From NCBI GenBank assembly GCA_903813345.2, contig CAIIXF020000001.1, forward strand, positions 46,515,885 to 46,579,884: a stretch of DNA of 64,000 bases, in the 5' to 3' direction. Origin of the DNA: Owenia fusiformis. Its lineage: Eukaryota > Annelida > Polychaeta > Sabellida > Oweniidae. This document shows positions 1 to 64,000 of this stretch, in pieces (positions within the stretch are counted from its first letter, which is position 1; each line of letters begins with the position of its first letter). Position numbers and translations under genes: made by a program. Below the pieces are notes generated by a model. It was given only the letters and a program-made list of their open reading frames with translations, was not told the origin of the DNA and did not search any database.

Positions 1-3000
1 GAAGTAGTCTCTTTGTTGATTCACTTAAAATCCGAGCAATTTTTGAGCTTCGCTATTTACAGAAAATAACTGATATAGTCTATCGATGGCACAGATTAAA
101 AATGATTATGAATTAAAAACATTTTGCGATAATAAGGATCAGGATGCCGACCTTTTAAAGCCAATAAACCCGAGGCCAATGAATTAATATCACTTATTCT
201 GAGAGTCTATAATAAAACTTTACCAAAAAGTATTTAACCGAGTAAAATATGATTTAGTATTTCCTAGAATTTCACGAATTCTTGGGATTTAGATAGCCAC
301 TAACTGTATACGTACACAAAGTTACCTGTAGGGCAAGTATGTAAGCCAATAATTCATTATACTAGTAAGGGAAACGATAGTAAAATGTGTACTAAATGCA
401 CGAGAGTTTTATTACTGAAATTCTGGGCCTCGAGTACGGATGCAATCTTTTATAAAAGCATGTCGATGTCTCCCTTACAATGCTTATTTTATTATCCAAG
501 GGAAGAATTGAGATATCTTGTCAAAAACATAAAAGTTATTAAAGACTTAAGATGCAGAAATATCCGAATCCATTAGAATTGAAAAGGAGACGCAAAGCAT
601 GTATACTCGAATGCAAGTTTCGACTGTCGGCTACCGGATTAACCTAGTATTTTATGTGCAACTCATTTAAATATGAATAGTACCTACCACCACTCCATTC
701 ATAATTAAATGAGTTGGTCATAAAATAGTAGGTTAGTCCGGTAGCGGACAGCCGAAAGTTGCATTCGCGAATACAAGTAGTTACATTTTATAATGATTCC
801 CATATAAGGGCTTGAAAAGTATTATCATAAAGTAAAGTCTGAACAATTGGACATTTCGGAAAATAGCTATGATATGGTACATGTACATAGAGGAAATACT
901 CAGCTCGTCTGTTTTGTTTGTTGTCACCCTAAAGTCCTGGGAACAAATGCTTTCAAGTCCTTTAAACTCATGAATTCTGGATCGCTGCGTTTAGATGATT
1001 CATCTCCAGATGAACAAACAATCCATCGCCACACAAACCAATCCTAAATGTTTCAGAAATGTCATTTGCTCCCTTTGGAGGAAACTGGTTCTCCGTGCAA
1101 AGAACCAACTCCTGTAGGACCCGATCGTATCCCTTTTACAGCTATTTGTATTAATTTGTCCAATTAAATTAAACACAGTATTTTGGGTATTACTCTTGGG
1201 CTGTTTTTAAGTAAATTAATTATTCGGTGGTAATCCTTGTAGAAAATAACGTACGTGAGGCTATTGGTAATTCGAATGGATAGTCATCTATAGGCTTGTA
1301 TCGTCCCAGCCCCGGGGATTCCAATGGCTTGGATCTTCCTTTCTCCGGGGAAACCGTTCAGTGTGAACGTGTGTACTAATTAACCAGCAGCTAACAATTG
1401 CCAAATACTTGCATCGGGTTTCTGGAAATATTAATGACTTTAAATAGTAGTTTCTATGTACTTGTTAATACAGACTACAGAGTACAGCTGTAGACCGCTC
1501 CCGAGGTCAACTGGTACAATTATATGCCGCAACGTTCCTTTAAAATTGATTGTTAAAAATAGACAACAAAGTAGCCGATATTTTTTATTCAATATTGCTT
1601 TATTAATTATTGCAAACCAAAACTATTGACTTGATGCAGATTTGCAAAAATTAATAGCTTGACGATGCTCTCGCAAATACAAATCTCAAAGCCCAGGGGT
1701 TAGCGGAAGAAAGAACTAAGGTCCTTGAGACACACGAATCAAAACAAATCAAAGTTTAGTAGTTTACAACTTACATTTATAAGGACTTTTCACGACATTA
1801 TTATATGATTTCTGGTATTTATTCAATTTGGTCATTTAATGATTCAATTAACATATTTGAAGTCTTGACAGGACGAAAGTTTGACTACTACAAGTATATT
1901 ACTGAGCGTCTCTCAGAGTCAATATAAAGACAATGAAGTTCCAGAAATAGATTCGAATTTAAATTAATAATGACCAAGGCATGTTTTCATTAATTAAAGT
2001 TACTTAACAAGTCGGCAATGAGTATCTATCATTATATATATAGTTTATAGGCCCACGATCGATTCATATATCACTGTTTCATAAGGCTGTTTCATACAAT
2101 CATATAATTGTATAATGTTAAGATTCGCGTGCATGAGTGTTGAGAGCCCATGGTTTTACTTACAATAATTCTATTGAACTTAATAATAGCATTCTGTTCT
2201 GATATCCGGCCGATACTCATCAGATCTTTTTGTTTTTCACTAAAAAACTACAAAAGGACATTTAATAGAGGGCCGTGACTTCTCTTGAAGATAATGAAGT
2301 GTTCTATGAGAATGTTCACACATAAAGACCTAAAACTCTACCATCTAGTATTAGTGAGTTATATAATAAAATAACGCAAACGCTATGCATGAAAGAAATG
2401 ACGTGCCAACTAGCTAAGGATACGTGGACGTCCAAATGTGATCCATCCCCGGGAATTTCGTTTATGTTGCTGAGAAGAAGACTAGAAGAAAAAGAACTAT
2501 GTGCTCGTCTGGCGAAAGAGAAAAAGTCTTGGGAACGCCTCAAATAAAAAAAATGAAAAAATGTTTTTTGACCGATTTCCTTACATTTTGTCATCAAACC
2601 ATCTTGTTTAGTTTATAAATGGCCCACATGCTTTAAAGAGAGAATCGGATATAGCGAGCAGGCTAAACAAAATATTGTTTCAATTTTAGAATACTTTTTG
2701 CTCATGTCATTCCTTGTCATGTCTATTTTCTAAAAATCACAAAAATGCATACTTTATTCCAGGAAAACTAAAGATTTTTACAATAATGTATTATTTTTCT
2801 ATAAGAATGGTAAACCATTCTTATTATTTGGGAGAATTTAAACATTTTTCACTCATTTTTGCACTTTGAATCATTAATAACTTCACCAATTTATAACATA
2901 TTGTGAATCTTTTGGGAGATATTGTATTTGATATTGTAAGGAATAGGTAGGTCAAATATACATGTCGCTTGTAATTTTGTCACCCCCTATAGATCAGATT

Positions 3001-3389
3001 CTGCCTTTAAATTGCCAATTGCTATTTTTCAATCTAATGAAATCATTTTGCTTTTGCTGACATTGACAAAAGGATCACCTGGACACTTTGTTATTAGGAT
3101 CCTCCTTTAGAAATGTTTTAATCGTATAATGAAAAACGATCATTCCTGAGTGTAAGACGTTCGCCCCTTTTGCAATACTAACAGCAACTTCGTATTAGAT
3201 CATACAAGACTTCCAACGAATTTCGTGCATAAGCATGAATCGACAATGTCATTGCATCATGTGCTGATTCATTTTGTTTGTGAATAAGCGTGAAAATTGT
3301 GTTAAAATCCCGTTTAAAATGTCTTGTAAAAACGAAATATGCCTATCATATTTTCTATCTTAAAAAGTCAGTAGTTTTGAATTGATCGT
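1..3389. other. Gene-free flank, 5' part of the window
   Basis: Apart from the palindrome near 0.6 kb I see no supported gene. Short open frames exist (385-576 and about 847-1047 plus, 2316-2597 minus), but none shows a recognisable domain, and the 847 frame opens on TTG rather than ATG. A short plus-strand frame closing near 2547 is rich in Lys, Arg and Glu (about 58 codons) and could be a degraded coding end, but nothing supports a function. The sequence is AT-rich throughout. Confidence 0.5.
608..767. mobile_element. Palindromic MITE-like element (about 160 bp)
   Basis: The two halves are imperfect inverted copies. The left arm has CGAATGCAA, then a GGCTACCGG core, then TATTTTATG; the right arm carries the same order in reverse complement, ending TTGCATTCG. 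The arms run inward for roughly 75 bp, so the single strand could fold into one long hairpin. No open reading frame fits inside, so it can only be non-autonomous. The outer edges may reach about 600 and 775, where weaker pairing continues. I found no convincing target duplication, so the superfamily is unknown. Confidence 0.65.
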
Positions 3390-3397
3390 ACAATACA

Positions 3398-3490
3398 TAG
3401 CCTTGCCCAAGTCGGTCTCTTTTACTTATCTTGATTTCTATTATTCAAGATCAGAATAAGTAAAAAAATACCGATTTTGGCAAGGCTATA
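3398..3490. mobile_element. 93-bp hairpin MITE with 9-bp target duplication
   Basis: Inverted termini TAGCCTTGCC / GGCAAGGCTA lead into a longer imperfect stem (left arm TCGGT then TTTTACTTAT; the right arm is its complement). The sequence TACAATACA occurs directly before the element (3389-3397) and directly after it (3491-3499), a 9-bp direct duplication. A duplication of 9 bp (10 is also possible) is typical of Mutator-like transposition, but a 93-bp hairpin cannot be assigned firmly. It lies about 380 bp past the stop of the neuropeptide gene. Confidence 0.7.
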
Positions 3491-3710
3491 TACAATACAT
3501 TACCGGTCAAAAGTATCGCAAATTGCCTTAATTTCTTATTTCAGTTTGTCCGACTTTACAGTTTCTTTGGGGAAAAATCATAGACCTCTCCATTCGATTG
3601 ACTGTTAAAATTATATGTTTCCATTTGGTCAACCTCCACTGCACACTCGGGATATACAACCTTACAGTAATTAAACTCTTTAAACTTCTACTGGTGATAA
3701 TTCGGGTGAT

Positions 3711-3742
3711 TTCGTATAACTATAGCCTTATAGTTATACGAA
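3711..3742. repeat. Perfect 14-bp-stem hairpin
   Basis: TTCGTATAACTATA is followed by a four-base loop GCCT and the exact reverse complement. Weaker pairing continues outside for another 20 or so bases, so this may be the core of a tiny palindromic element of about 75 bp (3690-3770). It lies just downstream of the poly(A) signal of the neuropeptide gene, so it could also be a fold near the transcript end, but an intrinsic terminator role is not expected in an animal. Confidence 0.6.
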
Positions 3743-3789
3743 AATCCAGAATCATCTCAGTTTTACTCACTAAACTTTTAGGATATGAT

Positions 3790-3795
3790 TTTATT
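3790..3795 (-). promoter_or_regulatory. Candidate poly(A) signal of the neuropeptide gene
   Basis: On the minus strand this reads AATAAA, about 75 bases after the TAA stop of the neuropeptide precursor. Distance and sequence suit a canonical polyadenylation signal. A consensus splice donor (AAA then GTAAGTA, GT at 3863-3862) sits six bases after the stop, so some transcripts could instead splice to a distant 3' UTR exon and not use this site. Confidence 0.45.
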
Positions 3796-3869
3796 TTGTT
3801 TACCATTACATAATACTATTTCATGATGTTGTTCATGATTCATGAGATATTATGAGTACTTACTTTGGA

Positions 3870-4859
3870 TTAGAGATCGTTTACTGCACCGGACATGTCG
3901 TCTTCATTTGTCATGTCCATGTAATCGATGTCATTGTCTCCATCTCTCTTTCCACCCCATGGCGCAAATGAAGCTCTTTTGCCACCCCAGGGTGCGAACG
4001 ATGCGCGTTTGCCTCCCCACGGGGCGAACGATGCTCGTTTTCCACCCCATGGCGCAAACGCTGCTCTTTTGATATCGTCATCTTCCTCAACGGTGTTATC
4101 TGCACTTCGTTTCCCTCCCCATGGTGCGAATGATGCTCTCTTGCCGCCCCATGGTGCAAAAGCAGCCCGCTTTCCACCCCAAGGCGCGAATGACGCTCTT
4201 TTCTCTTCTTCTAGTTCACTCTCAGAAACATCACTTGTGCGTTTGCCTCCCCACGGAGCAAATGCTGCCCTTTTATCATTTTCGGTTTCACTGTTATCCG
4301 CTCTCTTGCCTCCCCATGGAGCAAACGAAGCTCTTTTGCCACCCCATGGAGCAAACGAAGCTCGTTTTCCACCCCAAGGAGCGAACGAAGCTCGTTTTCC
4401 ACCCCAAGGAGCAAATGAAGCTCGTTTTCCGCCCCAAGGAGCGAATGAAGCTCTTTTCTCTTCGTCTGTCAAAGATTCATCATTCCTTTTGCCACCCCAA
4501 GGAGCAAATGAAGCTCGTTTTCCACCCCAAGGGGCGAATGAAGCTCGTTTTCCACCCCAAGGAGCAAATGAAGCGCGTTTCCCTCCCCATGGCGCAAACG
4601 AAGCACGTTTTCCACCCCACGGTGCAAATGATGCTCTTTTATCGCTATTCTCTTCGATGCTATCCTGATATGAGTCTGATTTCTCTTTGAGATATTCCTC
4701 AATTGTATCTAATTTGTCTTTTAAAGAAGTCCTTTCACTTGCTTTATTGTTTGTATGTTCTTTCGCTATTGCTTTAGTGTCCTTCGCGACCACAGCCGCG
4801 TGTAGCAAAGTCATTACCCAACAAACCAGGAGCATCTCGATCGTGTAACACGACACCAT
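3870..4859 (-). CDS. Multi-copy amidated neuropeptide precursor (FAPWGamide-type, 18 copies)
   Basis: This encodes a secreted prohormone of 329 residues in one coding exon. The first ATG of the open frame (4859) is chosen; the frame continues two codons upstream only through TTG. Residues 1 to about 25 form a hydrophobic signal peptide ending near HAAVVA, followed by a charged Lys/Glu/Ser-rich leader. Then come 18 copies of the decapeptide ASFAPWGGKR (15 copies) or AAFAPWGGKR (3 copies), in blocks of 5, 5, 1, 3 and 4. The blocks are separated by acidic spacers that themselves end in KR, and the protein ends in an acidic tail. Each unit has a dibasic KR site and a Gly amide donor, so the predicted product is ASFAPWG-amide or AAFAPWG-amide, packed in dense-core vesicles and probably acting on a GPCR. 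A splice acceptor (TTTTCAG) lies just 5' of the ATG at 4876-4874. I do not recognise the family: the C-terminus has the residues of molluscan APGWamide in a different order (APWG). Precursor class is near certain; family is unknown. Confidence 0.93.
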   Translation of the reverse strand: MVSCYTIEMLLVCWVMTLLHAAVVAKDTKAIAKEHTNNKASERTSLKDKLDTIEEYLKEKSDSYQDSIEENSDKRASFAPWGGKRASFAPWGGKRASFAPWGGKRASFAPWGGKRASFAPWGGKRNDESLTDEEKRASFAPWGGKRASFAPWGGKRASFAPWGGKRASFAPWGGKRASFAPWGGKRADNSETENDKRAAFAPWGGKRTSDVSESELEEEKRASFAPWGGKRAAFAPWGGKRASFAPWGGKRSADNTVEEDDDIKRAAFAPWGGKRASFAPWGGKRASFAPWGGKRASFAPWGGKRDGDNDIDYMDMTNEDDMSGAVNDL

Positions 4860-4982
4860 CACCAATCTTTAATCTGAAAAGTAAAATGAAATACCTTTAT
4901 TGCAAACAACTCAGAATATTTAGAATGCTTTCTAGTGTTAAAATAAACAACTTATTCTTCGTTGGATACTGCGCGCTCTCAC

Positions 4983-5035
4983 CTTCCTTCTACCCGCTCT
5001 GCACACTGACGAACCACTAACCTGTTAGCAGTAAG
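4983..5035 (-). other. Candidate 5' UTR exon of the neuropeptide gene
   Basis: On the minus strand a good splice donor (GAAGGAAG then GTGAGA, GT at 4982-4981) lies 107 bases upstream of the acceptor at 4876-4874, giving a plausible short intron. The upstream edge of the exon is guessed from a TATA-like stretch (TTTTAATAAG, about 5059-5066), which would place initiation near 5035. There is no transcript evidence. Confidence 0.3.
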
Positions 5036-5059
5036 GACCGATAACTAATAGAGTGACTT

Positions 5060-8000
5060 ATTAAAACTTTCTACTGCCTTGTAACTATATCACAATATGA
5101 CGTATTTACCGACAAGAATCAATATCTTTGAGGTCCACAACTTCTTGTACTTGCAGAGCTCTTGTTTCCGTCGCAAACACGCTGGTTGAACATAGATGAA
5201 ATTGATTGTGTTATATCCCTTGATAACTAAATACACTACATTAGCATTGTCTAAAGAACATTTGAGTCTTTTGTATCCATTACATTTTCAAATTCTGGAA
5301 TTTTATAAACACAAGTCAATCGAAGATTCAATTCTTATAAATGGAATCGAAGAACAAATAACAATTCAAAGCACTGCACAAGAAAAGTATAACTAAATAG
5401 ACTTTGGGGAATACTAATTGCCAACAACAAAAAACAAAAGCAGAACAACAACCATCATTTTTTGGATTCACTAGATAATAGATAATAACCCGAAAGTAGC
5501 CTATTGTTATTAAAAAGACTTTTGAATGCTAACATTTTAAAACCCTATTCACTTTTCACCAAATCGCGAATTCTTCATAAGTTCAAGAACATTATCAGGT
5601 CGTCGTTACGTACAATTAAGAGCCTACCTCTGCCTTGAATTTAATGGAAACTAATGGGAAAAGGACGTGATGACTCACATTGTCACCACTTAAAATATCG
5701 ACACATTTTCAAGAGTTAAAGTTAGACGTCGCATCCATGAATTACTTAGCATTGAAGCCCGGACCTTGTTTCCGAAGGGACTTCTATTTTTACTACACAT
5801 GAGATCGTTTCAACAATACCCCATCATGTATCATATTAGAGATCATTTAATTCCAACAGAGAAGGTCCCGTGAACGTTTACTGTTCTTTAGAACCACTCC
5901 CTATGAGCCAGGGCGTCTTAAATAATACATTGGCTTGCCTATTAGAGCATTGTTATCTTTAAGATAAGTAGACCATCCTAAGTTATTGATACCTTAGAGA
6001 ACTCATACTTATTAGGATGATCGATTAAATACTTTGGCTAGTTTTACATAATACAGATTCAATATGCACACTTTGAGTTTGAAATCTTCATCTCTATTAA
6101 GGTTCAAATCTTCACCACTACTCACACCCTCGTTTCAAATACGAGTGAACAACTTTTCCCACCTAAGAATCTTCCATACCATGTACGTATATAAGATTTG
6201 AATCTTACATGCCACTATACCCGCATTGAATTTCAAATCTTCAGTACTGTACTCTCCTTAAGAATCCAATATTCACCTGTCTGTCTACCTTAAGTGTGTG
6301 TCATATCTTCACCACTGTACAATACTCACCCCAAAGGGGCAATTTACATGCGTCATCCATGAAGTCACTGAAGCTATATTATTCGGAATAATTTTCAAGT
6401 TATTTGCGCAACCCGATTTTGTTAATGAGAGTATTTGAGTGAGATCTTGGTTGTGCCATAATTGTTTTAACGACTTTCGGAAATTACCTTAAGAATCAAA
6501 AGCCATCCTCTTGTGTATTTGAGTTCCTATCTTAAGTAGTCTTCAAGTTAATGCCAGATGACAGAAAGTATTATGGAACGATGTTTGTGATGCTAAAGAG
6601 GGACTGAATTGAAAAATTGATAAGTACATTTTTATGATTAGAAATATTACACGTAAATCTCTTTATGCCAGGCTTTGATTGCCTCAAACGGACATGGTAT
6701 TTCGGATTTTAAGAGCATTAAAATTCTCCACCAACTGTCAATACAATTCCAGCGTTCTGTCAAAAGCGCTCAATTATTGAAATATTAGCCATGTAAAAGG
6801 TAGGAAAAGACGTAAATGAAAGCATTTATTTAACAAATGAAAGATTTTGTCTTGCAGTTTTCTTAAACCCCTTCAATCTCAGTTAGCCGCTTCATCAACT
6901 CGAAAGTTAATAAGTCAGGTGAAAGAATCTATGAGCGAAAATCTTACTTGGCCTATATGCTTTATGGATGTCTAAGATTATCATTATATTCATATCTATA
7001 CACCCCCGCATCTCTTTAGATTTTTGACACATTCTCATATGAACCACCATACAAACATAAGTTTAATTAGTGATGTTATATTGAACAAATTCATTTTTTG
7101 ATTTCATGATGGGCTTTTTAGGTAAAATGTGCTTATATTTCCGATATTTTGTAAGTTCTATTCCATGCATTTCCATACATACCCCATACAAACAGCAGTT
7201 TGGAACGTTTCATTTGGTGCTGTTATTTTACCGGATATATCGATGGATCCAGTGTTGGTTTCTTAATTAAGTACTTTTATGGGTAACCCTTCTATATTGT
7301 TTTGTAATTTTTTCCTACCCATTCCTTTAATTTTTTGACGCCACCTCTTGTAGCCCATGTAAATTATTTCCAATATTTTGACTGATATATTTATGGATTT
7401 TTTTAATTTGAATATTTTTAGTATTTAAGATGCTTCGTAGGCTGCCATAATGACGAGTCTTTACTGTTTTGTGGATTTGCTCTACGGATTCACATGAATC
7501 AAAATTGCATTTTTTGTTTTAATTTGTTTAAAAGTATCCCAAAATTCGCCACCCTACATAAAGAAACTACACAATCAATCTTTATCTCTTAAACCTGTGA
7601 GCAAATTGTACCATCTGAACTCCCCGTGTGATTGAAAACTGGGGGTGTAAGTATATTGACTTATTGTTGTATATCTTTCATGATATATCGTGCATGAAAT
7701 ATTGCATGTTATGTTTTGCAATGCGCTAAAACACCTGTGAGCCTCACTTTTTTATTATTATTTTATAGGCATAGCTTACTTTTACATCTACTGTTTATTG
7801 GAATCCACCCGTATCCCGTTCTTGTCTCAGTTTGTAATCATCATTAGCAAGTATAATAGTTTGTACAAGCTAGGAATATACTCTTCATGGCTCCTTTAAA
7901 GATGCCTTTATTGTTTTAGATGTTGACACACTGCTTTATGTTTCGTAGATCTCTAAGACAATGCGCCTTTAAGGGTCGTAAAAAGACAACTTAACAACAA

Positions 8001-8666
8001 CCTAATTCAATTGGAATTAGCCTTATACACTATGCCCCAATTATCACTGTTCACGTGACGTCAAAGTAACAAAATTGATGAATTGGCAGTGTTCGAGTTC
8101 GGTAAGATTTTTTGTTTTCTCGATACCTACTTATAAGTCAAGTTGCAGATCATTATTTGGCTCAAGAGAGTTTACCAAGAATATGTTTTCAAATAAAGCC
8201 GCAATTCCTATTTATTCCTTCGCTTTGTGATTGTGTTACATTGATTAAGTACATTTTCGTCCAAGGAGGATTGGCTCCCAGAGTGCAAGGTCGATATTCT
8301 GTCCCATATATGGACATGTCGTGATTCACAATTCGAATTCAAACAGCCGCCATTTTGTTCACTTCAACATTTGAATCGTGAATTCTGGTCTTATTTCTAA
8401 ACGAAAAATTCCAAAACTCACAACAAAACTATTCGAATCTTGCGACTTAGTGTTATAAAAAAAGGTTGCAGACTTTAGGGTTAAGTCGAGAAAAACAAAA
8501 AATACTCTTACCTAACTCAAACTTAGTAGTTATAGTTAGGGAACAGTGAATAATTAATTTCAATTATTAAGTTCATTGGTCTCTTGAACATCTAATGTAC
8601 ATCGAGATAAAAAAAAGTCCAATAAAGCAGATAACAAATAAAACATTAATTACAATCTAATTTTAA
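5060..8666. other. Gene-free stretch
   Basis: I see no supported gene. Around 6.06-6.32 kb short phrases such as AAATCTTCA and CACCACT recur as a loose degenerate repeat. At 8262 a solo copy of CAAGGAGGATTGG followed by CTCCCAGAGTGCAA matches the terminus of the hAT-like MITE at 29901-30088, so a truncated relative sits there. Near 8.05 kb a TCACTGTTC and near 8.54 kb a GAACAGTGA could be the ends of another small element, but no target duplication is clear. Confidence 0.45.
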
Positions 8667-8748
8667 AAATCACTAATAACAATTTCAACAATCACTAATA
8701 ACAATTTTAACAATCACTAATAACAATTTTAACAATCACTAATAATAA
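8667..8748. repeat. 22-bp tandem repeat, about 4 copies
   Basis: The unit is close to CAATCACTAATAACAATTTTAA and recurs three to four times with single-base differences, decaying at both ends. No reading frame crosses it and no neighbour suggests a function. Confidence 0.75.
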
Positions 8749-9218
8749 TGAAAGTCATTGTTCCGTCAATACTTTGAAGACACAGCAAATAACAGAGAAC
8801 TGTAAAATGTCAGAAGCAAGGATTCCAATAATCTTGAAATCCTAAAATTGCATTATCTTCGATGAGAGATCCGATCAAATATGGAAGTATATTGACGATT
8901 TAGTAATTAGAACTCTCCGAATTTATTGAAAAACGAGACTCCATTTCTTAGAAAATTGCCAGAAAACCGACGACGATTTACTCGTAGGGGTCTAGACTTT
9001 CCAAACTTGAATCCGGCCTTATAAAATAAGATAATAACAAGGCTCCACAATTTGATCTATAATTATATACTAAACATTAAATATATTGAAATGTATAATT
9101 GACATTTTCAAAGAAAGAACAATGAAAAATGAGGGCTCGGTTCAATATATACATGTGGTCGTATATGTGAAATTATGTCATGATTACAACCATTTCAAAC
9201 TAGTGGGCAAACAATCCA

Positions 9219-10552
9219 CACGGTCCACATCCCGCTCCGTATGATATGGTCCGTTCGTGTGCTAGAATACGATCCCTTCGTGAGACAAAGAGGCCAAAAT
9301 TGACAAAATGTCAGGAAAAGGTAGGAAACGGAGCGAATTTCGATATTTTGTGAATGGTTAACTATAGGCAATATAATTACCTATGAATTCATGAAAAAAG
9401 CAAGAAAAAATAGCAAGGCTTCATAGGTGAAAATAGGTCGAACAAAGATTTGTTTTTGATTTTACTTTTGAACAAAGAGATGGTGGGAATAGACTGGAGA
9501 TAACCTTTTCCATTCAGAGATCAATCTTGGCACTGGTGCATTAATTAGTCGTTCGTTTGATTTAACCAGTATTTTGAAAGAACACGAAAAGATGGAACTA
9601 TTAACAGGACATGGTCGGAGTCCCCAGATTATCTTCACACGACTTGGCCGGATCCTAGCTGTGTGTCTGTGGTAAGATTTCAACCCCTAAACACTTGATT
9701 CTGCAATATAAGGGCCATTCAACCCAAAGAAAAAACTGGTCTGTTTGGACGATTGGATAATTCATGAGAATAAGTGGGCTTTTGGATTGTGGATGTCGAT
9801 GGTAGTTCATTTTTATTTTCGTCTAAGTAAGTGTCCGTTTCATTCTGTATCGGCACTTTTAACGACATCTAGAAAAGATAAACAACCATAATATATTGAT
9901 AACATATACAGCTATTGAGCTTTAATACACTGACTCTAGTGTAATAGATATATTAACTTCCATATTTCTAGCCTCATGGATTTAGTATGGTAACTTTAAA
10001 ATATGTTCATGGTATTTATTGGTTCAAAACACGACAATATGGAGCTCAAAACACGGTAGGGTCGGAAATGAAACACGGTAGGATCGGAAGAGAAACGCGC
10101 GTGGCTCGGATCCATTCTAAATATTCAACCTGCAGAGTCGGATCCTCTTCTAATTTGCTTTTGACCATTTTAAAATCAGTATATACCAAGAAACATTTAA
10201 CATGTTTAATTGGCGTGATTTCATCGTTCAATATATACAAAGGCTTCATTTGATTTACATAATATACCACAATGTGGTCTATTATGTAAATGATGATAAG
10301 GAAGCAGAAACTCACCCTCTCCGCATGTATGTCGTCGCCACAAATAAATCCAATGTTTTTGAGCATTCAAATACTTAGACAACTTTTTTCAGTTTAATAT
10401 TCATATATTTATCAATTTAAATCGCGCAGTATAAAATCAAAGAATACTCTAAAAATGTAACTCACCTCCGAATTTCCTCCCTATAGAGTCGGTATGGTCG
10501 GATCTTGTGCACATGAACGGACCATATCATACGGAGCGGGATGTGGACCGTG
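9219..10552. mobile_element. 1.33-kb element bounded by 44-bp inverted repeats
   Basis: The 44 bases at 9219-9262 (starting CACGGTCC, containing GATATGGTCCGTTC) recur as reverse complement at 10509-10552 with one mismatch. The interior repeats related GGTCGGA / GGATCGGA phrases near 10.06-10.15 kb and 10.49 kb, so there are subterminal repeats as well. Interior open frames are below 110 codons and unrecognised, so no transposase is visible; this looks like a non-autonomous DNA element. No matching target duplication was found at the exact arm ends, so the true boundary may lie a few bases outside. Confidence 0.7.
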
Positions 10553-10850
10553 AATGTATTTACGGAGAGAAATGACAACCAATTATATTTCCCAAATGAA
10601 AACCTTCAAATTACTATAGCTGTCAGAAAGGACGGGTTCGTAATTGCATTCAGTCCATAGGCATATGCCATCACACATAAGAGAGTTAACTGACAATTCG
10701 TTGGACGCATTTTAAATCCCAAAACGATGCAATTTGAATGTCAAATTTTGCATTTCGATTTTGCTCAACTACTAGTATACTTCATATGGCACAAACAAAA
10801 ATTTCGAATAAGGTGTCACTTAGAATATTTGCTGGTTTTGTTTATTTGCT

Positions 10851-11670
10851 GTTGCACCACCGCAATTCCTCGGTCCCCGATTAATATGTTTGCACCATTG
10901 CAATGCGCTGGTCCCCAAGTGTTAATGTTGCACAACTGCAATACACTGGTCCCTAAGTAATATGTTTCCAACACTGCAATGCACTGGTCCTCAAGAGTTA
11001 TTGTTGCACCGCTGCAATACACAGGTCCCCAAGAGTTATTGTTACACAACTGCAATACACTGGTCCCCAAGTGTTATTGTTGCACCACTGCAATACACTG
11101 GTCCCCAAGTGTTATTGTTGCACCACTGCAATACACTGGTCCCCAAGTGTTATTGTTGCACCACTGCAATACACTGGTCCCCAAGTGTTATTGTTGCACC
11201 ACTGCAATACACTGGTCCCCAAGTGTTATTGTTGCACCACTGCAATACACTGGTCCCCAAGTGTTATTGTTACACCACTGCAATACACTGGTCCCCAAGT
11301 GTTATTGTTGCACCACTGCAATACACTGGTCCCCAAGTGTTATTGTTACACCACTGCAATAAAACACTTGGGGACCAGTGTAATTGCAGTCGTGCAACAA
11401 TAACCTCTCGAAGACCAGTGTATTGCAATTGTGCAACAATAATGCTTGGGGACCAGTGTATTGCAGTGGTGCAACAATAACATTTGGGACAATTTGTATT
11501 GCAGCGGTGCAACAATAACACTTTGAGACCAGTGTATTGCAGTGGTGCAAGAATATCACTTGGGGACCAGTGTATTGCAGTTGTGCAACAATAACACTCG
11601 GGGACAAGTGCATTACAGTGGTGCAACAATAAAGCTTGGGGACCAGTCTATTGCAGAGGTGCAACAATAA
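10851..11670. repeat. 38-bp minisatellite that inverts at its centre
   Basis: From 10851 to about 11360 a 38-bp unit (TGCAATACACTGGTCCCCAAG then TGTTATTGTTGCACCAC) repeats about 13 to 14 times in one orientation. The central copies (about 11050-11345) are almost identical, the outer ones diverged. At 11361 the array flips: the next 310 bp hold about eight more diverged copies as reverse complement (ACTTGGGGACCAGTGTATTGCAG). There is essentially no spacer at the turn, so the locus is a head-to-head palindrome able to form a long hairpin. Open frames across it are by-products of the periodicity. Confidence 0.92.
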
Positions 11671-11699
11671 CTGTAATATATCACCTCCCAAATCTCACT

Positions 11700-12457
11700 G
11701 TTCGTGTAAGTTGTAAATAATTAATAAACAATGCCGGCACTTTATCAATTATTAGCCTAATTTGCTTCTGGTCTATTGTGATTGCTAACAACTTTAATGC
11801 TGAGATAAGTGTTGTCCGGGGAGTTAAGATATGAATAATAACTTAAGGTGAAACATTTTCTGGTTTGCAGCTCTAAATGAGGTTTTAAAATAGAGTCCTA
11901 AATTTTGTGGATACACTGCTTCTTGGATGGGGAAGAGTGTGACGGTGTTTAATACGCTCGTTGCAAGGTAAGCTTTCCCTGGCACTTGTTTGTTTGTTTC
12001 ATGAGTGGAGAATGATCATTGTATCAATGATGGGCTTATAATACACTTGCAGTTGTCACGTGACAATTCGCCAAGTCTAGGACGAACTTTCTTTGCAAGG
12101 TGAGGAGTAGTGTAACATTTTATTATTTTCTAGTGAAATTTAATCAAGTTTGCTGAGCGTTTGGAGATGAAAAGTGGAAGTACCAACTAGAGTATTAATG
12201 ATCATAGTAATCAGATAAAAGAGCTTATTATCAATTTATGATAAATCTGATATCCTTTGGAACACTAATTGCTTCCACTCAAACATAAACTAAAGCTTTA
12301 TGTATTATAAATTAGACCATTGACGTATAGACTCAACAATGTTATATGGGAGTCCCGTGATCATTTACTGCATTCAACTTTAGGGAATAAACATCTAATC
12401 TATTCTTTACATTTATTATCACCATCGTCAACCCTTTCTAATGGTTTGATTTTGGAT
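11700..12457. other. Gene-free stretch
   Basis: No reading frame with recognisable content and no repeat clear enough to name. It separates the inverted minisatellite from the nested hairpins at 12.46-12.92 kb. Confidence 0.4.
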
Positions 12458-12665
12458 ATTCATAAAAAATGGTGTTCAAGATACACTACCCATGCAAATT
12501 ATTTTTGCATCTTGGAAGCCAGGCAGTATCTGTGTGATTTTATAAAAATTCGGATATGTTCTTCAGATATGAGCCCCCCCCCCCCCTAAATATTGGGTGC
12601 GGAGGTACGTTTATGCAAAAATAATTTGTATAGATAGTGTACCTTGAACACCATTTTTTATGAAT
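12458..12665. mobile_element. 208-bp palindromic element with 53-bp arms
   Basis: The left arm (12458-12510) and right arm (12613-12665) are inverted copies, with ATTCATAAAAAATGGTGTTC at the outer end and AAATTATTTTTGCAT at the inner end, differing at only a few sites. The loop holds a run of C. No target duplication was recognised. It overlaps the inverted repeat at 12588-12915, so two insertions may be nested. Confidence 0.7.
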
Positions 12666-12915
12666 GCTGGGGACTCAGTATTAAAAGGATAATTTCAAAA
12701 TATATAGGTCTGGGAAAGGTTTAAGGCACACTGCGTCGCTATAAAATGAATTGCGCTACTATTTTCACAATTGTATTGATATTTGGTGTCAAATACACAT
12801 ATCTTGGTATATTTGAAGTCCCAAAACGGCTTAGTTTCAGAAATATCCCAAATTTAAATTCAAAAATGACCGTTAGCTCCGCACCCTCCGCTCATTTGCT
12901 CCGCACCCAATATTT
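12588..12915. mobile_element. 328-bp segment with perfect 17-bp inverted termini
   Basis: AAATATTGGGTGCGGAG at 12588-12604 pairs exactly with its reverse complement at 12899-12915. The left terminus lies inside the loop of the palindrome at 12458-12665, which implies nesting or a composite origin. No coding content was recognised. Confidence 0.55.
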
Positions 12916-12995
12916 CCTACAGGCTCTGTCTGCATAGGGTGAACAATATGTCACTAATTTTTGGTGGTGACATAAAAATGAAACAAAAAAGTATG

Positions 12996-13905
12996 TACAC
13001 GTCGCACGAAACTGGGGACAATTAGCGTAACATTATGGCGTCAAAAAAAACAAAACAAAACAATGAGCAGTATAGGGCGCAAACAGCCTTACAACGTCAA
13101 AAACGACAAGCGTCACATTTTTTACAAGTTTAGTCAACCTAAAAATAAAATACTTTATCCTTATCTAATCATTACAAAATTTACAGGGTAGCGAGATCTC
13201 GAGGACAATATTTCTAAAATGTTTTTGAATTTTGAAAAACGGTCAAGAAATCCACTTGGGGCGTTAGTAAAAATTGATATGTATGGAATTTGTGGTAAAA
13301 AATCGATGCGTCACATTTTTTCAAGTCTCGAAAACCAGCTCTTATTTTGATATTATTTGCAAAATAAACAAACCGGTTATTGTTTTGTAAATTTCGCCAT
13401 GACAATATTGTGCAGTTAAATTTTCTTTCAAATCAGACCTAAATTAGAAGGTTAAATGAAGGTAAACTTATTGCTCGTCCCATTCGCCTTCAAAACCTTA
13501 CACAATTTTGAAAATTTTAAAAGCGTTCGTATAAGATAATTTGAAATGTAGCCGTTAAGCAATTGTGACGTCATAAATGCAAATGTTCCATTGAATAAAT
13601 TGTGAAATTTAAGTGGGATTTTGATCATTATTTCAAAAGTTATCTCAATTTCAACGAGCCCTGTAAGCGTAAAGTGTTACGTCTTACAGCGTATTTGACG
13701 ATGTCGGAGTATATTTAACTTTAAAAATGTGTTTGATCCCATTGGAATTTTGAAGGAAAAATAATTTCATTGAAATGCGAATAAAAAATACTTCAAAATG
13801 ATATGTAAAACACATAGTTGGCTTTTTAAATAAGGCAGAGATTAACGTTCAAAGCTGAGATAAGCCCGCATTTCCCGAATTGTCCCCAGGTCCGTGCACG
13901 TCATA
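12996..13905. mobile_element. Possible 0.9-kb inverted-repeat element
   Basis: About 28 bases around TACACGTCGCACG and CTGGGGACAATT at 12996-13023 recur, less perfectly, as reverse complement at about 13879-13905 (AATTGTCCCCAGG, then GCACGTCA). The interior is AT-rich and non-coding. The arms share the ten-base core GGGGACAATT but differ elsewhere, so this is weaker than the other elements here. Confidence 0.4.
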
Positions 13906-13909
13906 ATGA

Positions 13910-16540
13910 CGTTTTCGAAATATATATATTTCTTGTCAAAACCACAGCTATAATGGCTAATTATGAGGATTGGGGCGTTGCATATTTGTACAAGCATCAT
14001 CATTTAGAATTAATTTGGTATCTTATCAGACTTTGTTGTCTTGTTTTTAAATCGTCTTTTGGGCATACTCTCTCAATTTTTATGTCGCCACCTAACGCCG
14101 TGATTCTAAATGCCAATAACCTTTGAGTCATTGCAAATATAACAAAAAACATTTGTTTTACTTTTCATTCTCCTTTCCATCCTTCGGTCATTGTAAATAC
14201 CACTCCGGTAAGGAATACCCTTTAGATTTTTTGAATTGTCAATAGAATAACAAATTATTAAAATTTAGACAAATACAGCCCCGAGAAACGGCACCTAATT
14301 CGAACAAAATGTACCTTAAACAAATGAAATAACAAAATGATATAAAAATCAATTCTTATAATATGTCATCACAATTGATTTCAGTCGTGGATATTTGCTC
14401 CGAGATATAAAATGTTTTGTTAGATGGGCCGGGAGTAGACCTTTGAATCTGATAACCGCGATGACGTTAGCGTCGATGTCGAAATCCTAAAGGGACAGCT
14501 TGATTGCAGGTTATCAATTAATTAATCAACATTTTTGCCCTAAAAGTTCATCGAGAATATCACTGACTTGACAAAGTAATTGCAATTTAAAGTTTGAATT
14601 TGAGGAGGATCGAACATGAATGCCCTTTGGCAGAGTGTATTTTTGGTGATCGCCTCGTCTTTTTCTGAACAGAGAGCAAATTTCTAATTTTACCCACTGG
14701 CGGATCCAGAAGCTAACAAGGGTGGGGGGGGGGCAAAATTTCAATTCAGTGAAAAAGTTTGAAAATTGAAGGCCCATTTTTGTTGCATTGGCGGCCTAAA
14801 AAAGGCCAAATTAGCCCAAAATGGGGGTAGCGGGCCTCGTGCCCCCCCCCCCGATCGTTATATTTCATCGTCTTGACAGGGTACAGATGGATTGTCAACA
14901 GGGTGATGTGTAAATTCCAGATTTCAAACAGAGTGCAGCAGCAAAGTTTCTCTAATTGATGCCGTGAAGTTACTTTCATATATGCCAATCGAACATTTTA
15001 GCTCATTCACTCAGAAAGAGCAAGTCCAGCTATTAAAGGATATTTCAAAGATATTAGTTTGAACCTTATTACACTAATAGTGCAATATTGTAGTTTTATA
15101 GTTGTCAATGATGCTCTCAGGACCTATATAATGCCTTGTCTATTTGAATGAACTTAGGTAAATGCATTTAATTTAATACATTATCAATGGAACTGCGTTT
15201 TATCGGTTTTTATTTCATTCAAACATTTCACGACGGGATGATCTAAGCTTATTGGGAAAGCATTATTTTCCATTTCTATTGCACAATCGTTTATATTTTG
15301 CATAAAATAGATAAAGAATAGTACACATACTGTATATCTGTGTTTAAAAACAAAACCAGCTATTGTACAAAGTGACCCGAAAATACGGCCCATAAATAGA
15401 ACCCTCTGTAACCTGATTTCCTTTAATCAATTTGAGGGAATTACAGTAAACCAGAACTCCTCTCTAATTTTGAGACGTCTCCATGTGGACGCCTTTTCTG
15501 TCTCTTTTTAAATCTGTCAATAGGCTTCCCTTTTAGAATAACTCGAAATGTGAAAACCTGTCTATCTGAACACTTTTTGGTCGGTCTCAGTGACGTTCGG
15601 ATTAGACAGGTTTTATACTCTCCTTGCATTGGCACGGGTGAACTTAAAAGCTATAAAACAAACGTGTCTGCTTGTTTGGCAAAGAAAATGTAGCCAAAAG
15701 TTCAAAAATAAACGATGTAGTTGAAACATAATATTGATATATGGATTCAACACTTTTATATACTCAAGAAAAACAAAGATATTCTAAAAATAGTTTATTG
15801 CATTTTGGAGTCACCCTGTAATCCACATTAATAGCGTTGAGAAACGAAATTTAGAATTTGTCTTGCCAGTCTTCGGTTAAAACCACCATAGTCGGTGAGA
15901 ACATGATGTAAATAGCCCAATAAAATCCATAAAACAAGATATTATTCCTATAACTCACAGAAGAAATTAATTAATATCCTATTTTAACATGCAATGTGAC
16001 GATTTGTTTTAACATAAAAAAGGTATAGCAAAGTAAAATCGGAAACACGACGAAGAAAGCAATAAAATCATGAGTGCTCAAAGTAAGTCTGATGATTTCT
16101 AGTATAGCACATTCTGATATATACATCTATAGACACTATCTGTTTTGCATAGACGTGGACCTTCAAGCTTTTTTGATTTCAAATACTACAAATTTCAAAT
16201 ACTGTAAGCGGGTTGAAATCTCATAGCCGTAGGCAGCGGGGGTTCGGTGGGTTCGAACGAACCCCCGGTCAGGATTTCCCAAAATATCATTTTGCGGAAA
16301 AATGCATATAACAAGAAACATTTAATTACTGTGCTATTTGAAAACTGTATATGAGCAGTAAATGAATTGATATAAATGTTATGGTGAACACGAGAGCCTT
16401 ATTTTGTTAAAAACATGTCATAGTGAAGTTACACTTCCCTCAAATCGTTTGGCAACCTTAGGCACGGGAGATTTAATTTTGGCAAGACCCCGGAGCATGA
16501 GATTCTACATTTAGAAATAACAATAATTTCGAACAATTAA
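13910..16540. other. Gene-free stretch with fragments of G-run repeats
   Basis: I see no supported gene. The segment at about 14700-14855 starts TGGCGGATCCAGAAG, has long G and C runs at both ends and resembles the G-run MITE family found more completely at 41345-41553. A second fragment with GAACCCCCGGTCAGGATTT lies at about 16230-16280. Short open frames at 14.5-15.6 kb (minus) show no recognisable domain. Confidence 0.4.
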
Positions 16541-16545
16541 CTTAA

Positions 16546-17373
16546 AGGCCCCGTGTAAAGTTTAAACCACTTTGGCTTATATTGTGGTCTTACCCAATGT
16601 TATCAAAGTGTGATATGTGAAACTTTTTTTTAAATTTCAAAAAGTGGTTTTTGATAGACTTTTTGTTCCAAAATTTGTGAATTTATTTAAAACCAACTTT
16701 TAGAGGTCACTCATATCTTCTAATTAGCCACAATTCATACCAATGCATAGCATTCATCCTCCCATGTTTTTTGCCGAAAAAATTAAGAAAATCGGTTGAA
16801 AAACAAGCGAAAAATGAACTTATCAGTGCATGAAAATGGTTCTGAGAAAAATGCATTTCAAAATTTTAGTTCTCATAGAAACCAATGGTACAATGATATC
16901 TAAAACATAATTTATTCTTCCTTTTAACCTGGTTAGACAATCAACATTGGTTTTTATGAAAATCAAGCATATTTAGAAAAGATTGACATCGAAAAAAAAT
17001 TCAATTTTTTTCAAAAAGTTTTTGTTACCTTAGTGACATCACTAATGTTTCAAAATATTTTTGATAAGCTAAAACATTGAAGTGGCCCATTAAATATGAC
17101 AATTTATTATTGAAATAGTGTGTCTTTTGTTCAATCTTTGCATTGGTGTTTAAATGATAATCTTTTTTGAAATGCATTAAGAAATATTTGATGATTAAGA
17201 AATTTCAACTTTTTTGAAAAATGGCGGGAAATTTGAATATTTGGGAAATGAAATGCTCACAACTTTTTTTTCAAAAAAGAATTTTTGTTCAAAAATCTCT
17301 AAAATCACTTTTTAAGTCCTGACAAATAGTAAATGAATGATAAAAAAATATTTTCAAACTTTAGACGGGGACT
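16546..17373. mobile_element. 828-bp TTAA-flanked non-autonomous transposon
   Basis: TTAA lies directly on both sides (16542-16545 and 17374-17377). The termini are inverted: AGGCCCCGTGTAAAGTTT on the left against AGTCCCCGTCTAAAGTTTG on the right (reverse complement). TTAA duplication is the hallmark of piggyBac and Kolobok insertions. The interior is AT-rich with no transposase frame, so it is non-autonomous. Confidence 0.75.
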
Positions 17374-17377
17374 TTAA

Positions 17378-18243
17378 AGGCTGCTTCTTCTCGGACAAAA
17401 TAACCCATCTTGGGCAATGGCTAAATCAGTGCTTTGAAGGAATTTTGTTTTAAGCCAGTTCTGGTCCAATACGAAGTTATTGAAGGTTATCGAAAACAAT
17501 GCAGACATTTTTACAACATTGACAAAAAAATATCTGGAATAGTCGTAATATTGATGAAACACATGTTCTTTCAAATGTGTAGGCCTACATCATTCTCGTT
17601 TTATTTCAATTAAAATTTAAAATATTTCTTGGGACGTCCCTGGGGCTGGCAAGTCCCCGAAACCAATGCAATTGCGTTAAATAATTAAAAACGTTGCGAA
17701 ATGAATTACTGTATTTAAAAGCGTAATCATTTATAAACACAAGCATTTGTTCACATTTATTCATCCTTTCATTTGTTCAGTATTTATTTACCCATCACTT
17801 TCCCAAAGAAAAATCAATCATTGCAAAAAATGATTTTGTTTTTTTCAGATACACTCCATTCATCTAAGAGATTGTATAGAATTCAAATTGTTATCGTTCC
17901 AGTTAACTTGCTCTCCATTTTTATGTTAATGTCATGATATGTTTAGCGAATAAATTACATAATAAAAAACATTGAAAATCATATGGTATTAATCTTCAAA
18001 TAATGAAGGCCTAATTTGTTATCAAGCCGTCTGAACTTTTACAATATACGTTTAATATTCGAACAGTCGCTTGTATTTAATATATATGATTTGTATCCAC
18101 CAAAACGTATTATCAGGAGTTGATCTGCTTCGGGGGACTAACGACTGAGCTCTGAGGACGTCCAAAGAAATATTTTTAACTTTTTAAAACAATACAACCG
18201 AGACCCACTTATCTGAATAATAGATATTTTCATCAGTAATACC
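17378..18243. other. Gene-free stretch
   Basis: AT-rich and without a recognisable gene; the short minus-strand frame at 17374-17574 has no domain and overlaps the edge of the TTAA element. No repeat could be named. Confidence 0.4.
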
Positions 18244-19695
18244 ATCCCAGCCTTTCAGTAGGTGATGTAGGTTCGAACCTAAAGCGAACCTAAAAGTGAA
18301 TCCCACAATTTGCTGACTACCTAAACGAACCTACAAAAAGTAGGTTCGCTTTAGGTTCGAACCTAATCTACCTAAAACACTTTAAAACTTGTAGGTAGTT
18401 TTAGGTTCGAACCCAAAGCGAACCTAAAAAACATAGTCATTCTTCAAGAGTTACCTAAAGCGAACCTAAAAATCTTAAATCTACCTAAAACACTTCAAAC
18501 TTGTAGGTAGTTTTAGGTTCGAACCCAAAGCTACCTAAAGCTACCTAAAGCAAACCTACAAAACAGAAGTTCTGTCACAGCCACTAGGGGCGCTGATAGC
18601 AGGAAGTATCAATGCATTGTGGGTATAATATTCAAACTAAAATCAGTTAGACAGGAAATTTGAAAATAGCCAGGAAAATGGGGAAATATGCTGAAATGAC
18701 CATCACATCAGTGCTCATTTACAAAGTACATGTAAGTAAGTGTACAAATGATCAATCAATATATTATTTTAACCTCTTGAATACCCAGAATGACGGATAT
18801 ATCTGTCACAGAATTTTTCACTAAAACTGCTCTAACTTTGGCAATTTTTATCCAATCTTCACAAATGATGTTTTAAAATGAATGTAATGGGTCTATGTTT
18901 ACTATTCTTATGAAATCAAACATCAACTGTTGTGTTTTTAGATGTAAATATCAAAAAAACTGGCAAAAAATAAACAATACTCTGGTTTCAAACCCTTTTT
19001 AGAGGCTGGTATTCAAGAGGTTAAGTGCTATAAAAGCATGCAATTATAAAATAGGAGGAATTTTAAATAAATGTACCTGAGTGAGAAACTAAGCATCAAA
19101 ATGTGTGAGAAATAAATAAACAGTTGACATATAGCCTATACAGTTCACAAGTTTGTAGGGTCCAGACACCTGGCTACCTCCAAAGGCCAGCTTAGGACCA
19201 TCATTGTAAATAAATGTACTTGCGTGAGAATATATGCATCAAAATGTGTGAGAAATATATAAACAGTTCAAATCAACAAATCAAGTCACCCAGCTGCTGG
19301 GTGGTCTAAAGCCAACCCAGCCCTTGGAAGTATTTACCTAATGCGAACCTACGTAGGTTCGCTTTAGGTAGTTTTAGGTTCACTTTAGGCGATGTTCAAA
19401 TATGCTAATTAGATTCAGGTTCGCTTTAGGTGACCACCTAAAGTGAACCTATAATTACCTAGAGCGAACCTATAATTACCTAAAAAACCTACCTAGGTTC
19501 GCTTTAGGTAGTTTTAGGTAGTTATAGGTTCGCTTTAGGTGATCACCTAAAGTAAACCTAGACCTAATTAGCATATTTGAACATCGCCTAAAGCGAACCT
19601 ACCAATGGAGTTTTTATATGGGGAACTACCTAAAGCGAACCTAGAAATCCTAGTTAAATATATCACCTAAAGCGAACCTACTGAAAGGCTGGGAT
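18244..19695. mobile_element. 1,452-bp DNA element with perfect 20-bp termini and GAACCTA subterminal arrays
   Basis: The first 20 bases, ATCCCAGCCTTTCAGTAGGT, are exactly reverse-complemented at the right end. ACC flanks both sides (18241-18243 and 19696-19698), consistent with a 3-bp target duplication, although ATACC with a two-base offset is an alternative reading. About 320 bp at the left and 370 bp at the right are packed with the motif AGCGAACCTA / TAGGTTCGCT in both orientations, including a near-perfect internal palindrome at about 19380-19600 around GCTAATTAG. The centre is unrelated sequence holding a nested TTAA MITE and a direct duplication (19063-19130 against 19206-19270). No transposase is seen. 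The dense subterminal motif looks like a transposase-binding array, which is inference. Confidence 0.8.
18773..19020. mobile_element. 248-bp TTAA MITE nested in the GAACCTA element
   Basis: TTAA flanks both sides (18769-18772 and 19021-19024) and the termini CCTCTTGAATACC / GGTATTCAAGAGG are perfect inverted repeats of 13 bp. This is a piggyBac- or Kolobok-type non-autonomous insertion that landed inside an older element. The interior is non-coding. Confidence 0.82.
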
Positions 19696-19699
19696 ACCT

Positions 19700-20345
19700 G
19701 CCAACCTACCGTATTTTACGGGAATCTACCGTAAAATTTTCGTTTTTCCGTAAAAACCATTTTACTATTTTCCCGTAAAAACGACCGTAAAAAATCTACC
19801 GCAGTTTTACCAAAATCTACCGTAAAATATTTTATTATAATTCGATTTTTTCTATAAGAACGGCAGTGTTCAACTACCACATGTTCTACTGTAGTTATAA
19901 AACACTGAAATGTTCAAATTGTTAGTCTGTTTATGAAAGAGTTCCATGAATGCTGTGTTAGAAAAACATACTTAATTATTTGTTCATTGAAGTGTGTCAA
20001 AATCTACGCGAAATCAGTTTTTTAATCTACTGCAAAAAGTACTGCATTTTTTCAAAATGTACCGCAAAAACTACCGCATTTTTTTAATCTACCGTAAAAC
20101 TAGGTCGCATTTTTCAAAATCTTCCGCAAAACTACAGTTTTTTCAAAAATCTACCGCAAAAACTTCATCATTTTTTCAAAATATACCGTAAAACTACCGC
20201 ATTTTTCAAAATCTTCCGCAAAACTACCGTTTTTTTTAATTCTACCGCAAAAACGACCATATTTTTTTTAAACTCTACTGGAAAACGACCGTATTTTATG
20301 AAATCTTCCACAAAACTACAGTTTTTCAGAAATTTATTGCATTAT
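19700..20345. repeat. Degenerate CTACCG-type tandem tract
   Basis: Phrases such as TCTACCGCAAAA, ACTACCGTATTTTT and TTTTTCAAAATCT recur about every 35-40 bp for roughly 650 bp, with many substitutions. It begins immediately after the GAACCTA element. The apparent plus-strand frame at 19994-20191 is a product of the periodicity. It ends in a G run, then a GAACCCCCGGTCACCAAATC phrase shared with the fragment near 16.25 kb. Confidence 0.75.
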
Positions 20346-20429
20346 TTGAGGAACCCTAATGAAGGGGGGGGGATTTGTGAATAACATAAAAATAGAACCC
20401 CCGGTCACCAAATCCTGGCTACGCCACTG

Positions 20430-21605
20430 AATCTAAATAAAAAGTCGAGTCAGAGACATAGATCAAAAACAGGGCAGGCATATTCGAATTTCGAAAAACA
20501 TCATCATCATCTCACTAATAGTTTTAGGGTAAGGCATTGTCCTTCATTCAGCCTTCGGGTATTTGGAAGCTTCAAATCAGAATGTTAGCCCATCGACTCG
20601 GCAAGGTAGACTAATGGCACTTGAAATCACGGTCAGTAATGATTGATTCAAGCTCTTCTACTGTTTTGGATGGCACTCTGGGGACAATGTGGTCTGAATC
20701 AACAGACTAATGATTCTAACAGAATGGTGCTTCGGAAGACACTCCAAATTAGTTCCAATACAATGGCCAACAGCACTTGTCTAGAACAGGATCGTGATCC
20801 ATTGTCTGTTGTCTGCCAAGCGTGTAACATGCTTGCCCAGATCTCAATCTCAAGAGAAATATGAAATGAGATTCCCAAATACAATAACCCTCAAAATATT
20901 AAAAATCGAGATGAAAGTTCTTTCAAGGATGAAGAAATGAATTTCTTAGTAGGTTCTTTCAAGTTCGCACATTTCGTGAATCGTTAATTGAAGCATGCCT
21001 TGTGATATATAGCATTTCTATACAATTAATCACATTTAATGTTAAAACGTTGATGGTAATGGCAAGAGTCTCTCGCATGGATAATACAAAATTGCTGCCA
21101 ACTTTTTGGGCCACTCTGTAAAACAATACCCGACGTACACTTTTAGTGCAACAGCATAATGACACTTTGGAACATTTCAATTCGATATTTTACTGCCTAA
21201 TTCACCTGATTGGAATCTGCTGAGAATTTTTCCCTCAAATATGCATACAAACTTTGTTCAGAAAATAATAACTAGCTGGTTATGTTATGCTGAAAGGAAA
21301 ATTATTATCAGCTGATGAGAATTAACTAAGTGGACTAGAGTATATTCGCATATCTGTTAAGTCTGCTAATGACATAATTGTTAACCTGGAGGGATGTTAA
21401 ATATTGTAAATCATCTCAGACCCGGATATTATTATACCATCGAACGAAGTTCAGGGGATAAAGGCACATTCCATCCGTACGTCTGTACGTCCGACTGTCT
21501 GTGCGGGCAATAACTGAAATACCGTTCACCCAATATCGTTTATATTTCATATTTTATGCCCCATTGGACGACAAGTTCAATCATGGGCAGTAGGTACCCC
21601 AAAAC
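20430..21605. other. Gene-free stretch; fragment with GTACGTCTGTACGTCC near its end
   Basis: No supported gene. At about 21430-21540 the phrase CGAACGAAGTTCAGGGGATA precedes a run of GTACGTCTGTACGTCC and CTGTCTGTGCGG. A similar arrangement (AACGAAGTTTGG, GGATATAGTG, then TCTG/TCCATCCG tetranucleotides) occurs at about 44010-44100, so both belong to one dispersed repeat family. Confidence 0.45.
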
Positions 21606-21607
21606 AA

Positions 21608-21770
21608 TGTGCAATCTGGATTGTTGCAATCTAACAATGTGAAAGTTAACATTGCCAAGCATCTCCTCTCAGAATGGCAACAATCTTAGCAATGTTGCAA
21701 TGTGCAGATTGTTGCAATGTGTGCAATCTGCAATATGAATATTGTTGCAATGTGGATTGTGCAATGTTAA
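21608..21770 (-). repeat. Inverted fragment of the 109-bp satellite
   Basis: This segment (GCAATGTGCAGATTGTTGCAATGTGTGCAATCTGCA and neighbouring phrases, with CTCTCAGAATGGCAACAATC) is the reverse complement of the unit that forms the array at 24575-26520. It holds about one and a half units. The flanking GTAGGTACCCC just left of it is echoed in reverse by GAGGTACCCTATTGG right of the main array (about 26630), so the pair may be the two ends of one 5-kb element. Confidence 0.8.
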
Positions 21771-22248
21771 AAATTGATATTATTATACGATATACACAAT
21801 CTTTGTAATAGTAAACTATTTAGATGGTTCCTCAATAGCAAATTTAATGTGCAATATAATGTGTACACTATTGGAGTCAGCTTAAGATTGGTGCAAGAAT
21901 TTTAAATCTTTTATTATGAACGTGCTGAAATATAGTTTTAATTACTTTCATTACTTTGTTTATTTTTTTAAGAACTCTCTCTTTTGAAGTGGGAGAGTTG
22001 TATGTAGTCCCCATGCTTTGCTTCATCGTATCATATGTTGTTAATGAGATGCTGTTTCATGTGCAGTCTCTCCCCAAAGTGATATCTGCTCATTAAGAAG
22101 AAATTAAATACTGTTCAAGATAATGAATATTAATTAACATGGCCAATACAGAGCCAGTTGGAGTTACAGTGAAATGTAAACTTATTCATCCATATATCAT
22201 AGGTGTTAGTTGAAATGAAGTCAATGTAAACATGTTCATATTTCTAAG

Positions 22249-22497
22249 TTGAAGGTTATAACATATCCAGGAAAAACAGTATATCTTTCACGATTCCTAT
22301 CATCATACAGCAGACAATTTGAGAGGCATGATGCCATTGCTGCATTTGATGATCTGGAAGCCCTTGGGTTGGGCAAGAAAGAATTATCCGCAGTTGTCTT
22401 CAGCAAAGCAAATGCTGACATCATGACTGGTGAGGAATTGTTAGATTTTTCTGACAGTTTGGCCAAGATTGATGGCAAACTCACAACATATGTTTAA
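22249..22497 (+). pseudogene. Unrecognised coding-like fragment
   Basis: An open frame of 82 codons ends in TAA at 22497. It has no usable ATG near its start (it opens on TTG after a CTAAG that could be a splice acceptor). The predicted chain is well mixed in composition, with SRFLSSYSRQFERHDAIAAF followed by a Leu/Gly-rich stretch, unlike the surrounding AT-rich noise. I do not recognise the family. It lies inside the satellite-bounded region, so it may be a remnant of a transposon gene or a stray exon. Confidence 0.3.
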
Positions 22498-23768
22498 TGG
22501 AAAAGTATAATGAAGAAATTCGCTTCCTACCTAAGTTCCAGTATAAACGAAAATCAGTTGGCTTGGAAAATGGAGAAATGCAATAAAGACCATGAAATAA
22601 AGCAACATTTCAAAAAATTCATGTTAACAGTTTTTGTCATGAATTACAGCTGATTCCTAAATGCTTTGAAAGCTCTGATTCAGACATTGAAATCAGTGTT
22701 TTACTTCACAGTGTCAGATGTGGTATTCAGTGCTCAACCGGGAACACCACTTGCAACTAATTAAGATTGTATTGTATCGCATTGTATTGTTATTATAGAT
22801 AAATCATAAAAATCTCAGTCTGATTTATTTTATTTCTTATATTGAAAATATAATTACATGGGATGCAATGTAATGATAGCTTTTCCCAAACTTTTCCCAA
22901 ACTGTTTGGATTTATCATGTAATAAAATTTTGGCAAAAACATGTTATTCTGTTAATAATTTCAGATGTGAAGATTATGAAAATCTAAATATTATAAAAAT
23001 ATTATTCAACTTTTACTCAATTAACCTTTCTATGACATACTTAATGGAAGATTATCCAATTAATTTGTTTACTCAGAACATGCTTAGTAATATGACCTAG
23101 TTAATAATTTAGCATGCATCAAATTGGCTATGTTTAGGAGCTCACAATTCAAGGTAAAAACATAACATACAGCATATTCTCTCTAATAAACGCACATATC
23201 TACTATATTTGATCGATTTAAGGTATAGAACAGAGTATAGAAGTAAATTTTCACCTATTATCGCCCACCATCATAATTTTTTAGAATTCCCGGGGATTTA
23301 GCTGCTTGAAACCTCTCCCCCATGGGAATTTGCTAAGCGCACTGTGCGTTTAATAGAGATAATACGGTAATTGGAGTAAACCATGCCCCAAATAGTCCAG
23401 GAGTAAACAAATGAAACAGAACAGATTATCCTTATGTTTCGGCTTGAAATTCTATATCTCTGCTCATATGAGTATACTGGAAGATAGAATATCTATCAGC
23501 TATTTCAATGTTAGAGCTTAGAAATTCCATCCGAAAAGGTTTTCAAAAGTTAATTACTTTAAACTCATCTCTAGTCTTTGATATCCTTTGAGAGGGGAAT
23601 CCATTTAGGCCTATTCTATTTTCAAGATGACATCTGAATCCAAATTATTCACTGGAAATCAAATTAGTTTCAACTTTTGAAATGTGTGTTCTAACAATGG
23701 TCATTGTCTATCAAAAAATAAAAGTGTTACCAACAATTGCCTGGTAAATTTTGATTTAACCCTTTACT

Positions 23769-23972
23769 TTGTGCCATTGTGGTGTACCAATGATAACCAT
23801 GCATTTTCTTTTAAAATGTCCACTGGTACAGAATGAAAGAAATAACCTCATCGCAGGTCTTCGTACTTACAATTTATGTGACTTGTTTAATAATTACAAC
23901 TTGAATGACAAATTACAATTTTTACTGTTTGGAAACACTAACCTGGATGCAACTATGAATGAAGAGCTTTAA
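23769..23972 (+). pseudogene. Relic of a retroelement C-terminal zinc-knuckle
   Basis: The frame encodes C-x-C-G, then a Thr-x-His-Phe-Leu, then C-P-L and an Asn-Glu-Arg. This C-x-C-G-x(n)-H-F-L-x(2)-C-P-x(n)-R order is typical of the short Cys/His segment after the reverse transcriptase of many non-LTR retroelements. Only 67 codons remain, nothing recognisable lies upstream in frame, and there is no ATG at the start. It is most likely a truncated LINE end. Confidence 0.45.
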
Positions 23973-24574
23973 TTCATATTGTTAGCTATTATATACATAC
24001 AAGTCTTGTTTTATTATCTATCTAGTAGTAATTTGACAAGTCCTTTTTTCTGCAATGACCGACTTATTTTTCAAGTTCCGTTAACATCCCGGCCCATGGG
24101 ATAACCTTCAGGTATTTTGAAATAACCTAAACAAATTTTTCCTATTTCATTATCTAATATCTACATGCATATATAATATATATATTAAATTGCCGCTAAT
24201 GTTGAAAAACCTTGGCAATTAGTAATTGTAATTGAATGTAAATGCTTATATTAGAAATAAATTGATAACATGAAAACCTTCAACAAAAAAAACAACAAAA
24301 AACCTTTACTGAAAGCAGGTGAGTGCACTCTGATCTGGTCAAAACTACAAATCCATCTAAAATCATGACATCTTGTATCTCCGTCTTCAGCCTTTTGTTG
24401 TTTACATTTAATTAATAAGGTCTCTCTTGGATTGAGCCTTTGGACATCATAGAACTCAAAACCCACAACCATCCATTACGATACAATAACTTCCCTAGAA
24501 ATACAATAGTTAAAAATACTATTAAAATAAGATAATTCTTTTAAAATATTAATAAAAGCGGTACTGTGAGTAAG

Positions 24575-26520
24575 ATTGTTGGCAATTCTGAGAGAAGTGT
24601 AAAACAGATTGCACAATCCAGATTGCAGATTGCACACATTGCAACAATCTGCACATTGCAACATTGCTAACATTGTTAAGATTGTTGTCCATTCTGAGAG
24701 AAGTATAAGACAGATTGCACAATCCAGATTGCAGTTTGCACACATTGCAACAATCTGCACATTGCAAGATTGCTAACATTGTTAAGATTGTTGACCATCC
24801 TGAGGGAAGAAGTATAAAACAGATTGTACAATCCAGATTGCAGTTTGCACACATTGCAACAATTTGCACATTGCAACATTGCTAACATTGTTAAGATTGT
24901 TGACCATTCTGAGGGGAGAAGTATAAAACAGATTGTACAATCTAGATTGCAGTTTGCACACATTGCAACAATCTGCACATTGCAACATTGCTTAGATTGT
25001 TAAGATTGTTTATTGAGATTGTTGGCCATTCTTAATAGTATAAAACAGATTGTACAATCCAGATTGCAGTTTGCACACATTGCAACAATGTGCACATTGC
25101 AACATTGCTAACATTGTTAAGATTGTTGGCCATTCTGAAAGGAAAAGTATAAAACAGATTGCACAATCCAGATTGCAGTTTGCACACACTGCAACAATCT
25201 GCACATTGCAACATTGCTAACATTGTTAAGATTGTTGGCCATTCTTAAAGGAGAAGTATAAAACAGATTGTACAATCCAGATTGCAGTTTGCACACATTG
25301 CAACAATCTGTACATTGCAACATTGCTAACATTGTTAAGATTGTTGACCATTCTGAGGAGAGTAGTATAAAACAGATTGTACAATCCAGATTGCAGTTTG
25401 CACACATTGCAACAATCTGTACATTGCAACATTGCTAACATTGTTAAGATTGTTGGCCATTCTAAGAGAAGTATAAAACAGATTGTACAATCCAGATTGC
25501 AGTTTGCACATATTGCAACAATCTGTACATTGCAACATTGCTAAGATTGTTAAGATTGTTGGCCATTTTGAGACGAGAAGAATAAAACAGATTGCACAAT
25601 CCAGATTGCAGATTGCACACATTGCAACAATCTGCACATTGCAACATTGCTAACATTGTTAAGATTGTTGACCATTCTGAGGGGAGAAGTACAAAACAGA
25701 TTGTACAATCCAGATTGCAGATTGCACACATTGCAACAATCTGCACATTGCAACATTGCTAACATTGTTAAGGTTGTTGGTCATTCTGAGGGGAGAAGTA
25801 CAAAACAGATTGTACAATCCAGATTGCAGATTGCACACATTGCAACAATCTGCACATTGCAACATTGCTAACATTGTTAAGATTGTTGGTCATTCTGAGG
25901 GGAGAAGTATAAAACAGATTGCACAATCTAGATTGCAGATTGCACACTTTGCAACAATCTGCACATTGCAACATTGCTAACATTGTTAAGATTGTTGGTC
26001 ATTCTGAGGGGAGAAGTATAAAACAGATTGCACAATCTAGATTGCAGATTGCACACTTTGCAGCAATCTGCACATTGCAACATTGCTAAGATTGTGAAGA
26101 TTGTTGGCCATTCTGAGAGAAGCATAAAACGGATTGTACAATCCAGATTGCAGTTTGCACACATTGCAACAATGTGCACATTGCAACATTGCTAACATTG
26201 TTAAGATTGTTGGTCATTCTGAAAGGAGAAGTATGAAACAGATTGCACAATCCAGATTGCAGTTTGCGCACATTGCAACAATCTGCACATTGCAACATTG
26301 CTAACATTGTTAAGATTGTTGGTCATTCTGAGAGAAGTATAAAACAGATTGTACAATCCAGATTGCAGATTGCACACATTGCAACAATCTGCACATTGCA
26401 ACATTGCTAACATTGTTAAGAGTTTTGGCCATTCTGAGAGAAGTATAAAACAGATTGTACAATCCAGATTGCAGATTGCACACATTGTAACAATCTGCAC
26501 ATTGTAACATTGAGAGAAAA
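24575..26520. repeat. 109-bp satellite array, about 18 copies
   Basis: Each unit of about 105-110 bp holds, in order: ATTGTTAAGATTGTTGGCCA, TTCTGAGGGGAGAAGTATAA (spacer of variable length), ACAGATTGTACAATCCAGAT, TGCAGTTTGCACACATTGCA and ACAATCTGCACATTGCAACA. About 18 units follow head to tail with few substitutions. Units differ mainly by small length changes in the GAGGGGAGAAG segment. Many minus-strand frames of 60-106 codons spanning it are periodicity artefacts. Within a unit ATTGCA and its complement TGCAAT recur, so the repeat itself is built from smaller inverted pieces. Confidence 0.95.
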
Positions 26521-26649
26521 GTATAGAACAGATTGCAATTCAGATTGCAGATTGTCAACAATCTTACAAAAAAATGCAATGTGTAAGTGATTTAACATAG
26601 GAGTCAATGGAGAAACAGATTGTTTTCAGGTTGCTGGAGGTACCCTATT

Positions 26650-29600
26650 GGCCATAGCTAGACAAGTTCTGCCAGAAAACTGAATTTTAAAATGGCCGTC
26701 GGTGTTAGTACAACGTGTGTGCCATTTCACGTTGTTCCTTAACCTGGAAATGTAGGTGGAGCAGTTTTGTTGAAAGTTTATATGTGAATGTTTCAGAGCA
26801 TATTACACTCAGACCAATTTGGCTGATAGGCAGATACTCGGCCATGGCTGTTCCCTAGGACTTGCTACTCCATGACGTTGCTGTTATCTAATTTCATAAG
26901 TTTCTCAGTTGAAATACTAGAATCTGATTGATCAATAAGCGGTGAAAAAATACCCATGGTATTGCAAGATAATGATTTTAGAACAGAACTAGAAAAAGAA
27001 CTTAAACTATGCATGAATTCCGTGATCATAAACTACCGCGAAATAATGAGTAGTAAATAAAATGTAGAAACCTATTACTAAATGATAGAATTAATGAAAC
27101 AGATAAGTATGAAACTAATATTGAATTAACTTAGATTCAATAAACGCATATATAATGATTTGCTAGAGGCCAAGAGGTGCGAAAACATAAGTCTTTGAGT
27201 AATATGTGAACGTCTGATCCGTTTTCTAGAGCCTGTAAATTTGATTTGCTTCAACGAAATGAATTTGAATTTATTGAAATAGTCAGTTGACGTTTATATC
27301 CATGTATTCATTCAGCAGATTTTTTACTATTCAAGACGCGTCGGATTTGATTGACATCGAAGGTCTGCGCTCAACCATGTTATGCTGTCCATGTAGAACA
27401 AACCTATTTCCCCTAGTACTACAAATTATGAAATCAAGTAGCTAGCAATCTGTTTTTCAACAATTCTAAAATTTGATTGCAAATGACAAAAAATGATTTG
27501 AAGAATTAAAATCTTTTTTTTCAAAAATGGTATATACTGTTTCATCGCTTTATATAAATTATGTACATGTACTAATAACCAATGTATGTTTTTGAAAAAC
27601 TAACAATGAACGTAGTCATATTGGGCTATAATAAAAAATTAATTGACAAGAATCAAAAACACAATAATCCCGCTATTATGTTACCATATAACGGATAAGA
27701 ATTTAATGACCCCTTTATCATATGCGGCAATCTTATTACACAGCTTTATTAGCTTATCCTCAAACAGGCTAGTTAGATCCACATATAAAACGTGGACATT
27801 TATCATCGAAGAATTGGATCTGTTACGCGAGAACAAATATTTTTTCTTCCAGTCTGATGAATTGTGAGTCAAAATACGACATGCCCAGTCGTTTACACTA
27901 ATGTCGTTAGATCAATTAAGCATACAGTTTTAACACACTATGGCCCCTTATTTTCAAAAATAATTTGAGATCGCCAAATATTTCTTCCGTATCTACGATG
28001 AGATGTACCTAAAAGGTGGAACATTTTGAGGTACGAACCATTTCTGAGTACAATTATCTGAAAACCAAATGAAGTTACCTTTGCTTCATTTGGCGTAAAT
28101 ATGATAAAAAGTAATTGTACATACCTGTATGGTATTCTAAACGCAAAAATCTACAGGTCCTCGCTCAGTGAGTCAACTCAATGTGGGTGCGCAAGTCCTC
28201 GTTGCACAAGTCCGCTTTTAAAGTTCTGCTTTTCTAGCGTTCTTGATCAAGTTCTTGAAGTCTTCCAAATATATCTGCTTTATGTTGTGCAAATGAAAAA
28301 GGACAGGCACACCAAACACCCGTCTTATATAAACTCAAAAACTTGAATATAATTGTAATTATAGAATTTTATGACGATTGCTAGTAGATAGCTAGATATG
28401 TTTGCGATGAAGTTTTACGTAGGCCGAAGCGCAATAATATATAATATATCATTACGATACACCAGAGAGGTGATCGATAAAATGATTTTCGGGAAAGATG
28501 AGATGCACTTGGTGCTTTCTGATACCTACAGCCTGCAGGTGAATCTTTGTTGTGCACGATATCAATGGGGATGTGAAATATCATCTTCGTGATTAAATCT
28601 ACATTTCTTTTTCTCTATACGGTTATTTTTCATTATATTAAGTAATGTGCCTTTTAAACACATATTTTGAGGGCATTTATCCGTTTTGTTTGCACTCTGG
28701 TTGTGGCTTGCTCTATTGATTTATTACTCTATTGCATGCCTTTTAATCATTCTTAATGATGTCGCTCAACTTAACCACCATCGTGATTGCTTTTCATGAG
28801 TTTGCTTTGTGTGCGCTCATTATGAATCGCGTTATCGAAAATGGTGCAATCGGGGAACAAATGTTGAAAGCAAATGAACTAAAAAAACTGACGACAATCA
28901 ACATATTTCAAAGCGCTGATAACTTTGAACTTTGGCCAAAACAGTAATTGTTGTCCGCCCTAGTACGAACAAGACGGATGATACCACGTAAGATATTTAT
29001 TGAATGCATGCGAAGAAAATACAGCTTGTTTCTTAAGAGAAAGTTGTAAATGTTGTAAAAATAATCAAATTGACAGTTTCCAATATCCTTGACGCACCTC
29101 TTAATAATTAGGTTTAATCGTTCGCAAAGAACAATCAAAGCTCTGTGACATGTAATTTGATTTATAGCTCTCCTACAATCTTTGTGGCTTTTGAGGAGAT
29201 TTTATGTTGTTATACAGAGGTATTTAATAGGAACCCGAGGATAGGAATAAGAATCGATTTGTCTACTCAGCAATAGAAGTGACGTCTTGTACAGTCGCCA
29301 AAAAGTGGACAGAGTGTAACTCAGTTTTCTTTATGAGCCAATTATTCTAGAGGTCCATGGTTATATTAACACGTCATGTACATTTTATTATATCCGTAGT
29401 CATATTGAGCAAAAATTTGTATTTACATATTACCTAATGTAGGAATGTGTATTTAATATTTTAATTAGAAATACTACTAAGATGCAAACTTTTTGCAAGG
29501 GTCAAATTTCAGTCTGAGAGTCAACACAGTATTTCATATGACTACAGTGCATTATGTAACCAATCACTGCACTGAAGGATCTAACCCCCCATCCAAACAT

Positions 29601-29890
29601 AACATTTTTATCATACTTGTTAACCAACTTCACATTGTAATTATGAGGGTTTTATTTACATGACGTTATGGGTGGCCCCCAAAATAAGGGAGGGTCCCAA
29701 AAAGAAGAAAATAGGGCCCTGATCTTGAAAAATAATACCGAAATTTTTTTAAATCATTGCTATTAAGGAACACAACTCGGAAAATTTAGTCCCTACGGGC
29801 ATGTACATGTCAACTTTTCCGCCGCTTTCATTTTTAATTAGACTATAATTATAAAATGTAAAAGAATAAATAAACCATATTTAGTATTTT
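26650..29890. other. Gene-free stretch
   Basis: I see no supported gene or well-defined repeat. Open frames of 63-81 codons at 27.6-29.1 kb have no recognisable domain, and several overlap each other on opposite strands, which is typical of chance frames. Around 29.65-29.72 kb a short G/C-run segment resembles the repeat family at 14.7 and 41.3 kb. Confidence 0.4.
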
Positions 29891-29900
29891 TACCCGAGCT

Positions 29901-30088
29901 CAAGGAGGATTGGAAGCCAGGGTTCCAACTCGATATTCTTTAATCTCCACGCATGCGTCATTTGCTATTCGTGTCTGTATAATTTGTACGACTGCATGGA
30001 GAATGACCCGATACTCTCCAACAAAGCTATCGCTAGGTGATTGTTTTGCAGAATATCGGTGTTGCATTCTGGGAGCCAATCCTCCTTG
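29901..30088. mobile_element. 188-bp hAT-like MITE with 8-bp target duplication
   Basis: The termini CAAGGAGGATTGG / CCAATCCTCCTTG are perfect inverted repeats, and CCCGAGCT occurs directly before (29893-29900) and directly after (30089-30096). An 8-bp duplication and CA...TG ends are hallmarks of hAT transposons. A solo terminus of the same family lies at 8262. Open frames crossing the element on both strands are chance. Confidence 0.88.
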
Positions 30089-31370
30089 CCCGAGCTTGAG
30101 AAAGCTGTTAAATGCGTTGTCGTAATTTACGGCGGCCATAGTTGGATGTTGGCTATAGCGAATTATATTGTAGCAGAGCACTGTTCTTACACAGAAACCT
30201 ATTGCTTTATGGTAAACTTTGATTTTGTTTTTTTGTTTTTTAACTTTAGTTAAAAATGAATTAATTGCTATTTTCCGCAGAGTACGCGCTTCTAACATAG
30301 AGCATATGAAAGGGAGGAGTGGCTTGTTTCCCGCGGAGGGAGTATACTAAATTTTGCAGTCAGTTCTACACCCGGTTTTGCACAAAAACGTAGAGGATGA
30401 GAAGAAGTCACAGTGACATTGTCTGTTGTACAGTACTCGAATCTCTAGCCAATTACTAATTAGGCTACTTGCACATTCGTGGCCGAAGAAGATAAACCCC
30501 TCCCTCTTAAACTCTGAAGATAATATTAGGGGGTGAAGGGGGGATGTGTATGTTTGGAATTTTTATCAGTCATCGTCATGTAATTTTCAGGATTCAAACA
30601 TGACTGCAGCATACATGTACTTATAAGAAACAAAAAGACCTCGTTCTGCCAACTAACCCAGACAATCGGCGGTTCCAATATATTAGAAGTTACATTCTGA
30701 GTTCTAGAATGCATTGAGGTAGGTTTCTTAAGTGGAAGGGGCGTAGATAAATTTGGAGTAGCCAAATACAGATACCCTATCCCGGGTATCCAATAATGAA
30801 TGTTCTACGTGTATCAATTTATTGCTGTTTTATTTGTCTAAAATCTTGTCTTATGTTGTTGTTATGGGAAGTGCGCATGCGTCATTAATGGCGGATGTTT
30901 TCTTCTCTTACGAAAATTAAATCATAATTACAACGATTACCTGCGCAATTCTAATTTATTCTCGATAAAACCTCCAGATTTTAATAACTTACATACTTAC
31001 TTCTAATAATCAACGACATTTAAATTATAGCAGGACCCCCTTTTGGGGATAAATCAGTTTTAATTTTCGTATTTTTCAAACTTCGGTTTTCGCGGTATTT
31101 TTCATATTTTTGCGCGAATTTTCTTATTTTCAGCTTACGGGTTTTACCTACCTCTTCGTCATGGGTTTCCAAGGATATGGATTGCTCCTTCTCTGCTTTG
31201 TTTTCGCAGTCCAGTCATTTTTCTGTGATCATGGAAACCACTTACCTTCAACAGAGTCATACACACAGTTGATGCAACTGCGACGTTTCCATAAGATTGT
31301 TGGCTCTCGTGGAATCCTTCACAAGAAATCTTCCACACCACTGCTCTTCCTATGTCTTATTCTTAGTGGT

Positions 31371-31394
31371 GACATCCACCCAAACCCAGGTCCT
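31371..31394 (+). other. 2A-like ribosome-skipping motif in the LINE leader
   Basis: The eight codons read DIHPNPGP. The canonical 2A consensus is D-(V/I)-E-x-N-P-G-P, so this copy keeps Asp, Ile and the terminal NPGP but has His for Glu. It follows a leucine-rich hydrophobic stretch, as 2A and 2A-like signals usually do. 2A-like sequences at the N-terminus of APE-type LINE proteins are known from several invertebrates. Skipping would separate a leader of about 77 residues, which also resembles a signal peptide, from the PHD-endonuclease-RT body. Activity with His is uncertain. Confidence 0.75.
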
Positions 31395-32136
31395 GTTAAA
31401 TTTCCCTGCGGTATGTGCCACAAAGCAGTTGCCAAGAATCATCGCGCCCTTGAATGCGATGAATGCGGTACATGGGTACACATCAAATGTGGCAATGTTT
31501 CCCCTGCTGAGTACAATGTTTTTCTTGAAGCGGGCAGTTTCACTTGGATCTGTCCTGGATGTGCTCTACCTAATTTTTCCAACAGCTTCTTCAATGACTC
31601 CACTCTTTCTCATTCCTCGGTAACAAACTCCTTCAGCGCTCTCTCTGATCTTGACAATCTGTCATCATCATCTGATTCTACCGAATCAGAACCACCGAGG
31701 CCGACTGCACGAAAGAGGCGAAACCAGGTTCGCCTCATGTCTATCAACTTCCGCAGTCTAATTAGTCATGAGAAGCAACTACACCTTCAACAACTAATTG
31801 AAACTCACAAGCCAGATGTCATCATAGGCTGTGAGACTCACCTGGACAACACCATCGACAGCAAATGGATATTCGGTCAAGACTACCTTAGCCCACCTCC
31901 ATACAGGAAAGACCGAAAGAAAGGTGCTGGCGGTGTCCTAATCGCAGTCAAAAGTGACTTCATATCAGTCGAATATGAAGCGACAGCTGATTGCGAAATC
32001 ATATGGTCCAAAGCATCTCTATCAAATGGGGACATACTGTTTGGATCCTTCTATCGTCAACCAAACAACGATACTGGTGCTTTGGACTCGCTCCAAACAT
32101 CCCTCGATAAACTTTATGCTAATGGTAATACACATA

Positions 32137-33436
32137 CAGCGGTGGCGGTAGGCATATATTTTTGTGAGTCATCATGACTCAGGTAGTTTCAAAAAAGTGA
32201 GTCACAAGAAAAAAAGTTGAGTCAAAGCTATAAAAGTGTTTTTCTTGAGTAAAAATGCATACAAAATGTAGAAACCACATACAAAATCTATTTTTTGATT
32301 TTGTGCATACCTTTTATTGTACTCTTATAGCACATTAACAACTAACAATTAATTAATTAGGCAATTGCAAGAAAAATGTCACTATTAATCATCTGATTAT
32401 CTGGTCCAGCGAGTCATGGGTGTGAAACTGTGAATGGAGTGGGAGAGGAGTTTCTCCCTGTGTGGAGTTACACAAATTGGGGTCAAAGCGTTTCATGTTG
32501 AAATTCAACATTTTTGCAATCATTCCAAAGTCTAAAACGGCAATATAAGTCCGACCACAATACTGGGCATCATTTAAATTGAATACGGTAGAATCATGTA
32601 ATTATAGCTGATCAAATGAAACCGAAAGTAGATTTGTTTTCATACCTAATTTATCATCATTACCCCCCTTAATGTGCGATCGACTGGATTTTCATGTGCC
32701 CATTATCTATCTTCATAGGATCAGCTTCAGATCTAGTGAATCGAAGATCTTAACTTGAGGGAGTTAATTGAAAATACTTGGTGAAAACTTACGATAGATC
32801 GGTCACTGTGAGCACCATTGATAAACCTACTGCGCATTACATCTGCGCATGCTGATGAGGGGGACGGCTCAAGGAAACTTGCTAACTTAGCGAAGGAATT
32901 TTGCGAACTTGCGAAGGAAACTAAAGGTTCGTAAATCTAGCGTGTGAACATTCAAGGGAAGATTTTATGCGGTAATTTAGATAAATATACGATCACTAAA
33001 ATCCTTAGAAGGGAGTATGAAATTAATAAATTATTGTTCAATGTTATGTTCGTTTTATTGCATTTTTGATACGCCCCCTAGCAACGTGCTTCACGAGATA
33101 AACAAATCGAGGGATCGATCAATGTTTTCAAGTTTATCATTGAATCTGAATCACAGGGCTTTAAAAATTATATGAAATACCGAAATGAGAAAATGATCGG
33201 TAGGAAGGAGGCTCGATTGCGCTGAACGAAATGTTAGATATCCGGAATTAGCAAAATTATAAATTTGATCAATCACGTATTTTCACGTATAGGGATCAAT
33301 TTAACCAAGTACCAAGCGGGGATTTTGCATGTGAAACAAACGTGCGTCAGAAAGACTCGGTAGACAATGAATATTTGCGTCAGAGTTGCAAAAATGTGAG
33401 TAAAAAACGTAAAAAATTGCGTTAACGCCACCTCTG
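32137..33436. mobile_element. 1,300-bp DNA transposon inserted in the LINE endonuclease
   Basis: The termini are inverted: CAGCGGTGGCG on the left against CAGAGGTGGCG on the right (reverse complement). ACATA stands on both sides (32132-32136 and 33437-33441), a 5-bp target duplication. Insert plus duplication is 1,305 bp, a multiple of three, and the LINE reading frame is continuous across the site when it is set aside. The interior is non-coding; GAGTCA / TGACTC phrases recur near the left end. The CAG-GGTGG terminus suits hAT-type elements, some of which make 5-bp duplications, but the assignment is tentative. Confidence 0.88.
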
Positions 33437-36069
33437 ACATATGAAAAACATCTTCCTATGTGGTGACTTCAACTTACCAGACATCGATTGGGAGGATGGA
33501 ACTATAAGGCCTAATTCTCAATATTCTAATGATCTTAATGAGAAGATGATTACAATAACTGATGATCATGGCCTAACCCAATTAGTCAAGGAACCAACTA
33601 GACAAAATAACATCCTTGACTTAGTATTCACTACATGCCCAAACCTCGCAGAAAGAATCTCGGTGGTTCCGGGCATGAGTGATAACGAGGCAGTCCTATG
33701 TGATATAAACCTAAAAATGAAAATTCAGAAAAAGAAGCCTCGTAAGGTCCACATATACAAGCGGGCAGAATGGACTGGACTTAAAGAGACTCTACGATCT
33801 AAGTTCAGCGAATTCAAAGAGAACTGTGAAAGTAGATCAGTTGAAGACAACTGGTCCTCCTTCAAATCTACATTAATATCGTCAATCAATGAGCATATTC
33901 CAAGTAAAACTCTAAGTGGGAAATTCAAAGTACCCTGGATTACCACCAGGATACTGAGAATGATCCGACAGAAACAAAGACGATATAATGTTGCCAAACG
34001 TTCAAATGAACCTCATCATTGGCATAAATACAAATCACTACGGAAATTAATCCATAGTGAAATTCGTAAAGAACATCAGCGCTACATCAACGATCTGCTT
34101 GACATTGATGAAAACGAAATCATAAATGAGAATGTTCAGCACAAAGGCATTACCAAACGCTTCTGGAGCTATATAAAGTCTAAACGCAAAGATGCATCAG
34201 GTATCAGCGTGCTGCGTAACAAAGATGGCGACGAAATAACAGACGCCGCCCAGAAAGCAAACATCCTCAATGACCAATACAATTCTGTATTCACAGATGA
34301 GGATGCCACTCTACCGACAATGGTACCTAGTCAAATTCCTGAAATGCCAAATATCAAAATTTCGACAAAAGGAATTCACAAATTGCTAACTGGCCTAAAT
34401 CCATCAAAAGCCACTGGACCCGATCTTATTCCGACTAGGGTCCTGAAGGAATGCAGTGACAGCATATCACCATTCCTTCAAATAATTTTTCAACAGTCTA
34501 TCGATGAAGGATTAGTGCCTTTGGACTGGAAACATGCCAATGTTACTGCTATCTACAAAAAGGGACGAAGAGATGAGGCTGTGAATTACAGGCCTGTATC
34601 TCTGACGTCAGTTCCATGTAAAATAATGGAACATATTATATTCCATCATGTTATGGCCCACTTTGACCTCTATGAAATTCTAGTAAAATTCCAACATGGA
34701 TTCAGGTCAAAGCACTGATGTGAAACACAACTTGTCAATACAATAGAGAATATAGCTCGGGCCCTCGACAACAATAAACAAACAGACATGTTGGTATTAG
34801 ACTTTTCCAAAGCGTTTGACACGGTGGCTCACGAACGCCTCTTGCTCAAACTCGACTATTATGGAATTCGCAATAATAACTTGAACTGGTTCAGATCCTG
34901 GCTTGTGGGAAGATCACAACAGGTAGTGCTCGATGGTGAATCAAGTTCAAAAACTCCAGTAAAATCAGGAGTTCCTCAAGGAACAGTTCTTGGACCACTC
35001 TGTTTCCTTGTTTATATCAATGATATGGGCAATAACCTATCATCCTCAGCCAGTCTTAAGCTTTTTGCCGACGACAGCCTTTTATTCATGACAGTCGAAA
35101 GCAAGCAAGATGCATTAACACTACAGGAGAATCTTGATAAACTGGTCTCCTGGGCATCAACATGGCAAATGAAATTCCATCCATCAAAATGCTATGTGCT
35201 GAATATTCACAAAGGTAAATCCCCTATCATGCACAATTACACCATGCTAGGGGAAAACCTTAAGTCGGTAACACACATCCCATACCTAGGAATTGACATC
35301 ACAAATAACTTACGCTGGACTACACATATTCAAACTATTGTATCCAAAGCCAATAAGGTGCTTGGATTTCTCAGGCGCAACCTCCATCAATGCCCTGAAA
35401 AAGTGAAGGCTCAGGCGTATAAGTCACTAGTCCGGCCTAATTTAGAGTATGCCAGCTCGGCATGGGATCCATACCGACAAAAAGATATTGATATGTTGGA
35501 ACAGGTACAGAGAAGAGCAGCCAGGTTTGTAACCAAATGTCACTCAAGGGAACCAGGCTGCGTCACCAAAGCTCTTCAAGACCTACAGTGGGAGCCACTG
35601 AAGGAGCGTCGAGAGGCTGCTAGAGTTTTCCTTTTCTACAAAGGAAAGCAGAACCTAGCAGCCATCGACGTGCCTCCATACTTCCGCCAACAGATCAATA
35701 CCAACACTAGGTTGTATCATCCTTCTAAGTTCATACAACCATCAGCTAGAACGGATGTATACAAATTTAGCTATTTCCCTAGGACAATAGCTAAATGGAA
35801 CACTGTACCTGGTGACATCTTAGACTGTGACAGTCTAAGTAGTTTTAAATCATCATACTATGCCTATGTCAATAACTGCAATTAAATAGGTGTGTTTTAA
35901 TATAGATCTATGTTTTAATGTAAAGGGTCCCCAGTGCACAGCAACAAGCCTGCACTACTGGTAAAAGGGGGTGATGTCAACGCGGTTAGCCTGACAGTCT
36001 CCCCAGGTAAAATGAGTTGTAAACCATAGATCTATTTTTAAATGTTAAGGTTTTAAATCATATTCTATT

Positions 36070-37218
36070 CAAATTCTATCACTGTTAAATTATATATCTG
36101 CTTTATATGGGCTTATTAGCCTTTTGCAGATTATTGACATAGACATAGACAATTCTCCCAAGTTGTAATCGTACAGGCAAATGTATGCGCTCAGTGCAGG
36201 ACCATAGTCCTGGAACGGGATAAACATGTACCTGTGCTCTAATTGAGAAATATAGACCGAAGAGGAAGTGTTATAATATCGACGAATACAGCCCGCAGGC
36301 CTAGACACAGAGGTTGCAGGTGTTGTGCCTAGCCATAAGGGATATATTTGTCATCCCGGTGTTGTTGATATTACACCTGCTGTGTATTTTACAATTCGAA
36401 CATGAAAACTCACCCAGATTTTTCAATTAATCATTTAATAGTCTGCCATTACTATGGCCTGCTGTTATGATGTCACCCATTACTCTTATTACCAGGGGTA
36501 GTGTTGATGAATATACGGGACCTCGAGTGAAATGTTATAGAAGGCATGAATACAGTCATCTTCGAGTTCTCCATGATGAACGACCATGCATCTACTCATG
36601 GAATCTACTCAATCATTTGGGAATCTATGCATATGTTGTACTATGACGTCACATCTGGGAATGGCAAAAATAACAGAAAGTTTTGGTTATTTCATGAGCC
36701 TCAAACCCCCTCATTTCCAAAATGGAGGATGGTACTTGAATGCGAGTATTTTACAGTTCAACTTAAAAATCAATAAAAACCTGGGATGCAGACGGACATA
36801 TGAGCTAGCATTGCATGTTAAGATTAAATGAAATTACATTTATGTTTATTACAACTGTATGTTAACCTCAATAAGAATACTCCAGGTGCCCTATTTAAAA
36901 GCAAATTCAATACAAATAGTGTCTTAAGTTATTTATATTCTATGGCCACACTGTGGCCAGACAGAATATGGTAATATACGATATACATCTTTCACATTTG
37001 CACATTGAGTGCACTAAGGTTATTTCTTCATATTTTTGATAATACAAAATAAAAAAGATCGATTTAAAATATAGATTTGGACATGTTTTTCTTTCCCTAA
37101 AATACAACATCGCTTGCCTATATGCCTAACAGCCTTATATCAGGATATATATGTAATATTCCTTGATAGTTAGAAAATAACTTGGGTAAAATGATTCATC
37201 ATAGATTTTATTTTTCAG
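36070..37218. other. Stretch between the LINE and the AKAP7-like gene
   Basis: No supported coding exon. The first coding exon of the AKAP7-like gene is preceded by a splice acceptor (TTTTTCAG at 37211-37218), so at least one 5' UTR exon and the promoter must lie upstream, either here or beyond the LINE. Two overlapping plus-strand frames at 36546-36831 have no recognisable domain. Confidence 0.45.
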
Positions 37219-37262
37219 ATTTGAGGGGTATACATGGTATATGATGTTTGGCAATTCTCCCA

Positions 37263-40200
37263 ATGGCCCTGAGTGCAGTTACCTGCAAAGTGTTGACACC
37301 CCAAATATGGAGAATAAAGCTGATTTGTACCATAACGTATAATAGGATACATAAAGCTTCTCAAACTATTCTGTCTTCAGAACTATTTTCTACACCAAAA
37401 CATCTGCAAATATATGCACGAAACTTGGTTTATACCATGGATATCACTCCTCCGATTGGAGCATTTGTTTGCCAGCCACTTTCAAAACCTATTCATTCTC
37501 AGAAGACTACTATTACCCAATCAGTGGTCGATAAAGTGACAAAGCCTGTCCATACACAGGAGAACACTGTTGCTCAATTAAAGTTAGTTACAGAACAAGT
37601 TAATGAGACTAACATAAACACCAAAACCTATTTATCAGCAGATCAAATCACTAAATTCAAGAACGATGACAAGGATAAAGCGATTAATGATACAAGTACT
37701 ACTAGATATGCTATGACTGAAATTGACACAGGTGATACATGTACAAGTGAGAAAGTGAAAATAAACAATGATGACACTCCAATAGAAATATTTACTCCAT
37801 TTACTCCAATAATTGTAACAGGACCCCCTGATCCAACCAAAGCTCACCAAATAGGAGCCACCCAATCAACAGATCACCCAGATACAACTATGAAAAGTAT
37901 CAAAAGAAAATTGACAACAGAATGTGATAGAGATAGTTCTGAATATTCTCAATCAACAACAAAGAAAAAAAGCATTTTACCGAAGAGTTTACTTTCTCAA
38001 GTGACATCTTTTATACAGGATAATAAGCAAATTATGGATGCTTCAAAGTTAGATAAAACAACATCTAGAGTAGGAAAGTCTCATATTGAACAAAAAAAGA
38101 AGAAAAAATCTAAAACTAATACCAACGAGAGATTGAATGAGGATGGGTGTGAGGCTCAAGATACAACTGATAATGGTGAAGATGCAAATATTGCTGCAAG
38201 TGAACTTAATCATGATTTGATTGATACTCTTATGTTGAGCAGTAAGTCCACATTTATATAGAAATAGGGTAAAAGGTTGTTGCATTTGCTTTTTATATTC
38301 TACAGTACCTGTACATGTACAAGGGCCGATCAAAAAGTTTCTTACCATCGGCTGTCATTTTTATAATAAGAGGAGTTGGAAGCTACTACCCTGTCTAATG
38401 TAAAAGTTTGAGCATCCAACTCCTCTTATTATAAAATCTAGAGCCAACGGTAAGGAACTTTTTGATCGGCCCTTGTACATATAGAGGCACATCGTAAAGT
38501 CACCTTGAAAGGTTTCTAGGTGTGTCTTCAAATGTTAATGATTATTGAACATACTGAAAAGTTATCAATTGACATTGTTAAAATGTTGATTATAACAAGT
38601 ACCAGTACGATAAATATCAATTGATATAAATTACTTTTTTTTACAGATGAGTCAAAAAAGAATAATCAAGAAAAATCATTGCGCAGAAAAAGAAAGAAGA
38701 AGGATTTTTCGACTGAAATGGCTACGAGACGTCCTAACTACTTCCTGTCACTTCAGATACATAATCCTAAGGTAAATTCTTCATGTCCATAAATGTATTT
38801 GTAAAGTTATCTCGGCAGTTTTAGTATTTTTATTTGCCATACGGTTACCACACACCAAAATATGACATGTTTGAGTGTGTATATATGCAGTCTAATGAAT
38901 TACTAAATTGTTGTGTATGATTAAACCATGCAAATTCAATGCCATTTAGAAATACATGTACAGTGAAAAGTTGGAAGAAGATATTGCTGGAAAAAAACAA
39001 AGGGAGTAAAATTACTCAAAAACAATATATTAGATACAAGGGAAATAATGGTTTTATTTTTTCAGATTCATGAAAAGTGTCGTGAGGTACAAGAAACTGT
39101 GGTAGAGCAGGAGAGGGCTTTAAAGGGTGCACTTGTAGCACTGTCTACACTACACATTACACTGATGGTCATTCAATTGGAGAACAAAGACCAAATTAAA
39201 CGGTAAATGACTTTTGGGATCTGCTCTTTCTTTGAAACCCATTACCCATTTTATAACAATATTTGTAATATTTTGAAACCCAGCACAAAACCAATTTTCC
39301 AAAACCCATCACATCATTTTTTCTTTCTATATGTAACACATTTAATGGATTGTAAATACATACTGTTAGGAGGTGGAGGGGGGGCTTAAGCCTGCTCAAA
39401 TGTATTGGCCTTCGTTCTCCCATCTAGCTCAAAGTGACAAACTCATTGTCTTCTGCTTTTCCCATAACAAAATGTAACATTTTTGCAATTTTTGTTAATT
39501 GAGTCCTCATATTGTAAGACTTATAAAATGCATGCAGGCAGTTTCCTATGGCTTTAAATGGCTGATCCATCTATTGATGTCAGTGGAACAAATTGATTGA
39601 TCCACAATATTTAGAATACATGATTTGGATGATGTCATCCATTTTTTACCATTTTTAGAGCAACCATAGCAATGGACAACTGTCAGAGACTTTTAGCTTC
39701 CACACTTAAAAATCTTGTTACTATTGAAATAGAGGGGATATCTCACTTCCGTAATGCTGTTCTGTATGCTGATATAAAACCTGGTCCAGGGCTAGACATG
39801 TTGCATAAAATTGCAGGTATTTGAAGCATTTTTGTTTTACTCTCCCATTATTTCAATTATCCAAGTTCCAAGTTTGCCAAACATTCTTTAAAAATCATGG
39901 TTTTTCACTATTTTGAGCAATTTTCAAGTGATTTAGGCCATTTTTGAGCCAAAGTTGCCAAAAGTGAATCCCCCTGGAATTTTTTAAAAAGTGAACCCCC
40001 CTTAGCAAATCCTGGCTACGAGCCTGCTGGGTGCAGTCATTTTTAAGTTTTAGATTTCAAGATGGTATATTTCAAGTAATAGTGCATAGATGTAGTCTCC
40101 AACTGTTGGTGTTCAGCAGTTGGTGTTTGGCATTCATTATATCATTAATATCAGTCCGATCATTGACAATAAGTGTGTAAATCTGGGAAAGCACCATTAA

Positions 40201-43153
40201 ATGTTTTGCCTTGGTATTCCTCTAAGCAATATCTGTAACCATGGCAACATATATAGAATTGTTGTTGTAGAGTAGCAAGAAATTGAAACGTCAGGTAGAG
40301 TTAAAAAACATCTTTTACTCTACTTATACTGTTTTGTAACCTACTGCACAGCTGGTGATATATTGTTAATCTCTTGTTTAGTTTATAAGCGTGTCTTCTG
40401 TAGATGCTGTGAAAGAAACATTTCGTCAGGAGGGTATTGAATCTACAGATGATAAGGGACTTACACCTCATCTTACATTGATGAAACTTTCAAAGATGAG
40501 GACAAAAAAAGTGAAAAAGGTAAATAATATAAACAAATTGTTACATAATTCACTGTGGCTTCACCAACTACCACAAACAAATGAAATAACTTTTTTTTTT
40601 TAAAGGATTTGTTCACTTAATGTACCAGATAATCACATATTCCTAATTGGACTAAAACTATTGTGTGAATTATATAAACCCCTCATTATTATCACCACCA
40701 CAAATGGTGACTTATTGTTACAGTGTCCAACCTTTTTGTGGACATGTTCAGCATCTGGTATTCAGCATTTGGAGTTCAGCATCTGTAACAAATGGCAGGT
40801 GGTTACATCTTGCCTGTTAACACCATCCTTGTTGATTTGTAATCTGTGTTGTCTTGTTATATAGATCAAGGCTGAGCTCTATAAGGACTACATAGATGCA
40901 TATTTTGGCGAGGAGACTTTCATATATATCCAGTTGTGTGAAATGAAAAGAGAGGATGACACAGGATACTACATTGTTGAACATGCTGTGCCATTACCTT
41001 ATGTTTCTAGTTGTGAGTAAGTTTTCTTTATTCTTGACTTCAATAGTAGCAGAAATGGCCTTTAACTGGAGAATGAATATCAAATGATAAATAAATGATA
41101 AATGCAAGTTAGATATATTTATAATAATCTGAAAACATAGGATCAAATCCTATGCTAAGGGACTTACACATAAAACTATGTAATTCCAATTCTGAATGAA
41201 CTGCTGAATTTTGATTGGATTATCGCTAATTTAAGGAGTGTATGTGAACCTCACTTTTAAAGAAGCAAAATTCAACTTGTAAAAAGGATGTTTTGTCAAT
41301 TGCGTAGAAAGTTCAATCATAAACATAAAACTTGATACACCAAACAGGCCCGTTGCCAGGATTTCCAAAGGGGGGGTTCAGTTTTCACAAATTTCCAGGG
41401 GGGAGGTTCACATTTGACAATTTTGGCCCAAACATGGCTAAAATCACTTGAGAAGTGCTCAAAATGGTGAAAAACTGCATGAATTTGAAAGAATTTTTGG
41501 CCAGGGGGGGGGGGTTCGGCCGAACCCTGCGAACCCCCCTGACTACGGGCCTGCCACAAGTACCAGGTAATTGAGCAAAGATTTCTTGAATCAGAAAGCA
41601 ATTAAATGTTATGTAAGATCTCATAAGAAATGTTGATGTTGCTGCAATCTGCAATGTAACTTAATTACAGGATTAGCTATTTCTGATGTTTACTTCTGGT
41701 TTTAATTTACAGTTCATTGTATGTTGCACACCTATGCTACCCTTTTCAAAAGTTTGATCTTTTTTCTTGAAAATTGAGCTTTGTATACGACACTCTTTGA
41801 ATAAGATATAATGTTTTGATCTAGCTTCCCAATGGGAATAGCAGATACAGATATTCCTTCATAAGTAGCTGGTATTTATTTAATACTCAAACTCCAACAG
41901 CTACCTATTAAGGGTCATTAGAATCTCAAGATCATTAAGTTAAGCACCAAAACTGTAACATTAATCAGAGGGTTGTTACTAGCTTCTAGGCTTAAGGGTA
42001 TTTGCGAACATACGTAGCGGGAGTTTCATTCAGCTTTGAACCAGTACTAGTACTCAATATTTGAGGTACAGTATAGTGAATACTGTCAAGTCAACTTTAA
42101 AGTTTGAAAATATAGTTTTGAGTACTTTACATCAAACAACAAACCTCAATGCACATAAGGATAAGAGTAATCTGGGACCAGGATCAATAAACCATGATTG
42201 GATTGTAAATAGTAAAAAATAACACTGGATTGTCAAAACTCACACCATTTGATTAAAAGCTCTTTCATCATTTATTTGTTCAAATATGGAGAACACGTTT
42301 GATTGCATCAATGAAGGTATACATTTCATGTATTTTTTTAGTGTAGTATGTTCACTACTATAAAGGGTTGAGTGTAATTTAGAACTGAATAAATATTTAA
42401 GTTGTGGTATTTTGGCCCTTGGCAAGTGTCAAATTAACATTTGCCTTATGTACGTAAGTTGATGTGTAGCATATCTACAGGTCCATAGGGATATTTCAAA
42501 TAATATAGAGAATGACAGGTATTTTAAACTTATCATCAATAATAATCTTAAAGTTAAGAATTGACTAATTATTATTAGATACATGTATATGCCCTTAAGA
42601 GTGTACATTTGGTTTTAATAGTCAAACAATTTAGATATTCAGATTACTGTATTTGGTATATGCATGTATGAAAAATATGTATATTTTGAATTTTAAAACT
42701 TAATTTCAAATGACTATCAGATTGATCAGTGTATCATTTTATTTCTAGTGTATGTAAGTAAATAAATTAAATGAATTAATAAACATTGAGTGGGGATATT
42801 TTCCAGTGGACTTCTACAACTTTTTGTCTCCTAATTTAAAAAAAAAAATCAGTTATGTTTTTCAGAAAAAATGTCTCAAAATTAGGTTTGGCCAATTGTA
42901 CATGTACTGTGTGAATATTAAACCATGTACTTGTAATGATATTACTATGGTTGCAGGCTCTAATAAGAAGATGGAGACTACAGCATCCCACTGTGAAGAA
43001 TCATTGGTAGCACGATTCATGAAAAACAAAACATTTGTAGTCAAAGTGGACAATATATTGGAATTTAAAGATGTCACAAAATCTCTAGACACTATAGCAA
43101 ATAAAGCTGAAACTGAACTGCTGAAAGATACAGATATTGGAAAGAAACACTGA
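37263..43153 (+). CDS. AKAP7-like 2H phosphoesterase (seven coding exons)
   Basis: Coding exons: 37263-38241, 38647-38771, 39066-39202, 39659-39816, 40404-40519, 40865-41012 and 42957-43153. All introns are GT-AG, the phases close exactly, and the product has 619 residues. The ATG at 37263 is chosen because an in-frame TGA stands at 37242. Exon 1 encodes a long Lys/Thr/Ser-rich region without known domains; exon 2 carries a basic RRKRKKK cluster, a likely nuclear signal. RRPNYFLSLQI then opens the AKAP7 2H phosphoesterase domain, with its two H-x-T motifs HIT (39153-39161) and HLT (40469-40477), the catalytic pair of this fold, and TPHLTLMKLSKM, IKAELYKDY and GYYIVEHAVPLP as in vertebrate AKAP7. 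Mammalian AKAP7 long forms anchor PKA, and their central domain can cleave 2',5'-oligoadenylates. The final exon lacks a clear amphipathic RII-binding helix, so PKA anchoring is unproven. Human long isoforms are roughly 350 residues; the extra length is exon 1. Confidence 0.88.
38320..38475. mobile_element. 156-bp mariner-type palindromic MITE in intron 1 of the AKAP7-like gene
   Basis: The two halves are near-perfect inverted copies, starting CAAGGGCCGATCAAAAAGTT and continuing for about 68 bp. TA flanks both ends (38318-38319 and 38476-38477), the duplication made by Tc1/mariner elements, and GATCAAAAAGT suits mariner termini. It has no coding capacity. Transcription through the intron would make a long RNA hairpin. 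Confidence 0.88.
39901..40027. mobile_element. Half copy of the G-run MITE family in intron 4 of the AKAP7-like gene
   Basis: This segment (TTTTTCACTATTTTGAGCAA ... CCCCCTGG ... AATCCTGGCTACGAGCCTG) matches, in reverse complement, the left part of the element at 41345-41553: the same order of GAGCA, AAGTGATTT, AGCCA, two C-rich GAACC phrases and the CCTGGC-x-ACG-x-GCCTG terminus. The other end is missing. Confidence 0.65.
41345..41553. mobile_element. 209-bp G-run MITE in intron 6 of the AKAP7-like gene
   Basis: Inverted termini CAGGCCCGTTGCCAGG and CAGGCCCGTAGTCAGG (right end, reverse complement) bound a segment with long G runs at both ends and a GGGGTTC phrase. Partial relatives lie at 39901-40027 and about 14.70 kb, so it is a dispersed family. 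The duplicated target is not clear (CCAAA against CCACA). Minus-strand frames here are chance. Confidence 0.72.
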
Positions 43154-43565
43154 CACAAATGGAAGAAAAAGTCCTAAATATTTTATGTTATTTACTATTT
43201 ACAGAATATCGTAGAACTTATACTCTCATACATTGGATATGTACCCAGGGATAGATATGAGAGTCACGCTGATTCAGAAAAATCATTACATGGATACATT
43301 TTTCTTTAAATCCATGGAAAAACATAATATTATTGCATGTTCATTTATAGTACTGATCTTAATATATTGACTAAGGTCAGCTTAATAGAATGATTCTTAA
43401 AGCTGTATAGCTTAATCTGATGCAATAGTCACCTGACTTTGACCACATATCCATGGTGGATTTTACACCTTATATAATATAAGCTACAATGTCTGGTACG
43501 TTCCTTTTAAAACATTGAACTTAAAAAATTGTACATACTAGTAGTATTAAAAATCTGTTTTGAAA

Positions 43566-43571
43566 AATAAA
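43566..43571 (+). promoter_or_regulatory. Candidate poly(A) signal of the AKAP7-like gene
   Basis: AATAAA lies about 410 bases after the TGA stop at 43151-43153, the first such hexamer on the plus strand that I noticed. The distance is plausible for an animal 3' UTR; nothing else confirms it. Confidence 0.35.
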
Positions 43572-44039
43572 TAATGAAGTGTTTAAATTAAATTATAAAT
43601 TGTTAAGACTAATATTTAATCATTAATATCATTTGAGAACTGTTTATAATACACAGGGTGCGATAGAATGCTATTGATTGGAGCATGACATTTTACTACG
43701 AAATAGCAATAATTTAGCACAATTCATTTTTGACCTTGAAATATACTTTAATTTTGACAAAATACAGTACTTCATGCAATGTCAATTTCATTCATAATTT
43801 TGTAGGAATTCTGTTGGAACCCAGTCCTGATCAAATATGAAGTAATTGAAAATGGCGCAGACCTCCTTTACTCCAAAAGATCGTTTTTATGTCACAACCT
43901 GAAAGCAGTGACATACATGTATTGTTATTAATTTCATTTTTGTGGTGCCAATTGGCATCTGGCTGTTGGTGGTTGGTGTTTGGCGTCTGTAAAAAATCTT
44001 ACAACTTCCAAGAAATGAACGAAGTTTGGTAGGGATATA

Positions 44040-44095
44040 GTGAAGCCGTCTGTCTGTCTGTCTATCTGTCTGTCCATCCGTCCATCCGGAAGATA
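44040..44095. repeat. Tetranucleotide TCTG / TCCA tract
   Basis: A run of TCTG with TCTA interruptions passes into TCCATCCG. It follows AACGAAGTTTGGTAGGGATATAGTG, which resembles the phrase before a similar tract at about 21.43 kb, so the tract is part of a dispersed repeat, not a free microsatellite. Confidence 0.7.
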
Positions 44096-44507
44096 ACTTG
44101 AATACTAGTCAAAGGATTTTCTTTATATTTGGTGGAAAGATGTTTATTGGTGAATAGTTTAACGCCCAAATTTTTTTTTCAAGATGGTCGCTTTAAAAAT
44201 TGCAGGAATTTCTCACAAAAAATCTTATGTTTTTCATTTTAAACCAAAGTAATAAATATTATTTGAAATGTTTTTGAAGTATAGCTTTTTTATTCCCAAA
44301 TGAAAGGCAATTTAAGGTGCCATGATACTAAACAGGAAATGACGAAACAGGAAGTGACAAAAAATTCTGCATTTTTAGACATTTTTTGAACAAAGATAAC
44401 AGAGTTCTCTTTAGACCTCCAGTCAATTTAACTATTTCCACATATCATTTACATGACCAGGATCACAATGTGCATGGTCAGAATGACCCTTAACATGATG
44501 AAATAAC

Positions 44508-44860
44508 CTTTTCAGCCCTTTGAAATTCGCGACTGAAAAATAGCTAAAAGTAGGAGCTAGGGAAGGTCACTGAACAGAATCTTTTGAATTTTTCAGAAAA
44601 TTTGCCCAATATAATGCTCTAACTGATACATTCTTTGAAATTTTAGAAAATTGTCTGAAACAAAAATGGCGGTCATAAAAAGGAAAATAGATCGCTTTTC
44701 AAATCAGTTTTTTTCATTTTTTTTCAAAGATGGTATCATTTAGAGCAATATATTGGGTACATTTTCTGAAAAATTCAAAAGATTCTGTTCAGTGACCTTT
44801 CCTAGCTCATACCTTTAGCTATTTTTCAGTCGCATTTTCAGAGGGCTGAAAAGGTTATTT
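44508..44860. repeat. 353-bp palindrome with arms of about 135 bp
   Basis: The arms 44508-44640 and 44722-44860 are inverted copies (AACCTTTTCAGCCC, GCTAGGGAAGGTCACTGAAC, AGAATCTTTTGAATTTTTCA and so on), with a loop containing ATGGCGG and AAATAGATCGC. No duplicated target was found. It abuts the left terminus of the TATACCGA element. Confidence 0.75.
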
Positions 44861-46561
44861 TATCGGGGTTCGCGCATTATACCGAAACCCATTATACCGA
44901 CGCGCATTATACCGAAACCCATTATACCGACGTGCATTGTACCGAAAGGCGTTATACCGAATGCCATATATCACTGTTCCACAACTAGTTACTTTGACGG
45001 AACGTCAATGTAACAAAATGGATGAATTTAACGATGTTCCATGCGTTCTATTTTCATGATTCAAGTACTACTTTGAGGGGCATAGTAATAAAAAAATTAT
45101 CATCTAAAATGTCGTTAAACACAAAAAATGAAATTGGTCCGTCTAATAACCGAGAAATCAAGCATTATGTATTCTACTTTAAAACACGATTTTACAAACC
45201 AAAGGTTTACATGCATTTATTCATCGTGGTAAAGCATGGCTAGCCACACGTTAAGCACACCATTAGAAAGTTATTTTTGCGATTTTATATATCATAATGA
45301 TATTTACCAGAGCAAAATAGAATTAAACCTTAGAATGTCAATGATACACCCTGAAAGGATGTGGTACGTCCCTGCTCAACGCATTCCCAAAAAAGTCTGA
45401 TTCTATAGAATTGACCCTATCCATATAAATGGAAAAATAGATGGCATCATGGGTATAGGTAGGGCTAAATAACATGACAAGAGTCACTTATTTTCTTGAT
45501 TTAACAAGTAATTCCATTTGAATCAACTTAAAACACCATTAGAATGTAACTATATGGTATTATTGACATATGGATTGTGATTTCATATTAAAATTGTAAT
45601 CCTTGTAAGAGTAAATGAACTTTTGAAGGTTTTTCAACATTGTGTCAATTGGGGATTTAGCCTGACCATTTTTAGAAAACTTAAAATCTCTAGAATTTGA
45701 ATAAAGGTAAATAACAGTGCAAAAACTAAGTTGTTTTGATAGAAAATTACACACAGAATTCAAATAGAAGAAAATGTTAGTCTTTAGTGGTTAAAAATAC
45801 AGATCTCCTAAAATCTCTTTAAAACGAGACCTTAACGAGATTTCAAAGCTATATGGAAAAGCCACTCTCTGTACTTGTGTCCGTGCCTCATTTTGAGTAG
45901 CGAGTGTAAATTATTTTCGGAAACATGATTACGTTTTCCCTGTAATATGAATTGGAGATGTCTGACAAAATATGGATAGCCTAAAATATAAATTTTGTGT
46001 TTTTGAACATGCGGAAATATCTTAAACACTTGAAGTACAGTTCCATAATAGGTTGTTCAGTTTTCTTGTTTTTGTTCTACACAACACTTATGTTTAATAG
46101 CCACGCGTAATTATTAATAAGCGTAATCAGATTATTTCAAGTCGAAATAGCTTATTTTCCTCGACGTATCTACACAAATCTATTCACTTACCGTTATATT
46201 GAGCGATCTAGATGCGTCAATATTATAATTGTTTTAACTCATTGGCTTTAGTGGCCCGCGATACCTTTTACCCGTATTTCATTCATTTGAGACGCAATTG
46301 ATATATTGGCAACAAATCAAATGTTCTAAATGATTCTTCTTCAGTTTGGAATGTTTCTCCTACCCGATATTCAAAGATGTGCCTTAAATATTATACTTTA
46401 CATTGATCACGATTCTTGTACATCTGTCTCTACGACATTTGCAAGAGTTGTTGATTGCATTGCCTTGATCGTTGGTCGAACTTCGATTCCAAATAAATCA
46501 GATGTTTATCCAAGCAAATAATTGTAACAACTACATTATTTTTTAGCAGTTTTGACACCTA

Positions 46562-46930
46562 AGCAGGGTAGCCTAGTGGCGTAGACTGAGGCTACTTTGC
46601 GGTTGAACGTCGTGGGATACGGAGGTCCCGCGTTCGAGCCCCAGGTACGGAGTTGTTGATCATTGTCACTACGGACACCCGGTCCGAAGGTCCAACCGTT
46701 TACCGGCCCTTGGCATGGGTTGGTTCTCTGGCCGCTCTTGCCGGAGACAGATTGTGAGACTGTGGTTGGTTCCTCCACTAACGTGCTTTAGTAAACTCCG
46801 GGAGTCATATAGTATGGTAGCGGGCCCCCACCAAGGACAGTAGTGGAACGACGCGAATCGGTCCCAGTATGGTTGCCTTGCAACTGAAGAGACTCGAGGA
46901 AATCATGCCATTCGCAGTGACCCAGAAAAG
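46562..46930 (+). mobile_element. tRNA-derived SINE
   Basis: An A-box-like TAGCCTAGTGGC (46569-46580) and a B-box-like GCGTTCGAGCCC (46630-46641) mark an internal RNA polymerase III promoter. The body is clearly GC-richer than its surroundings and runs on through GGTTGGTTCTCTGG and GACGCGAATCGGTCCCAG into an AT-rich tail. The box spacing is longer than in a tRNA gene and no cloverleaf is apparent, so it is a SINE and not a functional tRNA. Confidence 0.72.
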
Positions 46931-48386
46931 ACTTTTGCTTCTTAATTTGACGTTTTAATTCATTTATTTACATACTTTATTCATATTACTTTCCAGGCAG
47001 TTATGATTTTTATTGGTCAAATGAATGAACGAGACATAGTGTATAGATACTATTAAATACATCTAGATAGTATCAAAACCATAATTCGATTTGTCGGACA
47101 TATAGATAAAAGAACAAATGAAAACACAACACACAATATCAATATCAATTGCAATATCAAAATCAAATTGAGAATCAGATGACCTGCTAAGTCTAGTATT
47201 GATATAGATATTAAAGGGATCATTTTAAACTGCCAATTAAAACTTGCTGTATTCAATGTTTCAAAATAATCAAACTGAAATATTGGGGAAAATAATTGAT
47301 ATTTCGTTTGTGGAATGAAAACTGATGATAGAGATAATATCAGTAGCCAAAAATTATAAGCAATTTAAACATGGAAATGATGCCAATTTAGAAGTATTAT
47401 ATGAAAAAAAATGTTTGTGAAATGGTTAGAAAATGAAATAACTTCAGAATTAATGGGATCATTGAGGCACACATTGATAAAAATCACACTTGGATTTGGA
47501 AAGATTTAAAGTAAAACAAATGAATGCGTTTCTCCATGACAACATATCTTGCTCTCTCTCCATGACAACAAGTTTTGGCCCCATCAGCACAAGATCGAAA
47601 ATATAGTAATTATCAAATTAGAAATGTGAAACTAATTTATATTTAATAGCACAATTATTTATTTCTACCAATGAAACAATACAGTATAAATAAATGTTTC
47701 TTCATTGAATACAGAATTTACCACAGTTAAATATATTTTATGAAGTACAGGGTTTACCATAATCAAACATAAATAACAGAATTATGACTTTATCCTCTAT
47801 GAAATACAAAAATTGATGGTTAACTGGAATTAAGTTTGTTTAGACGACCCCTCAATCTGAAACGCCTAGCATCAGTTAAAAAATTCTGGCCGCAGCTGAG
47901 ATGTTCAAAGATTTTAAATTAAGCTTCATCTGAAATTGCGCGATAAACTTTTAATTGAATATGAATATATAAAAAAACAGATTAACATCCAGTCTCATAT
48001 TAAAAAGTTGAAAGTTAAAATATTGTGGAAGTAAAATAAAAATGAATTTTTTAATTTTGAAGACTTGTCTGTTCAATGAAAACATGTATAATTTAAACCA
48101 AGGTGTATAATAAAGTAATATATAAACTATCTATTTTATATGCTGATACAGTAGAATTTTTCTTGGCTTTTCAACATAGCACCATATTTGACTTTTCAGG
48201 CTCCACTTTTATTATTCTATGCCTATATAATGTTACTGTGCACTATCATACATGTGCATTATCATGTGTCTACATGACGTTTTGAAAGAGTATAGAGCTA
48301 GATTCAAAGCACCGTTCTTGCGAGTTTCAAATGAAAATATTGAAAAACGCGCGAGTATGAGGACCGCAACTTTTTATGTCTACACT

Positions 48387-49413
48387 CACACCCGGTGATC
48401 GTGAATATGGGACGGAGGGGGGGGGAGCAGGCGATTTCTGCTAGGAAATTCAACAAATCTGGAAGATTTATTTTTTCAAGAAAAAGTTTACTATTGAATT
48501 GCTAAATGGATAGGCGCACGGTATGGTAGAATATGTTAGGTTTTCTGGGATTTTTTCTGAAACGATACGCATCTAAGGTATGAGATCTATTAAAAAAGGC
48601 GCAAGGCCATCAACAGGCACAAATCAACGTTTTTGCTATAAATCAAGCAACAATGGTCTGGACGACCTGTAATAAATACTTGTAAGTGATGTTATCATAA
48701 CTAAATTAATGTCATTGCTGAATTTATAAAATAAGTTTCCATATGTGAAATAAAAAATAATCGAAAATAATGAATTTGGGACGGAGGGGGGGGGGAGGGG
48801 ACGAAGGGGGGGGGAGCAATATGTATATAAGACATGATTAGAGATGTTTCGCGACTTTAAGTCATTTTACTCCAAATGTCCCCATTTTTCAGTCTCCAGG
48901 GGTATATCATCCAGTTTCTTACTAAGTTAATGAGTTAATTTTTCAAATACAAGAATTCGTGTGAAGTTGTTTCACTTTATAGAATTATTACTCCCCCCCC
49001 TCCGTCCCCTCCCCCCTCCGTCCCATTTTAATTATTTTCGATTATTTTTTATTTTACGTATGGAAACTTATTTTATAAATTCAGCAATGACATTAATTTA
49101 GTTATGATAACATCACTTACAAGTATTTATTACAGGTCGTGTAATCCATTGTTGCTTGATTTATAGCAAAAACTTTGACTTTTGCACGTTGGTTGCGTTG
49201 CGCCTTTTTTAATAGATCTTATATCTTAAAAGAGTATCGGTTGAAAAATAATCCTAGAATACCTAACATGTTTTATCATACCGTGCGCTTATTCAATTTG
49301 CAATTCAATCGTAAACTCTGTCTTGAAAAAATAATTTTACCAGATTTGTTGAATTTTCTAGCGGAAATTGCCTGCTCCCCCCCTCCGTCCCATTTTCACG
49401 ATCACCGGGTGTG
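48387..49413. mobile_element. 1,027-bp foldback element with long arms and 5-bp duplication
   Basis: Arms of about 430 bp (48387 to about 48820, and about 48985-49413) are inverted copies with around one difference per ten bases. The ends are CACACCCGGTGATCGTGAA and its complement. ACACT stands directly before (48382-48386) and after (49414-49418), a 5-bp duplication. Each arm holds GGGACGGAGGGGGGG runs, both near the outer end and at the loop. There is no transposase. Confidence 0.88.
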
Positions 49414-49759
49414 ACACTGACAAAAATGGTTAAGGCAATGTGCCGTCCCACTGGCACGCATTTCGGTACAACGCGCATCGGTAGGCCTATGTTGGTTTTC
49501 GGCACAATGCGCGTCGGTATAATGGGTTTCGGTATAATACGCGTCGGTATAATGAGGAGATCCCATTCATCATGTTTAGGGTCATTCTGACCATGTACAT
49601 TCTGATCCTGGTCATGTAAATGATATGTGGAAATAGTTAAATTAACTGGAGGTCTAAAACATGTCTAAAAATGCAGAATTTTTTTGTCATTTCCTGTTTT
49701 GTCATTTCCTGTTAAGTATCATGGCACCTTAAAGTAGATTGTAAATATTGTATTGTTTT

Positions 49760-52700
49760 TCTGATTCAGGCCTCGTAAAACTCAAAATGGCCACCTAATG
49801 TGGGATTTCGCAATAATTTTCTGATCTCTTAGAGAAGCATGACTATATTATACTCAAATTGAAGGAACTTTAGAGTAGATCACTATTATGGTATTGTTTT
49901 TTAAATTTGTGCCTCAGAAAATTCAAAATGGCTGCCTAGAGCAGGAATTCGCCATTACTTAGAGATATCTTTAAAGTATGGTTACATGATATAGACAGGT
50001 TCCAATTCAAATAATTCAAGTTTTTGAGGCATTTTTTAGAAAAAGCAACAGACCTATTTTTACTAGATCAGTTTTTCATGCTGATAAAGATATTAAAAGA
50101 TGACAGCTCAACGGGGTGGTCACGACACTAAATTTTGGCATTTTTACCCCCCTAGGAAAATATTCTAGGGGGTACTATGAAACTAGTTCATAACTCAAAG
50201 GATATGTGAGCTATTGTTCTGAGTTGTACACCATACATTGCTAGTACAAATATGAATACTATCCTAAAGTTATGGGTTGATACCCTTATTGGTCTCAGAA
50301 AAATATAAAAAACAGGAAAAAGATACGCAATTTTTGTCTTGCCAATTTTATATTTGTAGCTTCAAGCACAATATGAGAGCTTTAACAGCTCAAAGTAGTA
50401 TTTTAAAAACATTTCCAAGCTATGTGTGGTATTGTAATACATCTATTTTAGTTATGAAGTACTATTTTGTAATTTTAATATGACTTTATAGTGCCCTACC
50501 CCTGGAAAATTGAAGAAAGTGAATGTGGTGAATTTTATCATTTTGCAGCATTAAGTTAGAAACATGTATTGATAGACACCAAATCAATAAATTCATACCA
50601 TCATCAAATGTTAGGTGACATTCTAATTCATTTATTACTAGAATATAGGATAATAAGATATTTTATATGTAAGTTTTCAATTAAGTACATGTATCATAAT
50701 GAAATCTAGTGTAATCACATACTAGAGAGGTTGGCATACAGTCTGGACATTGACATAAAGTCTAAACATTATAATCATCAATTGATCTCATTTGAGCAAC
50801 TAGACTATGGTGGTCATCATGCACAAGTAATGTACAGTAGAACCTGCTAAGTGGAACACCTCTGTAAGTGGAACACCTCCCAAGTGGAACGCCTTTTCAA
50901 AGTCCCGTTTTAAAAACCCATTGACTTAATGTTAATTGAACCTGGAACACCTCCAAACTTGAACAGTGAACACCCCATATTGAAAAATTAACCTGCTAAG
51001 TGGAACAGTCAATTTCCATAGATTTCAATATTGATATATGTAAACAGAATTAATCTCCCTCAATGATATCTGGGTATGAAAACAGGTAATACTGTGATAA
51101 TTGGCAAATTAGGATTTTAATGGATTAACCTCCTGTAGAGGTCAACATGTGATGCAACCAACAATTAATTTGATAATCAGCAAATTAGGATTTCATAAGA
51201 TTTTCATTCAGAAAATTGGATTAACCTCCTGTAGAACTGGACACGTGATGCTACCACTAATTAATATCCCTTGCTGTTTGTTTCAAACTTAATAAGTAAG
51301 ATTAAAAATGTCATTTAAAAACAATTGAATTATTAGCAGTAGGAACAATTCATTAAAACTTAATTGCCTAATCCTTGTACCTGAGACTGGCACAATTAGG
51401 AGGATTAAGAATGTCAGAAAACATTTTTGGCAGAATGAGGAGGATTAAGAATGTCAGATACCTTTTTGAGTAAAATAAATGGATTATTAATGGTATATAC
51501 CTGCCCTGTAATGAAGGGAGAATCATATTTCCAATGATACATATAAATCCTATACTGCAATGATCTCAATATTTATTGAAGGAAGAGTAGATGGTAAATA
51601 TTACATTGTGACTGTACAGATTCATATAGGGTTTGTTGGGATTTGCTACTCCGTGGAGTTGCCGATTGCTAGTTATCAAACAGTAATATTTGAGGCAACA
51701 TGAGTAACTATTTTTGTTAATCAATATCAGTAATTTATTTTAAATATTAATTTTTTTACAATCAGTAGTAGACATAGTATTAAGACATATGTAAAATATT
51801 AAAACATGATGATTCCACATGAAATCCAAATCAGTAATGCACATCTTATACTGTATATATTATCAATATATATTTTAAGGGATTTGAACTTTGACAATTA
51901 AATCAGATACTGGCACCCCATATTTCAGAAACTGCAAAAACAACCTATAATTAAACCATTGATAGACTTAGATACATGCCTTTTATGGGAATATTACAGT
52001 TTCAAAAAAATTCTATTTTAAGGGTGTTCGCAAGAATATCATATATTTTTTAAAACATGTCGTGCCACTTTTGAGGCAAGAGTTTTTCAAGCTATGATGC
52101 AAACTTTCTTTTCTGTAAATACGAGACTATTGATGGTTCAAATTGCAGGGTGTAATTGTTTTTTTAATATGGGATCCTTCAAATCAGAGTTAGAGACATT
52201 AAGGACGTTATGAATATGTTTTGATAAGATATGTTGGGTTAAAAACTTTACTTGTGTGAGGTACATGTTTAAACACTGATATGTATAAAAGTTAGATTTG
52301 ACTAATGATACATTTTAATGAATGCCTACACCCCTCAAAAATCCAACAATAGGAAACCCCCGCCGAACAGCATTTTGAAGTATGTTTCTATTGGATGAAA
52401 AATTGGATGAATTTGTTACAATTCATAATTTTGAACATAAACAGGGTTTGACATGTGTATCAATTACCAAAAGTGGTCTTCCTATGGAGAGGATTTGCTA
52501 TATAGTTTTGAAATCCAGTTTAAGTCATATCATGTCGGAAGTTTAAGAGATTTGCCAAACGGTTGGGGGGGGGGTGTAATTCATTTTGAATGGTTTGATT
52601 CCTCATGAGTTATTGAACCAATCATTGCATTTCTGCAACTTGATAAAAACACATGGGGATCTTGAGGATTGGATTCACAGTATTTTTCACCATTAAATCA

Positions 52701-55570
52701 CTATAACTGATACATCGTTATTAAGTTATTAAAACAATACAAAAGAAAAAATTGTTTACTTTGGTGTATAACAAATACTAAAACGTCTATGTCTATGTAC
52801 AAATGGATAGTATATGTATATGAGTATAAAATCACATAATTCCGCACTGGGCACATAATTGTATATGTTGTTAACAAACAATGTACAATGTACATGTACC
52901 CAGTCCATCCCTTTCCAATATATCAAAGATGGTCAGCATTCATAAAAATATGAATCATTAATTGAAATGTTACTCATGTATAATTATTTCAAATGCCCTA
53001 TATAAAATCTTAAAATATTTCTTTGTTTCTGCTTCTGAATAATTGGATTTCTCATATATTTGCATTCCAAAACCTTTGTTAACGATAGTAAAGATTTCCA
53101 ATAATTTTAAATACTTAGACATTGTAAAACACATTATTTTCTAAACGTAAAGAATTTGAATAACACTTAAAAAATTCATATAAAATAAATTTCATAATTA
53201 GGCTAATGATTCATTATTTAAAAATTTCAAAGCTTCAAATTCCTCTGAAAAACATAACCATCATGATATATTACAGCAGGCCATGTGCTTGTCATAAATG
53301 CATTTTCTCTGGCAGTGTTTACTTTAAACACGAGTCTCTTTTTGGTCCCAAATTCGCTGTCCACTTAATTAATTTAGACATATTTTGCATCAAGTCCTTC
53401 ATTAAAACCACTCTTTCGCTAAGGGTAAATAAATATAGATGGCTCTAATAGCAGGACTTGATGCAAGAGCAGCACCACAGCCAGAACATGACAAAGTTAA
53501 AAAAAATTCTAAAAAACTGTAGCTTTTTTGGATCAAAAATGATAAAAATCTATATACAAAATGTAAATAAAATATAACATGTGCTTTTCAAAAAATGTTT
53601 CTGTCATTTTCAGTTCTGGCTATGGGCCTTATATTAAGGCTAATGGATTTTCAAATTATAGTTATAGTTCTAAATATGGAATACATGTGTTCGCTAATTG
53701 AAAGGGCCTAGTATGAAACTGTGTGAAAGTATGAATAAATGTACTTATATACAAAATGATTTAATAAATATACTACATGAGTAATATAAACAATGTTTTG
53801 AATGCTAAATAAGTGGAAACATCTGGTTTCTAACATGATCTCCCTTCATGGATGCGCAACATTGAGTCTTTAAAAAATCCACGGATAACGATACAATGCT
53901 TATTTTGTTTATAAAATATCAGTTTCGCTTCAGTTTCTGGAAAGGAAAAAGGTTGACATATTGTAGAATCGGGATATTAGGATATCCAGATAGTTCTGAA
54001 TGTCAAGAGAAATCCATTGTACAATATCAGTGCATTTTTCAATAGACTCAATTTTCTACATAAGTATACATAGGAGACAGTTTGGATATGTTAAAATAAT
54101 CAACTACACATATTATACAGATATTCTAATCCTACTGATATGTGCCTGGGAAACACACGTGAAAAACTTTCATACAAGCAAAACACAATTTCATCGCTTC
54201 ATTCTTAAATCTAAGATTGAAATACCAACTAAAACATTTTACATTGTAAAATTTAATATGACTAATTCTTTCATATTTACTGAATAATGAAATAATTGAC
54301 CACAATTTGTTTACAAACATACAAAAAATACCATAAGGTGAAAAAGCATCAAAACAACATAATCCCTTCCAATACTTTTACACAACAATTTAAATAAAAT
54401 ATTAAGGAAAGGAAAACTTGTTATCAAAGGAGGTATTTAACTATCATGCATTGAGGTTGTAAGTTTTTAATTGTCAGTTAAAGTAAAATAACATGCATGT
54501 ATAATGGAAAATGTACAAGAGCCCACTTTATATAATAATAGCACCATGGAGTGGACTGCTTACTACACAGTTTCAGCATAGCATCAAATTGTACATTGCA
54601 ATACTTTGGAATGACTATAAAATGGTTTAAAACATATACATCCTATATTATCTATCAGAGTATAAAATAAACAAAATGAACATCTTCTAATGTACAAACT
54701 ATATATAGTTATGATAATATTAGAGATCACAAAATTTATCCCAAAATGCATTGGGACTTTCCCTCCTGTGATCTGTGAACAAAAGTGTTCCTTAAATGGA
54801 GTCTGGTTACAAATGCATGATGGGACTCAACAACCTCATGTGCTGTGTGTGATCTTAATGTCTCTAAAAAGGAACATTTCCTAGACCAAAAGCTAAAACT
54901 AAAATTACATGGGGCATGGTCAATAGATCAAGATCTTTCAAAAAACAACATTTTTGATGTTGAAACAAAACAGAATGGGATTTAGCCCTTCCCATATTGT
55001 ACACAATCATGTCTTGCAAGATGTCAATGTTTTGACCCAAACCCATATATTACTAACCAACTATGTATAAATACTAAGAACTTTATAACCTCTTCTGCAA
55101 CCTACAACTAACAGGGTAATGTATCTAAGCAGTGCAAGTCAAAATCAACTGAAGTTCAGTGGTTCAAATCTACAACCTTAGAACTTCGAGTTCAATGGGC
55201 CAAATATACAATGTTATAACTTCCTCAGTCTAATTTTGATCTGAACTGTATAGGACTTCATTAAACTACTATTTATAAGATTGCTTTATATAAAACGACA
55301 ACATATGTAAATGCCAGTATTATCAGGTGAGGTAGATATATAGAATTCACAGCTGCCCCAAGACAATTGTGAAAAATGCAATCAATTAAAGTTGAATCAG
55401 ATATGATCAACGTATGTTTTACCAAAAGTTATTTTTCCATATTCTCCTTTTTTCAAATCTATGAACTGATAAACAAGCACAATCTAAACGTTAGTATATC
55501 ACATCCTGGATCTGGAATTATTTAATTGGCCATTGTTTTTTGTACTGTTATCTGATTGGTCAATGTTTTT
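49760..55570. other. Gene-free stretch between the nested block and the laminin gene
   Basis: No supported gene. At about 50837-51000 the phrase TAGAACCTGCTAAGTGGAAC begins a tract of GTGGAACACCTC repeats; it resembles the terminal region of pogo/jerky-type elements (CAGTAGAACCT after TA), but no second end was found. The remainder is AT-rich. Part of the right side could be an extended 3' UTR of the laminin transcript. Confidence 0.4.
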
Positions 55571-55650
55571 GTGCTTTTATTTGATTGGACAATTTGTTGG
55601 TGATGTCATCTGACTGGACATGGTGTTTTGTTATCTGATTGGACAGGAGC
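55530..55650 (-). repeat. Tandem repeat covering the laminin stop codon and early 3' UTR
   Basis: On the minus strand TGTCCAATCAGATAAC spans the last codons and stop of laminin (Cys-Pro-Ile-Arg-stop). Related phrases follow three more times at about 35-bp intervals (TGTCCAGTCAGATGAC, TGTCCAATCAAATAAA, TGACCAATCAGATAAC). The third copy makes an AATAAA at 55581-55576, a possible poly(A) signal 50 bases past the stop. Confidence 0.65.
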
Positions 55651-58600
55651 TGAGATGCACATCCACCAGTTGGTACATATTATACCAATCAGCCTCCTCT
55701 CCATTCACCTCCACATTCTTCATACAGCCCTCAAAGTATTCATTCGACTCAGTTGCCCCCTGAGGCTCAGAGAATACTGCAAAGTTACAAAAATAAATAT
55801 TGTGTTAATGTGTATGAGGATATACAATGTAGAAGAGGTTTCGCTGGACTTCAATGAAACTGGAAAAGCAACAACAACAGGGCATAAAGGTGGTAGGGCA
55901 TAAACACACCAAAGTATGTATTAATTTGACTAAGGAGAGAATACTGCAAAACGACATTAGTCACAGGGTATAAACACATCAAAGTATTCACTGGACTTCA
56001 GAGAGAATACTTCAAAGCAAAAATACTCATTGTGTCAGGGCCCTAACTTAACAATATAACACAAAAATAATTTCATCTGAGATGGGGTCAATCTTAATTC
56101 ACAGACATATTGTTAATAAAAAAGTTTTGGTTAATATGAGCTATACCTGGGTAGCCTCCGAAAAACAGGAGGTCAGAAGTGTCCAATGAAGGAACATCTC
56201 CATTTGTATCCATGGTAACAACTGATTTGCCGTCATCAACTTTGAGCACTAGTCGATCCCCACTGAATTGAGCTATCACTTGGTGCCAACGGCTGTCACA
56301 CAAAGCATATGGTGTCGTCATGTTTGACGTGGCACTGAACTTGCCATTCTTGTTTGTCATGCTGAACATTATCTGCAAATCAATAAAACAAAGGTGTGAA
56401 CGATGAAATGTATGCATGCTATGCACTAATTCAGGAAATTAAACTGATTTGTCATTTTTAGCTTGTAATGTCTAAATTCATGGATTTCCTTCATGCTGAG
56501 TAGAATGACCTAGCTGGACAAAAAGGCTGAACCTGTTACATGTAGGGGCACACCCTGAAGTTGTGCCTTCAGATGAGAATGTAGCTTATTCATAAATAAA
56601 AATACATGAATGACCATTTGCAAGTCCAAATACAATATCCACAATACCACAGTGATATAACATGGCAGAGAATAATTTGATATAACCATCACAATCTATG
56701 ATTAAAACACAGGCCAGGTACATTAACATATATTCTTCATTAACATATATTTTGTGTAAATATTCATAAAGGATTCTCGCTTGAACTTTTTATCTACTTC
56801 AATCATTAACATTAGTTTCCATCTGCTTTTTCATTTAAATTCACTGATTTTATTCTTTCACATTAATGCCCTTTAGTTTGAATTCACTAACCTTTCCATT
56901 GTGTAGACTTAGAGCCAGTGCAGGAGTTCCACTGGGGGAGGATATAGACAGTAGAATTCCATTCTGTTTGTGTGTACGGAATTCAAGCTTGATCATGAAG
57001 TCTGTACCAACATTATAGTTCTCTCCTGCAAAGAGAAAATATGAGTTAAAAAAGCCACATTTGATATATTTAAATACAATTACAGCATTTAAATGTATTT
57101 TAATTCGCATTTGATATTGACAAATGTGATTCAGAACATATTCACCACAACTAGAATGCATTATTTTTTTTATAAAAATTTTTTGCTATTTTAAATCAAG
57201 CAGCCATCTTGAAAATTTGTTCTCCACTTCTCGAGTCTTATTTCTCTCAGACATCAACATACAAAATTTGATACAAAACTGTTGACTGGTATTTGATTTA
57301 TCAAAGATTACATTTTTATGAATAATAGTGGCACTTTCAGCAGACATCTTGAACTTTTCTTCTTAGCAGCTAGAGCTCATTTGTCTCTAAGGCACTAGCA
57401 TATAAAATTTAACTAAATCCATCAACTGGTATTTGAGTTATTGCATGGATGGATGAATGAATGGATGGACAGACAGATAAATGGATGAATGGATGGACAG
57501 CTTTTCTATAACCCTAAAATCAGCTAAACAAGGTAGGCAGAGTATAATGAATACACTTTTGACCAGAGCCTCAATTAAAAAATTTGCCACTTCAATTTAA
57601 TTGATAGGAGACTAAACAAGGTCATTATTTAGAGCTAGAAAATGATCATATACATACTATATATAGCATAGGCATCTCCATTGAAATAGACTCCTTTCTC
57701 TGTGGTCTCATAACAAGATCCTATACCCATGATTGACTTAGAATTGGCTAGATCTATCTTTTCGTCATTCAGCACAAACTTGCGCATACAGCCCTTGAAG
57801 CTCTCAGGTTCCTGTAAAAAAGAAGAATAAAAAAATCAGTAATGCCTCAGTTTAAAAAGTCAATTCTGATTGGTCAAGAATGAACAATAGTGTTGAATGT
57901 TGACTGTGTAATCCAAACATATTCAAATCCTTGAACATGGAAATTATCTTAACTGTCGTCCTCTCATACAAATAATTGTATTTGAGTTATTAATTGTAGT
58001 TTAGGAGGGAGGGGAGGTAATCAAGTCAATCAAAATGTGAGTTAATTTTCATTTTAATGCCCAGAAGTTTTAGCTAAGAGTTACATGGTATTTACACCTA
58101 GTTTGATAAGATTTGATTCTACAAAAAATTCACAATTTAACAATGATATGGAGTTAGGTTGGCTACTAAAAATGGATTTACATCGTCCCTTCATTCTATA
58201 ATGGTTTTGATTAAAGATTGAACATAAATTGTCTACATTCAAAGCATGAAAGCTCCATCTCTGAGCATAACACATCCCCCTGCTGCTTATATGTTTGAAC
58301 TTACCAAACCAGATCTAAGCTCATAAATCTCTGGAAGACCTCCCACATACATGGGCGCTTGAACATCTATCTTCCTAGCAATTTTGTCTTGCTTTTCTGC
58401 ACCATTATCAACTTTTAGTGTCACTATTGTGCGATTTTTCTTCATTACAAGCTGGAATATACAAAGGAACATGTTTTTATGGCGTTATGGTAATTAGCTT
58501 GTTTATAACTATTCAATACATGTATTAGTGTATAAGTGACCACTATTTCAAAATCCCATGCTTTTACTTCAGCAAATGTTTTAATCCATCTGATTTTCCA

Positions 58601-61600
58601 AAAAAAAGATTCTGTTCCCGAAATAGGGGTTTGTTAATTTAAACATTTTAAAATGTCATGGGACAATTTGAAAATTACCTGGTGCCATTTTCCATCATCC
58701 ATGCCTTTCTGACTCGATATAGAGTTAGTCCTGCCTTCCTTGTCACTAAATAACAGAACTATCTGGCCATCAACAATTTGAACAGCAACAAACTCAGACT
58801 GCTCATCATTGGTGACGTAAAATATCAGACCATTCTTGTAGTATGTACGGAACTCAACAGTCACATTGAAACTGAAAGAAACAAGAAAATTGAAAATACT
58901 GTAAAAAACACAAGTATGTAAAATAGATAGAACAAATCTGAAAAATATCTAAGATTGAAATAAAATCAATGATTGTAATTTGTGAATAGGTTATAGTCTT
59001 CTCTTACTGATATTGAAATGAATACATATATTGGAAAATTTCTACATGTTTTTACTGAGGTGTTCCAAGTAGAAAGTCTGACATAATACCAAGACAGGAT
59101 ACAGTTGATTTACATCATTTTATTTCACCCCTAAGGGAAAAGAAAACCCTTGAGGAAAATGAAATCATGCGTATACCATGCACATTTAGCCAATATGGCA
59201 ACTAACCACATAGTATAAAAACTACATAAGTGCTACCATGGCAAATACAAATACGTCACTGACATTACTTAAGGTAGGTAAAGAAGAATGTATAATTGTG
59301 AATAGCTAGGCTGTATACTAATGTCATGCACACAGTTGTCCCACCTTAAGTCCCACTGCAAAAAAGTTAAAATATTTTGCCTGTTCAAGTTCAAACACTA
59401 CTAAGTGTAATATGCATACACAGACATATATTTTTTAGAATACGTTCTACATATTAGGGGAGCCTGTGGCAATAAGGGCTAAAGGGCCAGACACAGGTGC
59501 TGGACCATTGTCTAGCCAGTACACATTGCTAGACATGTAAAAAGCATGTGCACTCCAAAATGCATATAATATTATAACCAGTACACATTGCTAAGTATGT
59601 AAAAAGCATGTGCACTTCATAAATGCATGGAGTATGTATAGTGTTAGTATACATCAATTTAAGTTTGTAACCAGTACACAGTACTAAACATGTAAAAAGC
59701 ATGTGCACTTCAAAAATGCATAGAATAATATGTATGCAATTTAAGTTTATAACCAGTACACAGTACTAATAACCATATTAGAAGCATGTGCCTTCAAAAA
59801 TGCATGGAATATAAGCAATGTAATTTAGTAATAACCAGTAATCTGTACAGAACCTGTAAGAACCATGCATGGAACAAGTATTCAGTACTACCCCATACAA
59901 TTACAGAACACTGCAAATTGTTGCATATCAGAAGTCTTGCACCTAGCCCCAATTTCCTTCCATCCTTGGTCCAAAGACAGAGGTAGAAGGGGGAGGGATA
60001 CTGGGGCTATATACAATACTATTCATGTCAAATTAAAGTGCCATTACAATGATTGCATGCGCTAACATGAGAAATCATTGGGCATTTACAGCATACTTTA
60101 CCTTGATTGAAGAGTTTCTCTAAATTAAATAACACATAAGATGTGTAATGTACTGTATGTTAAACAAACTGTATGATGGAAATAAAATAATTAAAGGTCA
60201 GGTTAGATGAATCATTCTAGGCCAAACTAAATGACATATAAAGGAAATAAAATAAATGATACAAGGCCAGTTTAAATGAATCATTCTAAGAAGTAAGAAG
60301 TCCAAGGCCAGGTTAAATGAATCATAAAACGTTTTGTTCAATTAAATTCCCCAGTGACACTTTTGTAAATAAAAAATAAATAAATAAAAAAGGTTTGGCA
60401 TTCCTCCCACCCGTTCTACACTCTTCCTCATCCTAATCTCAGGATATAAATGAGCTTTGTTTCATTGATTTGATAATCATGAATAATTATTGATAAAGGT
60501 TTCATTTATTTATCCTGGCCTAAAAGAATAACATTAAGTAATGTAGGATAGCAGACCTAAGTTCAATTTGATGCAGCATTGTGGACTTGCCTCATTTTGA
60601 TATTTAAGATTTCTTTAATAACCATGACAATATCATGACATCATGTTTCATTTCGATCAAATTCTACTCACACACAGATGTGTGACGTACACACAGATGT
60701 GTGGCGTACACACAGATGTGTGGCGTAATTGATACCAAGTAGAAATGGGGATAAAGGTATGCAATACTTCAGTTGTCACTATGACATAAAATATAGAGCC
60801 TCCCAAGGTCAGACTATATTTGGAGAACTCAACATATATCTGTGTCATTACTTGAGAATAGGCTTGTAAATTCAGGAAAAACATTTTGTTAGTCTAAAAC
60901 TTACTCTTTTCTGACTTTGGATCTGCGGACATTAATCTGTGCATGGCTGTTCTTTAGACCTAAGGCAACTGCAATGGGATCCACAGTATAGATGCCATCT
61001 TCAACTGGCACAATACATGACCTTGGGGGCTAGAAGTGAAAGATGTACTGTAAGTTAAATTTGCAACACATATGTAAAACAAATGTAATGTGCAATAGAG
61101 CATCTAGGTTTAAAAATACATGTATACTAGATGTAATGTAGTATCTCTGTACTTTTTATGGGAAGTAACACTTTGTTATATCTTAGACAAATCTCTGACT
61201 TATTCCTTGTTAAATGTTGGTCCTCCTTATCCTTGTAACTCATCTTCCTAGAATCCTTAATGTGTCACACACAGGCAGGTCTTGACTCAAGACAGTTAAT
61301 TAAAATAACAATTAAGTTATCAATAATTTGAATTTTTTTAATATTTTTTTTCAAATACACCAATCTCGTTCTTATATTATACATGGTATATTTAGTTCTT
61401 CTATATTACCTCAGTTGCTGGTTGTTCTGTTGTCCTGTCTATGATTGGTAATATAGAGGGTGCAGTGGTCACAGTGACAGGGGCAGCAGTTGTAAGTGTG
61501 GGACCGGTGGGAGCAGGGGCTGGCAAGGTCTCATTGAAGCCATATTCTAAACTCTGACATCTGCCCACATCTGCTTTCTCAAAACTAACTGCGTTCTCCA

Positions 61601-63696
61601 AGTATTTCATCCTAGAAAAAATATGTTTCAGTAAAGTTTATTGGCACTTTTAAAACTTTGTAAGTTCATAATCTCTTCTTCACTATGTTAAGGTAATGAT
61701 TACAACTCCATCTGAATCACACTACAAGTATACAGTATAAAACAAAGGACAATTTGGTTAATTTGACAACATATTCACTTAGATAAGTTAATCTGAGCTT
61801 ATTAACTCACTTTGAATTAATGACAACATCTCGTATACATCCTCTGAAAGGTTGTGCTGTGTCAGGAATCACATTTCCTGCAGGCCAGTCTTGGGGAACT
61901 CCACCTATATATAGACCTTTTTCAGGGTCCCCTGAGATCTTGTTGTCACCTTTCCTTGGGATGAATGCATTGCCGACCCACTGGTCATCTATTATCAGCT
62001 GGATCCTGGAATAAAAATGAGATGTGTGTAATGATAATGTGTGTAACAAAAAATGTGTGCAATAAAAATGTGTGTCATAAAAAATGTTAAAAAAAAGATG
62101 TGTGTAATAAAAATGTTTACATGGGAGGGTTCCAAATGCAGTTTCTCATCCACAAAAAATAATATAAATATGTCATCTATAAAGAACTTTCGCAGAAAGG
62201 AGAAAATCAAATAAAAGTACTTGTTATGTAACAGAAAGAAAAAAAATTGATAGAAAAACTGTGCAACGTTAAAACAAATTAGACTTGCTGATTTTCTCAA
62301 TTCACCTAGCATCAAGCTGTATGAACTAAGATTTATTCAATTCAATTGAATTTTCATTCATACAGAATTACAATTGATGGTAGGTGTCAACATATATGAT
62401 CTTTTACCCATGCATAAATTGGGAGTTGGTCAAGAACTATTCCTTACTGTCTACGTTGCTTCACTACAGACAAAGTGTGTAACTCTCCATCATTATAACG
62501 TTTGCTTGTTCCCATGCCAAACTGGCCTGTTCCTGGGTTAAAGGTTGCCACTGCATAGCCATCCCTAAGTGCTATGTAGAAGTTATCCTGAAAGAAGAGT
62601 ATCTCAGTATGAAATATTGATGATTTGAAGCAACATTACAGTATGTAATATCAAGTTTTTAAAATCCAAATTGGCCAATAACTCCAAATAATTTGGTCAT
62701 CTGGTCATAAAGATGTGTTTCCTTATCACTAGAGTTTGGCTATTGAGCAAAACTGGCCCAGAGCTCTTTTCAATCAGCATGCATTACAAATAACAGAACT
62801 GGTGTATTATTCAATTCTGAGGCTGAATAGACCTGTTACATTGCCTCATATATAGACTCAGCCTCGCCTCAGTCAGAATTATTACTCACCCCCTCTGGTA
62901 CAGGCTTTGAGACCATCAGTATTGTATCTGGTTGGTACGTCTGGAATGTAAGTGATATGGTTGCATCCTTTGGTAAGTCTTCTCCAGGAATCTCAAGGAA
63001 CCCAGTGCCAGGGAATCCAACTACTCTTGATTTCTGAAAAGTAAAATGAAAATTCATGTCAAAGATATATGTATAGAGATAATCAGCTAAATGCTCTTGT
63101 AAAAATCTGGGCGTCATTTGCAGAAATTTCGTAAAGTAAATAAATCATAATCAATTGTTGCAACCATGGATATAAAGAGCATCACAGTTAGAGAACAATG
63201 GACATTACAAATTACGAAGTTTTCTGTTAATGGCCCCCAGAATAACAAATCATTGACTTCTGATATCCACAATTATTTTTGATGTATGAGTAACAATCAG
63301 ATTTTCTTAAATTATTTTGTTTTTATGTTTAGCTATTCTTCCAGCAATTTTGGACTGTGATTGCTTTTGATTAGGGAAGTGATGTGTTTAGCTACAATTT
63401 TTTGAGACTTCAAGACATTAATTGAGATGCTGGGAAATTGATTCCATATGACTGGTTATCCTCTGAAATATTCCTTTCTATACACGCTTTTCAATATTTT
63501 TACCTTTACCATCAAGACATTTGTGCTTTTACATATTTTCTGTGAATAATGTGATAACTTATATATACTTACATCTCTACAGCCAGACTGCATGCCTATG
63601 TACTTGCCGTTGAGTAGATTGAGAGCAGTCAATCCCCTAGAGGTCACTGATATATCCCTCATACACCCAAGGAAACTCATCGCTGTCACATTGAAT
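55631..63696 (-). CDS. Laminin alpha chain, C-terminal LG2-LG5 part (12 exons, 5' end outside the window)
   Basis: Exons in transcript order: 63696-63573, 63033-62890, 62587-62447, 62005-61811, 61611-61410, 61029-60905, 58871-58679, 58451-58305, 57811-57658, 57025-56893, 56372-56147, 55776-55631. All have GT-AG borders; the phases close to 642 residues plus TAA. The piece starts in LG2 (LGCMRD ... SGCRD), continues through LG3 (LYIGGVP, RGCIRD ... GRC), a Thr/Pro/Ala-rich linker, LG4 (RTYYKNGLIFYV, MYVGGLP, KGCMRK ... GSC) and LG5 (RTHKQNGILLSIS, LFFGGYP, EGCMKN ... SSC) and ends CPIR. Each LG domain closes with the usual Cys pair. The LG1-3/linker/LG4-5 order is diagnostic of laminin alpha. 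The protein is secreted, trimerises with beta and gamma chains and binds integrins, dystroglycan and heparan sulfate through LG domains. The alpha1/2 or alpha3/5 class was not resolved by sequence. Introns are 0.24-2.0 kb. Confidence 0.94.
59515..59850. repeat. Degenerate minisatellite in a laminin intron
   Basis: Five diverged copies of a 60-110-bp unit share AACCAGTACACA, then ACATGTAAAAAGCATGTGCA and CTTCAAAAATGCATGGAATA. It lies in the long intron between the exons at 60905 and 58871. ACATGTAAAAAGCATGT is itself a near-palindrome. Confidence 0.75.
60190..60330. repeat. Triple repeat around AGGCCAGGTTAAATGAATCAT
   Basis: Three copies of a unit of about 55 bp, with the shared core GGTTAAATGAATCAT, follow each other in the same laminin intron. 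No function is apparent. Confidence 0.6.
60664..60727. repeat. Three tandem copies of a 21-bp palindromic unit
   Basis: ACACACAGATGTGTGGCGT repeats three times, each containing the self-complementary-like ACACAGATGTGT. It lies in a laminin intron about 180 bp from the exon at 60905. Confidence 0.75.
62025..62125. repeat. ATGTGTGTAATAAAA-type degenerate repeat
   Basis: About six loose copies of ATGTGTGTAA-TAAAA alternate with A runs, starting about 20 bp inside the intron beyond the exon ending at 62005. It is a simple intronic repeat with no visible role. Confidence 0.6.
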
Positions 63697-64000
63697 CTGA
63701 AATGTTCCAAAGAAATTGTTTTGGCCCAGATATATCACCACATGAAGCTCTTTAAAAGATCTTTGAATATCCCATTCTAATACTTTTCAATCTTTACAAG
63801 GAAACTGTAAAACAAACTTCTGTATGTATTATGATTCAAAGTGCCCCATAGTTAATTTATGAATTATTTGAAAAAGTGGAATGAGCCTGTGATCTATAGC
63901 TAAGGTAAACATAAGCCCCAGCTGGTGATTTTCAGCTTATAATGGAAAACAACATGACAACTCCATGATCAGTAAATCAAATCCCTACGATACATCCTGC

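Follow-up and report, generated by a model that had tools for sequence, protein, structure and literature searches.

The locus considered here lies on the minus strand of a 64,000-nucleotide stretch of the Owenia fusiformis genome (this whole stretch is referred to below as the window), where a single open exon runs from an ATG at 4859 to a stop codon at 3872-3870 and encodes a putative leucokinin (kinin) precursor. Its parts, together with the signals that flank it, are as follows.

4874-4886, minus strand: splice-acceptor-like sequence TTTTACTTTTCAG, upstream of the ATG and of an in-frame TAA, by sequence
3870-4859, minus strand: predicted leucokinin (kinin) precursor coding exon, 329 amino acids plus stop, from the open frame, the 18 repeats and silent-site divergence
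4785-4859, minus strand: putative signal peptide, approximately residues 1-25, by hydropathy only
4485-4634, minus strand: block 1, five ASFAPWGGKR units, by sequence
4302-4451, minus strand: block 2, five ASFAPWGGKR units, by sequence
4239-4268, minus strand: lone AAFAPWGGKR unit amid acidic spacers, by sequence
4107-4196, minus strand: three-unit block (AS, AA, AS), by sequence
3945-4064, minus strand: final four-unit block (AA, AS, AS, AS), by sequence
3790-3795, minus strand: AATAAA polyadenylation-signal-like hexamer, whose start lies 77 bases past the stop codon, counted from the codon's first base

The preliminary description of this stretch reported 18 FAPWG units at 3870-4859, and all of them were found, on the minus strand. 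The N-terminus of the precursor, MVSCYTIEMLLVCWVMTLLHAAVVA-KDTK, is hydrophobic (peak Kyte-Doolittle mean of 2.35 over 15 residues, a measure of hydropathy only) and is followed by a charged leader that ends in KR. The units themselves are ten residues long and of the form xxFAPWGGKR, with 15 reading ASFAPWGGKR and three AAFAPWGGKR, and they are arranged in successive blocks of 5, 5, 1, 3 and 4 that are set apart by four acidic spacers (NDESLTDEE, ADNSETEND, TSDVSESELEEE and SADNTVEEDDDI), each closing with KR. The C-terminal 24 residues, which follow the last unit, make up an acidic tail. KR flanks 18/18 units on both sides, which is the arrangement of a secreted precursor with dibasic-bounded paracopies, secretion being judged here by hydropathy. 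With these KR-bounded units, their Gly donors and the KR-ended spacers, the sequence supports the earlier reading of the gene, in which a single precursor carries many copies of an amidated neuropeptide.

An in-frame TAA is present at 4871-4869, upstream of the precursor ATG, and the splice-acceptor-like TTTTACTTTTCAG suggests that the gene has a 5' untranslated exon. Over the 4.1 kb upstream of the precursor, a narrow pattern returned one donor-like sequence, at 8513, which we do not claim as the 5' exon. A scan for bacterial promoters and terminators, which does not apply to animals, gave results at chance level only.

The window contains several other features. On the plus strand, pieces of a non-LTR retroelement occupy separate open frames at 31053-35882, and these comprise a PHD-finger with a weak endonuclease-like region, an endonuclease-reverse transcriptase, and RVT_1 (88 bits). 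On the minus strand, between 56097 and 62145, Laminin-G exons exceed the Pfam cut-off at 56097-56438, 58637-58948 and 61810-62145, with a weak Laminin-G stretch at 56853-57185; it is possible that these exons belong to one large laminin- or neurexin-like gene. A minisatellite at 24571-26512 repeats a 109-base unit about 18 times, with 92% matches, and a 38-base tandem array at 10850-11671 keeps one orientation to about 11361, its consensus being reversed in orientation after about 11355. Elsewhere in the assembly, PF16915, the erythrocruorin-linker family of annelids, was matched three times in a cluster at C6:27033687-27048438, each time over the cut-off and once with an internal stop, and an LDL-receptor-A-like stretch was recognized by eye at locus L028. 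The linker matches point to a likely annelid source. COX1 gave no match in the assembly, and the mitochondrial genome is therefore either outside it or was missed.

The DNA of the repeat units is considerably more varied than the peptide that it encodes. There are 17 distinct DNA versions among the 18 units, with a pS of 0.71 against a pN of 0.020 (pN/pS 0.029), and within the 10-codon unit variation is found at nine of the ten third positions, two of the ten first positions and none of the second. Because the versions differ almost only at silent sites, the peptide is judged to be under purifying selection; conservation is seen in the peptide and not in the DNA, so that a recent DNA amplification is not by itself a sufficient account of why the units are so uniform. 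FAPWGGKR was absent from all 2000 residue shuffles of the precursor, and given this result, the 17 DNA versions and the silent-site bias, a chance origin of the repeat array is excluded. The locus could also be imagined as a non-coding minisatellite with an open frame by chance, and Tandem Repeats Finder does give a 30-base period at this position, with further long frames, of up to 246 amino acids, over the same stretch. However, the unit differences are nearly all silent in the precursor frame, a codon pattern that opposes such an origin, and the same frame opens with a signal-like stretch and contains acidic, KR-terminated spacers that are themselves non-repetitive. We consider the likelihood of a minisatellite of this kind to be negligible.

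From the repeat array, the selection on its peptide, the kinin core and a receptor orthologue encoded by this genome, all of them read from sequence, we take the locus very probably to encode a leucokinin (kinin) preprohormone, in all likelihood that of an annelid. Leucokinins terminate in FXSWG-amide or FXPWG-amide in insects and elsewhere in FX1X2WX3-amide, where X3 is S, A or G; the insect form FX1X2WG-amide has H, N, S, A or Y at X1 and S, P, A or R at X2 (PMC7913504). The predicted mature ASFAPWG-amide contains the kinin core FX1X2WG-amide, and FAPWG is followed by G-KR in 18/18 units, with the F, the W and the Gly amide donor each invariant throughout. The same FAPWG-amide C-terminus is found in Rmkinin7 of the tick Rhipicephalus and Ixkinin17 of Ixodes (PMC6692460), as well as in the Homarus lobster leucokinin NTFAPWGa (PMC4696782), and a literature text search for FAPWG-amide strings returned only these two papers, each represented here by excerpts; a wider motif search listed seven, of which five concern kinins, one the neuropeptides of lobsters and one an unrelated subject. 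From these excerpts we tabulated 48 peptides, one partial lobster peptide being left out; FxxW[GSA] fits 48/48 and the FAPWG ending occurs in three. The peptide had at first been called unfamiliar, but it shares its core with published tick and lobster kinins, in a genome that also encodes a predicted orthologue of the leucokinin receptor (LKR), and so is matched by a named family, the kinins (leucokinins).

Peptides of the APGWamide / GWamide family end in GW-amide. The preliminary description had raised the possibility of a rearranged relative of APGWamide, and both do contain A, P, G and W; a derivation from molluscan APGWamide or annelid GWamide is nonetheless highly improbable, given that the amide donor is preceded by WG in 18/18 units and by GW in 0/18, while the kinin consensus is satisfied at every fixed position, Phe included. 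The Pfam Kinin model PF08260, which spans 8 positions, gave no match to the precursor and a single weak match in the genome, on C2, below the cut-off. In a control, Ixodes kinin strings were likewise unmatched and a lobster string scored 10.6 bits against the cut-off of 19.7, and since published kinins also miss the cut-off, this model has little power to decide membership.

In their layout, too, the units resemble those of kinin precursors described elsewhere. Multi-copy leucokinin precursors are usual, the largest being that of Aplysia with about 30 amidated paracopies; its total of about 60 peptides includes many that are not leucokinins (PMC7913504). The precursors of the ticks Ixodes scapularis and Rhipicephalus microplus also carry many paracopies (19 and 17 listed, respectively), mostly FxPWG-amide, and that of Ixodes includes four DTFGPWGGKR repeats laid out as are the units here; the paracopies listed for R. 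microplus are all different and those of Ixodes of several kinds, whereas the present precursor has just two isoforms, 15 and 3 (PMC6692460). Of the Homarus americanus peptides, ASFNPWGa is one substitution and NTFAPWGa, by inspection, two substitutions from ASFAPWG-amide, although 7/13 of those listed have a WA-amide ending, unlike the units here (PMC4696782). The leucokinin-like peptides of Aplysia have a common FXXWX-amide motif, and at the Aplysia receptor, ALKR, the F, the W and amidation are each essential and IP1 is raised without added G protein (PMC9562341). Annelid leucokinins, probably from the same phylum as ours, have already been reported from Capitella teleta, Malacoceros fuliginosus and Urechis unicinctus, and the Urechis precursor is described as having eight paracopies (PMC7913504). 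The excerpted account of the wider distribution reports the leucokinin system to be absent from phoronids and brachiopods and present in nemerteans (PMC8557429). A literature text search found no publication linking Owenia with leucokinin. The precursor clearly adds another example to a hormone family with recorded members in insects, ticks, molluscs and further worms, and does not represent an unknown kind.

We searched the assembly (498 Mb in 525 contigs) for exact matches to a DNA pattern encoding FxxWGGK followed by CG or AG. The pattern gave 19 matches, 18 of which are the precursor units, against seven for a reversed control pattern; it covers endings in WG, as distinct from WS and WA. 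The 19th match is a single one, on C5, and in this genome-wide pattern search the precursor locus is the sole place with more than one. Two of the weaker protein matches were considered as kinin-like genes and rejected: L006 consists of tandem repeats whose frames are KEGGNFVYDS-like, and L005 has, under our filter, no frame of at least 45 residues with a G-dibasic site.

A candidate receptor was found on contig C9. Drosophila LKR, the single LKR used, served as query and human NK1R as a further row of the receptor tree, both as unverified sequences. The Drosophila LKR core gave 109 genome matches at E values up to 1e-10, of which 20 were made into loci. Against TM1-5 of this receptor, to which 19 of the 20 loci gave a match, locus L010 on C9 scored 175 bits, ahead of 130 for the next one. 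L010 has FQFQAALLQ-W-LP--MC in common with Drosophila LKR, and its best solved relative by phmmer is the substance-P receptor (116 bits). A TM6-7 query gave 55 genome matches, two of which share the contig and strand of L010 and are located downstream of it:

C9:25086700-25086822, same strand as L010: TM6/TM7 piece, 51% identity
C9:25089565-25089675, same strand as L010: TM6/TM7 piece, 62% identity, the highest listed, over a short stretch

No TM6/7 exons of L010 were seen within 30 kb downstream of its exon 1; they are located about 64 kb away. The resulting model spans TM1-7 in three exons, with all borders AG/GT and the frame preserved, and the C-terminal part of the receptor lies outside it. 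This spliced TM1-7 carries WLAMSNSC-NPFIYG and is 46.6% identical to the unverified Drosophila LKR sequence (129/277 aligned, score 669), ahead of L007 (score 513) and L008 (score 492, with the next highest identity, 41.7%). In a receptor tree of 22 rows (20 from the genome, fly LKR and human NK1R), L010 pairs with Drosophila LKR at 100/98 support, while 9/19 inner branches are open and the deep forks are without resolution; the row for L020 is in a wrong frame, has a very long branch and carries no information. On sequence grounds, the genome that holds the precursor also encodes this predicted leucokinin-receptor orthologue on C9.

L007 was also considered as the leucokinin receptor and rejected; it has the best unspliced LKR score yet stands elsewhere in the tree. 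It scores 205.5 bits with the prolactin-releasing-peptide receptor (phmmer) and 205 with LKR (blastp), a rough comparison as the programs differ, and its best solved relatives are PrRP, NPY and tachykinin receptors. L007 (C5:11344400-11345257) and L009 (C5:29389360-29390217) are closely similar peptide receptors separated by 18 Mb, and their tree end branches are so short (0.08 and 0.1) as to suggest a fairly recent duplication.

The receptor also bears on whether the peptide could be a convergent one, amidated and unrelated to leucokinins, whose FxPWG-amide end arose by chance and which acts upon a different receptor. A five-residue core can arise twice, and the kinin comparison made here is one of peptides and not of whole precursors. 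The presence of a leucokinin-receptor orthologue in the same genome argues against convergence, as does the confinement of nearly all FxxWGGK(R) matches to the precursor among the WG endings searched, and we regard convergence as very unlikely.

If the gene is indeed a leucokinin preprohormone, its mode of action may be sketched from that of the family. The precursor would enter the secretory pathway and be cut at KR by a prohormone convertase, after which trimming would remove the basic residues and each unit would have its final Gly converted to a C-terminal amide, for a predicted yield per precursor molecule of 15 ASFAPWG-amide and three AAFAPWG-amide. The copper monooxygenase domain PF01082 is matched 25 times in the genome, with no single match marked out as the amidating enzyme. 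Upon release from neurons or neurosecretory cells, the peptides would be expected to activate the leucokinin receptor on C9, probably via Gq. In insects and ticks, leucokinins have roles in gut muscle, water balance and feeding (PMC7913504, PMC9562341).

The idea of a new peptide at this locus was a false lead, and no new peptide family is needed. According to the excerpted text of a 2021 review, no study localising leucokinin to cells was known in annelids (PMC7913504). The predicted ligand gene and TM1-7 receptor model described here, from one, most likely annelid, genome, constitute a testable pair. It is tempting, if only tentatively, to view the peptide and the C9 receptor as a candidate leucokinin ligand-receptor pair in an oweniid, the sister group of other annelids, in which an arthropod-like FxPWG-amide core has been retained within a near-uniform array of 18 copies. 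Under this proposal, which we hold to be possible rather than probable, FxPWG-amide may be ancestral in protostomes, and selection in this lineage may have favored dose over diversity of isoforms.
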